Shown one piece after another: positions 1-64,000 of a DNA stretch of 64,000 nt. The first letter of the stretch is position 1. The number at the start of each line of letters is the position of its first letter. Below the pieces are notes generated by a model. It made no database searches. It was not told the origin of the DNA and saw only the letters and a list, made by a program, of their open reading frames with translations. The position numbers and the translations under genes are program-made. The stretch is from positions 204,870,978-204,934,977 of the forward strand of contig CP136066.1 of assembly GCA_032622095.1 (NCBI GenBank), read 5' to 3'. This stretch comes from Siphonodentalium dalli (taxonomy: Eukaryota; Mollusca; Scaphopoda; Gadilida; Siphonodentaliidae).

Positions 1-70
1 TTACAGTAATGCTCTAAGTAATCGACTTCTTAACCACAGCAGAATTATGGGTAACTTTTCAGGAAAGCTC
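1..70. mobile_element. Half of an ACAGTAATGC palindromic MITE
   Basis: Starts ttacagtaatgctctaagta and continues through cgacttcttaaccacagcag, the left arm of the palindrome seen complete at 17716-17930 and 18153-18366. The second arm is missing. Positions 71-148 show nothing recognisable. Confidence 0.75.
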
Positions 71-148
71 ATTAATTACTGTATATCCACTATCTGGAAC
101 ATTCAAAATCTGGATGTGGACAATTTATAAATGGCTACCTGTGTTACA

Positions 149-410
149 TGGTTCTTATTCGATCATAGAACGATGATGTTGGGGTGTTAATTGGTTCTTG
201 TTCGATCATAGAACGATGATGTTGGGGTGTTAATTGGTTCTTGTTCGATCATAGAACGATGATGTTGGGGTGTTAATTGGTTCTTGTTCGATCATAGAAC
301 GATGATGTTGGGGTGTTACTTGGTTCTTATTCGATCATAGAACGATGATGTTGCGGTGTTTAATTGGTTCTTGTTCGATCATAGAACGATGATGTTGGGG
401 TGTTAATTGA
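149..410. repeat. 43-bp tandem repeat, about six copies
   Basis: Unit ggttcttgttcgatcatagaacgatgatgttggggtgttaatt, period 43. It contains the inverted pair gttcgatcatagaac. Copies differ by one or two bases (ttattcg / ttgttcg). Confidence 0.92.
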
Positions 411-515
411 ACTTCAGCCATTTTTATTTCTCCCTGACAATAGTCCACGTTCTCCCTAATAACCAAAATGGGGAGAAGTGATTTCTCCCACATTGAAACC
501 TCAAGGCTGGTCCCT

Positions 516-813
516 GTTTGATCCAAGCCTTGAAATAGTGTGTCTGTCATTTGCAGAATGAGGTCCCCAGAGGGTGAATTTAGTGATGCTATCCCGCATA
601 GCGGGCTAGCATCACCAAATTCACCCTCTGGGGACCTCATTCTGCTTACACCTCAGCAGAATCCTCATTCTGCTTACACCTCAGCAGAATGAGGTACCCA
701 GAGGATGAATTTGGTGATGCTAGCCCGCTATGCGGGGTAGCATCACTAAATTTACCCTCTGGGGACCTCATTCTGCAAATGACAGACTCACTATTTCAAG
801 GCTTGGTTTGATC
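516..813. mobile_element. hAT-like MITE (CAAGCCTTGAAATAG family), complete copy 1
   Basis: The element at 524-805 begins CAAGCCTTGAAATAGTGTGT and ends with its inverse. It is flanked by a perfect 8-bp duplication gtttgatc (516-523, 806-813). Inside, the gcagaatgaggtccccagag module is present four times in alternating orientation, so the whole can fold. The short minus frame at 335-640 is just this repeat. Confidence 0.9.
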
Positions 814-1100
814 CCATGGACAAAAAGAAGTCATGAAAATATATGGTATTAAACTGTCATGGGATTATTGAGCCATCAAAGGAGCCACATGGGAATTAAT
901 TGAGCTGCCAAATGAACCACATGGGACAAACTTTATCCCATAATCAATAGGATTGTAATGATATATTCAGACATGATATGGTACGGATCACCATACATGA
1001 TCAATGACATGATACTTATCACCATACGAAATTAGTGTTCTCAAATGATTTGCCACCTGAATTACCAGAACCAACATATTTATTATAATAGAAATAGAGC

Positions 1101-1371
1101 TCATTTTACAAGCCTTGAAATAGTGTGCCTGTCATTTGCAGAATGAGGTGCCCAGAGGGTGAATTTAGTGACGCTACCCCGCACAGTGGGCTAGCATCAC
1201 TAATTTCACCCTCTGGGAACCTCATTCTGCTGAGGCCTAAGCAGAATGAGGTTCCCAGAGGGTGAATTTAGTGATGCTAGCCCCACTGTGCGGGGTAACG
1301 TCACTAAATTCACCCTCTGGGAACCTCATTCTGCAAATGACAGGCACACTATTTCAAGGCTTGTCATTTTA
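1101..1371. mobile_element. hAT-like MITE (CAAGCCTTGAAATAG family), complete copy 2
   Basis: The element at 1109-1363 has the same ends and a perfect 8-bp duplication tcatttta (1101-1108, 1364-1371). Confidence 0.9.
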
Positions 1372-1384
1372 ACTAAAATGCAGT

Positions 1385-1456
1385 TGTGTCAGATAGCGTC
1401 ACTAAATTCTCCCTCTGGGGACCTCATGCTGCAAATGACACACTATTTCAAGGCTT
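1385..1456. mobile_element. Right-end fragment of the CAAGCCTTG hAT-like MITE
   Basis: Contains gtcactaaattctccctctg, gggacctcatgctgcaaatg and ctatttcaaggcttgg, i.e. one end only. It lies directly behind copy 2, so it was probably present as an older copy. 1457-1640 holds nothing recognisable. Confidence 0.75.
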
Positions 1457-1643
1457 GGTATCTATAGCAAAATAAAATATTCATCTGGAGTCCAATATAC
1501 TGCATGGAGATTGCACAGTTTTATGAGGGTAATCCACTCATTTATCAGGGCAGGTGGGAATTCAGGATACAATATTAATGCTACCATGCACTGATGCAGA
1601 ATGTTCAAGATTACCTGACAAGGAGTCATTTCATGCAGAAAAT

Positions 1644-2353
1644 GAACCCTTTCTATACTGAATGGATTCTCCCTTTCAGTTACAAAAGTATACATTGGAA
1701 TAGTCTATCATTCATTTTTAGGGGTGTCCATGTAAAAAGAGCAGATGACAGTATGACAAAAATATAATAGAATTACAGAAGGATTCGTATTCTTTGGTGG
1801 GAAATGTTAACCCTTTACCCAACAAAGCGGCCAAAAACGCCCAAATAAAGCTTCAACAGCCTAAAATATCTTCGGTCTGTCTCAATAACACCATACAAAT
1901 ATGGATATCATTGGAACCGGTTCATTGACCACATTGTGATGGTTACAGTTATGCCCTGTGCCAATGCATTCTCTTATATATGCGAGTCGACCATAGGTTG
2001 CCTCGCATATATAAGAGAATGCATTGGCCTAAAAAAAATCTTTTTTAACACTTTTTACCATTTTTTCTTTCATTCTTTAACAATTTTATAATTTTTTCTT
2101 ACATTTTTTAACATTTTTTATAATATTTTTGTACATTCTTTGACAATGTTATCATTTTTAATATGTGTTAAGCCAATGCATTCTCTTATATATGCGAGGC
2201 GACCTATGGTCGACTCGCATTTATATAAGAGAATGCATTGGCACAGGGCCGTTCTGTTGGGTAAATGGTTAAAATAACAAGTTCAACAAATGTATCTGAA
2301 CATTTCCTTAGGGAACTACTCGTCAATAAGAATTAAGTGTAGAAAGGGATAAA
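1644..2353. mobile_element. Older TTAA-type MITE (CCCTTTCTATAC ends) interrupted by a younger one
   Basis: The left part (1645-1806, aaccctttctatactgaatg, acattggaatagtctatcat) and right part (2273-2350, gttcaacaaatgtatctgaa ... gtgtagaaaggg) match the intact element at 44645-44850 and the longer one at 49480-50205. The two halves are separated by the TTAA-flanked insertion at 1811-2268. Confidence 0.75.
1807..2272. mobile_element. piggyBac-like MITE (CCCTTTACCCAACA ends) with palindromic core
   Basis: The element at 1811-2268 lies between two TTAA sites. Ends are CCCTTTACCCAACA and TGTTGGGTAAATGG. It holds two copies of the ~66-bp palindrome ccaatgcattctcttatata ... agagaatgcattgg, separated by a T-rich spacer (expanded here). 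TTAA duplication and CCC...GGG ends are the piggyBac pattern. Confidence 0.88.
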
Positions 2354-2733
2354 CAGGAGCGCCCGAAGCATCCAAGGGCAGGGGGGGCAGAGCCTACAAA
2401 AAGGGCACTTTTCCGCAAAAAAGGGGCATTTTCTCCGCAAAAAAGGGAAAATAACCATAAATTCATTGTGGCAAAAATCCCTATTTTAATGGTATTTGTC
2501 GGTTTTTATGGCCGTTTTGTGATAAAATTGACAAAAAATTAATATTCCTTGTGAAATTGGTGGTATTTGGACCAAAAAAGTAACATTTCGCTATAAAAAC
2601 ACCAGATTAAACACACAAAAAGCATTTTCTGTCTCCAGAAAAAGGGCAAGTCCTGCCCCCGCTCGCCCCCTTGGTCAAGGGCAGGGGGGTCAGCTGCCCC
2701 CTCTGCCCCCCTCTTCTGGCACCCCTGGGGATA
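2346..2733. mobile_element. hAT-like MITE with CAGG-GCGCC ends
   Basis: The element at 2354-2725 starts caggagcgcccgaag and ends ttctggcacccctg (CAGGGGTGCC type inverted ends, typical of hAT). The perfect 8-bp duplication gggataaa lies at 2346-2353 and 2726-2733. The interior is G-rich at the ends and T-rich in the middle. Confidence 0.85.
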
Positions 2734-2984
2734 AACAAAATGTTGGAGTGACTCCAGTGAAGTTATTTTTTCTGTAATTGGCTATATATGTTTGTGTATT
2801 TGGTTGGCATGACAGCTAGGTGGTAATCAGTTTGCCCACATAGAGAACTATAGCCATGATGGTAATCAGTCCACCACACAGAGAGATCTACACACCATGA
2901 ATAATTGTGAAAAATCAATCACCAAACAAGTGTTAATGAGCTGAAAATCGATTTAATTAGACAGGTGTTTTTAACAGAGAGCTG

Positions 2985-3440
2985 TGAACAGTCTGACTGT
3001 TGGATGTTAAATTATTTTATCTCTCCATGTGTGCTATAATGTAGGTTTCATTTTCGCAGCCAAAAGGAAACCTTTAATAGCAAGCCTTTCATGGAAGTTG
3101 CGCTGGTGCAGCATTAAAGATTATGTGCCAGTGCATTCACTTATAAATGCGAGTCACCCACAGGGAGCCCCGCAATAATAAGAGAATGCACTGTTTACAA
3201 GGTTTTCAAAGTCAAGGTCAATCTTGATAGGCCAATGTATTCTCTTATATATGCGAGGCTCCCTATGGGAGACTCGCATATATACATGTAAGAGAATACA
3301 TTGGCACAGGGTTTTCACAAAATTTCAGGAATCTCTAGCCATGGAAGGGTTAACAGTCTGACCTTATGTTAAATTATTTTATCTCTCCATGTGTGTTGTA
3401 ATGTAGATTTCATTTGCGCAGCCAAAAGGCAGGTTTTATC
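2985..3440. repeat. ~90-bp direct repeat flanking a degraded TTAA-type MITE
   Basis: The segment with taaattattttatctctcca, tgtgtgctataatgtaggtttc and gcagccaaaaggaa (2985-3075) recurs at 3350-3440. Between them (about 3075-3353) is a copy of the 'ggagcttcctgaaattttg' TTAA-type MITE with the palindromic gagaatgcattgg modules and a right terminal TTAA. 2734-2984 holds nothing recognisable. Confidence 0.75.
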
Positions 3441-3464
3441 CTCAGCAGGCTTTATATGGAAATG

Positions 3465-3630
3465 TACAGTAATGCCCTAAATAATCGACTCCTTAACCAC
3501 AGCAGAATTATGGGTAATTTTTCAGAATTTAGTCGGAAATATGGCTTGTTGCCATTCATCGGAAAGCTCTCCCTGAGAGCTTTCCGATGAATGCCAACAA
3601 ACAGTGAGTCGATTATTTAGGGAAATACTA
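3465..3630. mobile_element. ACAGTAATGC palindromic MITE, shortened copy
   Basis: Left arm tacagtaatgccctaaataatcgac through ggaaagctctc is complete. The right arm is internally deleted (ends gagtcgattatttaggg). Confidence 0.8.
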
Positions 3631-3667
3631 GTAGCACCACATTTAACCCTTGCTGCACAAAGATTAT

Positions 3668-4452
3668 TTTTTAATGGGGCCGCCTGATCAATGGGGCTGC
3701 CTGATCAATGGGGCCGCCTGATCAATGGGGCCGCCTGATCAATGGGGCCGCCTGATCAATGGGGCCACCTGATCAATGTGGCCACCTGATCAATGGAGCT
3801 GTATGATCAATGGGGCCACCTGATCAATGGGGCCGCCTCATCAATGGGGCCACCTGATCAATGGGGCTGCCTGATCAATGGGGCCACCTGATCAATGGGG
3901 CTGCCTGATCAATGGGGCCGCCTGATCAATGGGGCCGCCTGATCAATGGGGCCACCTGATCAATGGGGCCGCCTGATCAATGGGGCCGCCTGATCTATGG
4001 GGCTGCCTGATCAATGGGGCCGCCTGATCAATGGGGCCACCTGATCAATGGGGCTGCCTGATCAATGGGGCCGGCTGATCAATGGGGCCGCCTGATCAAT
4101 GGGGCCACCTGATCAATGGGGCTGCCTGATCAATGGGGCCGGCTGATCAATGGGGCCGCCTGATCAATGGGGCCACCTGATCAATGGGGCCGCCTCATCA
4201 ATGGGGCCACCTGATCAATGGGGCTGCCTGATCAATGGGGCCGGCTGATCAATGGGGCTGCCTGATCAATGGGGCCACCTGATCAATGGGGCTGCCTGAT
4301 CAATGGGGCCACCTGATCAATGGGGCCACCTGATCAATGGGGCTGCCTGATAAATGGGGCCACCTGATCAATGGGGCCGCCTGATCAATGGGGCCGGCTG
4401 ATCAATGGGGCCGCCTGATCAATGGGGCTGCCTGATCAATGGGGTCACCTGA
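3668..4452. repeat. 17-bp minisatellite, about 46 copies
   Basis: Unit ggggccgcctgatcaat. Variants (gccacc, gctgcc, gccggc) are interspersed in blocks, indicating expansion of higher-order sets. It is much more GC-rich than its surroundings. Confidence 0.95.
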
Positions 4453-4483
4453 TTGGCCTAACAATATTTGCCTTGACCACCTT

Positions 4484-4698
4484 GTAAGCCAATGCATTCT
4501 CTTATATATGCGAGGCTCTCTGTGCATTGGCACAGGATCTTTAATGCTACACCAGCACTGCTCCCATCATGAAAGGGTTAAATATGCTGTCTCATATATG
4601 CGAGGCTCCCTATGGGAAACTCACATATCTAAAAGAACGCATTGGCACAGGGTTTTTGCAAAATTTCAGGAAGCTCCATTCATGGAAGGGTCAAGATT
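4484..4698. mobile_element. Degenerate TTAA-type MITE fragments with palindromic module
   Basis: Contains gccaatgcattctcttatat, atgctacaccagcactgctc, tgaaagggttaa and ttttgcaaaatttcaggaag, parts of the family at 16580-16832, shortened and rearranged. The overlapping plus-strand frames here are not genes. Confidence 0.6.
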
Positions 4699-4779
4699 TT
4701 GTTGTATAAAATAACACATTTTGGAATGAGAATTAATTACCACATGAAAGATAATATCTTGTTTCATATTGTATTCTCC

Positions 4780-5350
4780 ACAGGCCCCTGGGGAAAAATA
4801 CCAGATATACTACTATATTCTATACCAGTGACAAGGTTCACAAGTCCGATTTTTGTATCCTATACATTTGTATCCTCAATAATTCAAAGAAATTGTCAAT
4901 TCAGCCAAAATATGCCCCAGTGTACATGTATGTTGTGGGGCATAATATTTCCTTTCGTTTGATTTATAACTTGACACGAAGGCGACATATCATACGGAGA
5001 AGTGGCAAGTTCAGCATTGTGATTGTAATAATTATATTGAAATCTGTGTATAATCACTACTTACTGGACAGAGAAACTGACGACTGCTTTTTGTCGGTAT
5101 GTTTCGCTAATGTTTGATATGATACTAGTATCTCGACTTACCTTCATTTGATACTATCAAGTTATACATCAAAAGAAAGGAAATGTCATGGCCAATAAGA
5201 CATATTGAAATATATTGTGACTGAGATGAACGATTTTGAGAATCTGTGATAGATGGTGTGTTTTTCCCAAAATCGGACTTGTGAACATTGTCACAGGCGT
5301 AGTATATAATGGTATATCTGCTATTTTTCCCCAGGGGTCTGTGGTATTCT
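4780..5350. mobile_element. Foldback element with ~80-bp inverted arms
   Basis: tccacaggcccctggggaaa ... acaagtccgattttt (4778-4857) is inverted at 5265-5348 (aaaatcggacttgtgaac ... ccccaggggtctgtggta). A second inner inverted pair is ggggcataatatttcctttc / gaaaggaaatgtcatggcc. The frames at 4642-5358 lie in it and are not coding. No clear target duplication was found. Confidence 0.7.
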
Positions 5351-5693
5351 CTATACATATATTTCTTATAGTTTCAATGTTTTAAAGAAACCTAGAGGGA
5401 GAGCAATAACAATCACATGTACATACAGTTAGTGGCAACAGGGATGGGTTTTGGGGAGTCTGCCCCCCCCCCCCCCCCCCAACTTTGACAGAAATTTTCA
5501 ATTGTTGAACATTTCATGCCAGTGTGACAGGAATAATGTGATGTTACCCTTAGGCGTTTCTATGTATTCAATACTTTCCTATCATTAACTTTTTCCCATT
5601 AATCATATTAAGTAGATACCGGTATAATGTGTTATTATCTGATTCACCTCATATTTTTAATTATTCTCATATTGTTAATTATTCTCTCAGGTT

Positions 5694-5773
5694 ACAGTAA
5701 TGCCCTAAATAAAGGACTCCTTAACCACAGCAGAATTATGGGTAATTTTTCAGGATTTAGTTAGAAATATGCT
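5694..5773. mobile_element. Left half of an ACAGTAATGC palindromic MITE
   Basis: gttacagtaatgccctaaat ... ggatttagttagaaatatg, with no right arm. 5351-5693 otherwise holds only a 20-base C run (5461-5480). Confidence 0.7.
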
Positions 5774-5789
5774 AGGTTGAATTTGTGTT

Positions 5790-6760
5790 CTGATAGTTAG
5801 ATATTACAACACATAATTAGTGCGAAATTGTTTGTTTTCAGAACAAAAGTTTTAAAATTCCTACTTTTGGTAAAAAAAAATTGGACTATAAAATAGTCAT
5901 TAGTTGGAAATTTCCAACAATTGGAGAGTTTGAGATACCAGTTTGAAAAATCCAACAGGAGGGGATTAAATTTACCCGACATCCCCCAACAGAGATCCTC
6001 TATCAACATTATTGAGTACAGACCTATTACCACTGTAACGACAACCAGAGTCAACAAGTAAAGTACAGTGCATGGGAAATGTCTGGGTTAAACAATATGT
6101 TACAGTGTAGTGCATTTACAAGAAGGATGTTTTTAATTCATGCATCATGGTGCATGAATTCAAAGTGTGCAAATTTAAAACTGAGCAAAATATAGTACTG
6201 CGCGAATTTAAATACCAGTAACGTAGTTGAAAATTTCATGCCGGACACAACGTTAACATTAGTTGGAAATTTCAGACCAAAACGTACATTGAACTTGTTT
6301 TCATTGTTTGATATTCCAACACATACTTAGTGTGACAAAATTTTGTTTTTAGACCAAAAGTTAAAAAAAATCCTACGTTCGGTCATATATTTTTTTTGGA
6401 CTACAAAATAGTCATTAGTTGGAAACTTCTAACCATTATGGGGTTGTTAATTTGGAAATTTCCAACAATTGGAGAGTTTGAGATACCAGTTTGAAAATCC
6501 AAACTGGGGGGGGGGGTAAATTCCCAGACTTGCTGAAACTTGGGTTTTTGGTCTGGGTTAAAGGGGGAGGGGCAGTTGAAAATATAAAGATGGACACCCC
6601 TCTCCCACAATGGAGTTTGTCTAGTCATGTCCCTGTGTACAGATCGACCATTAGCACTGCAATGACAACAAGAGTCAACAGGTGAAGTACAGTGCAGGCA
6701 TGGGCCTTGTGTGGGTTAAACTATAAGTTACAGTGCAGTGCATTTACAAGCAGGAAACGA
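5790..6760. repeat. Diverged direct duplication of a ~340-440-bp unit
   Basis: 5795-6130 and 6310-6755 share tagttggaaatttccaacaa, ttggagagtttgagatacca, acaaccagagtcaacaagt / acaacaagagtcaacaggt and ttacagtgtagtgcatttac in the same order. No coding frame is conserved between the two copies. Confidence 0.7.
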
Positions 6761-6904
6761 GGCATAGTTACGACAGTGTGATACGGTTGTTGGAGCAACG
6801 AGCAGACATTGGATAAATAAAAGTGTAAATTATTAACGTAATCCAATCAATCACAGGGCACTAAGCCCTGAACGTCTCCCGACCATGAACGTATAGGTGA
6901 ATAA

Positions 6905-7640
6905 TTAATACTTTTTAAATGTAAAATCAATTATAGCCCCCTTTTCACTGATGCTCACGTGTCAATGAATCAATCATTCTAACAGGATTTAATGGTACTG
7001 GAATCCATTCAAATGATCAATCAGGGGGAAACCTTTATTCTGCTTTAGAGTATCTGAATTGGCATCCAAACTATATATATATTCAGACAGAATCGGCTTC
7101 AGAATCTTCTATTCATACCCCATAGTTCCTACTTCTCCTGAAAGAGAAAGCTGCGTTCATCAGAATTTCATGCTCAGGCCAAGCCAGCAGATATAGGTGT
7201 CACTAAATTCACCCTCTGGGAACCTCATTCTGCAAATGACAGACACACTATTTGCAGGCTTGGTTCAGGGGCGATTTATGTTTATTTCACACCACTTGGT
7301 GTGAAGCCAAGTATTGTTTTAGGCAACAATAAGGGCCGAAAATTGGCCCCGTCGGTTCCCAATGGGAAATAGTCAGGTTTTTCCAAATTTCTAACCCCAA
7401 AATTCACAGGAAGTTTCTTGTTTTGTGAACAAAAGACAGAACTTCCCTTACTTTTATGAAAAATGCAAAATCAATTTTATAGCCTCATTTTAACTGATTC
7501 TGATGTGTAAATGAATAAATCATTCTATCACAGTTTTTATGCAGAATTAGTTAGCCCAATTTTCACTGCTTCTGATGTGTAAATTAATTAGTCATTCTAT
7601 CACGACTTTAATGGTAGCCATTTAAATGTTTAATCGGGGA
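6905..7640. repeat. Degenerate direct repeats plus a hAT-like MITE end
   Basis: aatcaattatagccccctttt ... caatcattctaacagg (6928-6985) recurs at 7468-7535 and 7545-7605. 7195-7262 is the right end of the CAAGCCTTG MITE family (accctctgggaacctcattc ... ctatttgcaggcttgg). 7641-8430 shows only homopolymer-rich single-copy-looking sequence, with a G/C run near 7971. Confidence 0.6.
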
Positions 7641-8429
7641 AAGCCTTAAAGAATAAAGCCTTAACCATTTCTATACTAAATACTCATTGATGCACAGTTC
7701 CCTTAGAACATGTTCAGTTAATAATAATCCAGTGCTTTCAGGGTGAATAATGGCTCAAGTTCAATTTATACCCCAAAATTCTATGATCAAGTAAGTGTTA
7801 TAGCCCATTTATCCCACAGGGTTAAAATAAAGACAAACAATGGAATGCGGTTTTAGCTACCTGTTTAGCAAAACATAATTACAGGAAGCCGATACATGAA
7901 TAATAATAAAAACAATTAACAATTTTTGAGGCGCAATAACCGCCGCCATCAAAAACAAACCCCGAAAGGTGGGGGGGGGGGGGCAAAGACATCAACCCTG
8001 TGTGCTCTCCAACAACCACGAAAAATGGGAGGGAGGGAGGGTTTTCAAAAATTGGTGACCGTCTTCTTCGATCGATAAGTTGGAAAGAAAGTTGACACCG
8101 ACCGCGCCGCTCACCCCTACGTGTAAAAATATAGTTCTCCCCATTCCTGCTCAAGAGTTATCCCAATCGCTTCGTGGCCTAATTAACATTTTTCCCAAAC
8201 TCTCGCGATTCATGATTATGTTGTCAATTTGTCCAAATACTTTGTCGCTTTATTTTATTTTGCTTACTTCTTTGGAATTCCATGCGGTATGGCGTATTGG
8301 TAGCGTAGTGATCTATCAGTGAAATATTTCGCTACCGAACATGTTTGCGTTTCTAAAAGTTTCTGGTTTAAATCTCCGCATCTGTTTAACCCTTTGGGAT
8401 AAAATACGTCGCTCTTATACGACTATGTT

Positions 8430-8610
8430 TTATAAAAGAATTATAATGAGAAAGGACACCATTTTAATCTGAAAATACAGTTTAAATATGTTGTAGGGAC
8501 ATGAGAGAGGTATTATAGTCCAATAAATAAAGAGAATGATACAATTTAGGGAGAATTAAGATTCTCTCAAGTAACCCTCTCGAAGGCTGGTCCTTGTTCA
8601 CAACTCAGAC
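8430..8610. repeat. Dispersed repeat shared with 13480-13660
   Basis: Both places have ggacaccattttaatc / ggaacaccattataatc, tttaaatatgttgtagggac / tttaaatatgctgttcagag, then a loop ending ctctcgaaggctggtccttg / ctctaggctggtccttg, and both are followed by an ACAGTAATGC palindrome. The same tail occurs at 430-515 before the first hAT MITE. Confidence 0.6.
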
Positions 8611-8611
8611 A

Positions 8612-9136
8612 GAGTTCCTCACCGAGAGCTTTCCGATGAATGACAACAATTAAGCCATATTTCTGACTAACTTCTGAAAAATTACCCATAATTCTGCTGT
8701 GGTTAAAGAGTCGATTATTTAACCCTTTACCCAACAGAACGGCCCTGTGCCAATGCATTCTCTTATATATGCGAGTCGACCATAGGTCGCCTCGCATATA
8801 TAAGAGAATGCATTGGCTTAACACATTAAAAATTATAAAATTGTTAAAGAATGTAAGAAAAAATGGTAAAAAGTGTTAAAAAAAGATTTTTTTTAGGCCA
8901 ATGCATTCTCTTATATATGCGAGGCGACCTATGGTCGACTCGCATATATAAGAGAATGCATTGGCACAGGGCATAACTGTAACTATCACAATGTGGTCAA
9001 GGAGCCGGTTCCAATGATATCCATATTTGTATGGTTTTATTGAGACAGACCGAAGATAATTTAGGCTGTTGCAGCTTTATTTGGCCGGTTTTGGCCGGTT
9101 TGTTGGGTAAAGGGTTAAGGCATTACTGTACTTCTC
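8612..9136. mobile_element. ACAGTAATGC palindrome interrupted by a piggyBac-like MITE
   Basis: The outer element reads gagagctttccgatgaatga ... gagtcgattatt and resumes after the insertion as ggcattactgta. The TTAA-flanked insert is at 8723-9114 with TTAA at 8719-8722 and 9115-9118. It shows CCCTTTACCCAACAGA ... TGTTGGGTAAAGGG ends and two palindromic cores. Confidence 0.88.
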
Positions 9137-9148
9137 CAGAAGGAGAAT

Positions 9149-9660
9149 TTAAAGGCCCACTTAATTTTCGAGTCACTGATTATCTTTCTATAGTGCCTTG
9201 ATATACGGTTTTAATAACAATCTATGCCATGAAATATGATTAAAATACTATAATTCATCATCATATAAAATGTCTGTGTATCAGAAGATGCTCATAGAGA
9301 AATAGGAAACAGCTGAAATCATAGAAAGATTTCCCCCATTATGGCTCCCAGAATGCAACAGAATTCAAACTAAAAATGTACTCTCAATGGAAGGGGAATA
9401 ACTCTATCTTTAAGATATAGAGTTATCCCCCCCCCCCCTCCATCGAAAACAATACAAGTTTGCACTACAATTCAGATGAAACTTAAGCACAACAATGCGT
9501 CGGCAACTCAACAAAAACAACATGTTCACAGTTTATTACACCGGATACTGCGGTAAGTCCATAATACAATGTTTTGGAGCTTCCTCTTTCAAATGATATG
9601 TAATATGGCACATATTTTATATATGTGATCTGGGGGTTCGAAAATTAAGTGGGCCTTTAA
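9149..9660. mobile_element. TTAA-flanked MITE (AGGCCCACTTAATTTTCGA ends)
   Basis: The element at 9153-9656 lies between TTAA sites (9149-9152, 9657-9660) with ~20-bp perfect inverted ends AGGCCCACTTAATTTTCGA. The centre has a second hairpin, ggggaataactctatctt / aagatatagagttatcccc (9391-9434). Confidence 0.87.
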
Positions 9661-9779
9661 GCTTTCCGCCCTCATATTTCCACCCTCATGAGTGATTTAT
9701 GTTTATTCGATCCACACCCATTCATGTGATACCGGTGTGTATCTGACAATTAAGATCCCTGCCAACGAACAAATATTTG

Positions 9780-9990
9780 TGTCCCTCAAATGTTATCACC
9801 TTTGCACACTCAATAAGAGCAATGCTATAAATCACTTGAACCGTACATTGATATCTGAGTAGCGGGCCCTGTATTTACATCAGTGTTGATTTGGGTTCCG
9901 CCCGCCAATTTTCACGAGAGTAATGGCCCTTTGTTGGAATTACCATGGGTGTATTTTGCCATGCCCTAGTGATGCTCTTGTTTAAAATCA
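9780..9990. repeat. Interspersed repeat shared with 50380-50745
   Basis: Shared strings: gggttccgcccgccaatttt / gggttccacctgccaatttt, ctttgttggaattaccatgg / ctttgttggaattaccacag, gatgctcttgtttaaa. Function unknown. 9991-10835 shows no recognisable feature. Confidence 0.65.
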
Positions 9991-10835
9991 TTCACTAAAC
10001 AATTAGTCTTTTGGGTTGCCCTCATTTATAATTTATCTATCTGACCGGTCTACAACTGATATTGCTCACAGCAGACATGGACACCATAAAACAAAAACAA
10101 ATTCATATAAAAGACAGTCAAAGGTATTCTAGGCTGTTATATTATACTGCTTTGGTTATCATTATATCTTGACATTTGTAAACTGCCATGGAGTAGACTG
10201 CTCTGGACATCATTAATGAAGTTTCGACTACCAGAGTCCAAGACAGGGGTACCTCTACTGTAGGCCTAGGATACAAGCATCCCCCAGCTCATATATTATC
10301 AGGCTCTGAATGCCAAATGAAATTATAAAATTTGCCAAAATACATGTATTTTAGTTTATTATACAGCAATTAACCAATCACTGAACTATAACATGATATG
10401 AGGGTTGCTTCATCAGAAGAGCACATCACAAGAGGATTAGCAATGTGAAAAAACCACCAGACTAAATACGGGTAATCCCTCCACACATCGATACTAATGC
10501 TATCAGATTAACCTGCATCTTAATAAAGGTGCTAACTATTCATAAACCATCTAAAAAATCACTGATATAATTATAATTCTATTGTAAAAGTTTCTTGAAA
10601 TGATTGGTATTAATTGACCAATATTTTTCAACTTTCTCGAGGAATTAAATAGTGACTATAGCCAAAACTTTTGCCAAATGAAAATATTTTTTGCCAAATG
10701 TGAACACTGTATATTATGGGTATCACAAAACAAGTGTTGAATGTAATTCTAGATCAACAAAACTCAGTCAAAATCAGAACTTAACAAAATGCACACAATA
10801 GTGTGATATAAATATATATAAAGTGACATGCATCT

Positions 10836-11256
10836 TTAAGGGGGAGGTCAAGTGATCAATTTTTAATGGGGATGTCCAAGCAAATCTGCAGAGCAAAAGT
10901 TACAGTGTTGCACATACTTCTGAGTGTGACTTAATGTTGTATTGGAAACAACAGGTATCTATCTGGTGGGTCCGCTTGGAACTTGTTTAACTATAATGTT
11001 GGTGTATTTATTTTTGAATTTTATATTGATTTTTCAAATGTAGGTCATGTGATGTACGTAATTCCAGAAACAATTCTCAAAAATATATTTATTGCAAAAT
11101 TTTATAATTTACCAAGCGCACCTGCCACTTAAACATTATGACTGTTCAATGATATGCCTGCTTTGGTTTCTGGACAACTGCTTCATACATAACTTTTGCT
11201 CTGGAGATTTGCATGAAATTCCCAATTCAAAATTGTTCACTTGACCTACCCATTAA
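10836..11256. mobile_element. TTAA-flanked MITE (GGGGGAGGTCAAGTGA ends)
   Basis: TTAA at 10836-10839 and 11253-11256. Ends ggggaggtcaagtgatcaat and attgttcacttgacctaccc are inverted; inner inverted pair gcaaatctgcagagcaaaag / cttttgctctggagatttgc. Confidence 0.82.
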
Positions 11257-11612
11257 CCCTTCCATGACTGGAGCTTCCTGAAATTTTGTGAAAACCCTGT
11301 GGCAAATTTCATTCAGATTTGATAACCTGTGACTGAGATATTTGTACGGACGAACAAAAAATTAACAGTTGCATGCAGATAAACGAAGGAGGATAACTCT
11401 AAAATGGAAACCCCAAACAAAATGACTGAACACTCCTCTGACTCATATAGTGGTGAATATCGATCCATACCAAATTTCAATGAGATCGGACAACCTGTGG
11501 TTGAGATATCTGCTCTCGGATGGAAGGACAGATGGACAGATGACTGGAAGCATGTAATCCAGTATATATACCCACCATTTCCTTCGGTCATTGGGGTATA
11601 ATTATTTTGGTA
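11253..11612. repeat. Composite of a TTAA-MITE end and an intron-type interspersed repeat
   Basis: ttaacccttccatgactgga ... aaaaccctgtg (11253-11301) is the left end of the family at 20678-20918. It runs into a repeat with gatttgataacctgtgactg, ccaaatttcaatgagatcgg, acagatggacagatgactgg and cggtcattggggtataat, a style common in bivalve introns. The 92-residue minus frame here is not a gene. Confidence 0.55.
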
Positions 11613-11731
11613 GAAAGGTAAAAGTCAACATGGTAACATTAGTACTCAAAACAAAGGCAGGTGACAGGTATCACATATTAATTGAGAAGTTAACTGAGAA
11701 GGCAATGAACAGCAGGTGACGTTTTCATGCA

Positions 11732-12000
11732 TTAACCCTTTGAGTGCCAGGTCCGATTTTTATATCAACCCATATACCCTGTGCCAATGCATTCTCTTAT
11801 ATATGCGAGTCGACCATAGGTCGCCTCGCATATATAAGAGAATGCATTGGCCTAACAATTTTTCATCATTTGTTATTATTTTTTACAATCTTTTACAATT
11901 TTAATAATTTTTTAAAAATCTAAAAAAATAAAAAATTTACCGATTTTACAGACCGTAAATTAGGGCCGATGAGATCGGCCCCTGGCATTGAAAGGGTTAA
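11732..12000. mobile_element. TTAA-flanked MITE with different ends but the same palindromic core
   Basis: The element at 11736-11996 lies between TTAA sites. Ends are CCCTTTGAGTGCCAGGTCCGA and GGCCCCTGGCATTGAAAGGG, unlike the CCCTTTACCCAACA family. It nevertheless carries one ccaatgcattctcttatata ... gagaatgcattgg palindrome, identical to that family. 12001-13470 shows no recognisable feature beyond a G run at 12665. Confidence 0.85.
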
Positions 12001-13659
12001 AGACAAGAATAGAAGGTAATTTGTAACTGTATAATCATAATTGTCAAAGTGTTGATTATGCAGAGTTGAAGCATCTCATGAGTAGCATGACGCCATGTCA
12101 TTATCACTTTTCATAACAGAGACAATGCCTTGACAAGTATACTTTATTATCAGCAGACAACTCCATGTTATAATGTAATTATAGGCCATTCATATCTTCC
12201 TCTATCAAGGGTTATAAAGTCATATAATTACGACTTTAAAAACTCTGTAAGGACAGCTAGGGCATAAAAGTTGTTAATTAAGTCTTTTGATTTGAAAAAC
12301 GTGTACATAAACAGGATAATGACAGCACTCAAAGGAGAACTTAGGAGTGGTGGCTCAGTCAGTAAGCTTCATAGCATATTAGGCTGTCATAAAATTTCCA
12401 GCAATTTTTAAGCTGTTTCAATTCGTGATCCACACAAATTGTTAACCAGTGAATTTACCCCTTTACATGCTGGCTTTCCTCCTGCAATAAAACTGATCTA
12501 GTGAAATGACCAGGGACGTGGCTAGAGGGTCTCCATTGGGGGGTGTCCATCTTGAAATTTCCAAACTCCAGCCCCCCCTCTCTGAACCAGACCAAACTTT
12601 ATATACCCCAACATCACCCTTCTATAATCCATTAAGTATTACTGTATACACCTGTCAGTAAGCCTGGGGGGGGGGGTAATTTGTAAACATAATAGGGTTG
12701 TATGATGAGTTCACAAGTTAATTTAGTTACACTAATACTTCTTAATCAAGCTAATTCTTATAAAAACACAGTGGGATGCAGGTGAACATACATGTACATC
12801 ACTCTTCTGCATTAACAAAGGATCCTACAAAAACACCAAGTCATTACTCCACATCCCATTGGATTTACTCTGATAGAGGTGTGAACTATAAGTGACACAT
12901 CCTTTGATTTTACTGATTTGATACCTCTTTGATTGATCCAACAACAAAGAATATATTATGATGTGTATAATTCACAACAATATTAACACAATTGTATACT
13001 ATTATACATCTTTATTATTTAAGAAAAACAACTGGAAAAAATAATGTGCTTAATAAGTATCGTCTCCTATTCTACAGGAGTGAAAGACATGATTGTATTC
13101 ACCTTCAAAATGCTCAAAAATGAGCCCATTAATAAAACATTTATAGTGAGCATATGGGGACCACTATGGAAATAAGAGGGATTGTTTTGTCCTTCTTTAA
13201 GTGTTATCCCTGGTAATGATATATTTAATTATAGAGGCTGATCAGTATTAATAATAAAATTTAATAATATTAATACCACCGACTAACCATATTAAAACCT
13301 TATTGGTTAAATCTTTTTTTGATTATAAATACACATTTAGATAATGAGCTCACAGAGATATGTTAATGTCGACCGCTTTTCCATCTAAAATTATTTACAT
13401 TGCTTTTTCAATATGTATACATTTGTCAACTTTGTATAAATTGTATAGATATATATCATTGCCATTAAATAATCTAAAAAAAAAGAAGCAGGAACACCAT
13501 TATAATCAGTAAATATACTTTAAATATGCTGTTCAGAGACATGCGCATACTGGTAAATGTATGAGAGAGCATGCAGTCACTTCTCCCTGGGACTAAAATA
13601 TGGAGAAGTGGCACATTTTCGGTCACCCTCTAGGCTGGTCCTTGTTTGAAGGGATGTAC

Positions 13660-14245
13660 AGATATATAGTAATGCCCTAAATAATCGACTCCTTAACCAC
13701 AGCAGAATTATGGGTAATGTTTCAGGATTTAGTCGAAAATATGTCTCACTGAGAGCTTTCCGATGAATGGCAACAAGTCATATTTCAGACTAAATCCTGA
13801 AAAATTACCCATAATTCTGCTGTGGTTAACCCTTTACCCAACAAACCGGCCAAAACCGGCCAAATAAAGCTTCAACAGCCTAAAATATCTCCGGTCTGTC
13901 TCAATAGAACCATACAAATATGGATATCATTGGAACCGGCTCCTTGACCACATTGTGATAGTTACAGTTATGCCCTGTGCCAATGCATTCTCTTATATAT
14001 GCGAGTCGACCATAGGTCGCCTCGCATATATAAGAGAATGCATTGGCCTAAAAAAATTCTTTTTTTAACACTTTTTACCATTTTTTCTTACATTCTTTAA
14101 CAATTTTATAATTTTTAATGTGTTAAGCCAATGCATTCTCTTATATATGCGAGGCGACCTATGGTCGACTCGCATATATAAGAGAATGCATTGGCACAGG
14201 GCCCTTCTGTTGGGTAAAGGGTTAAGGAGTCGATTATTTATGGCA
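13660..14245. mobile_element. ACAGTAATGC palindrome with a piggyBac-like MITE in its TTAA
   Basis: The palindrome reads tatagtaatgccctaaataa ... ctgctgtgg and resumes ttaaggagtcgattatttat. Uninterrupted copies have ctgtggttaaggagtcg, so the TTAA in it was the target. The insert is at 13830-14221 (392 bp), with TTAA at 13826-13829 and 14222-14225. Confidence 0.92.
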
Positions 14246-14579
14246 TTTAGCTGAATGGAAGTCTTGAATGTATATTCCGAGACCTTTTCTGAACGTCGGG
14301 AACATCATGATAATCAAGAAGGTAAAATGGGTGCATATATAACAATCTGGCATTAATTGTCTGAATCTGCATGATGATGAAAATTAAATTTCCCCATTCA
14401 TAGGACAACCGGATGGGCGACCGGATGCAGTGCTAATTTATCGTGACAAATATATTATACAACTTTCAAATTTCAAACTGTCACTGGGTATAATGTCTGG
14501 CAGGTCAGACTGAGGGCCTTGCAGGTTCAAAATGATTTCTAAAAGTGGCAATACTGCAGCATGCAGTGACAAAATACCT

Positions 14580-15026
14580 GACATATACAAGCCTGAATTT
14601 AGTGGGTCTGCCATTTGCAGAATGAGGTCCCCAGAGGGTGAATTCAGTGACGCTATCCTGCACATCAGGCTAGCATCACCAAATTCACCCTCTAGGAACC
14701 TCATTCTGCTTAGGCCTCAACTGCTATGGGAGACCTAGTATCAAATTGAAGTTCCCCAGTTGAAGTTGGTGATATTCACCAATTAGTCACCTCGATTATG
14801 CATTTTATCTTCTGCAAATTAGGGGGATATAGAAACTTCCCAGAAGGGAAAAAGTTAATTTGAGACTATAGATACCTCCCAGAAGATGAAGCATAAGCAG
14901 AATGATGTCCGTAGAGGGTGAATTTTGTTAAGCTAGCCCACTGTGCAAGATAGCAGCACTAAATTCACCATCTGGGGACCTCATTCTGCAAATGTCAGAC
15001 ACACTAAATTCAGACTTGGACATATA
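14580..15026. mobile_element. hAT-like MITE, long variant, complete
   Basis: The element at 14588-15018 begins caagcctgaatttagtg and ends cactaaattcagacttg. The perfect 8-bp duplication gacatata lies at 14580-14587 and 15019-15026. The middle (ccccagttgaagttggtgat, ttttatcttctgcaaattag) is shared with 34600-35490, 47452-47896 and 53133-53395. Confidence 0.88.
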
Positions 15027-15296
15027 TAGCAGACCAAGCCTTGAAATAGGGTGTCTGTCATTTGCAGAATGAGGTCCCCAGAGGGTGAATTTAGTGACGC
15101 TACCCAGCATAGCGGGCTAGCATCACCAAATTCACCCTCTGGGGACCTCATTCTGCTTACACCTCAGCAGAATGAGGTTCCCAGAGGGTGAATTTGGTGA
15201 TGCTAGCCCGCTATGCAGGGTAGCATCACTAAATTCACCCTCTGGGGACCTCATTCTGCAAATGACAGACACCCTATTTCAAGGCTTGTAGCAGAC
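15027..15296. mobile_element. hAT-like MITE (CAAGCCTTG family), complete copy
   Basis: The element at 15035-15288 has a perfect duplication tagcagac (15027-15034, 15289-15296). It begins directly after the duplication of the previous element. Confidence 0.9.
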
Positions 15297-15415
15297 TCAA
15301 CTTCAGCTTGGTATTTCCCTGGTAATTAATGCTGGACTAAATTCAGACTTGGACATATATAGCAATCTGAATGTCGGCTTGGTATTTCCATGTTAATTAA
15401 TGCTGGACAGTGACC
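15297..15415. repeat. Local duplication of the MITE junction
   Basis: cttggtatttccctggtaat taatgctggac is repeated with a ~72-bp spacing, and the copied part includes taaattcagacttggacata, the end and target duplication of the element that ends at 15018. The duplication therefore postdates that insertion. Confidence 0.65.
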
Positions 15416-15547
15416 AGAGCTACTGGAACATATCATATAAATGTTCTTGTTTTCAGGCCACTTGGTAAGATCAGAATCTTCAAATGTGTTCTCAGTACAA
15501 CTAACTCTCTTCAAGAAACTGGAAATGTATCGCTACATGACACAAGT

Positions 15548-16552
15548 ATGTTTTTATCCTGAATCCATGGATTATAGGGAACCAATGCACTCGCAGTGGG
15601 TAAATGTGGTTTTTATCCTGAATCCATGGATTATAGGGAACCAATGCACTCGCAGTGGGTAAATGTGGTTTTTATCCTGAATCTGTGGATTATAGGGATC
15701 CAAGGCACGCGCAGTGGGTAAATGTGGTTTTTATCCTGAATCTGTGGATTATAGGGATCCAAGGCACTCACAGTGGGTAAATGTGGTTTTTATCCTGAAT
15801 CCATGGATTATAGGGAACCAATGCACTCGCAGTGGGTAAATGTGGTTTTGATCCTGAATCTGTGGATTATAGGGATCCAAGGCACTCGCAGTGGGTAAAT
15901 GTGGTTATTATCCTGAATCCATGGATTATAGGGAACCAAGGCACTCGCAGTGGGTAAATGTGGTTTTTATCCTGAATCTGTGGATTATAGGGATCCAAGG
16001 CACTCGCAGTGGGTAAATGTGGTTATTATCCTGAATCTGTGGATTATAGGGATCCAAGGCACTCGCAGTGGGTAAATGTGGTTTTTATCCTGAATCCATG
16101 GATTATAGGGATCCAATGCACGCGCAGTGGGTAAATGTGGTTATTATCCTGAATCTGTGGAATATAGGGATCCAATGCACGCGCAGTGGGTAAATGTGGT
16201 TTTTATCCTGAATATGTGGATTATAGGGATCCAAGGCACTCGCAGTGGGTAAATGTGGTTTTTATCCTGAATCCATGGATTATAGGGAACCAATGCACTC
16301 GCAGTGGGTAAATGTGGTTATTATCCTGAATCTGTGGATTATAGGGATCCAATACACGCGCAGTGGGTAAATGTGGTTATTATCCTGAATCTGGATTATA
16401 GGGATCCAAGGAACTCGCAGTGGGTAAATGTGGTTATTATCCTGAATCTGGATTATAGGGAACCAAGGCACTCGCAGTGGGTAAATGTGGTTTTTATCCT
16501 GAATCTGTGGATTATAGGGAACCAAGGCACTCGCAGTGGGTAAATGTGAAAA
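15548..16552. repeat. 59-bp minisatellite, about 17 copies
   Basis: Unit contains gtaaatgtggtttttatcct, gaatccatggattatagg and gaaccaatgcactcgcagtgg. Period 59, with two units shortened to 57 (16380-16480). Two main variants (ccatgg...aacc and ctgtgg...atcc) alternate. Frames on both strands here are products of the repeat. Confidence 0.93.
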
Positions 16553-16579
16553 AGGTCTAAGTCTGTAAAAACATCACCA

Positions 16580-16832
16580 TTAACCCTTTTATGACTGGAG
16601 CTTCCTGAAATTTTGCATAAACACTGTGCCAGTGCATTCTCTTACAAATAAGAGTCTCCCATAGGGGAGCCTTACATATATAAGGGAATACATTGGCCTA
16701 AAAATATTGACCTTGATCTTGTAAGCCAGTGCATTCTCTGATATATGCGAAGGAGACTCGCATATATAAGAGAATGCACTGGAACAGTATCGTTAATGCT
16801 GCACCAGCACAGCTCCATCATGAAAGGGTTAA
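16580..16832. mobile_element. TTAA-flanked MITE (CCCTTTTATGACTGGAGC ends)
   Basis: The element at 16584-16828 lies between TTAA sites. It contains two degenerate gagaatgcattgg palindromes and ends gcaccagcacagctccatca tgaaaggg. Confidence 0.85.
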
Positions 16833-16904
16833 GAACACGGAGAAATAGATATAAACTTTGTTCTTATATTCATTATTGATAGTTCTTCAATAACTAAATT
16901 TTGA

Positions 16905-17150
16905 GTGTTGAAACCATTGTTATGTAAACAAAACTGTTAGTGATTTGTCAACAAACATCTCTAAACTTGCAGTAAGTTAAAATATTTTATCCTGAATATT
17001 ATTTTCAGAATATATTTCAATGCTTTAACTTTTTCCAATGTTTACTGTCAAGTTGTTATTAAACTTTGCTATCATATTGGACTAATTGGACTTGTATTGG
17101 TAATTCCACTGTAACAGTAAAAGTTTACATAACAATGGTTTTGATATGCA
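16905..17150. repeat. Inverted-repeat element, ~240 bp
   Basis: gaaaccattgttatgtaaac (16909-16929) is inverted at 17126-17146 (gtttacataacaatggtttt). AT-rich centre. Possibly a small MITE; target duplication not clear. Confidence 0.55.
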
Positions 17151-17161
17151 AAATCTCAGTA

Positions 17162-17560
17162 TTAACCCTTTACCCAACAAACCGGCCAAAACCGGCCAAA
17201 TAAAGCTTCAACAGCCTAAATTATCTTGGGTCTGTCTCAATAAAACCATACAAATATGGATATCATTGGAACCGGCTCCTTGACCACATTGTGATAGTTA
17301 CAGTTATGCCCTGTGCCAATGCATTCTCTTATATATGCGAGTCGACCATAGGTCGCCTCGCATATATAAGAGAATGCATTGGCCTAAAAAAATCTGTTTT
17401 AAACACTTTTTACCATTTTTTCTTATATTTTTTAACAATTTTATAATTTTTAATGTGTTAAGCCAATGCATTCTCTTATATATGCGAGGCGACCTATGGT
17501 CGACTCGCATATATAAGAGAATGCATTGGCACAGGGCCCTTCTGTTGGGTATAGGGTTAA
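17162..17560. mobile_element. piggyBac-like MITE (CCCTTTACCCAACA family)
   Basis: The element at 17166-17556 has TTAA at 17162-17165 and 17557-17560. Two palindromic cores and a T-rich spacer; nearly identical to 13830-14221 and 21971-22362. The frames at 17304-17598 (MRVDHRSPRIYKRMHW type) are the core translated in every direction. Confidence 0.92.
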
Positions 17561-17715
17561 TAAGAACAAGCCAATATATTTTTGCATGTACTTGTTGATG
17601 CTAATTGTTTTGCAGACATTTCTGTTTTTTCGCATGAACACACTTTGAAGGCCTTTAGTCCCTTTAAAGAAGTGAGTGTTTTTGTTTTGTTCTTCTTTGT
17701 TGAGAGAAGACAGTA

Positions 17716-17930
17716 ACAGTAATGCTCTAATTAATTGACTGCTTAAACACAGCAGAATTATCGGTAACTTTCCAGGATTTAGACGGAAATATGGGTTGTT
17801 GCCATTCATCGGAAAGCTCTACCTGAGAGCTTTCCGATGAATGGCAACAAGCCATATTTCCGACTAAATCCTGAAAAGTTACCCATAATTCTGCTGTGTT
17901 TAAGGAGTCGATTAATTAGAGCATTACTGT
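17716..17930. mobile_element. Near-perfect ACAGTAATGC palindrome, complete
   Basis: Arms of about 100 bases run acagtaatgctctaattaat ... ggaaagctct and back to attagagcattactgt. The very short loop suggests a hairpin element; flanking TA dinucleotides are compatible with a TA duplication. Confidence 0.85.
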
Positions 17931-17949
17931 GTGTGTTTGATTAAAATTA

Positions 17950-18115
17950 TTATATAGAGAATACCTACAGTTTATGTTTGAATACCAAAATATCTCATGA
18001 GTGTCTAGAAGGAAATATCAAATTTTCACGAGCGGCTGCAAGATGCGAGTGAATTTCTATATTTCCTTCCAGACACGAATGAGATGTTTCATGTATTCAA
18101 ACACTTTCAAATCAC
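17950..18115. repeat. Imperfect palindrome
   Basis: gtttgaataccaaaatatct / atgtttcatgtattcaaac and gtctagaaggaaatatcaaa / tctatatttccttccagac are inverted around a G/C-rich centre (gagcggctgcaagatgcgag). Probably a foldback element. Confidence 0.6.
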
Positions 18116-18151
18116 TTTCAAGTGATGACGTCATGACATCATTTGGCAAGC

Positions 18152-18366
18152 TACAGTAATGCTCTAATTAATCGACTCCTTAAACACAGCAGAATTATGG
18201 GTAACTTTTCAGGATTTAGTCGGAAATATGGCTTGTTGCCATTCACCGGAAAGCTCTCGGGGAGAGCTTTCCGATGAATGGCAACAAGCCATATTTCCGA
18301 CTAAATCCTGAAAAGTTACCCATAATTCTGCTGTGTTTAAGGAGTCGATTAATTAGAGCATTTACT
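18152..18366. mobile_element. Near-perfect ACAGTAATGC palindrome, complete
   Basis: Both ~100-base arms differ at only a few positions (e.g. attcaccgg vs attcatcgg). Centre agctctcggggagagct. 18367-19250 holds no recognisable feature. Confidence 0.88.
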
Positions 18367-19257
18367 ATACATTGAAATAACAGAATGCTACAATAAGTAA
18401 CAATATCATATTTCCCTGTAGCTTCTTTCATGTACATGTACATACGACGCTTTAAGTTTCGGTAATTTTCCCTTATTTTATAGGCAAGCATATAATAAAA
18501 TGTGTTTGTTGTGAACATCGTCATAAGAGATTTGACTAAGTCTGTTTCAAAATTCTAATATTTGTGATAGTTTTCATTATCTACAATGTAGTTTGACCTG
18601 TATTTTATGGATGTATTGTTCCAAATTAATCTAAAGTTATCATCCAGGAACAAAAATTTATCCCAAATTCCATCGTTGGGATAGTTACTCTGGTAAAAAT
18701 AGATCAAAACCCAAAATCAAACACAACCTGTGTTTTATTGTCTTGAACCAAAGTACCAAATTTCTTTTCATTGAGTTGAGTAGAACTCAACTTATCATTC
18801 GGAAAGGAAACAATAATGGACGGATAGCTACGTAGGCGAACAGATAGACCAAACACATAACACGCTCCATCATTAAAAGGGTTTTTTAGAAATGAGTGGC
18901 GTTGTCATATTTATTTATGAGGGTCGTTAACACAGAATGATATCTGAATAAATGCCACGGGATAACATAACAAGTGCATTTAATTGAGATAATTGTTTTA
19001 GTAATGGCCATTTACTTTGAGATCAATAAGGCATTAGGAAAATGTAGACATTGTGAGCGATTAAAGAGAGGCCTTTATATCGTGCTAATGCATAGTACTT
19101 ATCCTTCCATATATCCTGGTGTAACAGTGTGTCATTTTTCTTGGTAGACATCAATATTTAATAATGAAGGATGCACCGAAGGACGATTTTATATGGTGAA
19201 CTTCATAGTAAATTAGTGTGCTTTACATCAGTATTAGCACAGCCACAGGGCATTGAT

Positions 19258-19470
19258 TACAGTAATGCTCTAATTAATCGACTCCTTAAACACAGCATAA
19301 TTATGGGTAACTTTTCAGGATTTAGTCGGAAATATGGCTTGTTGCCATTCATCGGAAAGCTCTCGGGGAGAGCTTTCCGATGAATGGCAACAAGCCATAT
19401 TTCCGACTAAATCCTGAAAAGTTACCCATAATTCTGCTGTGGTTAAGAAGTCGATTACTTAGAGCATTAA
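19258..19470. mobile_element. Near-perfect ACAGTAATGC palindrome, complete
   Basis: Same centre as the copy at 18152-18366. It ends ttagagcattaa directly against the A/T tail of the adjoining SINE. Confidence 0.88.
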
Positions 19471-19905
19471 TAATAATGTATAGCATTTGTAAAGCGCCTT
19501 TCCCATGAGGCCCAAAGCGCTCAAAGTTTTACAATTATTACCCTGATGAGCCTGAACATTCAGTAACCATCTAATGCTCCCCGGGGACAGGGGGAGGTAC
19601 AGCCGGGAGTATGCGAGGATACCATATGGCTAGCATACTGACAAGATCTTTCACTGCTCATTATCAGGTACCCTTGTAATGCATGGGTGGTGCAAAGCAG
19701 ACACAGTACGAGCGACCTTGCTCAAGGGTCACAACTTGGCGCGAGATTCAAACATTATACAATCCAACAATTGCACATCGCTCAAGTCGGCCAAGCCACT
19801 GCTGTGTGGAAACTCATAACAGACCACCAGCCAGCCGCGAACTCACCTCGCTGTGTTGACAGCGAAGACAAGTCCAACGCGCTAACCACTGGACCACGAA
19901 GTCCA
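19470..19905 (-). mobile_element. tRNA-derived SINE
   Basis: On the minus strand it starts tggtccagtggttagcgcg (A-box-like, near 19890). A B-box-like gtttgaatctcgc follows (near 19750). It ends with tttgggcctcatgggaaagg, cgctttacaaatgctatac and an attatt tail. A Pol III promoter pair, a unique body and a short-repeat tail make a SINE likely. 19906-20215 shows nothing recognisable. Confidence 0.72.
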
Positions 19906-20218
19906 GTGTACTGTACCTTGCTAAGGAGGAAGCAATCTATGGTCTAATGAGTGCATCAGGATTAGCATACTGACAATAAATATTGACTCCCAACCAGGTA
20001 GTCGGTTAAGAGTGATTCCTACACAACAACTGTAGCATGTGATCACTTGCCGAAAACAACAGCTTTTGATGATCAATGACAGAGAGGGAGTTCAAATGCA
20101 AAAAGTCCATCATACTAACCATGCCACTACAAACGTATTATTTGTCAGTGATGCCAGAGTAAATGATTATGTGAAACCAGTGGATGCTATTCACTCCATT
20201 TACACAAATATTCACTTA

Positions 20219-20640
20219 TTAACTGTTCCATGACTGGAGCTTTCTGAAATTTGGAAAAAGTCATGTGCCAATGTTTTTCAATGTTTCCAATGGTGCTCAG
20301 ATCAAGTGATTATACATCAGGGAAGGTTTTAGGACACAAATGTGCCTCCGCTTTCCCAATGGGAAATAGTCAGGGTTTTCCCAATTTCAGACCCTTATCC
20401 CTTTCATGAAAGGGGCTGCGCTGGTGCAGCATTAAAGATAATGCGACAGTGCATTCTCTTATACATGCAAGTTTCCCATAGAGAGCCTCCCATACATAAG
20501 AGAATGCACTGGCTTGCACGGTCAAGATCAACATTGTTAGGCCAATGTATTCTCTTGTGTATGCGAGGCTCCATATGGGAGAATGCATTGGCACAGAGTT
20601 TTTGCAAATTTTCAGGAAGCTCCAGTCATTGAAGGGTTAA
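20219..20640. mobile_element. TTAA-flanked MITE (CTGTTCCATGACTGGAGC family), composite
   Basis: TTAA at 20219-20222 and 20637-20640. Two inverted gagaatgcactgg / ccaatgtattctctt modules and gcgctggtgcagcattaaag lie inside. An extra segment near 20300-20400 (cccaatgggaaatagtcagg) looks inserted. Confidence 0.72.
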
Positions 20641-20677
20641 ATTCCCATATTATGTTATAAAAATATTTTTCAAGTCC

Positions 20678-20918
20678 TTAACCCTTCCATGACTGGAGCT
20701 TCCAGAAATTTTGCGTAAACCCTGTGCCAATGCATTCTCTTATATACGAGAGTCTCCCATTTCATATAAGAAAAATACATTGGCCTAACAATATCTACCT
20801 TGACTGTGTAAGCTATGCATTCTCTTATATATGCAAGGCTCCCTATGGGAGACTCGCATATACAACAGAATGCACTGGCACATCTTTAATGCTGTGCCAG
20901 GGCAACTTCTGAGGTTAA
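20678..20918. mobile_element. TTAA-flanked MITE (CCCTTCCATGACTGGAGC family)
   Basis: TTAA at 20678-20681 and 20915-20918. It has degraded palindromic modules and the gctgtgccagggcaacttct end. Confidence 0.72.
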
Positions 20919-21066
20919 GTTACCAGATTTATAAAGGAATAAACAATCTAATATACAAAGAAATGAGTTTCGATGATGGTGTGTGTTGTCAATTTGGATA
21001 TAATATTTGTATAAATATTATTCTACATTTTTATTTGATCACCCTACCTGTATGTTTCACATCACT

Positions 21067-21419
21067 TTAACCCTTTACCCAACAAACCGGCCAAATAAAG
21101 CTTCAACAGCCTAAAATATCTTCGGTCTGTCTCAATAGAACCATACAAATATGGATATCATTGGAACCGGCTCCTTGACCACATTGTGATAGTTACAGTT
21201 ATGCCCTGTGCCAATGCATTCTCTTATATATGCGAGTCGACCATAGGTCGCCTCGCATATATAAGAGAATGCAATTTTTTCTTACATTCTTTAACAATTT
21301 TATAATTTTTAATGTGTTAAGCCAATGCATTCTCTTATATATGCGAGGCGACCTATGGTCGACTCGCATATATAAGAGAATGCATTGGCACAGGGCCCTT
21401 CTGTTGGGTAAAGGGTTAA
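21067..21419. mobile_element. piggyBac-like MITE (CCCTTTACCCAACA family), internally deleted
   Basis: TTAA at 21067-21070 and 21416-21419. Compared with the 392-bp copies it lacks one half of the first palindrome's end (21270) and one ggccaaaacc repeat near the left end. Confidence 0.9.
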
Positions 21420-21734
21420 CATCACTTTAATGATTATGAACGTAGTATAAAACTAAAGGCATGCGACAATTAAGATTGCCATATACTAACCTGAACTTGT
21501 TTGAGCCGTAGTATCACATGAGGGTGTCTCTGTGGTGCAGTTGAATCAACACTGGATCGCATACTTTGGAGCTAGAAATAAAAATCTGTATTTAGTGCAC
21601 ATCCGTTCGTTTATTTTTTTGTGAAATACCAGGAAATACAGCAAAATACAGAATATTTCACAAAATTCAATAAATAAAATTTGTATTGTCCTTGAATGTC
21701 AACCTCAACTTTAACAGAGAATTTCTTCATAACA

Positions 21735-21795
21735 TTTTCCCCAAATGGACTCATTTATTTTCCCTTGGCAGAAACCCTGCTAGTAATTAGTAATT
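21735..21795. repeat. End fragment of the CAGGGTTTCC element family
   Basis: cattttccccaaatggactc ... ttggcagaaaccctg resembles the right end of the element at 22596-23661. 21420-21734 and 21796-21966 hold nothing recognisable. Confidence 0.5.
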
Positions 21796-21966
21796 CAATA
21801 GACAATGTTTCTGCAATATATTATGTATGTGTTTCTCACTTGAATTTTAGAAATTAGCCTATTATATGAATTAGAGTGATAACGGTAAGTCTCATTTCTA
21901 GGAATAAATGCATAATCCATTGAACCAAAAGATATCTGACAATAACTTATACGCATTTCCAATACC

Positions 21967-22366
21967 TTAACCCTTTACCCAACAAACCGGCCAAAACCGG
22001 CCAAATAAAGCTTCAACAGCCTAAAATATCTTCGGTCTGTCTCAATAGAACCATACAAATATGGATATCATTGGAACCGGCTCCTCGACCACATTGTGAT
22101 AGTTACAGTTATGCCCTGTGCCAATGCATTCTCTTATATATGCGAGTCGACCATAGGTCGCCTCGCATATATAAGAGAATGCATTGGCCTAAAAAAAATC
22201 TTTTTTTAACACTTTTTACCATTTTTTCTTACATTCTTTAACAATTTTATAATTTTTAATGTGTTAAGCCAATGCATTCTCTTATATATGCGAGGCGACC
22301 TATGGTCGACTCGCATATATAAGAGAATGCATTGGCACAGGGCCCTTCTGTTGGGTAAAGGGTTAA
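21967..22366. mobile_element. piggyBac-like MITE (CCCTTTACCCAACA family)
   Basis: The element at 21971-22362 (392 bp) has TTAA on both sides and two intact palindromic cores. Confidence 0.93.
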
Positions 22367-22589
22367 TTACATATAACAAAAATTTCAAAGTTACTCTTGA
22401 GAAACTTGATCAAATTGACCTCTCAGTAAAATTCAAAATACTGACTCGACATAAATTTAAGCCCTAGATTCGCTCTCAAGGCATTGGATTTTCAAATAAT
22501 TAGCCACGTACCCCCCCCCCTCATCATCAGGAGGGGACACCCCCTTACAAACCTTCTCCGATTTGGCCTTTGGCATATCATTACCTGAA

Positions 22590-23667
22590 AACATGCAGGG
22601 TTTCCGCCAGTCCCACGGACCCATTCCCCCCGTCGGTTGTTGCATGAAATCCCGCTCACACACAAATAAATGACGCTATTAAAAACTTTTTCAATCTCGT
22701 CTGTGTCGACAGGCTATATATCTACACTTATTTTTATTAATATTGACAAAATGAAATCGACACTGTCCATCTCCCGAAAAAACAATATGAAAGAGCGTGT
22801 CAAATAGCGACATTATTGAGAACACCATTCATTTGACCCATCTTACATGCATGGAGGATAAACACGAACATTTACCCCCCCCCCCCCCCCCCCCCAATAT
22901 GGAGATAATTTTCAAGGTACGGTCAATAATAGTTTAGTTGTCCCGTCTGGGTCCCCAAGCACAATAATCAACGACGCACATGTTCACATTTCCCGGCAAA
23001 AACTCAATTATATTTTATAACACGTTGGCTAAAACTCTGTTCTATAGCTGCGGTCATCAGTCATTGGACTAATACCTACTATTGAACAAGCTACGCATTC
23101 CGGGTAAAAAATTTCTCTACCATTTGTATTTCGCCACTATAAATATCTCCTGCAGTATGATGTCACTGCGCACAAATAGTTTTATGATTGACAGAATATA
23201 TAATCCTGTCAGTTTCATTTTCACGGACGCTACTTGAAATTCTAAGAAATACGTTATTCAATTCTCCTTGCTAGGTATTATTTGGTCAATGCGTAGATGC
23301 TTTTTAGTGTTTAGATTCATTATACCTGTTAGAATCTTATTGTATGTTATAAATTTGTAAACACTGAATTGAACTCGTAGCTCGTTCATGTACATGTATA
23401 TAGTCTTCAATCAGACGGCTGTCTTACGTACGTAATTAAATGACTAACTATTTGGATACCATCAACAGAATTAATGCACCCACGGAAATGATCGACTTGC
23501 ATAATACACGTAGCTTTGTGGCACACTCAGGTGCAAGGAAATAGCTTCTTTTCAGTGTCAAATAAATAAAATTTCGCCCGACAGAACGAACCATGGTCGT
23601 CCCGTCGCGTTATGTGTTTTCCCAATACGGACTCATTAATTGCCCCCTGACGGAAACCCTGAACATG
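22590..23667. mobile_element. Non-autonomous DNA element, CAGGGTTTCCG(C/T)CAG ends
   Basis: The element at 22596-23661 has inverted ends cagggtttccgccag and ctgacggaaaccctg. A 6-bp identical flank aacatg lies at 22590-22595 and 23662-23667. Ends are hAT-like, but the duplication is shorter than the usual 8. It contains a C run at 22876-22896 and no recognisable protein. Confidence 0.65.
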
Positions 23668-23695
23668 TGTCCCCAAAATATCCCTGGATATGTCG

Positions 23696-23912
23696 CTGAC
23701 AAGCCATACTAGTATTTCCGACTAAATCTTGAAAAATTTCCCATTATAATGCTGCTGTGGTTATATACAGTAATGCCCTAAGTAATCGACTTAGAGATTT
23801 TCCGATGAATGGCAACAAGCCATATTTCCCGACTAAATCCTGAAAAGTTACCCATAATTCTGCTGTAGTTAAAGAGTCGATTACTTAGGGCATTACTGTA
23901 CTGGTCATTACT
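23696..23912. mobile_element. ACAGTAATGC palindromes, one and a half copies
   Basis: 23765-23912 has both ends (tacagtaatgccctaagtaa / cttagggcattactgta) but a shortened left arm. 23696-23764 is a second, more diverged right-arm fragment. Confidence 0.75.
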
Positions 23913-24139
23913 GTACGGTAAATGAATAAACTGACCTTCTCTTGGTGGCATTTGTATGCATGTTCCTGCTCTTTCCTGGATAGCCTATTATTGGCCTGTA
24001 TTCCACCTCCTTTTGGCATGTTTGTTTTTTAATCTGGAACATTAATGGACATTAAATTTGAATCCACAATATTTACATCTTTAAGAATATTTTCATCTTT
24101 AAGAGTGATATGTGCTCATATCAGGCCTGAAAATATGGT

Positions 24140-24292
24140 GCCGGACATTTACAGAATGAGGTGCCAAGAGTGCTACCCCGTGGGCTAGCATCACCAAACT
24201 CATCCTCTGGGGAGAAGATGAATTTGGTGACACTAGGGGAGCGTCACTAAATTCACCATCTGGGGACATCATACTGCAAATATATAACATGT
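24140..24292. mobile_element. Degenerate CAAGCCTTG-family MITE
   Basis: Contains tttacagaatgaggtgccaa, gctagcatcaccaaactcat and cactaaattcaccatctggg, with several deletions; ends not recognisable. 24293-25510 is AT-rich single-copy-looking DNA with a G run at 24897-24915. Confidence 0.65.
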
Positions 24293-25513
24293 ATAATATG
24301 TTGATGCCTGATTGGTACCTATTGGAGTAAATCAATTTCTGAATTTTAATTTCTACTTTCTGAATTACAAACTTCATATCATGCACAGTTCTATTTGAAT
24401 TTGAAAACAAGATGCAAGACAGGCGCTTAGTTAGCTATATGTATTTTAATATCTGTGATTAATTAGGTTTCACAAAAAGAGAAATTGCATTAGTTTCAAT
24501 AATTAACACCTCATACTCAGTAGTTAACAGTACGTACATGTACCTCATACTACATGTAATACTAGTACATTCTGTTTGGGGGAATATCTAAATACTAACC
24601 CAGATAATTGTTCACATAGCATTCATTTTCATAAGAGCATCATGATAATTATAACAAGTTCCGAATTCAAATCGAGTTGAGCTCCAAAATACATATAATA
24701 CTATTTGCTTTTGAATTTTCCCCGGTATCGAAATAGGTCGATTAATATCTGAACTACTAGTACCATTCTACGAGCATTCTGTAACACAAAGAGATGCATT
24801 GAAGTAATGATACGGTAGTTGCCTGTCAATTTACTGAGCCACATTTTCTTGAAATATTACAAAATAAAGTTCTAACTGTTTTTTATACCAGTATCAGGGG
24901 GGAGGGGGGGGGGGGTAATAAAAAATTTGCAAGAAGGTATGCCAAGGTGGGTGGGTGGCCCGAGGGCCAAAAAAACACATTTTTTATAACCTCATGCAAT
25001 TTTTTTACTAAAGACCTTTTATGCCCATATTTGGCAATCGTAACAGTTTAAAACATATTATAAGAATTTAAAACTACAAAAACACCATATTCATGTTACT
25101 GGGACCTCATATGGGCATTAGTGGAGATGACATTACTTAACCATGTTACATATGCATATCCAAAAAAAAAACACTTGAATGTGAAGTAAAATTTTTATTA
25201 AGAATAAGACAAGGGCTAAGAAATCTTCTCTTGGTTCTCATAGGGCTAAACAAATAATATGTTAGGAAATGACCATTTATTTCACCCCTGTACAATTATT
25301 TAATTTTGAGGAAATCCCCCCTCCTATACTATCATTCCCCCATATGTTTATTTGGTTTCCAAGGGTACTGTATCTAATACATCTTCATCAAGTAAATGTG
25401 ATATATCATACATATAATTTTTATTTTCAACATCTCTGCGAAAATAAAAAATGTATTTTTTTGACAAATTACAGACGGTAATTATATGCAATTAGGCCAA
25501 AGATAATTATATG

Positions 25514-25692
25514 TCTGGTTTGGGTTACAAGCCGAAAAAATAGGGGTCCGTAGGTGGGCTTTAAATGTTTGAGTTTTTTTGTGTTTTATGAAATGTTTGG
25601 AGAAAAGATAAAATAGATTTTCTTGAAAACCATGAAAAAACTATTGGGTAGGGGGTTTAAAATAGGGTCGTTAGGGAAACCCAAACCGTAAA
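25514..25692. repeat. Short inverted-end element
   Basis: ctggtttgggttacaagccg and cgttagggaaacccaaacc form imperfect inverted ends around a T-rich body. 25693-26300 holds nothing recognisable. Confidence 0.4.
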
Positions 25693-26305
25693 AAAAAAAA
25701 ACTTTGGCCCTATCAACAATATATGACCCAGGGATGTCACGGTGTCAAGAGGTTAAAGATGTACATGTACATGTATAGCTTCATGCAACTAGAATCCACT
25801 ACCAACTACCCGGTATACATGGGGAATGTACCATACTTATTTCAGTGTACCGTCTCTTGTGTCAAATACTTTGCACTTTTGATTCAGGTATCACAGATTT
25901 TATAAATATAGGCAATATATCCAAATTTATAAATTTTTATTAAGAAAATTCTTTTCATCCAAAAAACAAACATATTAACCTGTATTAACTACATATAACT
26001 CTTTTAACTTATCATGTTCTTCATATATGGTATGTTCTGCTTCATGTCTTTCAGGCCTACACTTTTTAATGGCAAAAATGTGTAATCCCTGCAGAGTGAG
26101 TCATGATTCATGGCTCCCACCCCACCCCAAATCCCATCCCTCTAAATATGGATTAAGCTTTAGAAAGTAATTAATTTAATTGCAGTTTCTACATGTACAT
26201 AAAGCCAGCTTATAATAACATTTGTATGTGTCCAACTCAAAGAGTTGAAGACCTTCACGTGAGTAACATTTGGTCGTCTCTATAAAAATGCCACTTGAGC
26301 TTGAA

Positions 26306-26640
26306 GATTATGAAAATTGAAACTTTCAATGAAACTGAAAGGGAAAAAAGGCACATCTCTTGAAAAGGGTGTTGTTAGCAGAATCAAATTAATAACCATA
26401 TTAACTAGTATTACTCACACTGTGTTCTCAAAATGTAAAGTATTCCACAGAAGACATGGATATAATATAATCCTGAACTTAGAATCGAAACGCCGTCAGC
26501 AATCAGTTAGCATTATAGCAGTCATATTTACAAAGTGTGGCGACACGAGTTGCTTGCCAGCTGATTCCATGACGACCATTAAACAAATTGATACATTCGA
26601 GTGCACTTCCAAATGAAACTGAAAGTTTCAATGAAAATAT
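26306..26640. repeat. Inverted-repeat pair around 26308-26638
   Basis: attgaaactttcaatgaaac and gaaactgaaagtttcaatga are inverted about 280 bp apart. The 99-residue plus frame between them (26317-26616) resembles nothing I know and lies inside the pair, so I treat the region as a probable small element and not a gene. Confidence 0.4.
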
Positions 26641-27157
26641 AGAAATATGCTGCGGGGTCATGGTGCAAATATATAGACATGTAAAATATAATTAATCAGA
26701 TATATGAACGGGATATTCTAGGGTTTCTTTAGGGATGAAATCGACAAGAAAAGTCTGACAGGTGCGCGCGAGATCTTCTTTTTGAAATCACAAAAGGTGC
26801 ATTTTCCGGAAATGATGCACGAAATATGGTGACTTAAAGTTGTTAACTTCTGGAAATGTTTCCTTTTAAATTTCACACTTATCGACTTGTAAGTGACCAG
26901 GGCTACTGTTAAAATGTGAAGATGCAATTTTACTAAGCATATAGCTACTTATTTAAGTTATTTTTTATATTTTTTTACCCCACAAAGTCAAAGTTTGTGA
27001 AAAACTGCGAAAGAAGTGAACAGTTTGTCACTTTTGAGTTTGACAAACTAACATCGTCACTTTGACTTCACCGACCAACTGGCAACATATGGTCTACATA
27101 ATTGAGTCTCTAATGGAGATTAAGTCATATATAGTTGATAATCAACGTCCAGTTCAC

Positions 27158-27430
27158 TTTTTAGCTCACCTGAGACAAAGTCTCCGGTGGAGCTATATAG
27201 TCATCACTCATCGTCCGTCGTCTGTCTGTCCGTCCGTCAAGAATCATCTTCTCCGCCAAAACTGTAAGACGGAATGGGTTCATATTTGGTGTGGTTCCCT
27301 AGGTGAATCACATTCAGATTTGTTCAAATGAGGTCATCAGGTCAATTAGTTGAGAAAGCAGGGCCACAACTCTATTCCTTCATAGTAATTCTTAGAACGA
27401 CTTCTTTTCCAGAACTATAAGTAGCGATGG
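27158..27430. repeat. Interspersed 'agctcacctg ... tccgtccgtc' repeat
   Basis: tagctcacctgagacaaagt, tcatcgtccgtcgtctgtct, gggttcatatttggtgtggt, gattcagatttgttcaaatgagg in canonical order. Diverged pieces of the same family occur at 33950-34150, 35560-35918 with 37659-37930, 48590-48960 and 54560-54660. This style is very common in bivalve introns (general knowledge). 27431-28585 holds no recognisable feature. Confidence 0.65.
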
Positions 27431-28587
27431 GAAGCCAACGACGTAATTACGTTTCCCCATTCTGCACAATGCTAAATTATCAAACTTTACCTCACCAGTA
27501 TATCAAGTTAAACATGCCAAATGTCATTATTTTTCAGCTTATTGTGTTCATGGGTTATAGGATTATCATTTTATGTTGCAAAGGTTTATTTTTAATACAA
27601 GTGCTAAATATGAGAACGCATGGAATACAGCGGTCAAGGTGACTTTCTTGTTTACGTATGCCCGCCGCCATTTTGAATTTTAAGATCTCGAAGGCTCTCT
27701 TTGCGGCTTATTGGCTGGTTGTGAGAGTGACCTACCAATGAAATCATGTGGAAATAAAAAATTTGCATAATCTTGAATAGTTGGCCTGTCGTGTCAAGCT
27801 CGAAAAAATATGTTTTGATGCAAATTATTCTAGTTTGATCGCTGTAAAGTAGCAAGAACGTTGCCTATTTTCGTGCAAATTTCACTATGCGCGCTGATTA
27901 AGAGGTCATAAAACACCCTAACGAAGCCAAACGAAGATAATTTCTTTCATAAACATAATCCTTAGATCGTTATCTTCAAGAATATATTGGCATTTAGCGC
28001 GCGCTCTGGAGCGCTTTTTGTATTTTTGGCCTCAATGTAGGATCGCGCATTCGCGTTTTGTCAACAAATCCATGTGTTGCGCTGTTGACGTCATCAAAAA
28101 TACGCAGCATTCTCCATGAGTTCCATCTCACATTCAAAAAGCATACTCTAGACTACAATAATAATAAATTGGCATCTGATATTTAATTTCAAGTACCCAA
28201 TCTTGATTTAATATTTTGATTTGTTTATTTTTGTTGTTGTCTGAAAGTTGATACTGAGTGATAGATGAAACCCACTAACCCAGTGGAGGAGTTGTGTGGA
28301 ATTTACTGGAAAGGAAGTTTTGGCACTGTGGCATTATAATGCCACTGCCACAGGTTCAAGAAGTATTTGGCCCAAGTTTCTGGGTGAATTGAAACTATTT
28401 AGTCTTAGATGTTTTATTCCCATTTCAATATAAATTATTCTTTCATCAAATTCATTGTTTTAATTAACTTTTATACTGGTTTACTACATGTATCTGATAA
28501 TGGTACGCAGGGGTGCAACGATCGATGGGGAGGGGGTGTAATGTTATACAGTGAACATTGTCGGGGGTCTCACTAAGTCTAACGCTG

Positions 28588-29006
28588 AATAGGTCATTGT
28601 CACATGGTTTCTGTCAAAAAGACACCCATGCAGGACCCCCCCAAACTGTCAAAAAGACACCCAGAACCCCCCAAACTGTCAAAAAGACACCCAGGATATT
28701 GTTTGTATACCAACAATGGCGGCTTTAAAAAAAATTTAGTGTGTGCCAAAGTAGACTTCGGGTCCAATTGGACTATAATCAAGGATACGGAACTGCGCTG
28801 GCAGTCAGACTCAAACTTTGTCAAAGCCCATTTAAATTCCGTTGATATTTCACTCCGACCACAAACAAATAATTATCATAATATTAATAACAGACGACTA
28901 AACTATATTCCTGTTGTTTGGTGAGACTTTGATATCCTGGGCGTCCCTTTAACAGTCCCAGAGATCCCGGGCATCCCCCCGCCAGAAACCATGCGACAAT
29001 GACCTT
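28588..29006. mobile_element. Inverted-end element with a short internal tandem repeat
   Basis: aggtcattgtcacatggttt (28592) and gaaaccatgcgacaatgacct (28987) are inverted ends. Inside, caaactgtcaaaaagacacc is repeated near 28613-28695. The 106-residue plus frame lies within it and is unrecognised. 29007-30140 shows only an imperfect hairpin, agcaatcactg / cagtgattgct (29605-29668). Confidence 0.6.
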
Positions 29007-30714
29007 TTAGGTGTCCTCAGGGTTCGGTAAACGGCCCCATTCCCAATGGGAAAAAGGCACCTTTATTCCCAATTTACAACCACCAAATTCCCAATTGCAG
29101 GCAGATATATAATATCATCGGGTTTATTGAATAATTATCAATTTTTTCTGAGTTTTGTTGACTCAGTCGATCGATAAACGGCTGAAAACCCGTAGTAAAT
29201 CAGCGACATCGGGAAATGGCGACCTAACTGTTAGGTTAACATGTGAATTACCTCCCCTCTACCAGTCAGCGCATTTATGAAAGAGGGATGATAACTCTAA
29301 ATAAATTGCCGATTTAAAACACGTGTACAGTAAATACAAGTAAATATAAGTTTATCATGTCACATGTCCTTGCAAAGTCTTAGTGTCCCCATTAAGTAGT
29401 ATTTAACATGTGTACACAGCAAGGACTTGCATAAAGTTTAAAACAACTTGTCAATTTAATTCACTCCGAACTGTATTCAGTAAACTAATTGCATAGGTGA
29501 TGTAAAAACAGCAATTCACAATGACACCGCCGCGGCGCTGCCTTGATGAACATGAAAGATGCCGCCGACGTTATTCACACTTTCCCTGAACATCGTGATT
29601 TATAGCAATCACTGGGTCGCAGCGAGGGACCCTGGGCAGTGGGCTGGCTGCCACTCAGTGATTGCTAATCATGTTGTTTACATTGTTGTCATGTGAGAGT
29701 GCAGTGAAGTGAAAAGAACTCACGCATGTTTTTTTAAAATATGTCTTCGATGAGCGGTAATCACCCGTGTTGGTTACCATAGTCTCATTGTCTCTTCAAT
29801 ATTGTAGTACCGTACTGGTAGCTCAATATGGGAATGATAACACGGACACATTGATTTGGTATTAATTATTTTATTTTATTTATTGAATTACAACTAGATA
29901 CCTACCGGTATCCATCTTTGGGTGTTTCATTACCGTTTTTCCGTCAAAGTTTGGTGGATGACTTGAATCCTTCCGTTGTTATCTGTGAATTTTCAACTTA
30001 CCTGAGGCTGAGGAATGGACCTCAATGGGCTGGGATTTTACTCCATCTTTGAGTTACCTGTGTTTGAGTCGCGTTATACACCGAAAATTACGGTATTAGT
30101 ACTATTTACTTGTGTGTAACAGTGATTAATTGAATTTTTCTAAAACATGGGGACATGACAATCTGCGGGATGGGATGGGATATGGGACAAAACGACAATC
30201 TGCGGGACAGAATTTCAAATTGCGTGGGACGGCCGATATCTCGAGGAATACAGGGCGTAGGGGGCTCATTTTGATGTCTAACGAAAGGCCCACATTCGCC
30301 CTATCCACACATATTAACCCCACCACTGACCGGACACCAGAAGTTGCTTTATTTGATCGACAATTGACCTAACATGGGGTGGAATTTGGAATAGAATGAC
30401 AATCTGCGGGACAGGATTTTCAAATTGCGTGGGACGGCCGATATCTCGAGGAATACAGCGCATAGAGGGCTACTATTGGTGTCTAACGAAAGGTCCACAT
30501 TCGCTCTATCCACACATATTAACCCCGCCACTGACCGGACACCGGAAGTTACATTATTCGGTCGACAACTGACCTAACATAAAATGCCACAAACACGAAA
30601 AACTGCGTTCGACATATTAATGTTTAGAATTTAGATTTCTCGATGAATACACTAGCAAACAACAAGTTTTATGTATCAAATAACGCAGTGGAATACTGTG
30701 CATTCGTTTTTAGC

Positions 30715-31071
30715 TACCGCTATTCTCAAAGTAATTGACCAGAAAAACGGGGTGATACCCCGGTCATGACTGCGGTGATACCGGTAATAAACGGTAGCGG
30801 TATCGAGACGGTCATGGCGTGGAGTTACGGTATTGGGCGATAACGATACCGTGGTCTTTTAGCGGGCACCGCATTAATTTTGTTGAATACCGCAGTGATT
30901 TTCATGGAACTCTTTTAGGGGAAGTATTTACTCACACATACTTGTTCGCGTTAACAAGCGGTATCAGTACCGTGGTATTGGAGGATACCGCGGCATAGTA
31001 CCGCCATATTAACGGGGTGACACCACGTTATTGGTGGTCAATTACTTTAAGTATAGCGGTACAATATGGCT
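30715..31071. mobile_element. TA-flanked MITE inserted in the left foldback arm
   Basis: The element at 30717-31069 has ends CCGCTATTCTCAAAGTAATT / ACTTTAAGTATAGCGG and TA at 30715-30716 and 31070-31071. The right arm has the empty site (catattgtagctaaaaacg, TA at 33282-33283). A TA duplication points to the Tc1/mariner superfamily. The interior is full of accg / cggt strings. Confidence 0.9.
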
Positions 31072-31479
31072 GTTTTAGTGCGAATATTGTAATGGCGAAC
31101 ACGCAAACACGCTCCGATAAAACAGCTAAAAATAGACTCGATGTTTACAATTACAGGATCGATTTCAGCCGGTATATTCAATATAATAGGGCGTATAGTA
31201 TATCAAAATGTAGAATTAGACACAGGGAATGTATTTTTTTCCAAATGGGTCCAACAGGCGGTGAAATTGTTGCAGAAATTCGCTCCAAGATATTCGCACT
31301 TATTTTTATTTCAGTTGTGACTAAAAGCCCAGATGCCGGAGCCCAGCGACTAAAAGCCAAGTTACAAAATAGATCAACTGGTTTGAACGAATGAATATGT
31401 CAATGGTAAGACTATTCAAAAGAATATTCAAATCAAATAGTGTTTATAGACTTAAAAACTTATGTGTCCGCCATTCATA

Positions 31480-32876
31480 TGCGGTGGAGGTTCTCATATT
31501 ATCTGCAAGTCATACGCGGGGGAGGTTCTCATATGAACATATTATCTGCCGGTCATACGCGGTGGAGGTTCATATTATCCACCGGTCATACGCGAGGGAG
31601 GTTCTCATATTATGCTCCGGTCATACGTTGGGGAGGTTCTCATATGAACATATTATCCGCCGATCATATCCTCCCTCGCGTATGACCGGTGGATAATATG
31701 AGAACCTCCCTCGCATATGACAGGCGTATAATATGTTCATATGAGAACCTCCACCGCGTATGACCGGCGGATAATATGTTCATATGAGAACCTCCCCTAT
31801 GTATGACCGGTGGATAATATGAACCCCCACCGCGTATGACCGGCTGATAATATGTTCATTTCAGAACCTCCCCCACCTATGACCGAACGATAATATGAGA
31901 ACTTCCCTCGCGTATGACCGGCGGATAATATGAACCTCAACCGCGTATGACCGGCGGATAATATGTTCATATGAGAACCTCCACCGCGTATGACCGGTGG
32001 ATAATATGAACCTCCACCACGTATGACCGGCGAATAATATGTTCATATCAGAACCTCCCACACGTATGACCGGAGGATAATATGAGAACCTCCCTCGTGT
32101 ATGACCGGCGGATAATATGAACCTCCACCGCGTATGACAGGCAGATAATATGTTCATATGAGAACCTCCCCTACGTATGACCAGAGGATAATATGAGAAC
32201 CTCCCTCGCGTATGACCGGTGGATAATATGAGAACCTCCCTCGCGTATGACCGGCGGATAATATGTTCATATGAGAACCTCCAACGTGTATGACCGGCGG
32301 ATAATAATTGTTCATATGAGAACCTCCCCTACGAATGACCGGTGGATAATATGAACCTCCCTCGCGTATGACCGGCGGATAATATGTTCATATGAGAACC
32401 TCCACCGCATATGACCGGCGGATAATATGTTCATATGAGAACCTCCACCGCGTATGACCGGTGGATAATATGAACCTCCACCGCGTATGACCGGCAGATA
32501 ATATGTTCATATGAAAACCTCCCCTACGTATGACCGGAGGATAATATGAGAACCTCCCTCGCGTATGACCGGCGGATAATATGTTCATATGAGAACCTCC
32601 CCAACGTATGACCGGAGGATAATATGAGAACATCCCTCGCATATGACCGGTGGATAATATGAACCTCCACCGTGTATGACCGGCAGATAATATGTTCATA
32701 TCAGAACCTCCCCCGCGTATGACTGGAGGATAATATGAGAACTTCCCTCGCGTATGACCGACGGATAATATGAACCTCCACCGTGTATGACCGGCAGATA
32801 ATATGTTCATATGAGAACCTCCCCCACGTATGACTGGCAGATAATATGAGAACTTCCACCGCATATGAATGGCGGA
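31480..32876. repeat. Minisatellite core of the foldback element, orientation switch near 31675
   Basis: Units of 33, 35 and 43 bp contain gtatgaccggcggataatat, g(ttcatat)ga and gaacctcc(a/c)c(c/t)cgc. 31480-31670 is in the opposite orientation to 31680-32876, so the two sides of the palindrome have very unequal copy numbers (about 5 against about 30). The long minus-strand frames here are repeats only. Confidence 0.9.
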
Positions 32877-33949
32877 CACATAAGTTTTTAAGTCTATAAA
32901 CACTATTTGATTTGAATATTCTTTTGAATAGTCTTACCATTGACATATTCATTCGTTCAAACCAGTTGATCTATTTTGTAACTTGGCTTTTAGTCGCTGG
33001 GCTCCGGCATCTGGGCTTTTAGTCACTACTGAAATAAAAATAAGTGCGAATATCTTGGAGCGAATTTCTGCAACAATTTCACCGCCTGTTGGACCCATTT
33101 GGAACAAAATACATTCCCTGTGTCTAATTCTACATTTTGATATACTATATGCCCTATTATATTGAATATACCGGCTGAAATCGATCCTGTAATTGTAAAC
33201 ATCGAGTCTATTTTTAGCTGTTTTATCGGAGCGTGTTTGCGTGTTCGCCATTACAATATTCGCACTAAAACAGCCATATTGTAGCTAAAAACGAATGCAC
33301 AGTATTCCACTGCGTTATTTGATACCTAAAACTTGTTGTTTGCTAGTGTATTCATCGAGAAATCTAAATTCTAAACATTAATGTCGAACACAGTTTTTCG
33401 TGTTTGTGGCATTTTATGTTAGGTCAGTTGTCGACCGAATAATGTAACTTCCGGTGTCCGGTCAGTGGCGTGTTTAATATGTGTGGATAGGGCGAATGTG
33501 GACCTTTCGTTAGACACCAAAAGTAGCCCTCTACGCGCTGTATTCCTCGAGATATCGGCCGTCCCACGCAATTTGAAAATCCTGTCCCGCAGATTGTCAT
33601 TCTATCCCAAATTCCACCCCATGTTATGTCAATTGTCGATCAAATAATGCAACTTCTGGTGTCCGGTCAGTGGTGGGGTTAATATGTGTGGATAGGGCGA
33701 ATGTGGGCCTTTCGTTAGACATCAAAATGAGCCCCCTACGTCCTGTATTCCTCGAGATATCGGCCGTCCCACGCAATTTGAAATTCTGTCCCGCAGATTG
33801 TCGTTTTGTCCCATATCCCATCCCATCCCGCAGATTGTCATGTCCCAAAACATGGAAAATTCCCAATTTTGGTCTGTAAAGACCCATTTTTCCCAATTCG
33901 AACGGACCCGTACCCATTCCCAAAATAGGCAGAAAAATCCCTGAGGTTG

Positions 33950-34150
33950 ATTAGTTGAGAAACCAGGGCCATAACTCTTTCCCTCCATAGTAATTCTTTT
34001 AAACATCTTCTTCTCAAATACCATCAGGCCAAATGGGTTCATATTTGGTATGAAGGATCCTTGGGTGACTGGGGTTCAGATTTGTTCAAATGAGGTCATT
34101 GGGTCAAATGTGGATGGGGCCAGGGACATAACTCAAAAACAAAATTCAGA
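33950..34150. repeat. Interspersed 'gttcatatttggta' repeat fragment
   Basis: aaccagggccataactcttt, gggttcatatttggtatgaa, ttcagatttgttcaaatgagg in family order. 34151-34580 shows an AT microsatellite at 34268-34285 and nothing else. Confidence 0.6.
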
Positions 34151-34587
34151 TTCAACTCTTTAACCAAAAAAGAAAAGAAAAGAAATTATATATTAAAAAA
34201 TAAAAGAATATTTAAAAAAAACGTGGAATTGTTTTTTTTAGTAAAATAATTTTAACTCCATGGTCAATTATATATATATATATATATTGTTTAACATTTT
34301 TTGAAAATTGAAAAACTAATGCCATTACATTTCTGAAGGTTGTGCCCCCTGGCCCTTCACTCAAGTTCACTGCTTCTTCCACCCGGGCCTGATCCCAAAA
34401 ATAAAATTTACTCAAATTCTTGACAGAGAATCATTAATAAGAAGCATTTACTTTGGCTATAACTGTATGCTGGGTATGCCTACACAATAATGTCAAGTGA
34501 AATCTGACATTTTTATAAACATTCCCTGGAGATCTACTTGAAGTCATTAATTCCCAATCTGTCATGTATTGTTCAAATCAGGGCAAA

Positions 34588-35548
34588 TAGCATGCCTGTC
34601 ATTTGCAGAATGAGGTCCCCAGAGTGTGGATTTAGTGATGCTATCCTGCACAGCAGCCTAGCATCACCAAATTCACCCTCTGGAGACCTCATTCTGCTTA
34701 GGCCTCATCTTCTGGGAAGTATCTATAGTATCAAATTAACATTGTTGTTAGTTACATTTCCCTTCTAGGAAGTTTCTATATCCCCTAATTTGCAGAAGAT
34801 AAAATTCATAATTGAGGTGCCCAATGGGTGAACATCACCAACTTCAACTGGGGAACTTCAATCTTATCCTAGTTCTGCCATAGCAGTTGAGGGCCTTAGC
34901 AGAATGAGGTCCCCCAGAGGGTGAATTTAGTGATGCTAGCCCACTGTGCGGAATAGCGTCACTAAATTCACCCTCTGGGGACGTCATTCTGCAAATGACA
35001 GACACACTATCACACTATTTCAAGGCTTGATTGTGTAATACATTGTGTTGCTTGAGGCCAGGCATGCACAATGTAGGAACAGACACGCTTTTAGTGATGC
35101 TATCCCGCACAGCAGGCTAGCATCACCAAATTCACCCTCCGGAGACCTCATTCTGCTTAGGCCTCATCTTCTCGGAAGTATCTATAGTATCAAATAACAT
35201 TGTTGTTAGTTAAATTTCCCTTCTAGGAAGTTTCTATATCCCCTAATTTGCAGAAGATAAAATTCATAATTGAGGTGCCCAATGGGTGAACATCACCAAC
35301 TTCAACTGGGGAACTTCAATCTTATCCTAGGTCTGCCATAGCAGTTGATGGCCTTAGCAGATTGAGGTCCCCAGAGGGTGAATTTAGTGATGCTAGCCCA
35401 CTGCGGGATAGCGTCACTAAATTCACCCTCTGGGGACCTTATTCTGCAAATGACAGACACACTATCACACTATTTCAAGGCTTGATTGTATAATACATTG
35501 TGTTGCTTGAGGCCAGGCACATACAATCTAGGAACAGACACGCTATTT
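34588..35548. mobile_element. hAT-like MITE (long variant), tandemly duplicated with flank
   Basis: gtgatgctatcctgcacagc ... tatttcaaggcttgattgtg, taatacattgtgttgcttga and ggaacagacacgct form a unit seen twice (about 34635-35091 and 35092-35548, period about 457). Because the unit includes flanking non-element DNA, this is a segmental duplication and not a second insertion. Confidence 0.8.
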
Positions 35549-35918
35549 GCAGGCTTACTCCTTTGGTGATAGTGATTCAGATTTGTTCAATCAGGGTCAC
35601 CAGGTCAAGGAGGTGCAAGGCCAGCTACATTACCCTTTCTCTCCATAGTAATTCATGATATGTCTTCTATGCAAGAATCAAATGGCCTATTTTGCTTATA
35701 TTTGGTATGCAATTACCTTGGGTGACAGATTTGTGAAAATGGGATCACAAAGTCAAATAAGGGCAGAGCCAGAGACTTAACTATTTCACTACATAGTGAT
35801 TCTTAAAATATTTTGCAAGAACTAGTTGGCTTATATAGCATGGAATGTTCTTCCTTGACTGCAATTCAGTTTTAAAAAAATGGGGTCACCTGGTCAAATA
35901 GGGGCCAAGCGAAGGACA

Positions 35919-36815
35919 GTTTCCCTCAGGGTTGGCTGATTTAAATCAAGCGATTTAAATCATTGATTTAAATCAAGATTTAAATCAATGATTTTTTTCA
36001 AAAAAATCATTGATTTAAATCAAATTGTTTTAAATGATTGCATAATGTCAAGAACTTGCAATATCTAACAAGGTTTTTTGTTAACTATAACATGATTATG
36101 ATTAAACAATATACAAAATTGGATAATAGATATGAAATTGTGCAGTAATTGTCAACCCTATAGAAACAGGCATACTGCATGGTACCGTGACTACAATCAG
36201 ATTCAGCACTCCTCATTACACTATTAAATTTCCTTTCCTTTTCTGATTGCCATACATGTAAATGCCAACCAAGTAATTCAACCATATACTCTGCCATCTA
36301 AACTACTCTAGTTGTCTAATGTCCATACTTGATACATGTATATGGTGTGATTACATGTACATGTATGTCCTCAAGTCACCAAGGAGGTAAGGTGATTGAA
36401 AATATATTCAGTTCTCAGCTAAAATTGACTAAATTTAGTAGTAATCTTTAAGCACAGGTCTAACTATCCAGATATCACAACATTGCATGGAACTCACATG
36501 GACCTAGTGTATGCACAATTAAAGCACATGGTTGATATATCTGTACTGCCATGATATTTGTGCTTGATACATGTAGTTATACAAAAAATAATAAATAATA
36601 ATAGAATTTTGATTAATCCAGCCTTGGATATAATAAGCAACACCTGTTAGAACCTTTATTTATCAAAGACATTGCACAATTGCATATTTTCATAACAATT
36701 AGAAAAAAAATCAAAAAAATCGATTTAAATCAAATAAATCTGATTTAAATCAAATAAATCGATTTTTTTGATTTATTTAAAAAAAATCAAAAAAATCACC
36801 AACCCTGGTTTCCCT
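35919..36815. mobile_element. hAT-like non-autonomous element (CAGGGTTGG ... CCAACCCTG)
   Basis: The element at 35927-36807 has a perfect 8-bp duplication gtttccct (35919-35926, 36808-36815). Both ends consist of tandem gatttaaatca motifs that can pair with each other. The 70-residue minus frame inside is not recognised. Confidence 0.9.
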
Positions 36816-37658
36816 CTTAATTAGGCCCCTGCAAATTGGATTTTTTCTATCAAATCGAATACCGAATCGAATCGGGTAAATGGTATTTGATTTCGAATCA
36901 AATTTGAATCGAATCAGACATTGTGTTGACATGTGAGGAGTTCATAAACAAAAGTAAATACTAATGAGAGAATTCATCGTACACACCGGCATTAATCACT
37001 TGTGTAGGTTGTGGGATTGTCAACCGGAACTGATTCATTTTATCCACGGAAACAGCCGAATATGGACGATGTAATACGGAAATAAGTTGGGTTTACTCAA
37101 AATCGGGAATGACACATCGGAACGAGTCATTTGCACCGCTGGTGGTGGTTGTTATAGCTATATAATATCTATGTTATAATTGATATCACAACTTTTGTGT
37201 CCGACTAAAAGGTTCAAGGAACAGTCAAGCTGTGAGCATAATATTATAATCAAATGGCGATATCAATTCAAATCTTGATAGTGGGAAGCATATTTAATAG
37301 CTCAGAGACTAGTATGCCGATCTGTGGGGCAGAAAATAAATTGATTCAACAATACCATCGTTATCTAAAGGTGCTCAGACTCATCACCTCTTGTTTTTAG
37401 CATTATAGACCCCATGGGATGGCACAATAGTGTTATTCCGTCAACGGGCGAGCCGACGAATCGTGTGTGTGCGACAGGAAACTGGTAAAAACGCTGACTT
37501 TAAACGACATCATTTGACTCAACCGTCGGCGAGAATGCCACGAGATATTTGATTCGAAAACAACGTCAACAAGAATCGAAATAAAATTGAATCGAATCGC
37601 AGAAACGATTCGAAATTTCTAATCGAATTCGAAATATTCGCAGGGCCCTACTCTTAAT
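36814..37658. mobile_element. hAT-like non-autonomous element (TAGG-CCCTGC ends)
   Basis: The element at 36822-37650 has a perfect duplication ctcttaat (36814-36821, 37651-37658). Ends taggcccctgcaaattgg / aatattcgcagggccctat type. 'aatcgaat' blocks sit near both ends, as in 51362-52446. No protein is visible. Confidence 0.9.
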
Positions 37659-38754
37659 ATGCTTCCTCCACAAGGACCATCAGGTCTATTTTACTGATAT
37701 TTATGATATGTATGAAGGGTTCTTTGGTGTCTGGGATTCAAATTTATTCAGATGGGTTACCAGGTTAAATAGGGTGGGACCAGGGACATAACTATGTGTC
37801 TCTATAGTAATTCTTAAAATGTCTTCTCAAGATAGGTTGGACTATTTAGCTTACATATAGTATGGAGGAATCGGGAGGATCCTTTAGTGACTGAGATTCA
37901 GATTTGTTAAAATGAGGTCAAGAAATGGCGGGCTATGGGGAGTTAACACTTTTGTGTCTAATAAAATCATTGAAATACCAAATTCATTAAAACATCTACC
38001 TTGGAACCACCTGACTGATTAATCTGACATACATGTCTTGTGTTTTGGGTCCATGGATAATTGGCTTTAAACATGTCTAAATGGTTTTTAGAAAAAGGCG
38101 CTTGTGAGATTGGGAATTTGTAACAATTGAGAAAGTTTGAGGTGTCGGTTGTGAAATTCCAACCTAAGAGTTGGGAGTCTGGAACCCGGTCGGGAGGGGA
38201 CTTGTTGAGCTGGAGGAGGGTTGTGATCAATAGTGTATAGTTGGTAATTTCAAGGTGGATTTTCACCAATCTACATACTTGAAGTCTCTCTAGCCACATA
38301 TCCTGTTTAAATCTACTTCTTTTAAAGTGATTATGAAAAGTTCTGACTGTTGTGGTCTCCAGAGTCCCAGTCTTATCAGTCTTTGCAGTCTGGTGAGCGA
38401 CCCCACAGTCATTGACTGTCTTGTTTATTTTTGTACTAGTAGCTGCTCAGACGAGTCGTGAAGGATTCATATTATTATTTATTTATTAGTGTGGCGGAAC
38501 GCTCTTTAAGTTCTATCAATGGACGATATTTATGGGAGTCCCTTTTCACATTTATTATTTATTTGTGCTTAAGCGCAAATCATTTGAGAAAAAGAGACAA
38601 AAATCATTTGTTCTTAAGCATGCAGTGGACGGTTTTTCCAATGAGCCAAAGACTGGAACACTTACATTAGGTCTAAAATAGTAAAAAAAAGATAGTGTCA
38701 GATGTTTCTGGTAATATGCCCCCCCCCTAGTCCAGACGAATACAACTTACAAAT

Positions 38755-39302
38755 GAAGGGGGCTGCATGCGATCTCTACCCCATATAAAGTCGGGCCCCT
38801 TTTAACCTCTAGATCATGCCATGAATCTCTACTCTGTCTGACATCTGTAGAGATCATATTCCACCAGTAAAAAACCTGGGAACTTTTTGATTTTTTGACA
38901 GGGAACCTAATAAAGTCGATAAAATTATGCAGGGAATATATTTCTTAGTTATAACTTGTTTCTTGATAATGTATTTCATTGCATGTGAAGGTCCCAACTC
39001 GAAATTGCATGCTTTTTTGAGATTTTTGTGAGCCAATATCGCAGTAAACATCAATTTAATTACCTAGGAGATATTCCATAATTGTGAGCGACACAAAGCA
39101 AAATCGCGCACAAAGTCACTTAAATCGTGAAAGTACATTATTAAGGAACAGGTAATAACTAAGAAATATATTCCCTGTGTTATTCTTTCGACTTCAAAAA
39201 GTTCCCAGGTTTTGTACCGGTCAAATATGATCTCTACGGGCGTTAGACAGAGTAGAGATTCAAGGCATGATCTACCTCGACTCCAGTGAAGTCGACCCCA
39301 AG
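38755..39302. mobile_element. Foldback element, ~150-bp arms
   Basis: tagatcatgccatgaatctc, tagagatcatatt, aaaacctgggaactttttga and ggaatatatttcttagttat (38812-38955) are inverted at 39155-39280. The 128-residue minus frame (39064-39450) overlaps one arm and shows no known domain. 37931-38754 holds nothing recognisable. Confidence 0.75.
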
Positions 39303-39879
39303 AATGACAGAAACATTGTTTAAAATCATTCTTTAATTTTTTATGAAGATCAATACGATAAAAATATGACAAAAGACAAAAATAACATAATATTAATAAT
39401 CCTTTAACAATTAATTTATAACTTAACGGCATCGTCGCTGTCACTTTCACTGTCGGCTATTTCTAATAAACTTACTTGAGAAAAGCAAATATATACAGAA
39501 AGTTCAGGGCAGCTACACCAAACTTAAAATGAAATTTGAGGGCAGAATCATCAAAATTTAATTTAAAATGACTTTGGGCCTACCTGTGTTGTATACCTGT
39601 TTTTGATGTGTCCGGCGACTTCATTTGTCACATTTCACATGTATGGAGGATTTGACTCCTGTCTTTCTTGAAACAAGAGTTTTTCAGTACATGCAGTTAT
39701 AAAGGGCATTTCTAAAGCCGAATTGAGGAATATATGAAATCAGATAGCTGGGCTAAGCTTATATAGTTCTATTAATCCAAAGTGAGAATATTGAGTTTGC
39801 TTCATTTGCTAAGCAGCAATCAACAGTACTTAGGTGATTCTCCCTTAAACGAACAAATTAATTGTTCAAAATCTGGAAA

Positions 39880-40377
39880 AATTAAATTGCTCATGTGCAA
39901 TGACAATATTTGTACGAAAAAATTATTTCTTGGAATGGCCGCACCCGAAAATGAAATTTGAAAAACAACAGAAAATTTGCATTGAGTTTGGGGCAAATGT
40001 TGTGGTGCGGAGATTGTTGCAGTGTGGACAAATTAACGTTTCGGAGATAAAAAAATTCACTCAATATTTATACAAAGTGTTTATTACAATATATAAAATG
40101 ATCTTTGTGTCTTGTCTTCTATATATTTTGGACCTTCTGTATGTCTGTCTGTGTGTATGTGTCTTATAGACTCGAAAACTGCTCGACCGATTTGACTCAA
40201 ATTCGGTATGTAGGCATACTTTGATCCCGGGAACAATATGGGCAGGTCCAATTTCACGTGCTACCATGTCACTGACCTTGACCATATACGCTCATATAGG
40301 CATGCTTATCTGCCCAGACGGAGGCAATCACAAAGAAATCCATAAATAGCCCAGACAATGTTGGGCACATCAGCTAG
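39880..40377 (+). mobile_element. Helitron-like 3' end
   Basis: The hairpin gccca-gacaatgt-tgggc (40350-40367) is followed 6-7 bases later by CTAG (40374-40377) and then T, the Helitron 3' signature (hairpin, CTRR, T). The body (tcgaaaactgctcgaccgat, ttgactcaaattcggtatg) is repeat-like. The 5' TC end was not located, so the start is approximate. 40378-41130 holds nothing recognisable. Confidence 0.55.
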
Positions 40378-41130
40378 TTTTTAATATTTATGTAATATAA
40401 TAAAACACAAAACATATTATTTTCATTAAATAAAATAATACACATCATGATTTATATAAAACACAACATTAGATTACTATGAACAAACTGAGATTTTGCA
40501 TGTGGGAGTCCTCGGAAGGAAAGCCTAGTCCCAAGTTTTAATCGCAGATAATAAGTCCAACATACAACCTTTTGTTGATCTTATTATTTGAACATTTCCC
40601 ATCAATGAATATGAATCCTTCTGCAACGTCAACAAGAGCATGGAGAAATTTTTGTTTAGTAGCTGCACATGGGTCGTATCAGATTGATTTATAAATTCAC
40701 AAGGTGTCTCAAATAATTATTTTTTCAGGTAAGAGCTTGTAACATGGACACTCAGCATCACACTTATTAAGATTTATGTCTTGGACTTCAAATTGCAACA
40801 ACCAATGAACCTCTACCATGGAATATCTGAAAAACAGATCATCATACCTTCCCTTTGTAAGTTTTTACTGTATTTCTTTCTTATTTCCATCGATATAACA
40901 TGGAAAAAGTTACAAGTTGGCAGTTTATGTATTTCTCTGATGCCCTTAATAATTATTTGATATCAATAATCTCCTTCTTTAAAAACACGGGGGGAGTGGG
41001 GTATCCTTAGTCCCATTGGGACAGTCACACCTCTAGTTTGGATTAACTATCAGATATTCGCACCCAATTAAAATACTATTTTGATGAGAACATTTTATCG
41101 TATGAATAGGAGATCAATTCCAAAAGATAC

Positions 41131-43680
41131 TGAATGTACTGAATTAATTCCCACGACCTATTGATCTTTGTTCAATAATTATAAGAAATTCAAGTCAAAG
41201 ATAAATGCACATGAGAAGCTCTTTGGCTCTTAAATGTCACCTCTATGTTACTAGTAATGCAAAAAATAATAGTACATATGTGAATGTACTGAATTAATTC
41301 CCACGACCTATTGCTCTTTGTTCAATAATTATAAGAAATTCAAGTCAAAGATAAATGCACATGAGAAGCTCTTTGGCTCTTAAATGTCACCTCTATGTTA
41401 CTAGTAATGCAAAAGATAATAGTACATATGTGAATGTACTGAATTAATTCCCACGACCTATTGCTCTTTGTTCAATAATTATAAGAAATTCAAGTCAAAG
41501 ATAAATGCACATGAGAAGCTCTTTGGCTCTTAAATGTCACCTCTATGTTACTAGTAATGCAAAAGATAATAGTACATATGTGAATGTACTGAATTAATTC
41601 TCACGACCTATTGATCTTTGTTCAATAATTATAAGAAATTCAGGTCAAAGATAAATGTAGTGTTGAAACGATTAATCGACTAATCGAAATCGACGCGATT
41701 AATAAATTAGTCGATTCCGAAATCGGCTAGTCGACTAGTCGGAACACACCCACCACCATTATGCCATCGAGAAAGCAGTGCCGTTGCTGCCGTTACCGAA
41801 TTACTGGACAATTTAAACAATCAGGCTATCGATATACACAATCACAATTAGCTTGTTAAAGCCTTCTTTGTTGTCCCTTTGATGCGATAACTGCTTTCAG
41901 TACTTGGTGGTCATGCACGAGCGCGAAACCCAATGACCTCAACTCAATGTATTTGTCGGCGCCGCGGCGACTTATTCTTTGAAGTTGAGACGGCCGGCTT
42001 TGATAATCAACTTCAAAGAATCAGCGCCTATCGCAACCGTGTCTATTTCGGCGTGACGGAATTGATCTGAGTGATAACTGGTCAACGTGTTTGCAGGTGT
42101 GCAGGACTCAACTTCAATCAAGTTAGTTGCGATGTGACATTATTAAGTTTTAAGTTTAATAACAAGTCCAATATATTATAGTTTATTGAAGCACTATGTC
42201 AGTATACCTTTAAAGTTTATTTGTAAAAGTGTGTGATATTTTTTACAACCACCACATTCATCAACTGACGCATGGGTGAGCGTATACGATCGCACGTTCT
42301 AGATATATTGTTATATAGATATAAATATAAAGCCAACCCGCGGTCGGCCATGCTATGCATCGAATAGCATCGCGTATTTCGAACTAAACTGACGAGTCAC
42401 TTCGGAAATCCCACGTCGTTTATGGGCTGTGTTTGTGAACAATTACAATATATTTTAGCACCTCAAACTTAAATCCTTCGCGGAATTGGGCGGTGACAAA
42501 GCTGTTCCCAGAAACGTAATCTGGATGACGCAAATTCCTGGAATCGGGCTAAATATAGAACTTACGACATCGCATTGAAATGTACTATTAACATCGCCGG
42601 TCTGCGCAGTTTATTTCTGAAACTGACACGATCGATTGTGTATTCGGGGACTCGCGAGTAAAATTGTATATATTGTATATATATTTGCAATGTACCATGC
42701 ATGCACGAGAGACAATTATGTACGCGATCAAATCAAACAGTGAAAACACGTGCATTTTGGCGGGAAAATAACTGTCCGTGATTAAGCTATGTCATATCGT
42801 GACCTTGCAATGAATACAAGGAACAACATTATGTACGCAATGCATGGCCCATTTTTAATATATATATATTTTTTTAATATATGCGGACTCTATATATAAA
42901 GGGAACTTTAACACATTCCGTGTCCGATATATGTACATGACATCTGCGAGCATAAAGGGCTTGTACGCACTATACAGCTGTTATAACATTTATTTTGTAA
43001 CTTTTGTTTGATTCTGTCGGAGATGAAGTTCGTTTCTCAAAATATCTTGCATTTCTTCATGTACACCCGTTTGTGAAGTCAATCGGTGACAAGCACACTG
43101 GGCAAGTTTGAAAACAACGAATCAACGATGTTCGAGTGTATGTAAGAACCGGTACGGCCCGGTAGACCATACCGTATCAATTTTAAAGGAACATTTTTAC
43201 ACAAAACATATAGAATAATGCACTGGTTTCTGATTGTTGCACGCGCTTCCACTCCGTAATCCGTAGCATTTCCGCGATCGATCAGGTGTTTGTCACCACC
43301 GTTTAGATACATACCGGTACATCAACTGGATGGTAATTTGATTGTCATAAAACATCATATACCTGGGACAAATTAATAACCTATTAACCTTCAGTGATAT
43401 TAAGCCAAATAATCACGGCAAATAGTGTTAAATCACGTCTTGCTTTGCGTTCGAAAATGCAAAGTTGGTTACGGGTACTCAAAACAAATTATATACGTAT
43501 ATGAGCACAAAACGGTAAGTTTCGGAAGGGGTCCGACTATAGTCGACTAGTAGTCGATTCCCTCTGGCGACTAGTCGATTCCTCAAAACCACTAATCGTT
43601 TCAACACTAGATAAATGCACATGAGAAGCTCTTTGGCTCTTACGTCACCTCTACGTTAATGAAAAAACAGACTACTGATG
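41131..43680. repeat. 150-bp tandem repeat, about four copies, split by a hAT element
   Basis: The unit begins tgaatgtactgaattaattc at 41131, 41281, 41431 and 41581 (period exactly 150). The fourth unit is interrupted at gataaatg and resumes cacatgagaagctctttggc at 43618. Confidence 0.92.
41650..43617. mobile_element. hAT-like element (TAGTGTTGAAACGATTAATCG ends), 1.95 kb
   Basis: The element at 41658-43609 has a perfect 8-bp duplication gataaatg (41650-41657, 43610-43617). Subterminal gactagtcg / tagtcgatt blocks are inverted at both ends. The inside is not repetitive in this window, but I recognise no transposase frame. Confidence 0.9.
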
Positions 43681-44331
43681 CAAAATCGCTGACGAGAATA
43701 GAGTTAAGTTGGTATACTTTGAATCAAATCCAAACTGTGATGAAAATGATTTGATTTGGAAGACTGAATCTTTCAATCGTTAATTAAAATTTAATTCGAT
43801 GAATCACAGGCTCTAGTTTCAACTCCTCAATGCTTTGGAATGTCCATTGTCGCATGTTATTAATACAAACATTATTACCACTTTAAAAACAAAAAGACTT
43901 TTTAAAAAAGGACACTAATTTTAACAATATCTGTGTATATTTATAGTTTAATTTCATAGGAGGTTAAATGCATCAAACATTTTGTTTTTGTCTCCACCTT
44001 TTAGATACATTGATTTCGATTAATGCTGGCTTAGAAGAAGTGCAGACCATGCTTGTACCAGCATGCACATAAAAAATAATACCTGTTTGGAGGGAGTTGA
44101 TCACTCACATATTCTCAAAAACACTCAAAGCTTCATATTAATGTAGAATTTGAAGTTTAGAGACATATTATAACATGCTCCGCATAGCGATGTGACACTG
44201 AGTTATAAATGTTAGAACTTTCTTCAAATTGCCGCTGGTTGAGCCTAACATTTGATTAACAGTAATTAGAATTCAAGAGCTAGAGTGCATATAATTGTTT
44301 CCAAAGTTGTTAGTCATGATTTTTCTTTCAG

Positions 44332-44583
44332 ACTAATAACAACTCACACCAAAATGCTGACATATCAGACAAAAGTCGCCGACGGAAATCTCCATCGAAC
44401 CTCATCTATGTTGTTGTTGTCATACTCTGCTTGGGGGTGGTTCTCACAACTCTCAATATTTATCAAATGCATCAACTCAAAGAAGAACACCAGTACCACA
44501 GAGAGGGTCCACCATCTGTTATCGAGGGGCATGTTGGTAGATATGTTGCCAAGCAACCTATACTTTGGATGTCGGCTAAACAT
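44332..44583 (+). CDS. TTLL-like exon 1 of those recognised: basic patch plus membrane anchor
   Basis: The exon follows the polypyrimidine acceptor ttttctttcag and ends at CAT|gtgagt; both borders are phase 0. It encodes a polar N-terminal stretch, the basic cluster SRRRK (residues 15-19), then LIYVVVVILCLGVVLTTLNIY (24-44), a clear hydrophobic helix, and a Glu/His-rich linker before GHVGRYVAKQPILWMSAKH, the start of the family domain. The in-frame stop just upstream (44317-44319) and the lack of an early Met show that this is an internal exon, with the initiator in an unidentified upstream exon. The best Met-initiated frame over this spot (44285-44587) is out of phase and is not the protein. 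Confidence 0.82.
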
Positions 44584-47500
44584 GTGAGTGTTTGTTTACA
44601 TAAAATTGTTCAATGATATCTGATGCCTGTTAGGTAATTGTATTTTAACCCTTTTTATACTAAATGGATTCTTCCAACCAGTTATAATAGTGTAAATTGG
44701 AATGGTCTATTATTAATTTGGAGGGGTGTCCACAGACGACAGACAGAAAAACAAATAATACAAGAGCAGAAGGATCACAGTCGTTTATTTTCTGAACATT
44801 ACCAGCGGGATAACTACTCATCAATGAGTGTTTAGTATAGAAAGGGTTAAATTAAAAAATATAAAACAAAGACATTTTCAGCATCAACATGTCATTCCAA
44901 ACACTATGTACTTTAGGCCAAACAAAATGGTTTTGGTTCTCATGCCCCACTGCATTGAATAAAAAGGGCCGCATTAGGCTTTTTCAATGCAATGCCTGAT
45001 GTTATGACAAAAAAACTTACAAAAAAATAAATTTGAAAAATAAATAAAAAAATTGGGTTTTGTTTTTGATTTTTATAAACATGTCCATAGTAGATATGTG
45101 TTGAATATTAGTGTGCATTGAGCTCTAACATGTAATATGTTAAAAGTGACTTGCAGGCTTGCAACATGAAGTAGATGACTACAGTTAAGAAAATGATTAG
45201 CTGATCCTCATGCTCTTCTTACAATTATCTGTTTTTAGACAACAATAACAATAGTGAATGTCAGGGGCATTATATAATGTTAGGTAATCCCAGTCATAGA
45301 CTGGTAATACAATGTCATTTTTATAGAAAGATTAAATGAGTTTATAAGTAATGTTTAGAGCACAAGAATAGTTCTTTACCAGAATAAATCGAGTCGGAGA
45401 CAAGATTTATTCTGGTAAAGAACTATGTGCACAATTGACCGCACATAATGCGATTATCTCGAAATATGCAATTGATCGTGCATTGAACACGACGTACAAT
45501 CCGTGATCGTCGTTGAATGTGAATAAATATGTCCGAAACGACACAGATTAACAGGTGACCCGTTTTCACAAACCAAGTCACTCGCAGATGTGTTTGGAAA
45601 TTCAAATGTGGAAGTCGCATGAATGTGTCTTACTATTATTATATACATTGTATAAGTGGATCATGAATTCTGAAGAAGTCTGTCTGCCAGAATGGTGACA
45701 TGGAATTTGGACCTGTAACCAACAACCAACTACTTTTTGCCAAAGGTAATGCTGCACATCATTATTATGTGACAAACGTGTCGCCTTTTCAAGAAACTGT
45801 TTCGAAATTACTACCATAATAGTCCATTGGTTCCTCCAGATTCTCCAGATACAAGTTCTGTTGTTAGTTATATCGGATATGTGGAGCGCTATATAGTGAA
45901 GTGGTGATTCTGTTGGATTATTGGATATATCACTATTTAGTGGTTCTAAATATAAATGTTAATTCGTTTAGTTTCATCGTTGGATTAGTGGTCCTGAGAA
46001 TATTTTCGGAACTGGATTTTTGTGGAATAATTATAATAAATGTAATTATTCTACTAGTTAATAAATAATTCAACCAATGCATGTGTTACTATTGCCACCC
46101 CCTCCGTTCGTCCTGTTGATGTATATATATATATATTGTATTTTTGGTAAATCACACCCAATTCCCAAGGCTGGCAAACTAATATTTCAGTGATATCCCA
46201 TTGTTCGACACGCGCCACTCTTAACAAACAAATCGCGCGGTCGTTTCAATGTAACTTCAGTTATTATACAAGAGGACATGCACACCCACCCGCACTCCCC
46301 TTATACACCGTCCCTATATATGTGCCTGCTTAGTATATTAGAGGTGCATGACTAGTAACGGCGTATAATGGCAGTGTGTTTGGGGGAAGCAGAGCGCTGT
46401 TCGTGCCCATGTGGCCTCTGGTAATTGAAGCTACTTCGAAGCGCCCGTGCAATTTGTCTTCTCTGAGTTGCGTGTGCCTAACAATGGGGTAATCATTGAA
46501 CTATTCCTTCGCCAGCCTTGGGAATCGGTGTGCTTTACCAAAAATCAGGGAATGCTTGCAACAATGGGATTGTGCTCTAAATATGCATAACAGTTCCCTC
46601 TACATTTCTGGTTATTACTACACAAAGGACGGTATCATTGTCCATGCTTACTATGTGCAGAAAAAAATAAAAATAAAACCCTCCCTCCCTCATTGATTTG
46701 AAGAAAAAAAAAAAATTGCCCGAGAACCAAACATCAAGATTTCTTTATACATATCATAGACATCTTATCTTACATAGAAGCTGTGTTATCTGTTAACGTT
46801 TCACTACTCCATCAAAATGTACAACTTTAACCCTTTCATGACGGAAGCTGCGCTGGTGCAGCATTAAAGATCCTGTGTAAGTGCATTATATTATATATGC
46901 GAGTCTCCCATAGGGAGCCTCCCATATATAAGAGAATGCACTGACTTAGAGGTTAAGGTAAATAGTGTTTGGGCAACGTATTCTCTTATATATGTGAGGC
47001 TCCCTATGGGAGACTCGCATATATAATATAATGCACTGGCACAGGATCTTTAATGCTGCACCAATGTCATGAAAGGGTTAAAGTTGTAAGCCTCGCATAT
47101 ATAAGAGAATGATGCACTGACTTAGAGGTTAAGGTAAATATTGTTTGGGCAACGTATTCTCTTATATATGTGAGGCTCTCAATGAGAGACTCGCATATAT
47201 AAGAGAATGCATTGGCACATGGTTTTCGTAAAATTTCAGGAAGCTCCAGTAATGGATGGGTTAAATACATATGGTCCTCAAATTATGTCTCATAATTTTG
47301 TTGAAGGGATATAAAAACACAACTGTGTGGAATATTTCAGACTAAAGTCGTTAATATAGCGCTGAAAAATGTGCTTTCTTCCTTACAATTATACCCCCAT
47401 GACCAAAGGAAATGGTCGGTATACTGGATTGCATGGGTATATATCGGAGGGCAAGCCTGGAAATTGGGTGCCTGTCATTTGCAGAATGAGGTTCCTAGAG

Positions 47501-50500
47501 GGTGAATTTAGTGATGCTATCCCGCAAGATGGGCTAGCATCACCAAATTCACCCTCTGGGAACCTCATTCTGCTTAGGCCCCAACTGCTGTGGGAGACCT
47601 AGGATCAGATTGAAATTCCCCAGTTGAAGTTGGTGATGTTCACCCATTACGGCATTAGTCACCTCGGTTGTGCATTTTATCTTCTGCAAATTAGGGTACA
47701 TAGAAAAAGGATAAAGAAAAAGTAACTAAAAACAATGTTAATTTTAGACTATATATACTTCCCAGAAGATGAGGCCTAAGCAGAATGAGGTCCCCAGAGG
47801 ATAAATTTGGTGAGACTAGCCTGCTGTATGGGGTAGCATCATTCACCCTCTGGGGACCTCATTCTGCAAATGACAGGCACACTATTTCCAGGCTTGTCAA
47901 AGGGGAGATTTGGGCTGGGGAAAGCACCCTAAAAGGCACCCGCTGCCCCTCATGTGGAAACCCTGTGTACACATGTACATGTATCTACAATGATAATATT
48001 TCAATAATTCTTTTAACACTTTCGTCTGCCTGCTGAATATTGTACACGTAGGTCAATAAAATAAATTTCTCTCCTTTTCAGAAAGAAAGTGGTTATCTGA
48101 AGCATGTGTATAATATATTTGAGAGAATCGGCTATGATACAAAAGGAGGATCAAATTCTGGATGGGATGTACTCTGGGCACATGACTATCCATTTGTCAC
48201 TTTAGCGAAACAAATTTCTAATCTTAAACCACATCAGAAGGTCAGTTCAAGTTTTATCTCCATCACCAATTTCATACTTCTCTCTATCACCAATTTCATA
48301 CTTCTCTCTATCACCAATTTCATACTTCCTTCAGGCCATAAAAATAAGATGATAAGATGATTTTCTGATTTTTTTTGTTGGAAAATTGGGGCTTGGGGTA
48401 GAATTTTATTTTTGGTCCAATAACTCGTCCTATAGTTTGGCGAGGTCGGTTTTGCGGATGGGCGTCCACAGATGGTGATAGCATGATAACTCTCTTTTTT
48501 TTATATTCAGTATACAAGACTTGCTAAAAAATGTCATGGCGGAATTATGGCCCTTATTTAGTTTATTTCCGTGAATTTTGTTCGGAATTGCGATATCTTG
48601 AAGAAATATCAACTCCAGTAGAGCTTTAGTCATCACTCCATTGTCTGTCGTACCATCCGTCCGTGCGTCAACAATTCTTTGAACATCTTCTCCAGATCCA
48701 TAGGACAATTAATTGAACATCTCCAGATACATAGGACTGAATGGGTTCATATTTGGTGTGAATGTTGTTCCCTAGGTACCTGGCATTCAGATTTGTTCAA
48801 ATGGGGTTACTGGGTCAAATAGGGGCAGAGTCAGGGACATAGCGCATTTCCTCCATAGTAATTCTTAAAACATCTTCTTATCAAGTACCATCAGGGTTAT
48901 TTATTTTATATTTGGTATGGAGGGTCCTTGGGTGACTGGGATTTAGATGTCAAATAGGTCCAAAAAAACAAAAAGTTAAATATATATATTTTTAATTTAA
49001 TTTTGGAATATTTATTTTTTTGCAGACCCCATGTGATATTGTTTGCATATTTTGTTGCAGGTAAACCATTTCCCTGGCAGTGGTTATATAACCAACAAAG
49101 CTAGTCTGGCTGTATCAACATTCAACTTTGTACCTCAAGCATTCAAGCTCCCAGATGAAAAGGACAAACTTATACAACATGTAAGTTTACAATATTATCT
49201 GTAGACCTATTGGTTCTGGCTAAAAGCGTTAAAATGATTTTTAAGGATAATTTAGTTAAAGGGGGACTGTACAATAAATCTGGCCATTTATGGGACCATC
49301 TCCTATTATACTCAACAGAATATGTGCAACAAATGAATGAATTTGAGCCATGAAAGAGTGCAAAATATGCTCATGTGCTACTAATCCGTCACTCAAATTC
49401 ATTCATTTGTTTCATATATTCTGTAGAGTATAATAGGAGATGGTCCCATAAATGGTCGGATTTAGTGTACAGTCCCCCTTTAACCCTTTCTTTTCAAATG
49501 TTCTCATAATAAGTTCAACAACGACCATATGTGACCCGCCATATCAAATCCAGTAGTAAGTCGGGATTTTTTTTACCCTATGCCAATGCATTCTCTTATA
49601 TATGCGAGTCGACCATAGGTCGCCTCGCATATATAAGAGAATGCATTGGCCTAACAATTTTAATAATTTTTTCTTGTATTCTTTAACAATTTTATAATTT
49701 CACCCATACAGAGCCCCAGACAAACATGAGCAGACAACACTCTTCTATATGCTTCTATATATGTGTGGGGCTCCCTGCAGGGTAATGGATGTTTTTTATT
49801 TTATGTCCTAAAAATTGTCAGAAACATTTATTTTAAAAAAATGATAAAAAACTGTTAGGCCAATGCATTCTCTTATATATGCGAGGCGACCTATGGTCGA
49901 CTCGCATATATAAGAGAATGCATTGGCACAGGTTAAAAAAAATCCCGACTTACGACTGGATTTGATATGGCGGGTCACATATTATAAACTCATTGACGAG
50001 TAGTTCCTTAGTTCTTTGTTGAACTTATTGTATGAACATTTCCCTCCAATGAAATTCACTCATTCTGCACATTTATATTATCTTTTTGCCTGTCTGTCAT
50101 CTGCTCATTTTTCTTGAACACCCCTCCAAATGAATAATAGACCATTCCAATATATACTTTATAACCGTGCGGTAGGATCCAATTAGTTAAGAATGGGTTA
50201 AAGTTCACTTGCGGACCATTTTCAGAATATCTGCTGAGAACTGGATATATTAGAATTGACTTTTCTTAAAATATTTAATTGAATTTGACTCTGCCGACTG
50301 TGGTGATCATCAATATTTTTGTCTCGTGTTTTATTTGCTGAAAAACGGGGTGTATTATGTTATAGTCTGAACATTTCCTTCGATTCATCCATCAGTCCAT
50401 CCATCCAATCGCTTTTGGTTTCCGGATGATGACTTTAGATAGTGTTACCATAACTGAATGGAATTAAATTTATTATGTGGGTTTCTAGCACAAAATACAG

Positions 50501-53500
50501 GTCAAGTTCGAATTCGGGTTCCACCTGCCAATTTTCACCAGAGTTATGGCTCTTTTTGTTGGAATTTTCGTTTTTGGATGATAAACTTAGGTAAGTCTGA
50601 ACTGAATGGAATGAAATCTATTATGTGACTTACTAGCCAAAAAATTCAAATTTGTCACTTCCCTCCAATTTCACCAGAGTTAAGGCTCTTTGTTGGAATT
50701 ACCACAGGCATATTTTGCAATGCCCTTTCGATGCTCTTGTTTAAATTAATAAAACATTACATGTTTCATTATGGAATCTATTTTAAGATTAAGGAACATC
50801 CAGAAAAGATGTGGGTTCAGAAGAGTAATAAGCATAGAGGCATACACATCAAAACTATAGATAGTAAGTACTGTAAAACCTGTCTAAACTGACATACACA
50901 TCAAAACTATAGATAGTAAGTACTGTAAAACCTGTCAAAGTAATAAGCATAGAGGCATACGCATCAAAACTATAGATAGTAAGTACTGTAAAACCTGTCA
51001 AAGTAATAAGCATAGAGGCATACGCATCAAAACTATAGATAGTAAGTACTGTAAAACCTGTCAAAGTAATAAGCATAGAGGCATACGCATCAAAACTATA
51101 GATAGTAAGTACTGTAAAACCTGTCAAAGTAATAAGCATAGGGGCATACGCATCAAAACTATAGATAGTAAGTACTGTAAAACCTGTCTAAACTGACATA
51201 CACATCAAAACTATAGATAGTAAGTACTGTAGAACCTGTCTGAGTAATAAGCACAGAGGCATACGCATCAAAACTATAGATAGTAAGTAATGTAAAACCT
51301 GTCAAAGTAATAAGCATAGAGGCATACGCATCAAAACTATCGATAGTAAGTACTGTAAAACTAGGGTTCTGCGAATTGGAAATTTTGATCGAATCGAATA
51401 TCGAATCGAATGCTAGAAATCAAATCGAATATCGATTCGAATCATATCTGTATGTTGTATTCTCAATTGGGCATGTTTTGTCAACGATTAGACGATTTGT
51501 GAAACGTTCCATGAACTACATGCACGAAGTTAAATCATAACGTATGTGGCGATGAACCGTCATTTGCAATACTATTAACTTCAATTAATAATTGATTAAA
51601 ACGTCCAATCGGCCGTCACGACGATTAATATATAACCACTAAACGGATTATTGGAACTAAAATCACGCAAAATTTGTACAGATTGCATATGCATGCAAAA
51701 TTGCAAATCAACATTCGGAATCACCCGTTTTTATAAACTTGAAGATGCAACAACAGTCGCAGTGTAGCCTGTTTATGTAGTGCTGGATGCTTCTTGGACA
51801 GATGATTCCATAGGTGGGTCGTTGTCCCAGATGCTTGCGATTTATACACCATGTTGCATTCATCATATGTGTAAGCCTGCAGCTTTATCATGTTTAAAAT
51901 AAACATGAATAACGGATGACGTTTTGTCAAGTGTCAAAAACGCTCCGAAATTGAAAGTAAACTTCAAAAGAAAACACCGCGAAAATGCAGTTTTCGATGC
52001 CGGGAACACGTGTTGTTTAAATTCTGAGCTATATTACATAACGCGGAATCTGAGACGGATAGACCGCGGATAACGCTAGCGGTTGATCAGTCTCATAGCT
52101 ATTATAATTTACGTGCGTTGTCGGTCCATCGACGATCTCCGAGCTTTTGGCTACCATGTTCAAAGATAGAAATCAGACGTATTTAGTTGTCATATAGTGG
52201 CTAATTGCTGTCTATACTTATATTTAATATATATAATCGCGATGTACAATGATAATTATAAGAAACATATATACATCATTTTCTGTAATTAAATGGCACA
52301 AAACAGCTAAGATCGACGTGTGTACCTGCCCGTAAACAGCCTACTTTTCCATCATTGTATATTCGAAATTTCGAGTTGGCAATTTCGAATCGAATTCGAA
52401 TCGAATTTGACTTTCGAATCGAATATCGAATATTCGCAGGACCCTATGTAAAACCTGTCATGAGTAATAAGCATAGAGGCATACACATCAAAACTATAGA
52501 TAGTAAGTACTGTAGAACATGTCTAAACTGACATACACATCAAAACTATAGATAGTAAGTACTGTAAAACCTGTCAAAGTAATAAGCATAGAGGCATACA
52601 CATCAAAACTATAGATAGTAAGTACTGTAAAACCTGTCGTGAGTAATAAGCATAGAGACATACACATCAAAACTATAGATAGTAAGTACTGTAAAACCTG
52701 TCGTGAGTAATAAGCATAGAGACATACACATCAAAACTATAGATAGTAAGTACTGTAAAACCTGTCTGAGTAATAAGCATAGAGGCATACGCATCAAAAC
52801 TATAGATAGTAAGTACTGTAAAACCTGTCTGAGTAATAAACATAGAGGCATACACATCAAAACTATAGATAGTAAGTACTGTAAAACCTGTCTAAACTGA
52901 CAACTAAATTTTATGCTAGAGTTGACAGTGGTTAGCATAATTTTTTGGTAATTAATCGATTCTGATAACTAATGGGTCTTTTGAAGAAATGTTGTTGTTG
53001 CATTCTGATGATATGGGGACCATCGAATTGGATTGTGTACCTTTAACGCCTTTTCTATTGATATCAAGTCGTACAAACAGTGATTGTTGAAATATAAGAC
53101 TCAATGTTGCAAAAATTATTTTCATTTTTCAAAATGGTGATGTTCACCCATTAATCACTTCAATTATGCATTTTATCTTCTGCATATTAAGGTATATAGA
53201 ACTGAACAGAATGTAAACAGTAACTAAAAACTACTTTAATTTGAGACGAGATACTTCCCAGAAGATTAGGCCTAAGCAGAATGAGGTCACCAGAGGATGA
53301 ATTTAGTAATGCTAGCCCACTTTGCTGGGTAGTATCACTAAATTCACCCTCTGGGGACCTCATTCTGCAAATGACAGACACACTATTTCAAAGCTCAATT
53401 TGGTGTGATCTACATGCATATCATTACTTTGTCTACTGTCTACTCTGTAACCAAACTCTTCTATTATTAATGTTTCATTGCAGCCCTGGACCTAACCAGT

Positions 53501-56500
53501 TCTATTATTAATGTTTCATTGCAGCCCTGGACCTAACCAGTTCTATTATTAATGTTTCATTGCAGCCCTGGACCTAACCAGTTCTATTATTAATGTTTCA
53601 TTGCAGCCCTGGACCTAACCAGTTCTATTATTAATGTTTCATTGCAGCCCTGGACCTAACCAGTTCTATTATTAATGTTTCATTTGCAGCCCTGGACCTA
53701 ACCAGTTCTATTATTAATGTTTCATTTGCAGCCCTGGACCTAACCAGTTCTATTATTAATGTTTCATTTGCAGCCCTGGACCTAACCAGTTCTATTATTA
53801 ATGTTTCATTGCAGCCCTGGACCTAACCAGTTCTATTATTAATGTTTCATTTGCAGCCCTGGACCTAACCAGTTCTATTATTAATGTTTCATTTGCAGCC
53901 CTGGACCTAACCAGTTCTATTATTAATGTTTCATTGCAGCCCTGGACCTAACCAGTTCTATTATTAATGTTTCATTGCAGCCCTGGACCTAACCAGTTCT
54001 ATTATTAATGTTTCATTGCAGCCCTGGACCTAACCAGTTCTATTATTAATGTTTCATTGCAGCCCTGGACCAAACCAGTTCTATTATTAATGTTTCATTG
54101 CAGCCCTGGACCTAACCAGTTCTATTATTAATGTTTCATTGCAGCCCTGGACCTAACCAGTTCTATTATTAATGTTTCATTGCAGCCCTGGACCTAACCA
54201 GTTCTATTAATGTTTCATTGCAGCCCTGGACCTAACCAGTTCAACTACATTTGTTCAGGAGTATGTCGCCAAGCCATTTCTTATTGATGATAGGTATGAG
54301 CAACTTTTATTTATGCCATAATTATACCCCCATATTTTATCAAAGAAAAATAGGGGATATAATGGAGTGACTGTGTCCGTCTGTCTGTCCATCCATCCGG
54401 GCATATATCTCATCCATGGGTTAACTGATTTTTGTTGATATTCGGTATATGAGACTTGCTTAACAATGTCTTGATCGAGTTCGAAAACCGGCCAGGCCAT
54501 TAATTTGTTCATTTTTGTGAAATTTGATCATGATAGCATGATAACTTGAAAAAATTTCAACTGATTTTTAGCTCAACTTACCTTGTAAGTTTGAGCTATT
54601 GCCATGATTTGGCGTCCGTCGTCCGTGTGTGTGTGTGTCCGTCAACAATTTCCTTTGGCGCGGGCTACAGGTCGTACCTTTGTTCTGATCTTTATGAAAT
54701 TTGTCATGAATATTGACATGTACATGGGAACGAGTCATTTTGGTGTCATTCGGCCAAAAAACATGGCTGCTGGCAGCCATCTTGGATTTCAAAATTCAAT
54801 CCATTGGCGCGGGCTATAGGTCGTACTATTCGTCTGATCATCATGAAATTTGTCATGGATGTTAATATTGACATGTAGATGGGAACGAGTGATTTTGGGG
54901 TCGTTCGGCCAAAAAACATGGCCGCCAGCAGCCATCTTGGATTTTACTCTTTGCATGACTAAATCCTTTGGCGCGGGCTACAGGTTGTAGCTTTGGTCGG
55001 AACTTCATGAAATTTTCATGGATGTTAACAATGACATGTAGATGGGAACGAGTCATTTTGGTGTCGTTCGGCCGAAAAACATGGCCGTCAGCAGCCATCT
55101 TGGATTTTACTCTTTACATGACTAAATCCTTTGGCGCGGGCTACAGGTCGTACCTTTTGTCTGATGTTTATGAAATTTGTCATGAACGTTGCCATTGACA
55201 TGTAGATGGGAACGAGTCATTTTGGGGTCATTCGGCAACAAAAGCATGGCTGCTGGCAGCCATCTTGGATTTCAAAATTCAATCCATTGGCGCGGGCTAC
55301 AGGTCGTACTATTCGTCTTATCATCATGAAATTTGTCATGGATGTTAATATTGACATGTAGATGGGAATGTGTCATTTTGGGGTCGTTAGCAGCCCTCTT
55401 GGATTTTACTCTTTGCATGACTAAATCCTTTGTCGTTGGCTACAGGTCATAGCTTTGGTCAGATCTTCATGAAATTTGTCATGGATGTTAACAATGACAT
55501 GTAGATGGGAACGAGTCCTTTGGGGTCAATTGGCCAAAAAACATGACCGCCAGCAGCCATCTTGGATTTTACTCTTTGCATGACTAAATCCTTTGGCACA
55601 GGTCAGACATTGCAATTAGCACCTTTCCTTTCCTATATACTGTCAACCATTAAATTATTCCCCTACCTATCAATTTGTGTAGGAATAATTAACACTGTCC
55701 ATCCACCAATAGACATGTTCTATCCGATGCGAAAACTCAAGTATTTTTTTTTCGCTCATGTTCATATTTTATTTGCAGGTTTATGATGACCCTCCCCTCA
55801 CCTGTATAGTTCTTGGTATCGATCGGTTAATTGGTTTAGAAAAAAATTAACTCTTCACAAACATGCTATCCGATGCATTAAGTCAAATACTTTTCTTCTG
55901 ATCTGCCTCATATTTCTTACCTAGATTTTTCTGATCACACTCTTCATCTGTATGGATTTGATATTGATTAATTAACCCTTTTCACTCTTGAACCAGGTTT
56001 ATTAATGCACACTCTATAATACTAATATTTAATTAGTTTTATACCATTAATAGATGTAATGTCCTGTTTTGAAATTAGGAAGATTCCATCAATAACTCAA
56101 ATATCTTTCCTGCATGGTTAACATTAAAGAATGAAATATGAAGCCACTCAAACATTTCCTTTGTACTTCCTTTCTAGTCATATGACTTTTAATTATTATC
56201 ATACACCCCTTCTCTGCCCAGTCTCTCTGCTTGTGGAAGAAATGATATAAATTGCACAACTATATTTGAATTTAATTACATTCTTAGACATCTCCTAAGC
56301 AAGCAGTATTTGTTTATCAGAGTGAGTGATAGACTTAAGTGTGTGAAAATTTATTTTGATCTTTGCATGACTAAATCCTGATACAGGCCACATCCCTCAT
56401 CCGATTGTCGACAAACTCTAGATGGGAGCTGTCTATTTTTGTGTCTATTGTTTCACAAAATCAGGCAACCATGCGCTCTATGGTCAGCAACAATCATGAC

Positions 56501-59500
56501 TTAAAATTTGTACAAGAATCAGAATTGATTCTCGCAAATGACACCCTCAAAGTGAAACATGAGAATCAAGTTTGAATCTCGCATACATTTATCTCTGCTT
56601 TGTTGTATAAAGACATCATATGATAGCTATTAGGCCAAGGTGTTTTTTTTTCAATTGGCCAACAATAAATCTTTCAAAATTGAAAGCTATACATGTACAA
56701 TAAATATTGCAATTCTGAATTTCTGTCACATTCACATCAACTCATTTGACTGAAGATACAGGGAGAGGGCAAACTTTTTTTATGATTTGAAAGTAAGATA
56801 ATACTGTTTAGAAATTGTCTCAGTGCACTGTGCATTGAATTTTCAAAACTTTCCCAGGGATGCCCTTCAAACCGTCTCTAACTTGAAAGGAGTGATACAA
56901 CATACCCCCCCCCCCCCCCTCTCTCAACCAACTTGTGGCATAATCAGGATTTGAATTTGATTCTTATACCCTCAAACTTGTGAATCAGCTCTGATTCTCG
57001 CAAATAATGGATGGATTTTAATGCCTGAACAACCATGACTGTTTTGTCACCATCTAAATACTATAATTGTCTTTGTTTCAGGAAATTTGACATTGGTGTT
57101 TATGCCATATTGACTTCAATAGATCCACTGAGAGCTTACATAATCGAAGGTGACTTTCTTATTCGGTGAGTTTTATTTCGACAAATCCAGACAAATCTCA
57201 AATTTATTATTATTCTATGACAGAGTTCCTGAAAATGTTTGCAAAGTGTAAATATGTGGTGAAAAGCATTAAATTATAGTGTTGAAATGATTTTTCGACA
57301 AGTCGATGTCGACACGATTAGTGCTTGTAGTCGATTAAAAATTACTGGTTGATTATTCGGATTGCGTTGGAGACATGTGCCTTTTCTCAGTTATGTAAAA
57401 TTGTTACATGGTAGACTATACAAGATGCGAGGTAATGTCAAGGAAAGTATTAAACTATAGATAGTTTGTCTCCAAAATCTGTCTCATCATTTCTTTGATG
57501 ATTTACCTCGTGCTTGTGAACATCACAAAGAATTGCAACATTGTAGCACCAATGCCTTTGATCGCAGAACAACAAACGAAAATAGTTGTTTGATGTACTG
57601 ACCCGGTTCAAAGCCCATGCCTGTGTTTAAGCCCACCCATATATTTTGGCCAAATTCCTTGCACAGGGGTATATTCGTGTTTAAGCCCACCCCAAATTTT
57701 GTTCAATTTCAGCGGTGGTAAGTAAGTATTTGCTAATAATACTTCCCAAATAAATAATTCCAATATAACGGGAAGTACCAATATAACGGGAAGTATATTC
57801 ACAAACGATTGGTGACGGCGAGAATGCCACGAAAAATGGAAAGTTATACTTCGTAGGTATTAGTGATAATAAATAAAATAAAATAAAGTGAATCTTAAAA
57901 TCTCATTTGTTTATTCAATTATACTTCCTGGGGGAAACCAATCGTCAACAGACATCAAATACAAAAGAATGCACTCGCTAACGGCGTATATCTGAGAACG
58001 CGGTAAACATCAGTCACTTCAAAGAGTCACGTGCGTCCATCGCACACATGTCAACAACAGTACTCTAAAAACATATTCTTTGTATGTCGGTATGTTCCTA
58101 CATGTGGCCAAACACAAAAAGAACTCATTCCCTGGTTTTGTAAACACACGGTGGGTATAATAATGGGGCAGAAGGGGGACTTGTCATCCACAACACCCCA
58201 ACAGCACAAGATGCCTTCAAAAAAAGAGATACCGATGTCGTATTGGTACCCGGTAAATAATCATTATTTAAAAAATTTAAACTTCTATTTTTCACGTTTT
58301 ACGATATAGACTATAGTATAAACATTAATCTGTGTCAACGGTTTGGAAGCGATAGGCTAACTCTAAACATTCAAACACGTGTTTTTTTGTATACGTATTT
58401 ACATCGTAATTTTGTTAATTAACTAGACTCACTGGAGCCGTCACTATTGTATTGTAACTCTTTGTAGACAACGTGCCATGAATAGAGCACTGGGTTCATT
58501 GTTATCGGATTAAGTCACTCTCTTATATGTTGCATAATATTTCCCTGTACAATTTTCAGACATTTTTTAATTATTATCTTTGGCTTCGATGACGACAGCA
58601 AAGTTGTGTTGTTGTGGGGATCACGTACATCTGAAGATTGATATAAACTATAGATATAGACTATAGATAGTGGATTTATCCAGCTGTCTGAAATGGCAGA
58701 AATTTGATGACCCATGATGCTTACAAACTGTCATTTATGGGAATTTTGGGCAATAAAACAAGACAAGAAGTAATATTTTAATATACACATCAAAATGAAA
58801 AAAATAGTTTCTCAAAGTAACTTATACTTAACTTTATTTAATCTGGAAGCCGTGTATATTTCCCTGAAACTCTGTGTTGGATCGACTTTATTTTATGGAT
58901 CCATTTCTTCAGTTTTACTGTCCCGATTTCTTGGGATTTTTGGTTTGCAAAGGGTCATATTCGAGTTTAAGCCCACTTGGATTTTTGAGCTCAAATAAAA
59001 CAAAGGCCCCCTGGGCCTAAACGCGGGTCAGTATGGTAATAGATGTTAAATCTGTTCACTTTTAATAATTCCTAATGTTACTGTGAACCAACACCACATC
59101 AACTGTAGATCTGTTCAACAATCAACATAGTAATGACAGTGCGCAGGCCTGTAGGTGGCGTACCTTTAAACACCACTCTATTAATACCGTACTGACCCGC
59201 ATAGGCCCAGGGGGCCTTTGTTTTATTTGAGCTCAAAAATCCAAGTGGGCTTAAACTCGGATATGGCCCTTTGCAAAAATGCAAACCAAAAATCCTAAAA
59301 ATCGGGACAGTAAAACTAATGAAAGCCGATCTGACGCCGATTATTTGGGAATTTTTTAAATGTGAATATTAAAATATTATAATAACACTTTAAGTCTTGT
59401 AGTTTTATTGGACAACATTCCCATGTTAAAATGACACTATTATGTAAGTACATGTAGTCTTGACTGACAGCCGTCTTGTTCCCAAAGTGTATGCTTGGAG

Positions 59501-62500
59501 TCAGGAATGCCCTGGTTATTATGTAAGCGGCAATGTGGGTTATCTATAGTCTGACTATAGTTTATATCAATGTTCCGATTTAATCCGATTAGGACTGATT
59601 AGGAAAACAATATGCCCGGCGCTTTATTCGTCATCCATTGTCTACATACATGGCGACTAATTGCATGTTTAACAAAAGCCAGTGAGTGTAATTATTTAAC
59701 AGCACTGACAAGGCAGTTGTATTTCTACTAAAACGGCATTCTGAACTCCTCGACCTGTGACCTCTGGGGGCAAACGGTGACGGAATCTGACGAGGTTTGC
59801 CGAATGCTAAAACGTATAAAAAACGTATACAAAAGCACGTGTTTGAATATTTTGGTTTCGAGTGAATAAAGTTGACGCAGTTTGGAAGACATTTTTGTTA
59901 ATTGACAAGTTCCCCCTTCTGCTCCATTATGATACCCACTGTGTGTTTACATAACCAAGAGGCCAGTTCTTTGTGTTTGGCCACATGTAGGAACACATAG
60001 GTCTACGTTGTCACTGAACACGAAAAATATGTTTTTACAGTACCGGTACTGTAGTTGGAACAGGTGCGCTTTGATTAAACTTAAAAGTATTGCACGCTGT
60101 TAGCAAGTGGGTTCTATTGTATTTTATGTCTGTTAAACGTTTGGTTTCCCCAGGGAAGTATAATTGAATAAAGAAATGTGAATTTAAGATTCACTTTATT
60201 TTATTTCATTTAATATTATCACTTACCTACGAATTATAACTTTCCATTTTTCGTGGCATTCTCGCCGTCACCGATCGTTTGTGAATATACTTCTTGGAAT
60301 TATTTATTTGGGGAGTATCATTAACAAATACTTACTTACCACTGCTGAAATTGAACAAAATTTGGGGTGGGCTTAAACACGAATATACCCCTGTGCATGG
60401 AATTTGGCCAAAATATATGGGTGGGCTTAAACACGGGCATGGGCTTTGAACCGGGTCAGTACGGTAATGATAAAGCGAAAATTTAAAGGGACCTTTTTCT
60501 CGAAGTAATGTAGCTATTTACACCAGGCACTGGTTATCACTTCTCGGAAGTTCTCATTTAACGAGAGTACAGATTCTCATAGACGTGATTTTTCCTTAAT
60601 TTTTTTCATACTTTTAATTCATTAAACTATTTCTTTTACATTATGAGGTGCTTTCGATCTTGTTCCAAGTGAATCATACTTGACAATAGTCTCAACATAC
60701 CCAACGGCACTGTCATTACTATATAATAAATGTCCAATTGAAAGTCATGTGCTTTTTGTTGAAAACATCGGGAGTTACGAAGTATGTGGCCCACACTTCG
60801 GGTCTGTTTTGAGTCACACACATGTCGCCATCATACATATAATATGGGTTCATTAAGGGTTGCCGACTAGTTGATTAGTAATCGACTAATGGCTACTGAC
60901 TAGTCGACTTGAAATTTTCTCATCGTTTCAATACTATTAAGTTATTTAAGAAACAAATACACTGTGCATTTAGTGTTTAGTAAAATTTTACCACAAAGAA
61001 CCTGTAAGACGAAGCGGAGTCCTACAATCAGTTTCTGCGGTCAAATTCTACTAGACACACAGATGCACAGTGTTTTTATTTCTTTTGTAATTTAATTGTA
61101 TGTTTTCATTGAAATGGGTGTTGAATGGGTCACCGTAAATCACTTTCCCAAAATAATCGCCATGGTGTTGAGTGTTTTGCTTATCGCAAACTCTTTACGT
61201 GATGTATATAAACAAATGCTTGGTTCAAAAGTGTGTTGTGTGGGTAATATCACATTCATACTATCTTTATACTATACTTCCTTGATGAAATTCATAATTT
61301 GGTAACTTTTATTTCTAAATTATAACCTACAATCAAGACCATCCGTCACTTGTATCTTTAGTGCTGTTATTTCAAACAGAAGTTTATCATAAAATTCAAT
61401 TAACCACACCTAAGTAAACTTTATACTACCAACCATTAATAACAACAACACAGATAAACCCTTTCTTTACTAAATACTCATTGACAGGTAGTACTACACT
61501 TAGGGAAATGTTCAGATAATAAATTATATAATAAACAACGATAGGTTGTTTGTTGAATTTATTATCTGAACATCATGGTGGGGAATCACATGGTTTCAAG
61601 TTGATGAGTATTACGCATTCAAAATGGCCAAGGCGATCCAAGACACGACCAGAAGCGAGGAAAAAAGGTAACTATGGTTGCCACGGCTATGAGTTTTCAT
61701 AATCGACCGTTATAATCAACGGTTAGTCGATTAATCGTTCATATATGCGGCCCATATTACACCCAGGTAAACACGTGATAACTGCTAAATTACAATGACT
61801 ACTTTACATCCAGACTGGTATAAACTGTCAGTCAGCAGGCTTGTCATTCTGAGGCCCCTGCCTGTCATCGGCCACCTAAACTCAAATTTGCGTGGCAGGT
61901 AACGTCCTCATCGCTATTCCCGCAGACGAGAAATTTTATATCTGTCCAGTCAATCAATGTTCCCCCGTGAACACGCATCGTGGTGCCATTGAAAGTGTGT
62001 GGAATTGTCGCATACTTTTTGAAAACGGACTATAGTTAGTTTTGAAGAGAATCCCATTGTGTATCGATTGCGTCACCTGACATATATATAGCACTTAATT
62101 TGATTTCGCGGGCTTAGGTGTCTGCTGTACTTTTAGTTTTGTTATTCAAAGTGCGTGCAGGCTGTTACCACTTTGGAGAATGTAATGCATGTAGCACTAA
62201 TAAGTGACGACTCAAACTTGTTACTGATAACTGTCCAGTAACTTTGAACATTCCATGTCCCGCGAACACTTCGTGACTGTCAATAATGGTGAACATTTTA
62301 CAGTATGAAATTTGAAAAATGAAATATAGATCTATGCATTGCGATGCACATTGTTCATTATTGATATAATGATCGCTAATTAAATTCACAGTTAAACATA
62401 ATTTATAAACAACGATAAGCCGTGACACGGCATAAAAGCAAAGGATGTCACACGGAACTCTTTGAAGATGACCGCCAAACTTCGACTGTGACATCAAAGG

Positions 62501-62592
62501 ATCAAAAGGAAGCCGCATCAGAAGTGGTGAGAGAATAGGCATGGGCATTTGCGCATAGTACTGCTTATATAAACAACCATACCCACACCCAC

Positions 62593-62630
<38 letters not shown>

Positions 62631-63369
62631 TTGGGCGATTAGTCGACGAATGTAAATAACCGTCGACTACCACACCTGTCGAAGGTTAGTCGATTAATCA
62701 AATAATCGTGGTAAGCCTATAATAAACTAAGATGTGATATATTACATAGTATTTTGACAGCTACGAGCAGATGCTATACTATTTTTCAAACAAGCTGATA
62801 CCTCATTTATGTCCAAATTAACATTTGTTTGCTCTAACATTCTGACCAAAGTTGTCAGTCGAAAGATTTTCCAAGATGTATGGACTGGTGTATTCCACGC
62901 ACCTCCGACTGGCAACTTTGTTCACAATGTTATAGAAAACCACTAAGTATTTCCGAACAAATAAGGTATCAACTGGTTTCAAAAATAAACCAGCATATGC
63001 TTGTAACAGTCAAACTGCTATGTTTTGTGTGAGTTCCTCATATATTCTTTTTTTGTGCGTTTGCACATTTTGAATTCGTGGTACTCACCAACCTCAAAAC
63101 CACGTGATTCCCCTCCAGTCAATAGGTCTCCTTATGTACTTTTATTATGTTGTCGGCTATTATTTTCTGAATTCCCCCAAGATGAATAAAAGACCATTCC
63201 AATATATACTTTGTAACTGAATTAGGAGAAACCATTTAGTATAGAACGGGTTAATCACTATAATTAGTTGCTTGTTTTTTCCAGGTTTTGTCCAAACAAA
63301 TATCACCCATTTGATCCCAGTGATCTCAATAAATATGTGGTTGGTGATGATTATATGCCAGTATGGGAG
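44332..63369 (+). CDS. Membrane-anchored tubulin-tyrosine-ligase-like (TTLL15-like) protein, seven exons, partial at both ends
   Basis: Seven exons (44332-44583, 48082-48240, 49061-49180, 50788-50863, 54224-54293, 57082-57165, 63285-63369) all have AG/GT borders and join in one frame to 282 codons without a stop. TTLL proteins are ATP-grasp-fold ligases that add amino acids (classically Glu, Gly or Tyr) to tubulin or other proteins. Visible family landmarks in order are a single membrane segment (residues 24-44 of the partial protein), WDVLWAHDYPF, NLKPHQKVNHFPGSGYITNK, PQAFKLPDE, MWVQKSNKHRGI (ATP-grasp core), FVQEYVAKPFLIDDRKFDIG, VYAILTSIDPLRAYI and RFCPNKYHPFDP. The membrane anchor and the HFPGSGYITNK / HRGI / KYHPFDP wording fit the invertebrate TTLL15-like group as I remember it; the subgroup is less sure than the family. 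No in-frame Met precedes the anchor, so an upstream first exon is missing, and the rest of the catalytic domain lies beyond the window. Confidence 0.9.
44642..44850. mobile_element. TTAA-flanked MITE (CCCTTTTTATACTAAATGG ends), intact
   Basis: ttaaccctttttatactaaa ... gtttagtatagaaagggttaa, between TTAA sites, in the first visible TTLL intron. Related pieces: 1644-2353, 7672-7740, 49480-50205, 61455-61520, 63150-63255. 44851-45358 holds nothing recognisable. Confidence 0.82.
45359..45428. repeat. Short perfect hairpin
   Basis: tagttctttaccagaataaatc and gatttattctggtaaagaacta flank a 13-base loop. Could be a tiny MITE. 45429-46130 shows no recognisable feature. Confidence 0.7.
46138..46552. 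mobile_element. MITE with ~35-bp imperfect inverted ends
   Basis: tttttggtaaatcacaccca, attcccaaggctggcaaac (46141-46180) is inverted at 46510-46550 (cgccagccttgggaatcggtgtgctttaccaaaaa). Duplicated target not clear. Confidence 0.68.
46827..47264. mobile_element. TTAA-flanked MITE plus adjoining partial copy
   Basis: Element at 46831-47077 between TTAA sites (gctgcgctggtgcagcatta, two inverted gcatatataagagaatgc modules, gctgcaccaatgtcatgaaaggg). 47082-47263 repeats cttagaggttaaggtaaata, ttgtttgggcaacgtattct and ends atgggttaa, a second, left-truncated copy. Confidence 0.78.
47444..47904. mobile_element. hAT-like MITE (CAAGCCTGG variant), long form
   Basis: The element at 47452-47896 has ends caagcctggaaattgggtgc and cacactatttccaggcttg. 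Flanks tcggaggg and tcaaaggg match at six of eight positions, an aged duplication. The frame at 47369-47602 is part of it. Confidence 0.8.
48082..48240 (+). CDS. TTLL-like exon 2
   Basis: Acceptor ccttttcag, donor AAG|gtcagt, phase 0 on both sides, 53 codons. It encodes KESGYLKHVYNIFERIGYDT, a Gly-Ser turn, then WDVLWAHDYPFVTL and ISNLKPHQK. The 'W-D-V-L-W-x-H-D-Y-P-F' and 'L-K-P-H-Q-K' strings are hallmarks of the N-terminal lobe of TTL-family ligases. A short 24-bp tandem repeat begins right behind the donor. Confidence 0.9.
48252..48330. repeat. 24-bp tandem repeat behind the exon-2 donor
   Basis: Three copies of tatcaccaatttcatacttc tctc, starting about 12 bases after the donor. Confidence 0.85.
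48590..48960. repeat. Interspersed 'gtccgtgcgtcaacaa' intron repeat
   Basis: tagtcatcactccattgtct, ggttcatatttggtgtgaat, cattcagatttgttcaaatgg and accatcagggttatttattt follow the family order. Confidence 0.65.
49061..49180 (+). CDS. TTLL-like exon 3
   Basis: Acceptor tttgttgcag, donor CAT|gtaagt, phase 0, 40 codons. It encodes VNHFPGSGYITNKASLAVST followed by FVPQAFKLPDEKDKLIQH. 'N-x-x-P-G-x-x-x-I/L-T-x-K' and '(I/V)P-x-A-F-x-L-P' are conserved TTL-domain strings. Confidence 0.9.
49256..49483. mobile_element. TTAA-flanked palindromic MITE (AGGGGGACTGTAC ends)
   Basis: The element at 49260-49479 lies between TTAA sites. Arms agggggactgtacaataaat ... aaatgaatgaatttgag are inverted to ctcaaattcattcatttg ... 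agtgtacagtcccccttt. It almost forms a perfect hairpin. Confidence 0.88.
49480..50205. mobile_element. TTAA-flanked MITE interrupted by a palindromic-core element
   Basis: The outer ends ttaaccctttcttttcaaat and ccaattagttaagaatgggttaa are those of the 44642-44850 family (inner parts gttcaacaacga / cttagttctttgttgaactt). Between them at about 49529-49985 lies another element, atatgtgacccgccatatca ... tgatatggcgggtcacatat, which holds the same ccaatgcattctcttatata palindrome twice. Confidence 0.78.
50380..50745. repeat. Interspersed repeat shared with 9780-9990
   Basis: Two internal copies of actgaatggaatgaaat(c)tattatg, then ccagagttaaggctctttgt and gatgctcttgtttaaa. It ends about 40 bases before exon 4. 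Confidence 0.6.
50788..50863 (+). CDS. TTLL-like exon 4 (ATP-grasp core), source of the donor-side minisatellite
   Basis: Starts after tctattttaag and ends GATA|gtaagtactg (phase 1). It encodes IKEHPEKMWVQKSNKHRGIH and IKTID; W-V-Q-K...H-R-G-I is the ATP-binding Lys / Gly-rich strand region of the ATP-grasp fold. The last ~30 bases plus the donor are repeated about 15 more times downstream. Only this first donor gives an open frame: reading on reaches an in-frame TGA at the end of the first repeat unit (near 50888), so later donors would yield a premature stop. Confidence 0.85.
51362..52446 (-). mobile_element. hAT-like element (TAGGGTTCTGCGAAT ends) inserted in the donor array
   Basis: Ends TAGGGTTCTGCGAATTGG and ATATTCGCAGGACCCTA are inverted. 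The flanks carry the identical 8-bp duplication tgtaaaac (51354-51361 and 52447-52454), which is part of the minisatellite unit. Multiple 'aatcgaat' blocks lie near both ends. An 8-bp duplication and the BED-finger remnant inside support the hAT superfamily. The same end type occurs at 36822-37650. Confidence 0.88.
51721..51930 (-). pseudogene. Remnant BED-type zinc finger of a hAT transposase
   Basis: A 69-residue minus-strand frame contains C25, then TTTHLWNHLSKKHP with H43 and H48, the arrangement of a BED finger (Cys-x2-Cys ... His-x4-His) found at the N-terminus of hAT transposases. The expected first Cys is Tyr22, so one zinc ligand is lost. No DDE domain is visible in the 1.1-kb element, so it is a non-autonomous remnant. 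Confidence 0.6.
52950..53060. repeat. Dispersed repeat, inverted relative to 63600-63690
   Basis: gttgttgttgcattctgatg, atatggggaccatcgaattgg and attgtgtacctttaacg pair with cgattcgatggtctccatat at 63636 and gtgttaaaggtactcaatcc at 63612. A MITE end is possible. Confidence 0.55.
53133..53398. mobile_element. Right two thirds of a CAAGCCTTG-family MITE (long form)
   Basis: gtgatgttcacccattaatc ... cctaagcagaatgaggtcac ... ctcattctgcaaatgacaga and ctatttcaaagctc. The left end is missing. Confidence 0.75.
53458..54223 (+). repeat. 41-bp minisatellite made of the exon-5 splice acceptor and exon start
   Basis: About 19 near-identical copies of a unit containing ctattattaatgtttcattg, cag and ccctggacctaaccagtt. 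Units are 41 bp (42 where cattgcag is catttgcag; one is a few bases shorter at 54201-54210). Every copy carries a complete pyrimidine-rich acceptor AG plus 17 coding bases. Only the last is joined to the exon. Confidence 0.93.
54224..54293 (+). CDS. TTLL-like exon 5, preceded by an array of acceptor copies
   Basis: Acceptor tttcattgcag, donor GATAG|gtatgag. With the single base carried over from exon 4 it reads TLDLTSSTTFVQEYVAKPFL then IDDR. F-V-Q-E-Y-x-x-x-P-x-L-I-D is a TTL-family string. The first 17 bases of the exon and its acceptor occur about 18 more times upstream, but only this last copy continues into the coding sequence. Starting at an earlier copy shifts frame after 41 bases and hits TAA. 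Confidence 0.85.
54305..54560. repeat. Interspersed 'attatacccccatattttat' intron repeat
   Basis: ataattatacccccatattt, gtgtccgtctgtctgtccat and tttgttgatattcggtatatg are strings of a repeat style common in bivalve introns (general knowledge). 48480-48600 carries a related piece. Confidence 0.55.
54565..55612. repeat. Diverged ~150-165-bp tandem repeat, about six copies
   Basis: ggcgcgggctacaggtcgta recurs at about 54657, 54805, 54970, 55133, 55290 and (diverged) 55437. Each is followed by atgaaatttgtcatggatgt, gacatgtagatgggaacgag, ttcggccaaaaaacatggc and cagcagccatcttggattt. The MAASSHVFWPNDTKM-type frames are repeat translations. 55613-57060 shows no feature except a C run at 56906-56920. 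Confidence 0.88.
57082..57165 (+). CDS. TTLL-like exon 6
   Basis: Acceptor ctttgtttcag, donor TTCG|gtgagt; it enters at phase 2 and leaves at phase 2. It encodes KFDIGVYAILTSIDPLRAYI and IEGDFLI. 'K-F-D-(I/L)-R/G-V-Y-x-x-x-T-S-x-x-P-L-R' is one of the most constant TTLL strings. In many TTLLs the residue after 'FDI/L' is Arg; here it is Gly, which agrees with the TTLL15-like group as I recall it. Confidence 0.9.
57596..59033 (+). mobile_element. TA-flanked element CTGACCCGG ... CGGGTCAG, copy 1
   Basis: The element at 57598-59031 has TA on both sides and starts ctgacccggttcaaagcc, then gtttaagcccacccatatat. It ends aggccccctgggcctaaacg cgggtcag. A TA duplication and short inverted ends suggest a Tc1/mariner-type non-autonomous element of 1.43 kb. 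Frames at 57608-58998 are unrecognised. Confidence 0.8.
59190..60461 (-). mobile_element. TA-flanked element CTGACCCGG ... CGGGTCAG, copy 2, opposite orientation
   Basis: The element at 59192-60459 is the reverse-orientation counterpart of copy 1 and about 165 bp shorter. The two are separated by 158 bp of other DNA (59034-59189), so the pair forms a ~2.9-kb palindrome with a true spacer. Confidence 0.8.
61455..61575. mobile_element. TTAA-MITE fragment with small inverted repeat
   Basis: taaaccctttctttactaaa, ctcattgacaggtagtacta and gggaaatgttcagataataa belong to the 44642-44850 family; ttcagataataaattatat / ttgaatttattatctgaac is an inverted pair. 60945-61454 holds nothing recognisable. 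Confidence 0.55.
61665..62728. mobile_element. Probable hAT-like remnant with 'gattaatcgac' ends
   Basis: cggttagtcgattaatcg (61719-61737) faces gaaggttagtcgattaatc (62681-62700) and cgattagtcgacg (62636). These are the subterminal motifs of the TAGTG hAT-like elements, but the outer ends (gttgccacggc / cgtggtaagcc) match poorly and no duplication was found. Includes a ~42-base C run (62587-62630). The 127-residue minus frame (62165-62548) shows no known domain. Confidence 0.45.
62788..62992. repeat. ~200-bp inverted-repeat element
   Basis: gctgatacctcatttatg / aataaggtatcaactgg, ctctaacattctgaccaaag / ctttgttcacaatgttatag and ttgtcagtcg / cgactggcaa are nested inverted pairs in the intron before exon 7. 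Confidence 0.65.
63150..63255. mobile_element. TTAA-MITE end fragment just before exon 7
   Basis: gaccattccaatatatactt, tgtaactgaattaggagaaa and tagtatagaacgggttaa belong to the 44642-44850 family. Its terminal TTAA lies about 30 bases before the exon-7 acceptor. 63370-64000 shows only the dispersed repeat near 63600-63690. Confidence 0.7.
63285..63369 (+). CDS. TTLL-like exon 7 (last one in the window)
   Basis: Acceptor cttgttttttccag, donor GAG|gtaagt, leaving at phase 0. It encodes RFCPNKYHPFDPSDLNKYVV then GDDYMPVWE, matching the family 'R-F-(C/S)-x-x-x-Y-x-P-x-x' segment that precedes the catalytic Asn/Glu residues. I found no further exon up to 64000, so the C-terminal half lies downstream. 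Confidence 0.87.
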
Positions 63370-64000
63370 GTAAGTTTTTTGTAATCTCCTTAATGCATTG
63401 CTTGAATTGATTAACGATTTCCGATGTATAGTTAATTCGGTCACAACCTCTACAATTGACATTGAGATTATGGATCATTTAAAAGTTGTTTTCCTCAGTT
63501 AGCCTGCATATTATGCTTCTGCTGTGGCAGCAGTATACAATTTCATGGGTCGTAGGGGGTCTGAAAAAGAGAAAAATAAGTATATGGGTGGCATAACTGC
63601 CAGTGTAGTCTGTGTTAAAGGTACTCAATCCGATTCGATGGTCTCCATATCATCAGATTCCAACAACAATGTTTTTTTAAATGCCGCTCCAGTTATCACA
63701 ATCGATTAATTGCCCAAAAATAAAGCTTACCACAGTCAACTATAGTATAAAATTGCCAAAAACCTGTTATTTATCAACATTTTGTTCAACGAAATTTTGC
63801 TGGTTTGTCAAATATCTGACACAAAAGTTATCCATCTTCATCCGCAATTTGGTCCGAGACCGTCTTCTCATCGACCTTTTACTGGGCCACTAAAAATTGT
63901 TGGTGATGAAAAATAATAGATTTCAAAAATCAATATCTGATCACTCTGAACTTTGATGGGTGGATTCCTCAACTCGAATCAAATATTTTTTACACCTGAA

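Follow-up and report, generated by a model that had tools for sequence, protein, structure and literature searches.

Introduction

Minisatellite-like repeats that span exon-intron borders have been described in amphioxus as "mirages"; they are found at borders of both kinds, 5' and 3', take in coding bases and in many cases splice signals, and have been reported in Adh3, the globin genes BflGb6 and BflGb9, PGBD5 and troponin C (PMC3087553, PMC3902484). From the Adh3 data and globin RT-PCR, the authors conclude that regular splicing is undisturbed by the border repeats (PMC3087553). In PGBD5, the repeats overlap exons 3 and 4 at splice sites described as 5' and 3' (PMC3902484), and they may belong to two different introns, a point on which the wording leaves room. 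In human CBS, the name of the 31-bp VNTR c.1444_1467+7(16_21) places the array across a donor, and c.844_845ins68, a 68-bp duplication spanning the border between intron 7 and exon 8, leaves the more distal site strongly favoured (PMC2630376). Genes in human segmental duplications contain border minisatellites able to alter splicing, with a mean of 30-bp units repeated four times (PMC2812944).

In the literature searched (most subscription papers lay outside its scope), no description was found of an intron with both borders amplified. The first-pass annotation of the DNA studied here had known of no such case described, which agrees with this search for both borders of one intron, whereas each half alone had already been described. 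To our knowledge, the intron presented below is the first known with both ends amplified. It lies in a TTLL-like gene within a 64,000-nucleotide stretch of the Siphonodentalium dalli genome (assembly GCA_032622095.1, contig CP136066.1), hereafter the window.

Both ends of intron 4 are tandemly copied with their splice signals

Exons 1-7 of the gene were spliced by hand into a 275-aa partial protein, with both borders read for exons 2-6 (Table 1); the gene may extend beyond the window. The protein matches the Pfam TTL family PF03133 with an E value of 1.6e-31 and 110.1 bits (cut-off 20.1), and its nearest solved chains are TTLL6/7/11. A 42-aa query composed of exons 4 and 5 matched a single locus in the genome, with no second copy found. 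Exon 1 contains a hydrophobic stretch, as judged by eye.

Table 1. Features of the TTLL-like gene and of the arrays in intron 4 (positions within the window)
Feature	Position	Strand	Basis or description
Exon 1 (start approximate)	44320..44583	+	Reading frame; GTGAGT donor
Exon 2	48082..48240	+	AG/GT borders, frame; TTL match of spliced protein
Exon 3	49061..49180	+	AG/GT borders, frame; TTL match
Exon 4, 76 nt	50788..50863	+	Frame, TTL match; final 40 nt form the exon portion of the 63-bp units in the donor array
Donor array, left block, D1-D9 (D1 at exon 4 border)	50824..51361	+	TRF, copy listing
Intron 4	50864-54223	+	Between exon 4 and exon 5
Non-autonomous-looking transposon, 1,085 bp	51362..52446		In donor unit D9; inverted ends TAGGGT[T/C]CTGCGAA
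Donor array, right block, D10-D16 (end approximate)	52447..52901	+	TRF, copy listing
Acceptor array, A1-A19, 41/42-bp copies	53459..54242	+	TRF, copy listing
Exon 5, 70 nt	54224..54293	+	From A19 to GTATGA donor; frame, TTL match
Exon 6	57082..57165	+	AG/GT borders, frame; TTL match
Exon 7 (limits approximate)	63280..63366	+	Reading frame FCPNKYHPFDPSDLNKYVVGDDYMPVWE only; included in 275-aa protein

Both ends of intron 4 are tandemly copied together with the splice signals. On the donor side, TRF and a listing of the copies reveal 16 copies of GTAAGT from 50864 to 52872, with D1-D9 at 50864, 50916, 50979, 51042, 51105, 51168, 51220, 51283 and 51346, and D10-D16 at 52503, 52555, 52618, 52682, 52746, 52809 and 52872; the spacing is 52, 63 or 64 bp, and 1157 bp across the transposon insert. 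On the acceptor side, CAG/CCCTGG (slash, border) is present in 19 copies, spaced by 41 or 42 bp with a final spacing of 38 bp; the first exon base lies at 53484 in the first copy and at 54224 in the last. The splice signals are intact in all copies, i.e., GTAAGT in 16/16 donors and CAG in 19/19 acceptors, and the spacings on either side leave no gap able to hide a signal-less copy. The 63-bp donor unit consists of 40 exon and 23 intron bases, and the 52-bp unit, which has different end points, of 23 exon and 29 intron bases, so that the array records two duplication events or more. Each acceptor copy contains TATTAAT and a short run of pyrimidines, together with CAG and 16 exon bases. The main array rows have TRF scores of 664 to 1495, far above chance, and DNA searches of the genome with pieces of the arrays returned matches at these arrays only. 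The double splice-site amplification is therefore confirmed by the copy listing, as are the region of 50788-54293 to which the first-pass annotation had assigned it and the claim that both arrays straddle exon-intron borders with a splice signal in every copy. Its figures of about 16 donor and about 19 acceptor copies, with units of 63 and 41 bp, also stand, but the shorter donor spacing measures 52 rather than 48 bp and each acceptor unit holds 16 rather than 17 exon bases.

Divergence within the donor array is low, with 12 differences over 653 core positions. No differences separate the 16 donors between -3 and +6. Among the acceptors, the splice-site region varies by an extra T before GCAG in some copies and by a 3-base deletion upstream of A19, and a single change lies in the exon part of A15. 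Differences amount to 8/368 positions in the exon part of the donor units (16 copies) versus 4/285 in the intron part (15 copies), and thus the inner copies give no sign of a protected exon part. Variation within the array was also considered as a measure of selection on GTAAGT, an approach dropped for want of enough differences.

A transposon, which the first-pass annotation does not mention, splits the donor array. It sits within a donor unit, with repeats on either side, and is flanked on both sides by identical 8-bp duplications, TGTAAAAC. From its inverted ends and these duplications we take it to be hAT-like, a label with no family search behind it. A query of 1,081 bases from the element gave at least 39 other matches spanning at least 917 bases among the best 40 of 1,998 candidates scored across the genome.

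Splice borders are arrayed at other genes of this genome

Sampling of other exons led us to reject the idea that border amplification is unique to intron 4 in this genome. The sample comprises 165 exons of other genes, i.e., 112 from kinesins, 29 from kinases and myosins and 24 from the TTL family. Kinesin searches gave 123 matches, 112 of which were retrieved with 240 bp on each side, the other 11 being left out as apparent copies (C7:208.0 and 209.8 Mb, C6:54.5 Mb). The 11 kinase and 18 myosin exons were hand-picked from 135 and 85 matches; most of them are short matches, and some share a gene. In addition, 30 near-equal-scoring kinase copies (L029-L058), which form one cluster with the whole domain in one open frame, were left unused. 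The 24 TTL loci were returned from the 29 matches of a genome-wide PF03133 scan, a list that is incomplete, as the short exons of the intron-4 gene itself are missing from it. An array was counted if it includes exon bases and spans the border of the matched exon.

By this rule, donor-spanning arrays are present at 13/165 exons (kinesin 11/112, kinase/myosin 2/29, TTL 0/24), a count that includes one locus added by eye (L132) and one whose second copy lacks GT (L162). At 12 of the 13, at least two copies carry GT (12/165: P = 6.5e-5). Acceptor-spanning arrays are present at 4/165 exons (kinesin 3/112, kinase/myosin 0/29, TTL 1/24), and in two of these (L149 and L167) the shared exon part is only about 5 bases long. 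Excluded from the acceptor count were L131, L156 and L177, which reach the acceptor region but show no clear exon bases in the repeated part, and L163, where one degenerate extra copy appears in the 30-mer self-repeat profile alone. Examples of the border arrays include a donor array of 34 bp x 7.9 at MNLVDLAG/GTAACT (L072), arrays of 80 bp x 3.9 (L160) and 30 bp x 8.8 (L156), one of 55 bp x 4.4 at a kinase exon (L176) and, on the acceptor side, those at L154 and L028. A TTLL paralog (L016) has four donors in a 40-bp array, which is uncounted because it lies at an exon neighbouring the matched one. In the 14 other donor arrays (the 13 counted and L016), GT is kept, at low divergence, in 50/52 copies with at most 3 mismatches, and the units consist of each gene's own exon end, with no common inserted sequence. 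Copied splice borders are common in this genome.

Donor enrichment depends on the background

At the 24 TTL loci, 10 unique arrays off the matched borders cover 1,404 of 77,967 bases (1.8%; the neighbouring-exon array of L016 excluded). Against this background, the 13 arrayed donors among 165 compare with 3.0 expected, an approximately fourfold enrichment (Poisson P = 1.5e-5) in a test that is post hoc and TRF-threshold dependent and that draws mostly on one family, with non-independent exons of the same gene. Donors and acceptors together give 17/330 versus 5.9 expected (P = 1.6e-4), whereas acceptors alone show no excess over the 1.8% (4/165, P = 0.35). The same loci hold 12 further arrays from dispersed repeat families; when these are included, background coverage rises to 6.9%, against which the donors show no excess (13/165, P = 0.36). 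We left the dispersed arrays out because the border arrays consist of the genes' own exon ends and cannot arrive with a dispersed element, which is a matter of judgement.

Around the kinesin exons (112), coverage of the flanks by non-border arrays is 0.4% when unique arrays alone are taken and 0.9% when all are. Between 0 and +239 on the donor side, border arrays occupy 5-9% of positions versus 0-1.5% for other arrays, dispersed ones included, and this contrast is independent of whether dispersed arrays enter the background. The 30-mer self-repeat profile has no sharp peak at the border, with 6-10% on the donor side from 0 to +120 and 6-8% from +130 to +210; by TRF, coverage beyond the donor border comes mostly from arrays that start at the border. 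Taken together, arrayed donors are enriched against the unique-array and kinesin-flank backgrounds, with no enrichment when every array of the TTL loci is included. We tentatively suggest, with somewhat less than even confidence, that tandem amplification in this genome prefers splice borders, and donors in particular, about 1 in 13 of the donors sampled being a minisatellite. If the two sides were independent, about 0.19% of introns would be expected to have both borders amplified, so that a double-border intron is expected somewhere in the genome; in intron 4, the copy numbers rather than the double occurrence are the unusual part.

Origin of the arrays and choice of splice sites

Intron 4 is probably a double "mirage", i.e., the product of minisatellite growth across both borders that is tolerated through exon definition. 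Two independent minisatellites would each have been seeded by a tandem duplication, one at the exon 4/intron 4 border and the other at the intron 4/exon 5 border, and would then have expanded, presumably via slippage or unequal exchange. Because added copies would fall within the intron, each exon would always retain one full splice site. Supports for this reading are the single open pair, the two duplication registers, the lack of any sign that the exon part of inner copies is protected, the open TTL frame at a locus for which no second copy was found and the like arrays at other genes, together with the undisturbed splicing concluded for amphioxus Adh3 and globins and the distal site favoured in CBS c.844_845ins68. 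Intron gain by the Rogers model, in which an AG/GT duplication makes both ends of a new intron, does not describe the units as read, since neither a pyrimidine-tract acceptor in the donor units nor GTAAGT in the acceptor units is seen, and two separate arrays flank the intron.

Exon definition favours the splice site nearest each exon. Across the short exons 4 and 5, the spliceosome would pair D1, nearest the exon 4 acceptor, and A19, nearest the exon 5 donor, with their respective partners, and the inner copies, 15 donors and 18 acceptors, would leave with the intron. As the donors are identical around the splice site, position alone can decide among them; the acceptors are nearly identical in this region, so that position is their main distinction. 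Among the 304 donor-acceptor pairs (16 x 19), D1-A19 is the only one with an open frame through exons 4-5, which bears out the earlier claim that the first donor and the last acceptor alone give an open protein. The accompanying claim, that the spliceosome has to pick the outermost pair out of about 300 combinations unless nonsense-mediated decay removes the others, was overstated: the outermost pair are the sites nearest exons 4 and 5 and closest to the partner sites of these exons, and no special choice mechanism is needed. Occasional choice of a wrong site would yield stops or frameshifts, followed by decay. From sequence, we infer that splicing takes place at D1-A19 and that the copies are neutral.

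A purely random origin predicts that coverage at borders does not exceed that in introns, against which stand the 13/165 donors versus 1.8% of flanking bases. Some factor may favour donors; however, this point against a random origin is weakened by the dependence of the excess on the background, as there is none at 6.9%. One such factor would be mutation: donors may be hot spots of tandem duplication in this lineage, arising for instance from co-transcriptional breaks or from template switching close to the ends of exons, with the arrays as by-products. The donor enrichment, the excess of border over other arrays on the kinesin donor side and the derivation of units from each gene's own exon end, with no shared inserted sequence, all speak for such hot spots. 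Yet the 165 exons come mostly from one family and include non-independent exons of the same gene, the excess vanishes against all TTL-locus arrays, the 30-mer profile lacks a sharp border peak and we know of no mechanism, which leaves this explanation possible but rather unlikely.

We regard it as more doubtful still that the reiterated signals are functional and selected, with donors recruiting U1 and acceptor/branch units recruiting U2AF so as to define short exons or to protect long introns from premature cleavage. Donor borders are indeed about four times more often arrayed than flanking bases with unique arrays, and the GT is retained in nearly all copies at the other donors and in all 16 at intron 4; however, the enrichment varies with the background chosen, and conservation of GTAAGT is uninformative at a divergence as low as 12/653. 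Nor are the arrayed donors significantly weaker (Mann-Whitney P = 0.15; 15 hand-picked sites), and the hypothesis that arrays mark weak donors was dropped on this result. G occupies -1 in 8/15 arrayed donors versus 57/74 or 17/27 others.

Regulated alternative splicing or an NMD switch, in which inner sites would be used to tune protein output, appears very improbable. The 303/304 pairs without an open frame could make the inner sites off-switches, but by raw count only one (L156) of the 13 other arrays that hold two or more GT copies has an inner donor that is in frame and free of stops, and the other 12 have none. Although tandem arrays are prone to assembly error, the interspersed variants, the 41/42-bp alternation, the two donor unit types and the transposon with exact target duplications, in an assembly of 9 very long contigs (2.23 Gb), make an assembly artefact scarcely credible.

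Implications and comparison with known systems

Arrayed borders put the spliceosome's choice among near-identical sites to a natural test. Intron 4 poses this test with 16 donors and 19 acceptors that barely differ in motif, the coding pair being the outermost only. If several per cent of splice sites are amplified, the rules of choice, the birth of alternative sites and mutation at exon ends become directly measurable. A preference for amplification at borders, if true, would point to a mutational process aimed at junctions or to selection for repeated signals.

Border minisatellites themselves are already known; what appears to be new at this locus is that both borders of one intron are amplified. 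The human CBS VNTR, which by its name combines 24 exon and 7 intron bases in 16-21 copies, resembles the donor array of intron 4, but it is a known polymorphism confined to the donor side, whereas intron 4 is amplified on both sides. The c.844_845ins68 allele is a single duplication, in contrast to the arrays of intron 4. The border repeats of human segmental duplications are reported to be able to form new introns, and are otherwise border minisatellites like those of intron 4. In the amphioxus mirages, the repeat copies often carry GT or AG, as every copy does at intron 4 (16/16 and 19/19). The length of mirages differs between haplotypes or cells, while intron 4 is seen in one assembly; BflGb6 has 6 or 3 repeat units, while intron 4 has 16 + 19 copies across both borders. 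Compared with the amphioxus mirages, the present work adds a high frequency of border arrays obtained by sampling one genome, and it is this frequency that is the larger point.

Arrays at or near exon borders

Elsewhere in the genome, a kinesin exon (L156) carries a tandem array at each end. The acceptor-side array (69 bp × 2.5) extends up to the acceptor, and the donor-side array (30 bp × 8.8) lies at the donor; as computed from the sequence, at least one of the inner donors would insert in-frame residues. The donor array of a TTLL paralog (L016) holds four GT donors downstream of the exon PASARGIGIKVIHKWNQIPKRKPVIVQK. Loci taken from minus-strand matches are in plus-strand orientation and not turned to the match (overlaps of L011 with L013 and of L018 with L026).

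Within the TTLL-like gene, the array following exon 2 begins at about intron base 17 past the donor, adjoining the donor region without spanning the border. Elsewhere in the window, a possible exon (..GKIRIFKCVLSTTNSLQETGNVSLHDT) ends at GTATGT, and a 59-bp × 17 array begins a few bases beyond; read from the sequence, this array may be another border array. A Pfam search with two peptides was without match.

Protein-kinase cluster

A genome search returned 87 protein-kinase matches of near-equal score in one cluster, spaced mostly 2–3 kb apart, each with a single open frame covering most or all of the domain, mostly 281 aa.

Positions of the arrays and of the kinase cluster
Feature	Position	Detail	Basis
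Kinesin exon (L156), array at each end	G000:C7:209492464-209493087		
Donor array, TTLL paralog	L016:1005-1186	40 bp × 4.6	
24-bp × 3 array	window 48257-48328	intron after exon 2, TTLL-like gene	array listing, exon borders
Possible exon with adjoining array	window 15459-16548	exon end ~15545	reading of sequence, array listing
Protein-kinase match cluster	G000:C2:149.83-150.60 Mb	includes loci L029-L058
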